Assembly: GCA_017561105.1 (NCBI GenBank)
Contig: JAFZDR010000239.1
Span: 1-13,617, forward strand
DNA length: 13,617 nt
Source of the DNA: Alistipes sp.
GTDB lineage: Bacteria; Bacteroidota; Bacteroidia; Bacteroidales; Rikenellaceae
Reading direction: 5' to 3'
The position numbers were made by a program, and so were the translations under genes. Of this stretch, positions 1 through 13,617 are shown piece after piece (within the stretch, counting starts at the first letter, position 1; each line of letters begins with the position of its first letter). The notes under the pieces were generated by a model, which had not been told where the DNA came from, made no database searches, and worked only from the letters and a program-made list of their open reading frames with translations.

Positions 1-126
1 ACAACCGTTCTCGATGCGTCGAACTTCCACAACTACATCTTCAGCAGTGGCGAGTCGACCGATTGGACCGGCACCGACAACTACGATGGTTGCTCGGTAT
101 TGACAGCAAAACCAACAATTCAGTAA
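1..126 (+). CDS. C-terminal end of a GLUG-repeat-type lipoprotein (5' part outside window)
   Basis: Reading from base 1 gives 41 codons and a TAA stop at 124-126. The peptide holds NFHNYIFSSG followed by TDWTGTDNYDGC. The same cap ends the two complete lipoproteins of this window (NYIYGSG...TDWTGTDNYDSC and FDNIYGG...TDWTGVENYDGC), so this is the tail of a third paralogue immediately upstream. The cap probably closes the beta-helix of a surface lipoprotein; that role is inferred from its position after the repeats. It is followed 19 nt later by a copy of the 38-codon gene, the same arrangement as in cassettes 2 and 3. The size and N-terminus of this protein cannot be seen. Confidence 0.85.
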   Translation, partial: TTVLDASNFHNYIFSSGESTDWTGTDNYDGCSVLTAKPTIQ

Positions 127-145
127 CCCCTAAAAAGCTACAGAG

Positions 146-262
146 ATGAAAAATTATTTGAAACCACAATTTGAGATTTATGAGGTCGTAGCCGAAAAGG
201 GTTATGGCGATAGCGTTCTTCTCCCGGGCTTCGGAGGCGAGAGCGACGAGTTGGTTTACTAA
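146..262 (+). CDS. 38-aa conserved small protein, copy 1 (cassette partner of the lipoprotein)
   Basis: A 38-codon gene starting 19 nt after the lipoprotein stop. It begins MKNYLKPQFEIYEV and ends GYGDSVLLPGFG-GE-SDELVY. It matches copies 2 and 3 at 29 of 38 residues; 7 of the 9 differences fall in the first 18 residues and only 2 in the last 20. In the GYGDSVLLPGFG block the DNA differs from copy 2 at synonymous third positions (GGT/GGC, GTT/GTG, CTT/CTC, CTC/CTT) without changing a residue. That pattern argues that the peptide is translated and under selection. There is no signal peptide or membrane segment; the peptide is acidic and aromatic-ended. It probably shares a transcript with the lipoprotein, because no promoter lies between them and a terminator follows. 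Function unknown. The MKxYxxP opening resembles other short Bacteroidales proteins of unknown role (recalled, not searched). Confidence 0.8.
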   Translation: MKNYLKPQFEIYEVVAEKGYGDSVLLPGFGGESDELVY

Positions 263-265
263 TTA

Positions 266-300
266 GGCTATTAGCCATTGGCTATTGGCCATTAGCTGAA
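266..300 (+). repeat. 7-bp tandem repeat array, copy 1
   Basis: Four successive heptamers of the form RGCYATT (GGCTATT, AGCCATT, GGCTATT, GGCCATT) and a degenerate fifth unit, AGCTGAA. They sit between the small-gene stop and its terminator. Related arrays occupy the same place after copies 2 and 3, but the unit order differs. Because units contain both GGCT and AGCC, the run can also pair with itself weakly. Function unknown. Confidence 0.65.
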
Positions 301-336
301 AAAATCGGGCGGGAAAACTTGCCCGATTTTTTTTTG
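299..336 (+). terminator. Rho-independent terminator of cassette 1
   Basis: Inverted repeat with arms AAAAAATCGGGC (299-310) and GCCCGATTTTTT (321-332), a 10-nt loop GGGAAAACTT, and a T run to 335. The same stem, with a nearly identical loop, ends cassettes 2 and 3. Confidence 0.9.
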
Positions 337-362
337 TTTTGTACAATAATTTCGTATCTTTG
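333..362 (+). promoter_or_regulatory. Promoter of the cassette 2 lipoprotein gene
   Basis: A -7 box TATCTTTG at 355-362 fits the Bacteroidetes consensus TAnnTTTG. A TTTG at 333-336, in the T run of the preceding terminator, gives an 18-bp spacing to it. Transcription would start around 368, leaving a leader of roughly 100 nt. Overlap of terminator and promoter packs the cassettes tightly. Confidence 0.7.
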
Positions 363-388
363 CAACAGATAAAACACCCTTTACCCTT

Positions 389-409
389 CCCGAACAATCG
401 GGGGGGGGG
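389..409 (+). promoter_or_regulatory. Leader hairpin running into a G10 tract
   Basis: CCCGA (389-393), loop ACAA and TCGGG (398-402) form a short stem whose 3' arm is the start of ten consecutive Gs (400-409). It lies in the predicted 5' leader, about 56 nt before the start codon. An equivalent hairpin and G9 tract precede the cassette 3 lipoprotein gene. Homopolymer G tracts of this length often vary in length by slippage, so this could be an expression-variation site; that is inference. Confidence 0.6.
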
Positions 410-465
410 TAATTTGTTTATTATCAACGACTTGCAAGAACTTACATATTAACAACAAAATATCA

Positions 466-3400
466 ATGAAAAATTCGGTAAAACTTTTCTTGGCAGTTGC
501 CGTTTTGTTTGCAGGCTCTGCTTGTACGACAGATGTAACTGAGGACCTTGGCGTAAATGGCTTGGGTCAAACAAAAATTGTTCTCTCGCTCGAGGAGTCG
601 CGTACTCAGCTCGGCGAGAAGGTGGGCGACCTCTACCCCGTTTATTGGAGCGAGGGCGACCAGATTTCGGTTAATGGTGTAGCGTCGAACGCCTTGACTG
701 CCGAGCAGGCAGGTTCGTCGAAGGCTGCATTTACCGTAAACGGCACCCACGACACATTCAACATCGCCTACCCTGCAGCAGAGGCCGATCAGGTACTCTT
801 CGCAGCAACTCAGGCTCACACCTCTAACACCACTTTCGCAAGTGGCGCTGCTACTCTCTATGGTGTAGGCTCGGCAGAGCAGGGCGCTAAGTTGCACCAC
901 CTCACAGGTGTATTGAAGTTTGGCGTGGTTGGTTCGGCAACCTTGAAGAAGGTGCAGATTTCGACTATCGACAACGCCCCTATCGCAGGTGCATTCGATA
1001 TCGACTTCACAACCGGCGAGGTTTCGCCAAGTGCAGCGGCTGTTTCGGCCATTAACTACTCGTTTGGCGAGGGTGTAGCACTCTCGAGTGAGCCAACAGA
1101 TATCCATGTTGCCGTTCCTGCGGGTGTTTACAATGAGTTGTACATCACCTTGTACGACAACAATGGCGGTGTGATGTTCGCAACCGCAAAGGCTGACGAT
1201 GAAAAGCCTCTCTCAGCAGGCAATGTTCGTTCGTTCTCGAAGCACATCGAGTTCGCGCCTATCAACTCATCTGCACACATCATCAGCGAGGCTGCCGACT
1301 TGGTTAAGTTTGCATCGGAGGCTGCTACAACGACTAAGGATGTAGTATTCGTTAATGATATCGATATGTCGGAGGTTGAGTGGACTCCAATCGAGGGTTA
1401 TGCCGGCTCAATCAACGGTAACGGCTACGCAATCAAGGGATTGAAGGCTCCATTGTTCGGCACAACAAATGCAAAGATTAAGGGTTTGCACCTCACCGAG
1501 CTCAATGCAGAGTGGGCAACCTATGCTAAGGCGGGCGCTTTTGCTTCGTACCTTGCTGACGGTGGCGTACTTTCGCACTGCTCGACCGATGGTAAGATTG
1601 TCATCAACAACACAACCTATGCCGAGCCTGTAGTGCGCCAGCAATATGACTTCGTATATGGCGGATTGGTTGGTTTGACCACAGGTGCGACCATCGAGCA
1701 CTGCGAGAACAAGGCTGACATCACCATCACCTCTGTATGTTCGCAGTCGGTAGCAGGCTCTAACTTCTATGGTTTCAGCTTTGGTGGTGTAGTGGGAGCA
1801 GCAGACCTCGTAGAAGGAGGCAACCCGACATCTATCACTCACGCAGTGAATCGTGGAGCAATTCACATCAACAACACAACGGCTCTCTCTCGTGGTTACT
1901 ACTGGATGGGAGGTGTATTCGGTCAGACAATCGCCGATAACAGCCTTTCGGCATTCAGTCACTGCTATAACTATGGTAACATATCGACAAAAAAGGATTG
2001 CTCACTTCCAGCACTCCGACTTGGTGGCGTATTCGGTGACCTTGCAACCAACCAAATCAGCACTTGTGACTTCATTGAGAACCACGGTGACATCTTCGTT
2101 CACGGAGAGGTCGCATCAAATGTAATCCAAGTGTATGGTATTGGCTATACAGCGTATGTCGTAGATGGTGTGAACGACTGTCTTAACACGGGTGATATTG
2201 ACGTACATAGCAATGCTTTGGGCAATATGTATATCTGTGGAGGTATCTTGGGTATTACCGCAAGTAGCGAAACCAAGGGTGTATGCCATCGTATGAAGAA
2301 TGAGGGTAACATCACCTTCGCACCTTACAATGCGTCATCAAAGATGACAGGTACACTCACTGTTGCAGGTTTGACCAACAATCTCAACTGCGGCATCGAG
2401 GGTACAGCCGGCAGTCCTTCGGGCAATAGCGGTGCAATTCGTGTGACCTCCGTAACCCAAAATATAACATACATTGCAGGTGTAGCAAACAATCTTGGCG
2501 AAGGCTTCACCCTCACAAATGTTGAGAATAGCGGCTCTATCACTGTTGACGGAGATGTTACGGGCACGGCAGGCGACATCTATGCGTGTGGTATAGGTGC
2601 AACACTCAAGGCAAACTCAATACTCAACGATGTAAAGAATAGCGGTAGTATAAATGTAGGCGGTAGTGCAAGTCGATATGTAATCACAGCAGGTATCGCT
2701 AACGAGGTGCGTTGCACAATGACCAATGTTTCGAATAGCGCAGATATCAATGTTACGGCCACATCGGGCTCGAATGCCTTTGCTCTCGGTATTGGCCGTT
2801 TGATTTATCTCAGAGCAACCGATGTCTACAATACAGGAGATATCACCTACTCCGGCACTTCGACTGCAGGAGCGATTCAGGTAGCGGGACTCTATGGTAC
2901 ACTCGGCAACAACTCGCTTAGCACAGATGCCGCAAATCCATCGAGCAATAGCGGAACTGTCACCTTCAACGGTAAAGCATTGGATTCAAGCAAGACTGTT
3001 AAGGTTGCTGGATTCTCTGCCATATTGAACTACAGCAAGGGTGTATCGAAACTCTTGAACAAGGGAAATGTTGTATGTGTGGGTATTGCAGAGAATGTTG
3101 CACCAATTCACCTCGGAGGTTTGGCGTGCGATGTCAACCACCCTGCAAGCAACTGCGAGAATAGAGGTACAGTATCGTTCTCGGGTTTAGCAACAGGCAC
3201 TATGTATGCATCGGGTATCGGCGTGACTATGGGCGCAACAGGCACCTTGACCAATGTTACAAATAATGGTAAAATCACCTCGACAGGCTCGCACAATGCC
3301 CAAGTTCGCTTGACAGGTATCATTGGATTAGAGTATGCCGCAGGAACATTGACCGGCGCACGCAACAATGGTGATATCGAGATGAATGGCGAGGTTAAGG

Positions 3401-4314
3401 CAAGTATCGGTATCGCAGGTATCTGGCCGGTAAACCAGAAAGCTGAGACCACATTTATAGACTGCCACAACAGCGGCATTATTTCGGTAATAAGCACAAC
3501 CGAGAATACCAGCTCGAACAATATCGGAGGTTTGGTGGGTTACACTGCCCAAAATATGACTTTCGACGCTTGCTCCAATAGTGGCAAGACGGTTGATGGT
3601 GTCAAGAAGGGCATCTATGTTGACCAGCCTGTAAAGCACGGCTACTTCGATATTGCAGGTTGTGTTGGTTATGTCTACAAGGCGAAGATCACCTTCCTCA
3701 ATGGCTTCACCAATAGCGCAGATATCTATGTCAAGGCCACCAACACCTACGCAGGAACATACCCAGTGGGTGGCGTGTTGGCAGTTTACAACCTGGCAAA
3801 CGCAAGCTATGCAGAGTGGACAGGCACCGTCAAGAATACGGGTAAGATTACCTTCGATGGTGACGCATCGGCAAGCAAGACTCTTGCGGTGGGTGGCATT
3901 ATCGGTATTTCGGGTGCTGTAGATTGCGAGGCTAAACTCGTTAATACTGGCGATATCGTTGTCAAAGACACCGCCAAGATCCCAGCAACAAATGGCTTTG
4001 GAGGTATTATAGGTGTCGCCGGCGGTACTATAAATGGCGCACAGTCCTACTTTACGCTCGAGAAGAATTATGAGATAGCCGCAAATGTAGGCTTCATCAC
4101 CGGCTCGGCTCGTGCAAATGGCTCAGTAGTAGCAAGCAACTGTAAGATTGGTGGCGGTGTGTTAAAGTATGATGAAGCTGACGAGTCTATGAAGGTTGTT
4201 CCATTCACCGAGGGCGACTTCCACAACTACATCTACGGTAGCGGAACAAATACCGATTGGACCGGCACTGACAACTACGACAGTTGTACTCTCCTCTCGG
4301 CTAAGCCGGAATAA
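466..4314 (+). CDS. Giant lipoprotein: fimbrillin-like N-terminus plus GLUG-like beta-helix repeats
   Basis: 1282 residues. Residues 1-19 are a lipoprotein signal peptide ending before Cys20 (FAGSAC), and acidic residues follow in TTDVTEDLG. A surface lipoprotein is likely, given the many surface-exposed Bacteroidetes lipoproteins. Residues about 30-265 resemble Bacteroidales fimbrillin-like (Mfa-type) domains, with ESRTQLG and YPVYWSEGDQISVNG. Near residue 272 begins the usual lead-in to GLUG repeats (EAADLVKFA, then NDIDM, WTPIEGYAGSINGNGYAIKG). From about 310 to 1230 I count some 21 units carrying an N-x-G-x-I type motif (NSGSITVDG, NTGDITYSG, NNGDIEMNG), alternating with GG(I/V)xG segments. 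This is typical of a parallel beta-helix adhesin-like stalk. The C-terminal cap has TDWTGTDNYDSC. The ATG was chosen because the signal peptide follows it directly; no Shine-Dalgarno is visible, as is usual in this phylum. First gene of cassette 2. Ligand and role unknown; adhesion is a guess. Confidence 0.85.
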   Translation: MKNSVKLFLAVAVLFAGSACTTDVTEDLGVNGLGQTKIVLSLEESRTQLGEKVGDLYPVYWSEGDQISVNGVASNALTAEQAGSSKAAFTVNGTHDTFNIAYPAAEADQVLFAATQAHTSNTTFASGAATLYGVGSAEQGAKLHHLTGVLKFGVVGSATLKKVQISTIDNAPIAGAFDIDFTTGEVSPSAAAVSAINYSFGEGVALSSEPTDIHVAVPAGVYNELYITLYDNNGGVMFATAKADDEKPLSAGNVRSFSKHIEFAPINSSAHIISEAADLVKFASEAATTTKDVVFVNDIDMSEVEWTPIEGYAGSINGNGYAIKGLKAPLFGTTNAKIKGLHLTELNAEWATYAKAGAFASYLADGGVLSHCSTDGKIVINNTTYAEPVVRQQYDFVYGGLVGLTTGATIEHCENKADITITSVCSQSVAGSNFYGFSFGGVVGAADLVEGGNPTSITHAVNRGAIHINNTTALSRGYYWMGGVFGQTIADNSLSAFSHCYNYGNISTKKDCSLPALRLGGVFGDLATNQISTCDFIENHGDIFVHGEVASNVIQVYGIGYTAYVVDGVNDCLNTGDIDVHSNALGNMYICGGILGITASSETKGVCHRMKNEGNITFAPYNASSKMTGTLTVAGLTNNLNCGIEGTAGSPSGNSGAIRVTSVTQNITYIAGVANNLGEGFTLTNVENSGSITVDGDVTGTAGDIYACGIGATLKANSILNDVKNSGSINVGGSASRYVITAGIANEVRCTMTNVSNSADINVTATSGSNAFALGIGRLIYLRATDVYNTGDITYSGTSTAGAIQVAGLYGTLGNNSLSTDAANPSSNSGTVTFNGKALDSSKTVKVAGFSAILNYSKGVSKLLNKGNVVCVGIAENVAPIHLGGLACDVNHPASNCENRGTVSFSGLATGTMYASGIGVTMGATGTLTNVTNNGKITSTGSHNAQVRLTGIIGLEYAAGTLTGARNNGDIEMNGEVKASIGIAGIWPVNQKAETTFIDCHNSGIISVISTTENTSSNNIGGLVGYTAQNMTFDACSNSGKTVDGVKKGIYVDQPVKHGYFDIAGCVGYVYKAKITFLNGFTNSADIYVKATNTYAGTYPVGGVLAVYNLANASYAEWTGTVKNTGKITFDGDASASKTLAVGGIIGISGAVDCEAKLVNTGDIVVKDTAKIPATNGFGGIIGVAGGTINGAQSYFTLEKNYEIAANVGFITGSARANGSVVASNCKIGGGVLKYDEADESMKVVPFTEGDFHNYIYGSGTNTDWTGTDNYDSCTLLSAKPE

Positions 4315-4339
4315 GTAAAACCCAAAAACAGTTACGATT

Positions 4340-4456
4340 ATGAAGAATTACACAAAACCTGAATTTGATATTTTCGAGGTAGCTGTCGAGGGCGGCTATG
4401 GCGATAGCGTGCTCCTTCCGGGCTTCGGTTCGGAGAACGACGAGTTGGTTTACTAA
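4340..4456 (+). CDS. 38-aa conserved small protein, copy 2
   Basis: It starts 25 nt after the lipoprotein stop, with a short A-rich gap ending GTTACGATT before the ATG. The product begins MKNYTKPEFDIFEVAVEG and ends GYGDSVLLPGFG-SE-NDELVY. The protein is identical to copy 3, although two adjacent codons differ in four bases (GGT TCG here, GGA AGC in copy 3) and still encode Gly-Ser. That includes a switch between the two serine codon boxes. No signal peptide, cysteine or hydrophobic helix is present. The gene is probably co-transcribed with the lipoprotein from the promoter at 333-362 and ends at the terminator at 4504. A ribosomally made signal or precursor peptide, a chaperone-like partner or a regulator are all possible; nothing here decides between them. 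Confidence 0.82.
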   Translation: MKNYTKPEFDIFEVAVEGGYGDSVLLPGFGSENDELVY

Positions 4457-4458
4457 TT

Positions 4459-4493
4459 AGCTTTTAGCCATTGGCCATTAGCCATTAGCTAAA
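4459..4493 (+). repeat. 7-bp tandem repeat array, copy 2
   Basis: Units AGCTTTT, AGCCATT, GGCCATT, AGCCATT and AGCTAAA lie directly after the small-gene stop. The outer units also give an inverted TTAGCT/AGCTAA pair, so the transcript could fold here just before the terminator hairpin. Confidence 0.65.
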
Positions 4494-4503
4494 GAATAGA
4501 GAG

Positions 4504-4534
4504 AATCGGGCGGGAAAACTTGCCCGATTTTTTT
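4504..4534 (+). terminator. Rho-independent terminator of cassette 2
   Basis: Arms AATCGGGC (4504-4511) and GCCCGATT (4522-4529), a 10-nt loop GGGAAAACTT, then a T run to 4534. It ends the lipoprotein-peptide transcript. Confidence 0.88.
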
Positions 4535-4565
4535 GTGTTTTTTCGATAATTATTTTATACCTTTG
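4532..4565 (+). promoter_or_regulatory. Promoter of the cassette 3 lipoprotein gene
   Basis: A -7 box TACCTTTG at 4558-4565 fits TAnnTTTG. The best upstream box is TTTG at 4532-4535; its 22-bp spacing is a little long. It starts inside the T run of the preceding terminator, as in cassette 2. Predicted start near 4572, leader about 130 nt. Confidence 0.55.
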
Positions 4566-4599
4566 TATAACAAATAATGCAAAGACGACAAAGTACTCT

Positions 4600-4621
4600 C
4601 CCTGAATTTTTCGGGGGGGGG
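4600..4621 (+). promoter_or_regulatory. Leader hairpin running into a G9 tract
   Basis: CCCTGAA (4600-4606), loop TTT and TTCGGGG (4610-4616, one G-U pair) form a stem whose 3' arm is the start of nine Gs (4613-4621). It corresponds to the hairpin and G10 tract of cassette 2 although the surrounding leader has diverged. The tract ends 82 nt before the start codon. Confidence 0.6.
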
Positions 4622-4703
4622 TATTTGGGTTTTAATGCATTGACTATTAGTATTTTACAAGCCCGAAAAGACATTTTAACAAAACTTTCTAAAACTTAAC
4701 ACA

Positions 4704-7700
4704 ATGAAACACCCAACAAAAATTTTCATGGCAGTTGCGGTTTTGTTTGCAAGTTTTGCTTGTACAACAGATGCGACCGAAGACCTCGGAGTAAAAGTTG
4801 GAGGTCAAACAACATTGACAATCTCGTTGGAGGAGTCGCGTACTCAACTTGGCGAGAAGGCTGACGGCGTTTACCCGCTCTACTGGAGCGAGGGCGACCA
4901 GCTCTCTTTGAATGGTGTAACCTCTGCAGCTCTTACTGCCGAGCAGGCGGGCGCAGCCTCTACACAGTTCACCTTCGATGGCGTCATCGGCTACCCTTAC
5001 AACATTATCTACCCTGCAAGCGCTACAAACGAGGTTACCTTCCTCGCTGAGCAAAGCTACGTTGCGGGCACATTCGCAGCTGGTGCTGCGCCGATGTATG
5101 GCTACGCAGCAAGTGCGGGCGATGCTATTCAGATGAACAACCTTGTAGGCGTACTCTGCATTCAGCCTTATGGCGAGGGTATAACCCTTACAAGCGTATC
5201 GGTGAAATCGCAGTCGGGTGCTATTGCAGGTTCTTACACCGTTGATCGCGCAACAGGCGCTTTGACCGCTGTAGCCGACACCACTTCGGACACCGTAACT
5301 ATGTCGCTTGGTGACGAGGGTTTGGCACTTGGTGCAACCCCAACCCCAATCTATATCACCGTTCCTGCAGGTCAGTATGGCCTATTCTCGGTTACACTCA
5401 GCACTGCAACCGACAAGATGGCTCTCTACTTCGATAGTTCATCGAAGCCTATCTCGGCAGGTACCGTTCGTGAGTTCACCCCATTTGTCTATGCAGCAAA
5501 TGTGGCTGAGGGCGAGGAGTTCCTTATTGACAGCGCAGATGCGTTGATTCGCTTTGCTAATATCGCAAACAACTTTGCTCCATACAAGGTGGCTAAGGTT
5601 GTTGCCGATATCGATATGACAGGCAAGAACTGGACTTCGATTGAGGGCTTCGAGTTCGCATTCGATGGCGGCAACTTCGAGATTAAGGGCTTGAATGCAC
5701 CATTGTTTGGTGAGACTATGGCTGCCGAGATTAAGAATGTAAAGTTGGTTGATGTGAATATCACCACCGAGCGCCCCGAGGCAGGAGCGTTGGCTTGTAG
5801 CGTTTTGAACGAAGCAGCCAATATCTCAAACTGCTCTGTAACGGGAAAATTCACTGTTGTAGGTAAGGATGTAGCAGTTCTTCATACAGAGCTTCAGTAT
5901 GGTGCAATGATTGGTTATAGTAGCTCTAAACAGTGCTACAAGAATTTGTACACCAATGTTGCGATAGAGGTTAAAGAGAGCTTTGTCCAGACTGTACAGA
6001 TTGGTAATGCTGTCGGCAACTGTCTCGGCAAGCTCGAGAATGTAACTTGCCACGGTACCATTAACTTTGCCGGAACTGTAGGTGGCAGTAGCAAGCGTCT
6101 CCGCGTCGGTGGTATTGCTGGTCGAGTATATGGAATGAAGAACTGTGTTAATGGCTCGCCTGAGGATGCTACACAGGCTCTCGGTTCCATCACCCTCGGC
6201 GGAGTACGCAAACAAGATACCGAGGTTGGTGGTCTTGCAGTGTATATAATTGGTGCAACAGAGAATTGCCACAACTATGCAAAGCTAACTGCCGGAGGAG
6301 AAGCAGTTAATATATCTGTTGGTGGCCTCTGTCGATATGCCTATTCAAGCACCATTTCGAACTGTTCTAACCACGGTGATATTGTTATGTCATCTAAGAG
6401 TGCACAATGGTATCTCGGAGGTTTGGTTTCGGAGGATGGCTCTTCATCAGGTGGTACATTTGTAAACTGTGCAAATTACGGAACTATAGATATGACCAAA
6501 GAGGCAGTTTCTACATATGTATATGCCGGAGGTTTGATAGGTCGTAAGGCAAAGGATTATGCGACAACTTTCGATAACTGTACCAACGAAGGTGATATCA
6601 AGTTTGCTTGTACCTTGACTTGCGGTATGCGTATCGGAGGCTTGATTGGATATACCGACCAGGCAAAGCTCGTATTGAAGAATAATAATACCAACAAGGG
6701 TAATTTCTTTGCGGAAGGTCAGTGTAAGTACTTAAATTATGGTGGTATCTTTGGTCAGGTGAGCAAAGCATATAGCACAGACTCTTATGGTACTATGACC
6801 AATACAGGTGATATAACTTGTACCACAAAAACATCGGTTAATACTGAATTTATCCGCGCTTCAACTATATTTGGCTACATAAACAATACTACCGATTTGA
6901 GAGATGCCGATATGTTCTATGTCAACACAGGTGATATCTCTGTGATTACCGGACAACCAGACAACGCTATGGTGGGTTCTATCTGCACCTATCGTGTAGG
7001 TCACTTCTCGAATGCACGTAGCTTCTGCAATGTCACAACCGATGCTACCTATGTTGGCTTGATGGCTACAAATACCGATGGCTATCTCTCGAAATATGCT
7101 CACGAGCATTGCTATGTTGGTGGAACTCTTACAAGAAATGGCGTTAAGACCGAGATTACTCGCGACAACTACACCACATTGCTCTACTACAAAGGTATCA
7201 CCGAGGGATCGGACGCTGAGAAAGAGGCCGTTACAAAATACTACAATGGCTATATCTCTTCGATCGATGCTACACCTCAGTACAAGGAGATTGGCGTACT
7301 CGAGATTGCAACAGCTGATGACCTCGCTGCATTTGCTGCAAAGGTTGCTGCCGATGCAACTTGCGCTGACTATGTTAAGGTTACTGCAAATATCGATATG
7401 ACGGGTAAGAGTTGGACTCCAATCGCAGGTTTTGCTGGTATATTCGATGGTGGCAACTTCGAGATTCAGAACTTGGCTGCACCATTGTTCGGTGAGACAA
7501 AATTGATGTCGCTTCAGAACGTCAAGCTCACAGGCGTAAATCTCTCGGCTTCACCTTCGGGCAGCGCAGAGTTTATATATGGCGCAATTGCTAACTACGT
7601 GAACAATGCAAATGCTACTATCGGCAACTGCTCGGCAAGTGGTGAAATTGCTATACATATGACCAGCTCACAGACTGCCCACACTCGAATTGCCGGTCTT

Positions 7701-8903
7701 ATTGGTCGAGCATCTACAACTTATCCTATCTCGGGATTGGAGAATAGCGTAAATGTGACCGTTAGCGGCAATGGTAGCTTTACCGGAAAGGATGTATTCT
7801 TGGCTGGTGTAGTCTCTGAGACTGCGGGTGGATTGACAAAGTGCAAGAACTTCGGTACAATCTCTGCTGCGACATCGCTCTCATCTGCTTACATTTCAGG
7901 TATCGTATCGCGCTCACTTGGCAATGTGATAGCGTGCGAGAATGGCGTTGCGGGCAATAAGGAGATTGGTAAGATTATCTGTAATTGCGATGCTGGATAC
8001 ACAATTTGCGTAGGAGGTATCTATGGCGCATTCGGCGGTAATGCTCCGACAATTGTATCGGATTGCGTAAACTACGCTAATCTCGAGGTTGGCGGTACTC
8101 ACGCTAATAATAAAAAGTATGCGATGATTGGTGGTATCGCTGCTGCACACGAGGTCTTCAAATATGAGTTCTCGAGATGTAAGAACTACGGTGATATCAC
8201 AGTATCCACCGTAAGTGGCACAGACGACGCTACCAACAACTTCTACATCGGTGGAATTTCAACAGGCGGCACAACAAATGTCCTCACTCTCAAGGATCTC
8301 GAGAATCACGGTAATATCCACGTCACAAAGGATGCGGTATTCCCTAAGAATCTCTTAGTTGGCGGTGTTGTGAATGTTGCTATCTCGTCGAGCTACACCT
8401 ACGGCAAGCTCGTCAGCACAGGTAACATCACTATCGAGGGTACCGTGAAGGGTGAGTTGCACTGCGGTGGTGTTGCAGGACGTATTGGCGCTTCGACATT
8501 CGTTGGCCCACTCATCAATACCGGAACAATCAACGTTGACAATATGGTTGAGTTCACGGCCGATAAGTCGTTTGTCGGCGGTATCTCGGGTGTCTTGAAT
8601 GCCGGTTGCAAGATTGTCGATGCTGTAAGCTATTGCGACATCATTGCAAATAAGATTTCGAATGTTGGTTGGATTACCGGTTCGGCACGTGTCGAAGGCT
8701 CTGTGCTCGTTAACAATTGTCAGCTTGGCGGTGCTAAGGTTGCCATAGAGATTGACGAGGAGGATGAGGCTGTAATCGAGAAGAGAGCTCCACTCACAGC
8801 TGAGAACTACTTTGACAACATCTATGGCGGCACAACCGACTGGACAGGCGTTGAGAACTACGACGGTTGTACACTCCTCACAGCAAGTCCCCTCGCACAA
8901 TAA
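4704..8903 (+). CDS. Giant lipoprotein with two fused GLUG-like repeat blocks
   Basis: 1399 residues, paralogue of the protein at 466-4314. The signal peptide ends before Cys20 (FASFAC, then TTDATEDLG). Residues about 30-265 form the same fimbrillin-like domain (ESRTQLG, YPLYWSEGDQLSLNG). The repeat region is built twice. Block A starts near residue 271 (IDSADALIRFA, then ADIDMTGKNWTSIEGF and FDGGNFEIKGL). Block B starts near residue 866 (IATADDLAAFA, then ANIDMTGKSWTPIAGF and FDGGNFEIQNL). Block A ends in a degenerate cap (CYVGGTLTRNG, then RDNYTTLLYYKG) that aligns with the true C-terminal cap (CQLGGAKV, then AENYFDNIYGG and TDWTGVENYDGC). I count about 17 N-x-G-x-I type units in total (NHGDIVMSS, NTGDITCTT, NYGDITVST). 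A surface stalk or adhesin is likely from the architecture; the ligand is unknown. Start chosen because the signal peptide follows it. Confidence 0.85.
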   Translation: MKHPTKIFMAVAVLFASFACTTDATEDLGVKVGGQTTLTISLEESRTQLGEKADGVYPLYWSEGDQLSLNGVTSAALTAEQAGAASTQFTFDGVIGYPYNIIYPASATNEVTFLAEQSYVAGTFAAGAAPMYGYAASAGDAIQMNNLVGVLCIQPYGEGITLTSVSVKSQSGAIAGSYTVDRATGALTAVADTTSDTVTMSLGDEGLALGATPTPIYITVPAGQYGLFSVTLSTATDKMALYFDSSSKPISAGTVREFTPFVYAANVAEGEEFLIDSADALIRFANIANNFAPYKVAKVVADIDMTGKNWTSIEGFEFAFDGGNFEIKGLNAPLFGETMAAEIKNVKLVDVNITTERPEAGALACSVLNEAANISNCSVTGKFTVVGKDVAVLHTELQYGAMIGYSSSKQCYKNLYTNVAIEVKESFVQTVQIGNAVGNCLGKLENVTCHGTINFAGTVGGSSKRLRVGGIAGRVYGMKNCVNGSPEDATQALGSITLGGVRKQDTEVGGLAVYIIGATENCHNYAKLTAGGEAVNISVGGLCRYAYSSTISNCSNHGDIVMSSKSAQWYLGGLVSEDGSSSGGTFVNCANYGTIDMTKEAVSTYVYAGGLIGRKAKDYATTFDNCTNEGDIKFACTLTCGMRIGGLIGYTDQAKLVLKNNNTNKGNFFAEGQCKYLNYGGIFGQVSKAYSTDSYGTMTNTGDITCTTKTSVNTEFIRASTIFGYINNTTDLRDADMFYVNTGDISVITGQPDNAMVGSICTYRVGHFSNARSFCNVTTDATYVGLMATNTDGYLSKYAHEHCYVGGTLTRNGVKTEITRDNYTTLLYYKGITEGSDAEKEAVTKYYNGYISSIDATPQYKEIGVLEIATADDLAAFAAKVAADATCADYVKVTANIDMTGKSWTPIAGFAGIFDGGNFEIQNLAAPLFGETKLMSLQNVKLTGVNLSASPSGSAEFIYGAIANYVNNANATIGNCSASGEIAIHMTSSQTAHTRIAGLIGRASTTYPISGLENSVNVTVSGNGSFTGKDVFLAGVVSETAGGLTKCKNFGTISAATSLSSAYISGIVSRSLGNVIACENGVAGNKEIGKIICNCDAGYTICVGGIYGAFGGNAPTIVSDCVNYANLEVGGTHANNKKYAMIGGIAAAHEVFKYEFSRCKNYGDITVSTVSGTDDATNNFYIGGISTGGTTNVLTLKDLENHGNIHVTKDAVFPKNLLVGGVVNVAISSSYTYGKLVSTGNITIEGTVKGELHCGGVAGRIGASTFVGPLINTGTINVDNMVEFTADKSFVGGISGVLNAGCKIVDAVSYCDIIANKISNVGWITGSARVEGSVLVNNCQLGGAKVAIEIDEEDEAVIEKRAPLTAENYFDNIYGGTTDWTGVENYDGCTLLTASPLAQ

Positions 8904-8921
8904 CCCATAAAAGTTACAATT

Positions 8922-9038
8922 ATGAAGAATTACACAAAACCTGAATTTGATATTTTCGAGGTAGCTGTCGAGGGCGGCTATGGCGATAGCGTGCTCCTTC
9001 CGGGCTTCGGAAGCGAGAACGACGAGTTGGTTTACTAA
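8922..9038 (+). CDS. 38-aa conserved small protein, copy 3
   Basis: It starts 18 nt after the stop of the second giant lipoprotein and encodes exactly the same 38 residues as copy 2 (MKNYTKPEFDIFEV start, NDELVY end). The preceding gap, ending GTTACAATT, resembles that of copy 2. The gene closes the last cassette of the array; nadB follows with its own promoter. As in the other copies, no secretion signal or known domain can be recognised. Function unknown. Persistence of one copy per lipoprotein gene suggests a role tied to that lipoprotein, which is inference from context only. Confidence 0.82.
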   Translation: MKNYTKPEFDIFEVAVEGGYGDSVLLPGFGSENDELVY

Positions 9039-9040
9039 TT

Positions 9041-9075
9041 AGCTTTTAGCCATTGGCCATTAGCCATTAGCTAAA
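9041..9075 (+). repeat. 7-bp tandem repeat array, copy 3
   Basis: Identical in sequence to copy 2: AGCTTTT, AGCCATT, GGCCATT, AGCCATT, AGCTAAA. It lies between the small-gene stop and the terminator. Confidence 0.65.
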
Positions 9076-9085
9076 GAATAGAGAG

Positions 9086-9116
9086 AATCGGGCGAGGAAA
9101 CTTGCCCGATTTTTTT
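9086..9116 (+). terminator. Rho-independent terminator of cassette 3
   Basis: Arms AATCGGGC (9086-9093) and GCCCGATT (9104-9111), loop GAGGAAACTT, T run to 9116. The stem is unchanged from the other cassettes; only loop bases differ. Confidence 0.88.
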
Positions 9117-9164
9117 GTTATGAGAGATAATCACAAATAAAAGTGGAGATTTTTTACAAAACCT

Positions 9165-9196
9165 TTTGATTTGCACCCCATTTTTTACTACATTTG
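9165..9196 (+). promoter_or_regulatory. Promoter of nadB
   Basis: TTTG at 9165-9168 and TACATTTG (TAnnTTTG) at 9189-9196, separated by 20 bp, the cleanest Bacteroidetes-type promoter in the window. The ATG at 9224 leaves a leader of only about 20 nt. No G tract or hairpin is present, unlike the lipoprotein leaders. Confidence 0.75.
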
Positions 9197-9223
9197 CACT
9201 ATCTATAATAACATCACAACAAA

Positions 9224-10783
9224 ATGAAGAGTGATTTTTTGGTTATAGGTTCAGGTTCAGCAGGTTTGGGCTTTGCGCTCAAGGTGGCCGACACAGCAAC
9301 CGTAACTCTCGTTACCAAGGGTAAACTCGATTAGTGTAACACCAATTACGCACAGGGCGGTATCTGCTCTGTAACCTACGCCCCCGACACATTCGAAAAG
9401 CATATCGAGGATACAATGATATGCGGTGCAGGCAAGTGCGACCCAAAGGCCGTAGAGCTGGTCGTAAAGAATGCCCCTCGCTCGGCCGAGGATCTAATCC
9501 GCTGGGGAACACGCTTTGATCGTCGCGAGGATGGCGGTTTCGACCTTCACCGCGAGGGAGGCCACTCCGAGCATCGTATTCTCCACTATCAGGACCTCAC
9601 GGGTGCCGAGATTGAGCGCGCTCTTATCGAGCAGGTGCGCAGCCATCCGAACATCACCATTTTGGAGGATCACTTTGCCATCGACCTGCTCACACAGCAC
9701 CACCTCGGCGAGATTGTAACACGCCACACACGCGGTTTGGCTTGTTTCGGTGCCTATATCCTCAACACCAAGACCAACGAGATCTTTACAGCCCTCGCAA
9801 AATTCACAGTTGTGGCAGCGGGCGGTTGCGGTAATATCTACCACACAACCACCAACCCTAAGGTTGCTACAGGCGACGGTATCGCAATGTGCCACCGTGC
9901 AAAGGCTGTAACCGAGAACATGCAGTTTATCCAGTTCCACCCTACTGCGCTCTACCACCCGGGCGAGCGTCCGTCGTTCCTCATTACCGAGGCGATGCGT
10001 GGCTATGGAGCTGTGCTCCGACTCCAAAATGGTCAGGAGTTTATGCACAAGTACCATCCGATGAAGTCACTCGCACCGCGCGATGTTGTGGCTCGCTCGA
10101 TTGACCATGAGCTAAAGATTCGCGGCGAGGAGTTTGTCTATCTCGATGTTACCCATATGCCTGCCGAGGAGACCAAGCACCACTTTCCTAACATCTACGA
10201 GAAGTGTCTTTCGATAGGCATTGACATTACCAAGGATATGATTCCTGTATGCCCTGCAGCGCACTACTGCTGCGGTGGTGTAAAGGTTGATTATAATGGC
10301 GAGAGCTCTATCCGCCGCCTCTATGTCTTGGGCGAGAGCTCGTGTACAGGCCTCCACGGTGCAAACCGTCTGGCATCGAACTCGCTCACCGAGTCGTTCG
10401 TATATTCGGCAGTTGCAGCAGAGCACGCACTCGCAAAGCTCGACAAGGTAGATTTCCAGGAGGGTATTCCTGATTGGGATTTCGAGGGTACAGCCGAGGC
10501 TGAAGAGATGGTACTCGTAATGCAGGATAGAAAGGAGCTTCGCTCGATTATGTCGAACTATGTGGGTATCGTGCGCTCTAACCTCCGTTTGGAGCGTGCA
10601 TTGAAGCGTTTGGCGGTAATTTGGCAGGAAACCGAAGAGCTATACAACCGCACCAAGCCGTGTCGCGAGCTGTGCGAGTTGCGCAATATGATTGCTGTAG
10701 CCTACCTCACAATCAAGCAGGCTCGCGAGTGCAAAGAGTCGGTGGGTCTGCACTACACTATCGACTATCCACCGCAGAAATAG
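9224..10783 (+). pseudogene. nadB: nadB, L-aspartate oxidase, interrupted by an in-frame TAG at codon 37
   Basis: NadB oxidises L-aspartate to iminoaspartate with FAD, the first step of de novo NAD synthesis. The frame from ATG 9224 to TAG 10781-10783 has 519 codons before the final stop, close to the 540 residues of the E. coli enzyme. It holds the FAD motif GSGSAGL (residues 9-15), NYAQGGI, HREGGHS (109-115), FHPTALYHP, LAPRDVVARSIDHE, PAAHYCCGGV and GLHGANRLASNSL. The only defect is TAG at 9332-9334, between KGKLD and CNTNYAQGG. Aligned from memory with E. coli NadB (VTEGSTFYAQGG), this position is Glu, so GAG to TAG is the simplest origin. Restart at ATG 9416 would give 455 residues lacking the FAD-binding N-terminus and would probably be inactive. 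The rest shows no decay, so the mutation is recent, a sequencing error or read through. Good promoter upstream, strong terminator downstream; single-gene unit. Confidence 0.85.
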
Positions 10784-10795
10784 TTAAGTGTTGAG

Positions 10796-10843
10796 AATAA
10801 ACAAATCGTCAGGCAGAGAGATTTGCCTGGCGATTTGTTTATT
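10796..10843 (+). terminator. Terminator after nadB
   Basis: Arms 10796-10815 (AATAAACAAATCGTCAGGCA) and 10824-10843 pair over 20 bp with a single G-U wobble, around an 8-nt loop GAGAGATT. The long A/T outer half supplies the U tract, and the symmetry would allow termination in both directions. Confidence 0.85.
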
Positions 10844-10860
10844 AAAGTCGGTGGAATAAA

Positions 10861-10960
10861 GAGTGGTAATTAACGGCAATTAAGGGTTAGTAGCGGTAAT
10901 TAGGGCAGTTACCAACTCCTCTAATATCCTCTAATTTGCCCTAATAGCCTCTAACTACCA
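10861..10960. repeat. 10-bp-period repeats arranged as an imperfect inverted repeat
   Basis: Between 10861 and 10910 five 10-bp units follow one another (GAGTGGTAAT, TAACGGCAAT, TAAGGGTTAG, TAGCGGTAAT, TAGGGCAGTT). Between 10921 and 10960 units of the same length run in roughly complementary sense (CTAATATCCT, CTAATTTGCC, CTAATAGCCT, CTAACTACCA). The two halves pair imperfectly around about 10912, with outer ends AGTGGTA and TACCACT. It is the central part of the 431-bp gap between nadB and prfC. No ORF or known element is recognised. Confidence 0.6.
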
Positions 10961-10980
10961 CTATTATTCGTCGCCAAAAA

Positions 10981-11001
10981 TTTTTAATTTTTAATTTTTA
11001 A
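10981..11001. repeat. TTTTTAA tandem heptamers upstream of the prfC promoter
   Basis: Three perfect TTTTTAA units (10981-10987, 10988-10994, 10995-11001) and a variant CTTTTAA at 11002-11008. They form an AT-rich tract ending a few bases before the -7 box at 11013, where an UP-like stimulatory element would lie. Confidence 0.55.
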
Positions 11002-11012
11002 CTTTTAATTCC

Positions 11013-11020
11013 TATCTTTG
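11013..11020 (+). promoter_or_regulatory. Probable -7 box of the prfC promoter
   Basis: TATCTTTG fits TAnnTTTG. No TTTG occurs at the expected upstream distance; the TTTTTAA repeats occupy that place. Transcription from about 11027 would give a leader near 190 nt, unusually long for this window apart from the lipoprotein genes. Confidence 0.6.
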
Positions 11021-11048
11021 CACCCGCAAAATAGCACGATTTTGCCAA

Positions 11049-11175
11049 TCCGATTTTTACAGCGACTTAAAAATCGGAGATGATTGAGGAAATTTTGTGC
11101 TAAACGAGGGAGCGAAAGCGCAGCATACTGAGGCGTATGTGAGCATTTCGTTATCCGAAGAGCAGTGCAAAATTT
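11049..11175 (+). promoter_or_regulatory. Structured 5' leader of prfC
   Basis: First, a perfect 11-bp hairpin: TCCGATTTTTA (11049-11059), 8-nt loop, TAAAAATCGGA (11068-11078). Then a nested structure: outer stem AAATTTTG (11090-11097) with CAAAATTT (11168-11175), inner stem AACGA (11103-11107) with TCGTT (11148-11152), enclosing a GCGAAAGC tetraloop-type hairpin and CATAC/GTATG (11124-11128 with 11135-11139). No ORF fits. It may be a cis-regulatory RNA or a dispersed repeat; I recall similar strings in Bacteroidales intergenic regions but cannot confirm this or name a family. Confidence 0.5.
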
Positions 11176-11214
11176 ACCAATCAGAACGATTTTAGAAAAA
11201 GACAAGAAGAGTAT

Positions 11215-12798
11215 ATGACACTACACGAAGAGATTACCAGAAGACGAACATTCGCAGTTATCGCCCACCCGGATGCAGGTAAAACCACTTTGACGGAGAA
11301 GTTGCTCCTCTTTGGTGGTGCTATCCACATTGCAGGTGCGGTGAAGAGTAACAAAATCAAGAAGGGTGCTACATCCGACTTTATGGAGATTGAGCGCCAG
11401 CGTGGTATCTCGGTTGCAACTTCGGTGATGGGATTCGACTACAAGGGTGTAAAAATCAACATCCTCGATACCCCGGGTCACGAGGATTTCGCCGAGGATA
11501 CATACCGCACCTTGACTGCTGTGGATTCGGTAATCATCGTTATCGACGGTGCAAAGGGTGTCGAGACGCAGACTCGCCGATTGATGGATGTCTGCCGTAT
11601 GCGCAACACCCCCGTTATGGTCTTCGTGAATAAGATGGACCGTCCGTGCAAGGATCCGTTTGATCTGCTCGACGAGGTGGAGCGCGAGTTGCAGATTCGC
11701 GTGCGCCCTCTCGCATTCCCAATCTCGAGTGGTCCGTCGTTCAAGGGTGTATATAACCTCTACGAGCACAACATCTCGCTCTTTACATCGGATGAGCGCC
11801 AGACTGCAAATGCCTCGACCGTAGATATCGACGATATCAACTCGAAGGAGATTGATGCAATCATCGGCGAGCGCTACGCCAACCAGCTCCGCGAGGATGT
11901 AGAGTTGGTAGAGGGTGTCTACGACGACTTCAACCGCGAGGATTACCTCTCGGGTAAGGTTGCCCCCGTATTCTTCGGCTCGGCAGTAAATAACTTTGGT
12001 GTGCGCGAGTTGTTGGAGTGCTTTATCCGCATCGCTCCGTCGCCACGCCCATCTACTACCGAAACCCGCCAGATTGAGCCTCAGGAGCAGAAGATGACAG
12101 GTTTTATCTTCAAGATCCACGCAAATATGGACCCTAACCACCGCGACCGTATCGCCTTTATGAAGATATGTTCGGGTACATTCGAGCGAAATAAGAACTA
12201 CCTCCATGTATCGAGCGGCAAGCAGATGAAGTTCTCGTCGCCTACAGCCTTTATGGCAGAGAAGAAGTCTATCATCGACTTCGCATATCCGGGCGACATC
12301 GTAGGTTTGCACGATGCGGGTAACTTCAAGATTGGCGACACCTTCACCGAGGGTGAAAAGCTCAAGTTTACGGGTATTCCGTCGTTCTCGCCTGAGCTCT
12401 TCCGCTATATCGAGAATGCTGATCCTATGAAATTCAAGCAGTTGGCAAAGGGTATCGATCAGCTGATGGATGAGGGTGTAGCACAGCTCTTCACCTCGTC
12501 GTTGAATGGTCGCAAGATTATTGGTACGGTAGGTCAGCTCCAGTTCGAGGTTATTCAGTACCGCTTGGAGCACGAGTATGGTGCAAAGTGTCGCTGGGAG
12601 CCTATTTCAATCTATAAGGCTTGCTGGATCGAGAGTAACAACGCCGAGCAGTTGGCCGATTTCAAGCGTCGCAAGCATGCCAATATGGCAAAAGATAAGC
12701 ACGACCGCGATGTATTCCTTGCCGACACAAGCTACTCGTTAGCGTTGGCTCAGGAGAAGTTCCCGGACATTAAGTTCCACTTCACATCGGAGTTTTAG
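11215..12798 (+). CDS. prfC: Peptide chain release factor 3 (RF3)
   Basis: RF3 is a cytoplasmic translational GTPase that removes RF1 or RF2 from the ribosome after peptide release. The product has 527 residues against 529 in E. coli. G-domain motifs are in order: AHPDAGKTT (P-loop, about 17-25), [11 protein letters not shown] (switch I), DTPGHEDF (85-92) and NKMDR (139-143). The C-terminal part holds [20 protein letters not shown], which is characteristic of RF3; the length, well below that of EF-G (about 700), also excludes EF-G. The frame is intact and its own stop is TAG, so TAG is a normal stop in this genome. The ATG at 11215 is preceded by an A/G-rich stretch (AAAAAGACAAGAAGAG) that may help initiation. 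It has its own promoter region and a structured leader, and ends at a terminator shared with the convergent gene. Confidence 0.95.
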
Positions 12799-12800
12799 AG

Positions 12801-12834
12801 ATAGAAAAGGGCATCGTTTGATGCCCTTTTCTAT
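12801..12834. terminator. Bidirectional terminator between prfC and the convergent gene
   Basis: Perfect inverted repeat: ATAGAAAAGGGCATC (12801-12815), loop GTTT, GATGCCCTTTTCTAT (12820-12834). A and T blocks flank the GC core on both sides, so it works for both strands. It begins 3 nt after the prfC stop and contains the stop codon of the minus-strand gene (12831-12833). Confidence 0.9.
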
Positions 12835-13617
12835 TTCACCTTAAATTCCGAATCTGCCATGTGCGGTATCGGCTTTGAGCGATAGTAGCCCGACTCGAAC
12901 TTTTTGCGCACAGCCTTGAAGGCGTTGATTGTGTACTCTACATCCGCTATCGTATGGGCTGCGGTAGGTATCACACGCAGAATAATCTCGCCCTTAGGAA
13001 TTACGGGATAGATGACTATCGAGCAGAATACGCCATAGTTCTCGCGCAAATCGACCACCAGGTTGGCGCCCTCCTCCACCCCACCTCTCATATATACAGG
13101 AGTTACGGGCGACTGCGTAACGCCGATATCGAAGCCATTTTCGCGAAATCCCGACTGCAAAGCGCGGGTAATATCCCACAAACGCGCCTGATACTCGGGA
13201 TGGGTGCGGATAAGCTCCAATCGTTTCAATGCGCCGACAACCATTGGCAGTGGCAAGGCCTTGGCGTAGAGCTGCGAGCGCATATTGTAGCGGAAGATAT
13301 TGACAAGCCAGCGCGGAGCCGCCACAAAGGCCCCAATCCCCGCCATCGACTTGGCAAAGGTGTTAAACAAAACATCGACACCCTCGGTTACGCCAAAGTG
13401 TGAGGCTGTACCTCGGCCACCCTCGCCCATAGTGCCAAATCCGTGCGCATCATCGACCAGAAGGCGGAAGTTAAACTCCCTTTTCAGCCCCACGATAACA
13501 TCGAGAAAACCGAGGTCGCCCTTCATGCCGAAGACGCCTTCGGAGATAACCAGAACACCGCCACCCTGTCTGTCGGCGAGGTCGGTGGCGTGGTGCAGCT
13601 GCTTGCGTAGCGACTCC
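12831..13617 (-). CDS. spt: Serine palmitoyltransferase-like alpha-oxoamine synthase, C-terminal part
   Basis: A PLP enzyme of the alpha-oxoamine synthase family (fold type I); the 5' end lies beyond the window. The frame is open from the right edge to TAG at 12831, about 261 codons. An ATG at 13524-13526 is internal: coherent family sequence (VLVISEGVFG) precedes it. Visible motifs are VDDAHGFGTMGEGGRG (PLP-contacting Asp and His), NTFAKSMAGIGAFVA with the Schiff-base Lys, SQLYAKALPLP, and near the end LRENYGVFCSIVIYPVIPKGEIILRVIPTAAH. The DDAHGFG and FAKSMAGIGAF signatures fit the Bacteroidetes serine palmitoyltransferase, which condenses serine with acyl-CoA to start sphingolipid synthesis. 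2-amino-3-ketobutyrate CoA ligase is the main alternative but normally has a D(E/S)SH motif instead. Assignment is from remembered family sequences. Confidence 0.8.
   Translation of the reverse strand, partial: ESLRKQLHHATDLADRQGGGVLVISEGVFGMKGDLGFLDVIVGLKREFNFRLLVDDAHGFGTMGEGGRGTASHFGVTEGVDVLFNTFAKSMAGIGAFVAAPRWLVNIFRYNMRSQLYAKALPLPMVVGALKRLELIRTHPEYQARLWDITRALQSGFRENGFDIGVTQSPVTPVYMRGGVEEGANLVVDLRENYGVFCSIVIYPVIPKGEIILRVIPTAAHTIADVEYTINAFKAVRKKFESGYYRSKPIPHMADSEFKVK

Follow-up and report, generated by a model that had tools for sequence, protein, structure and literature searches.

We propose that the 38-residue gene that lies beside large lipoprotein genes in this DNA is a precursor-peptide gene of a Bacteroidales RiPP pathway resembling that of the linear polyphosphorylated peptides (LPPs), a reading to which we assign a probability of roughly 0.78. 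We favor it because the peptide tracks the corresponding machinery across genomes and because one run of genes in a genome from another family (G198) amounts to the LPP gene set. The precursor genes most likely sit at many separate loci, each linked to a surface lipoprotein gene, with processing of the peptides occurring in trans.

The window (the whole 13,617-nucleotide stretch of DNA analyzed) contains the following features.

1..126, + strand: GLUG/fimbrillin-like lipoprotein, C-terminal 41 codons, cut by the window start (frame 1 ORF, 5' open)
146..262, + strand: putative 38-residue precursor-peptide gene, copy 1 (ORF listing, genome search)
304..335, + strand: terminator-like hairpin with T-run, after peptide copy 1 (read from sequence)
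400..409, + strand: 10-G run 5' of a lipoprotein start (sequence)
466..4314, + strand: lipoprotein, 1282 aa, lipobox FAGSAC as judged by eye (ORF and Pfam scan)
4340..4456, + strand: putative 38-residue precursor-peptide gene, copy 2; leader-like MKNYTKPEFDIFEVAVEGGY and putative core GDSVLLPGFGSENDELVY, with a putative border between the two
4504..4534, + strand: terminator-like hairpin with T-run, after peptide copy 2 (read from sequence)
4613..4621, + strand: 9-G run 5' of a lipoprotein start (sequence)
4704..8903, + strand: lipoprotein, 1399 aa, Peptidase_M26_N match of 1.9e-14 (ORF and Pfam scan)
8922..9038, + strand: putative 38-residue precursor-peptide gene, copy 3, protein identical to copy 2 (ORF listing, genome search)
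9086..9116, + strand: terminator-like hairpin with T-run, after peptide copy 3 (read from sequence)

This lipoprotein-peptide layout is real and exceeds what would be expected by chance. The original prediction described three tandem cassettes; two are complete, but the first consists of only a lipoprotein end and a peptide gene, the 41-residue fragment upstream of the copy at 146-262 being taken from the ORF reading. The predicted gap of 18 to 25 nt between lipoprotein and peptide was confirmed, at 19, 25, and 18 nt in cassettes 1, 2, and 3, respectively. A heptamer array and terminator had been counted as part of each unit, and a heptamer-like stretch and a GC hairpin with a T-run follow all three window peptides, but the stretch follows only 12 of the 21 copies in the genome, which rules it out as a constant component. 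A 220-nt block comprising the peptide gene and its downstream region repeats at 123, 4317, and 8899 (60% identity, reference, and 95% identity, respectively). In the Pfam scan the 1282-aa lipoprotein scored under the Glug family cutoff, Glug was not among the matches of the 1399-aa lipoprotein, and Peptidase_M26_N scored above its cutoff in the latter only of the two complete window lipoproteins.

The window's own genome, an Alistipes-type MAG that is 69.6% complete, contains 21 copies of the 38-residue gene. The gene is coding, multicopy, and under purifying selection (pN of 0.094 versus pS of 0.578, giving a pN/pS of 0.16 for the 20 full-length copies of this genome), and it adjoins lipoprotein genes on the same strand. 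The pN/pS of genome G145 (1.02) was not usable, as its three matches lie in different registers. Leader-peptide attenuation was ruled out, given that the type I gene sits after the lipoprotein and is under amino acid selection.

The one-to-one pairing with a large lipoprotein that had been predicted holds throughout this genome: all 21 copies lie behind a lipoprotein C terminus at a gap of 18 to 25 nt, and all follow the same lipoprotein family. It also extends to other genomes. When the upstream gene was tabulated for 122 loci in 33 genomes, 86 loci had a complete same-strand lipoprotein ORF adjacent; at 27 the upstream ORF was cut by a contig end, 4 were at contig edges, and 5 broke the adjacency rule. 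Three of these five lie behind short lipoprotein C-terminal fragments, and the other two are separated from the same lipoprotein by approximately 170 and 340 nt. In many relatives (29 of 101 loci) the peptide instead precedes a lipoprotein of another kind, so the partner is best described as a lipoprotein rather than as any single family.

The pairing could still be functional, as originally suggested, but a regulator or an assembly or export partner is not the best reading of it: the pairing holds and generalizes, while the peptide motif, the co-occurring enzymes, and the outgroup gene run described below favor a RiPP-type precursor. If the peptide were an unmodified helper in lipoprotein export or assembly, or a regulator, and the enzymes belonged elsewhere, the constant adjacency, the shared predicted transcript, and a C-terminal tail conserved as well as the N-terminal half would be accommodated. 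We consider this unlikely, since the same peptide family occurs beside different kinds of lipoprotein and on either side of them, its presence follows an RRE and a kinase, and the outgroup run places it with enzymes.

Scanning the window peptides against Pfam and NCBIfam gave no match, and the same scan of five relatives gave nothing but a weak lasso leader match (E of 0.13) for one of them. That match led to the YxxP motif, which is present in 155 of 156 family peptides, with a Ser at Y+19 in 151 of the 155. The first half of the peptide reads Y-x-x-P-E-[VIF]-E ... E-x-G-[FY]-x-x-S and resembles the leaders to which RiPP recognition elements (RREs) bind. The C-terminal tail is conserved as well as this N-terminal half; the cores are near-identical within species and differ between species, the putative core in the window's species being GDSVLLPGFGxExDELVY. 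Relatives in the protein collection carried no name other than "hypothetical protein" (16 in one listing and the best 120 of 163 in another).

Peptide presence follows that of a PqqD RRE, an HprK-like kinase, an adjacent archaeal-type signal peptidase, and an NTP transferase. We searched 180 genomes of the genus, of which 132 carry the peptide. For PqqD (a discrete RRE), 126 genomes had both, 6 the peptide only, 11 PqqD only, and 37 neither (P of 2e-22, kinship ignored); for the HprK-like kinase, the corresponding numbers were 122, 10, 11, and 37 (kinship likewise ignored). One or the other enzyme is encoded in 130 of the 132 peptide-bearing genomes, and in 37 genomes both the peptide and the machinery are absent. 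A second peptide profile, applied to the previously negative genomes, matched in 8 of 11 that were machinery positive and in 0 of 37 that were machinery free. This search was run as a prediction test of the peptide-machinery link.

Such counts could also arise from shared ancestry, if peptides and enzymes were both lost from, or never present in, one lineage of the genus and had no functional link; the 37 negative genomes may represent few lineages, and the counts ignore kinship. We regard this as very improbable, because the link recurs in three other families (G032, G198, and G387), physically so in G198, and because the search for the enzymes began only after the leader motif had been recognized in the peptides. 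All three genomes outside the family whose HprK matches were strongest (E of ≤1e-70) were peptide positive.

Individually, PqqD was found in 137 of the 180 genomes, the HprK-like kinase in 133 (including the window's own genome, where the gene is cut), and NTP_transf_5 in 121. The gene for the archaeal-type signal peptidase (SpI-like) came directly after the HprK-like gene in 63 of 63 matches, and an ABC transporter gene adjoined the latter in 18 of 20 loci read, MsbA being the best match for one. The enzymes were not beside the peptides in the genus loci read. NTP_transf_5 alone was ruled out as a marker, as in 20 genus loci read it lay mostly among polysaccharide-type genes; a PqqD-like gene adjoined it only in L321 and L324 among these loci. 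Searches for the four enzymes gave no match in genomes G091 and G142, which contain peptides; G345 and G418 contain peptides with no HprK match; and in G082, G156, and G192 enzymes are present and the peptide was not found. The window's own genome has the transporter and kinase at C216, and its assembly gave no match to PqqD, NTP_transf_5, or SpI.

The Asn and Asp of the RRE (N35 and D73), which correspond in the alignment to the two leader-binding residues of LppB, were invariant in 17 of 17 sequences. The structure model of the kinase is closest to HprK/P, with HMM scores below the curated cutoffs. In SpI, the Ser and His were present in 13 of 13 sequences and the Asp in 12 of 13; TIGR02228 scored below its curated cutoff and Pfam S24 above its cutoff.

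A RiPP precursor of a different class (a lasso peptide, for example), or a PqqD that serves a different substrate, should also be weighed. The discrete RRE shows lasso-type matches, its structure model is closest to the lasso RREs TbiB1 and FusB1, and one relative gave the lasso leader match noted above. In the genus, PqqD occupies its own conserved neighborhood (18 of 19 loci), adjoining a gene for a His/Cys-rich protein and not beside the peptides, so it may serve something else. Lasso ring formation requires an acid residue at positions 7 to 9, and the putative core GDSVLLPGF has none there. In G198, moreover, a single run comprises the peptide, HprK-like, SpI, PqqD, NTP_transf_5, and ABC transporter genes, in this order, and no macrolactam cyclase or B2 peptidase was seen among its ORFs read and searched. 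We therefore consider this alternative improbable.

Among the closest known systems are the LPPs, specified by the lppAKBSDN genes of Paenibacillus alginolyticus and reported in 2026 as restricted to the Bacillota (PMC13381572). LPPs are linear products with a polyphosphorylated Ser3 in the core. The Bacteroidales peptides share the YxxPx[hydrophobic] leader and distal Ser; the enzymes comprise a discrete RRE with the Asn/Asp pair, an HprK-like kinase, an archaeal-type SpI, an NTP transferase, and an MsbA-like ABC transporter; and in G198 the genes lie in one run. Unlike in LPP systems, the host belongs to the Bacteroidota, and in the genus the precursors are many, dispersed, and beside lipoprotein genes, with the enzymes in separate loci. 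The published leader consensus, YxxPxVLxHQxIxFETxxS (PMC13381572), agrees with the present leaders at YxxP and the distal Ser alone; they lack HQ and FET, and the Tyr-to-Ser spacing is 19 rather than 18 in most of the family, although it is 18 in the G198 peptide. Kinase and NTP transferase also are tailoring genes of paeninodin-type and other lasso peptides (PMC13381572), which have a discrete B1 RRE and resemble the present system in RRE fold, leader motif, and these two enzymes but differ in the cyclase and B2 peptidase not seen in the G198 run. The Bacteroidales GG-leader RiPPs likewise have short precursor peptides; as far as excerpts of their description go, their leaders terminate in GG and are associated with peptidase-containing transporters (PMC10352776), whereas the motif here is YxxP...G[FY]xxS, with SpI.

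In the LPP-like pathway that we envisage, the RRE would bind the YxxP leader in trans, the HprK-like kinase would phosphorylate the Ser at Y+19, and the signal peptidase-like protease would cleave off the leader immediately ahead of x-x-S. The MsbA-like transporter would then export the core (GDSVLLPGFGxExDELVY in the window's species), with the possible addition of another group by the NTP transferase. As each precursor gene is predicted to be cotranscribed with a lipoprotein gene, the amount of peptide made would depend on expression of the partner surface lipoprotein. Action of the product would most likely be at or on the cell surface, which is the weakest step of the proposal. More tentatively, in a reading that we consider less likely than not, one enzyme set may serve dozens of near-identical, species-specific precursors, each in a surface-lipoprotein operon, with the phosphorylated peptide joined to or displayed with the lipoprotein or a surface polysaccharide as a species-specific tag or signal.

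If correct, the LPP-like assignment would extend the range of LPP-type modified peptides to a major gut phylum. It also would mean that RiPP precursor genes need not cluster with those of their enzymes but can occur at scattered sites linked to surface-protein genes, where cluster-based mining would miss them. The function of LPPs was called unknown by their discoverers (PMC13381572), and a surface role would provide a concrete lead. Among the records listed, none described such a peptide gene together with fimbrillins. Among the four peptide-preceded lipoproteins that were scanned, one resembles Mfa_like_1 (E of 3.8e-4, under the cutoff), a likeness to the fimbrillins (Mfa_like_1/FimA-type lipoproteins).

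The original prediction placed three tandem cassettes in the window. Two are complete in the sequence; of the third, only the end is present. The order is lipoprotein gene, short gap, 38-codon peptide gene and terminator-like hairpin. A heptamer array had been claimed for every unit; in the window's own genome (G000) it follows 12 of the 21 peptide copies and is absent after the rest. The repeat features in the window are as follows.

266-297: heptamer-like TTAGCCATTGGCCATTAGC stretch after the peptide stop
4457-4492: heptamer-like TTAGCCATTGGCCATTAGC stretch after the peptide stop
9039-9074: heptamer-like TTAGCCATTGGCCATTAGC stretch after the peptide stop
400-409: run of 9-10 G between a promoter-like sequence and the lipoprotein start codon (also on contig C112 of G000)
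4613-4621: run of 9-10 G in the same position

The proposed one-to-one pairing was borne out: all 21 peptide copies in this genome (74-100% identity) lie 18-25 nt after a lipoprotein C-terminus, which for the window's first copy was taken from an ORF reading of the window. The lipoprotein N terminus has 23 matches in the genome. Nine lipoproteins with a visible 3' end are followed by a peptide gene (contigs C6 [twice], C31, C44, C83, C92, C112, C172, and C179), two distant matches with visible 3' ends (C233 and C244) have other C-termini and no peptide after them, and the remaining matches end at contig ends. The runs of 9-10 G before lipoprotein genes often stand opposite a C-rich stretch. 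Runs of 8-11 G at most 220 nt before the lipoprotein start were found in 9 of 52 cases (3/8 in G000 and 6/44 in other genomes), which suggests that some cassettes are phase-variable, possibly via slippage at these runs.

Profile A1 of the peptide had matches at E ≤ 1e-3 in 132 of the 180 genus genomes. Named close copies (37 loci) came from Alistipes sp. and Rikenellaceae MAGs, several of them ruminant-derived. Several copies per genome were common, alike within a species and differing between species. Among the matches listed, 101 loci from 32 other genomes were sampled for layout: the peptide gene lay behind a giant lipoprotein gene (type I) at 57, before another lipoprotein gene (type II) at 29 and in both positions at 4, with 11 left unassigned. 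Under a stricter rule, 86 of 122 loci (including the 21 of G000) adjoined a complete same-strand lipoprotein ORF. At the other 36, the upstream ORF was cut (27), the locus was at a contig edge (4), or the rule failed (5); three of these five are G000 copies behind lipoprotein C-terminal fragments of 68-102 residues, and the other two are separated from the same lipoprotein by ~170 and ~340 nt. The permissive lipobox rule was also passed by 36 of 171 other ORFs in this set. Partner lipoproteins varied in kind (Mfa_like_1-like, below the cut-off; DUF4465; CotH); a scan of five left two with no informative match.

The peptide is under selection. The 20 full-length copies in G000 comprise 20 distinct DNA and 18 distinct protein sequences (pN, 0.094; pS, 0.578; ratio, 0.16), with Y4, P7, E17, G19, Y20, D22, S23, P27-G30, and D34-Y38 invariant. 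Ratios in other genomes were 0.19 (G108, 23 copies), 0.05 (G066, 7), 0.08 (G111, 4), 0.26 (G073, 5), 0.28 (G143, 3), and 0.08 (G128, 3). A ratio of 1.02 for G145 was discarded because its peptide hits are in different registers. YxxP is found in 155 of 156 family peptides, the single exception, from the diverged A3-profile loci, being off by one residue; Ser is at Y+19 in 151 of 155 and Thr in 3, preceded by E-x-G-[FY]-x-x. These counts characterize the family but cannot serve as an independent test, since the search profiles already contain those features.

The first lead to the nature of the peptide was a weak match of one relative to a lasso leader model. PMC13381572 gives the leader consensus of linear polyphosphorylated peptides (LPPs) as YxxPxVLxHQxIxFETxxS. 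The Bacteroidales peptides share its YxxP and distal Ser but differ in that the Ser is mostly at Y+19; one peptide, from G198, a genome of another family in the same order, has it at Y+18. The same paper lists the LPP machinery as a discrete RiPP recognition element (RRE), an HprK-like kinase that phosphorylates core Ser3, an archaeal-type signal peptidase (SpI) acting on the leader, an NTP transferase, and an MsbA-like transporter, and describes LPPs as Bacillota-restricted and of unknown role.

Peptide and machinery co-occur. Across the 180 genus genomes, with kinship ignored, counts of both/peptide only/enzyme only/neither were 126/6/11/37 for PqqD (p 2e-22), 122/10/11/37 for HprK (p 1e-19), and 110/22/11/37 for NTP_transf_5. 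HprK or PqqD was present in 130 of 132 peptide-bearing genomes, and 37 of 180 had none of the four. The same 11 genomes were enzyme positive and peptide negative for PqqD and HprK. The LPP-like model predicted diverged peptides in these, and profile A3 (E ≤ 0.05) detected them in 8 of the 11 versus 0 of the 37 machinery-free genomes; 15 of 21 such loci read had, as judged by eye, a lipoprotein-like ORF directly downstream. The pooled table, which mixes two thresholds and ignores kinship, was 138/2/3/37 (p 2e-32). Peptides with none of the enzymes were found in G091 (75% complete) and G142 (71%), and enzymes with no peptide in G082, G156, and G192. Outside the family, 292 genomes of the order were searched: 6 had the peptide (E ≤ 1e-4), 27 had HprK (E ≤ 1e-15), and 4 had both (p 8e-4); all three with HprK at E ≤ 1e-70 were peptide positive, and G345 and G418 had peptides and no HprK match.

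In G198, a family peptide heads a run of genes that continues with HprK-like (287 aa), SpI (149 aa), PqqD (89 aa), NTP_transf_5 (369 aa), and ABC transporter (546 aa) genes; two further peptides lie behind large proteins elsewhere in the genome. Within the genus, all 63 TIGR02228 hits at E ≤ 2e-6 are SpI-like genes placed immediately after the HprK-like gene; the many weaker hits lie in longer frames. At 18 of the 20 loci read, an ABC gene stands before the kinase gene; at L335 and L342 none was seen. PqqD, the discrete RRE, is single copy in 131 of 137 PqqD-bearing genus genomes and has its own conserved neighborhood at 18 of 19 loci (L367-L385). The genes downstream seem to encode a small protein rich in His and Cys, a protein like TonB receptors, and a second small protein resembling a metal-binding domain. 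NTP_transf_5 lies mostly among genes taken to be of polysaccharide type (20 genus loci). Precursors in the genus would thus be modified in trans. HprK-like, SpI-like, and PqqD-like runs also occur in other Bacteroidales families (L403, L404, L405, L409, and L412), with no recognized family peptide near them; the order may contain LPP-type machinery more widely, serving different precursors.

In G000, contig C216 carries the transporter and kinase, ending inside the kinase gene just before the expected SpI, and on C242 a single type II peptide precedes a lipoprotein with DUF4465. PqqD, NTP_transf_5, and SpI were not found in this assembly, which is tolerable at 69.6% completeness yet counts mildly against the RiPP reading.

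The RRE profile matched TfuB1 (6jx3, E 2e-5), PbaB1 (9x90, 4e-3), TbiB1 (5v1u, 0.06), and LppB (9x8z, 0.4), and the RRE model (pLDDT 82.5) was closest to TbiB1, then FusB1 and PqqD (best E-value, 9e-4). N35 and D73, invariant in 17 RREs, line up in LppB with an Asn and an Asp that, taken with a constant numbering offset, would be N33 and D70, the residues binding Pro and Tyr of the leader. For the kinase model (pLDDT 87.8), HprK/P was the best match (E 2e-5); PEP carboxykinases followed closely, and TM-scores were below 0.5 by query length. The kinase profile had no match among PDB sequences. All 13 SpI sequences keep the Ser and the His, and 12 of them keep the Asp. Kinase and TIGR02228 HMM scores were below curated cut-offs.

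We read the peptide as most likely an LPP-like RiPP precursor. The RRE would bind its leader in trans, the kinase would phosphorylate Ser(Y+19), the leader would be cut off after G[FY], and the core would be exported. Cores are near-identical within species and diverged between them, which fits a signal, surface tag, or bacteriocin-like product specific to each species. A surface role is favored, since the visible precursor neighbors are lipoprotein genes and the NTP transferase lies mostly by genes taken to be of polysaccharide type. Among the open-licence papers listed on fimbrillin/GLUG and small proteins, Alistipes, Bacteroidota RiPPs, PqqD with HPr kinase or fimbria, and LPP, none described such a system, and none combined fimbrillin and RiPP; a term search of PMC12710340 gave no occurrence of "Bacteroid" or "HprK."

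Elsewhere in the window, an in-frame TAG at 9332-9334 breaks the gene at 9224-10786, which we take to resemble L-aspartate oxidase. The minus strand carries, at 12831-13616, an aminotransferase-like gene truncated where the window ends, presumably serine-palmitoyltransferase-like.
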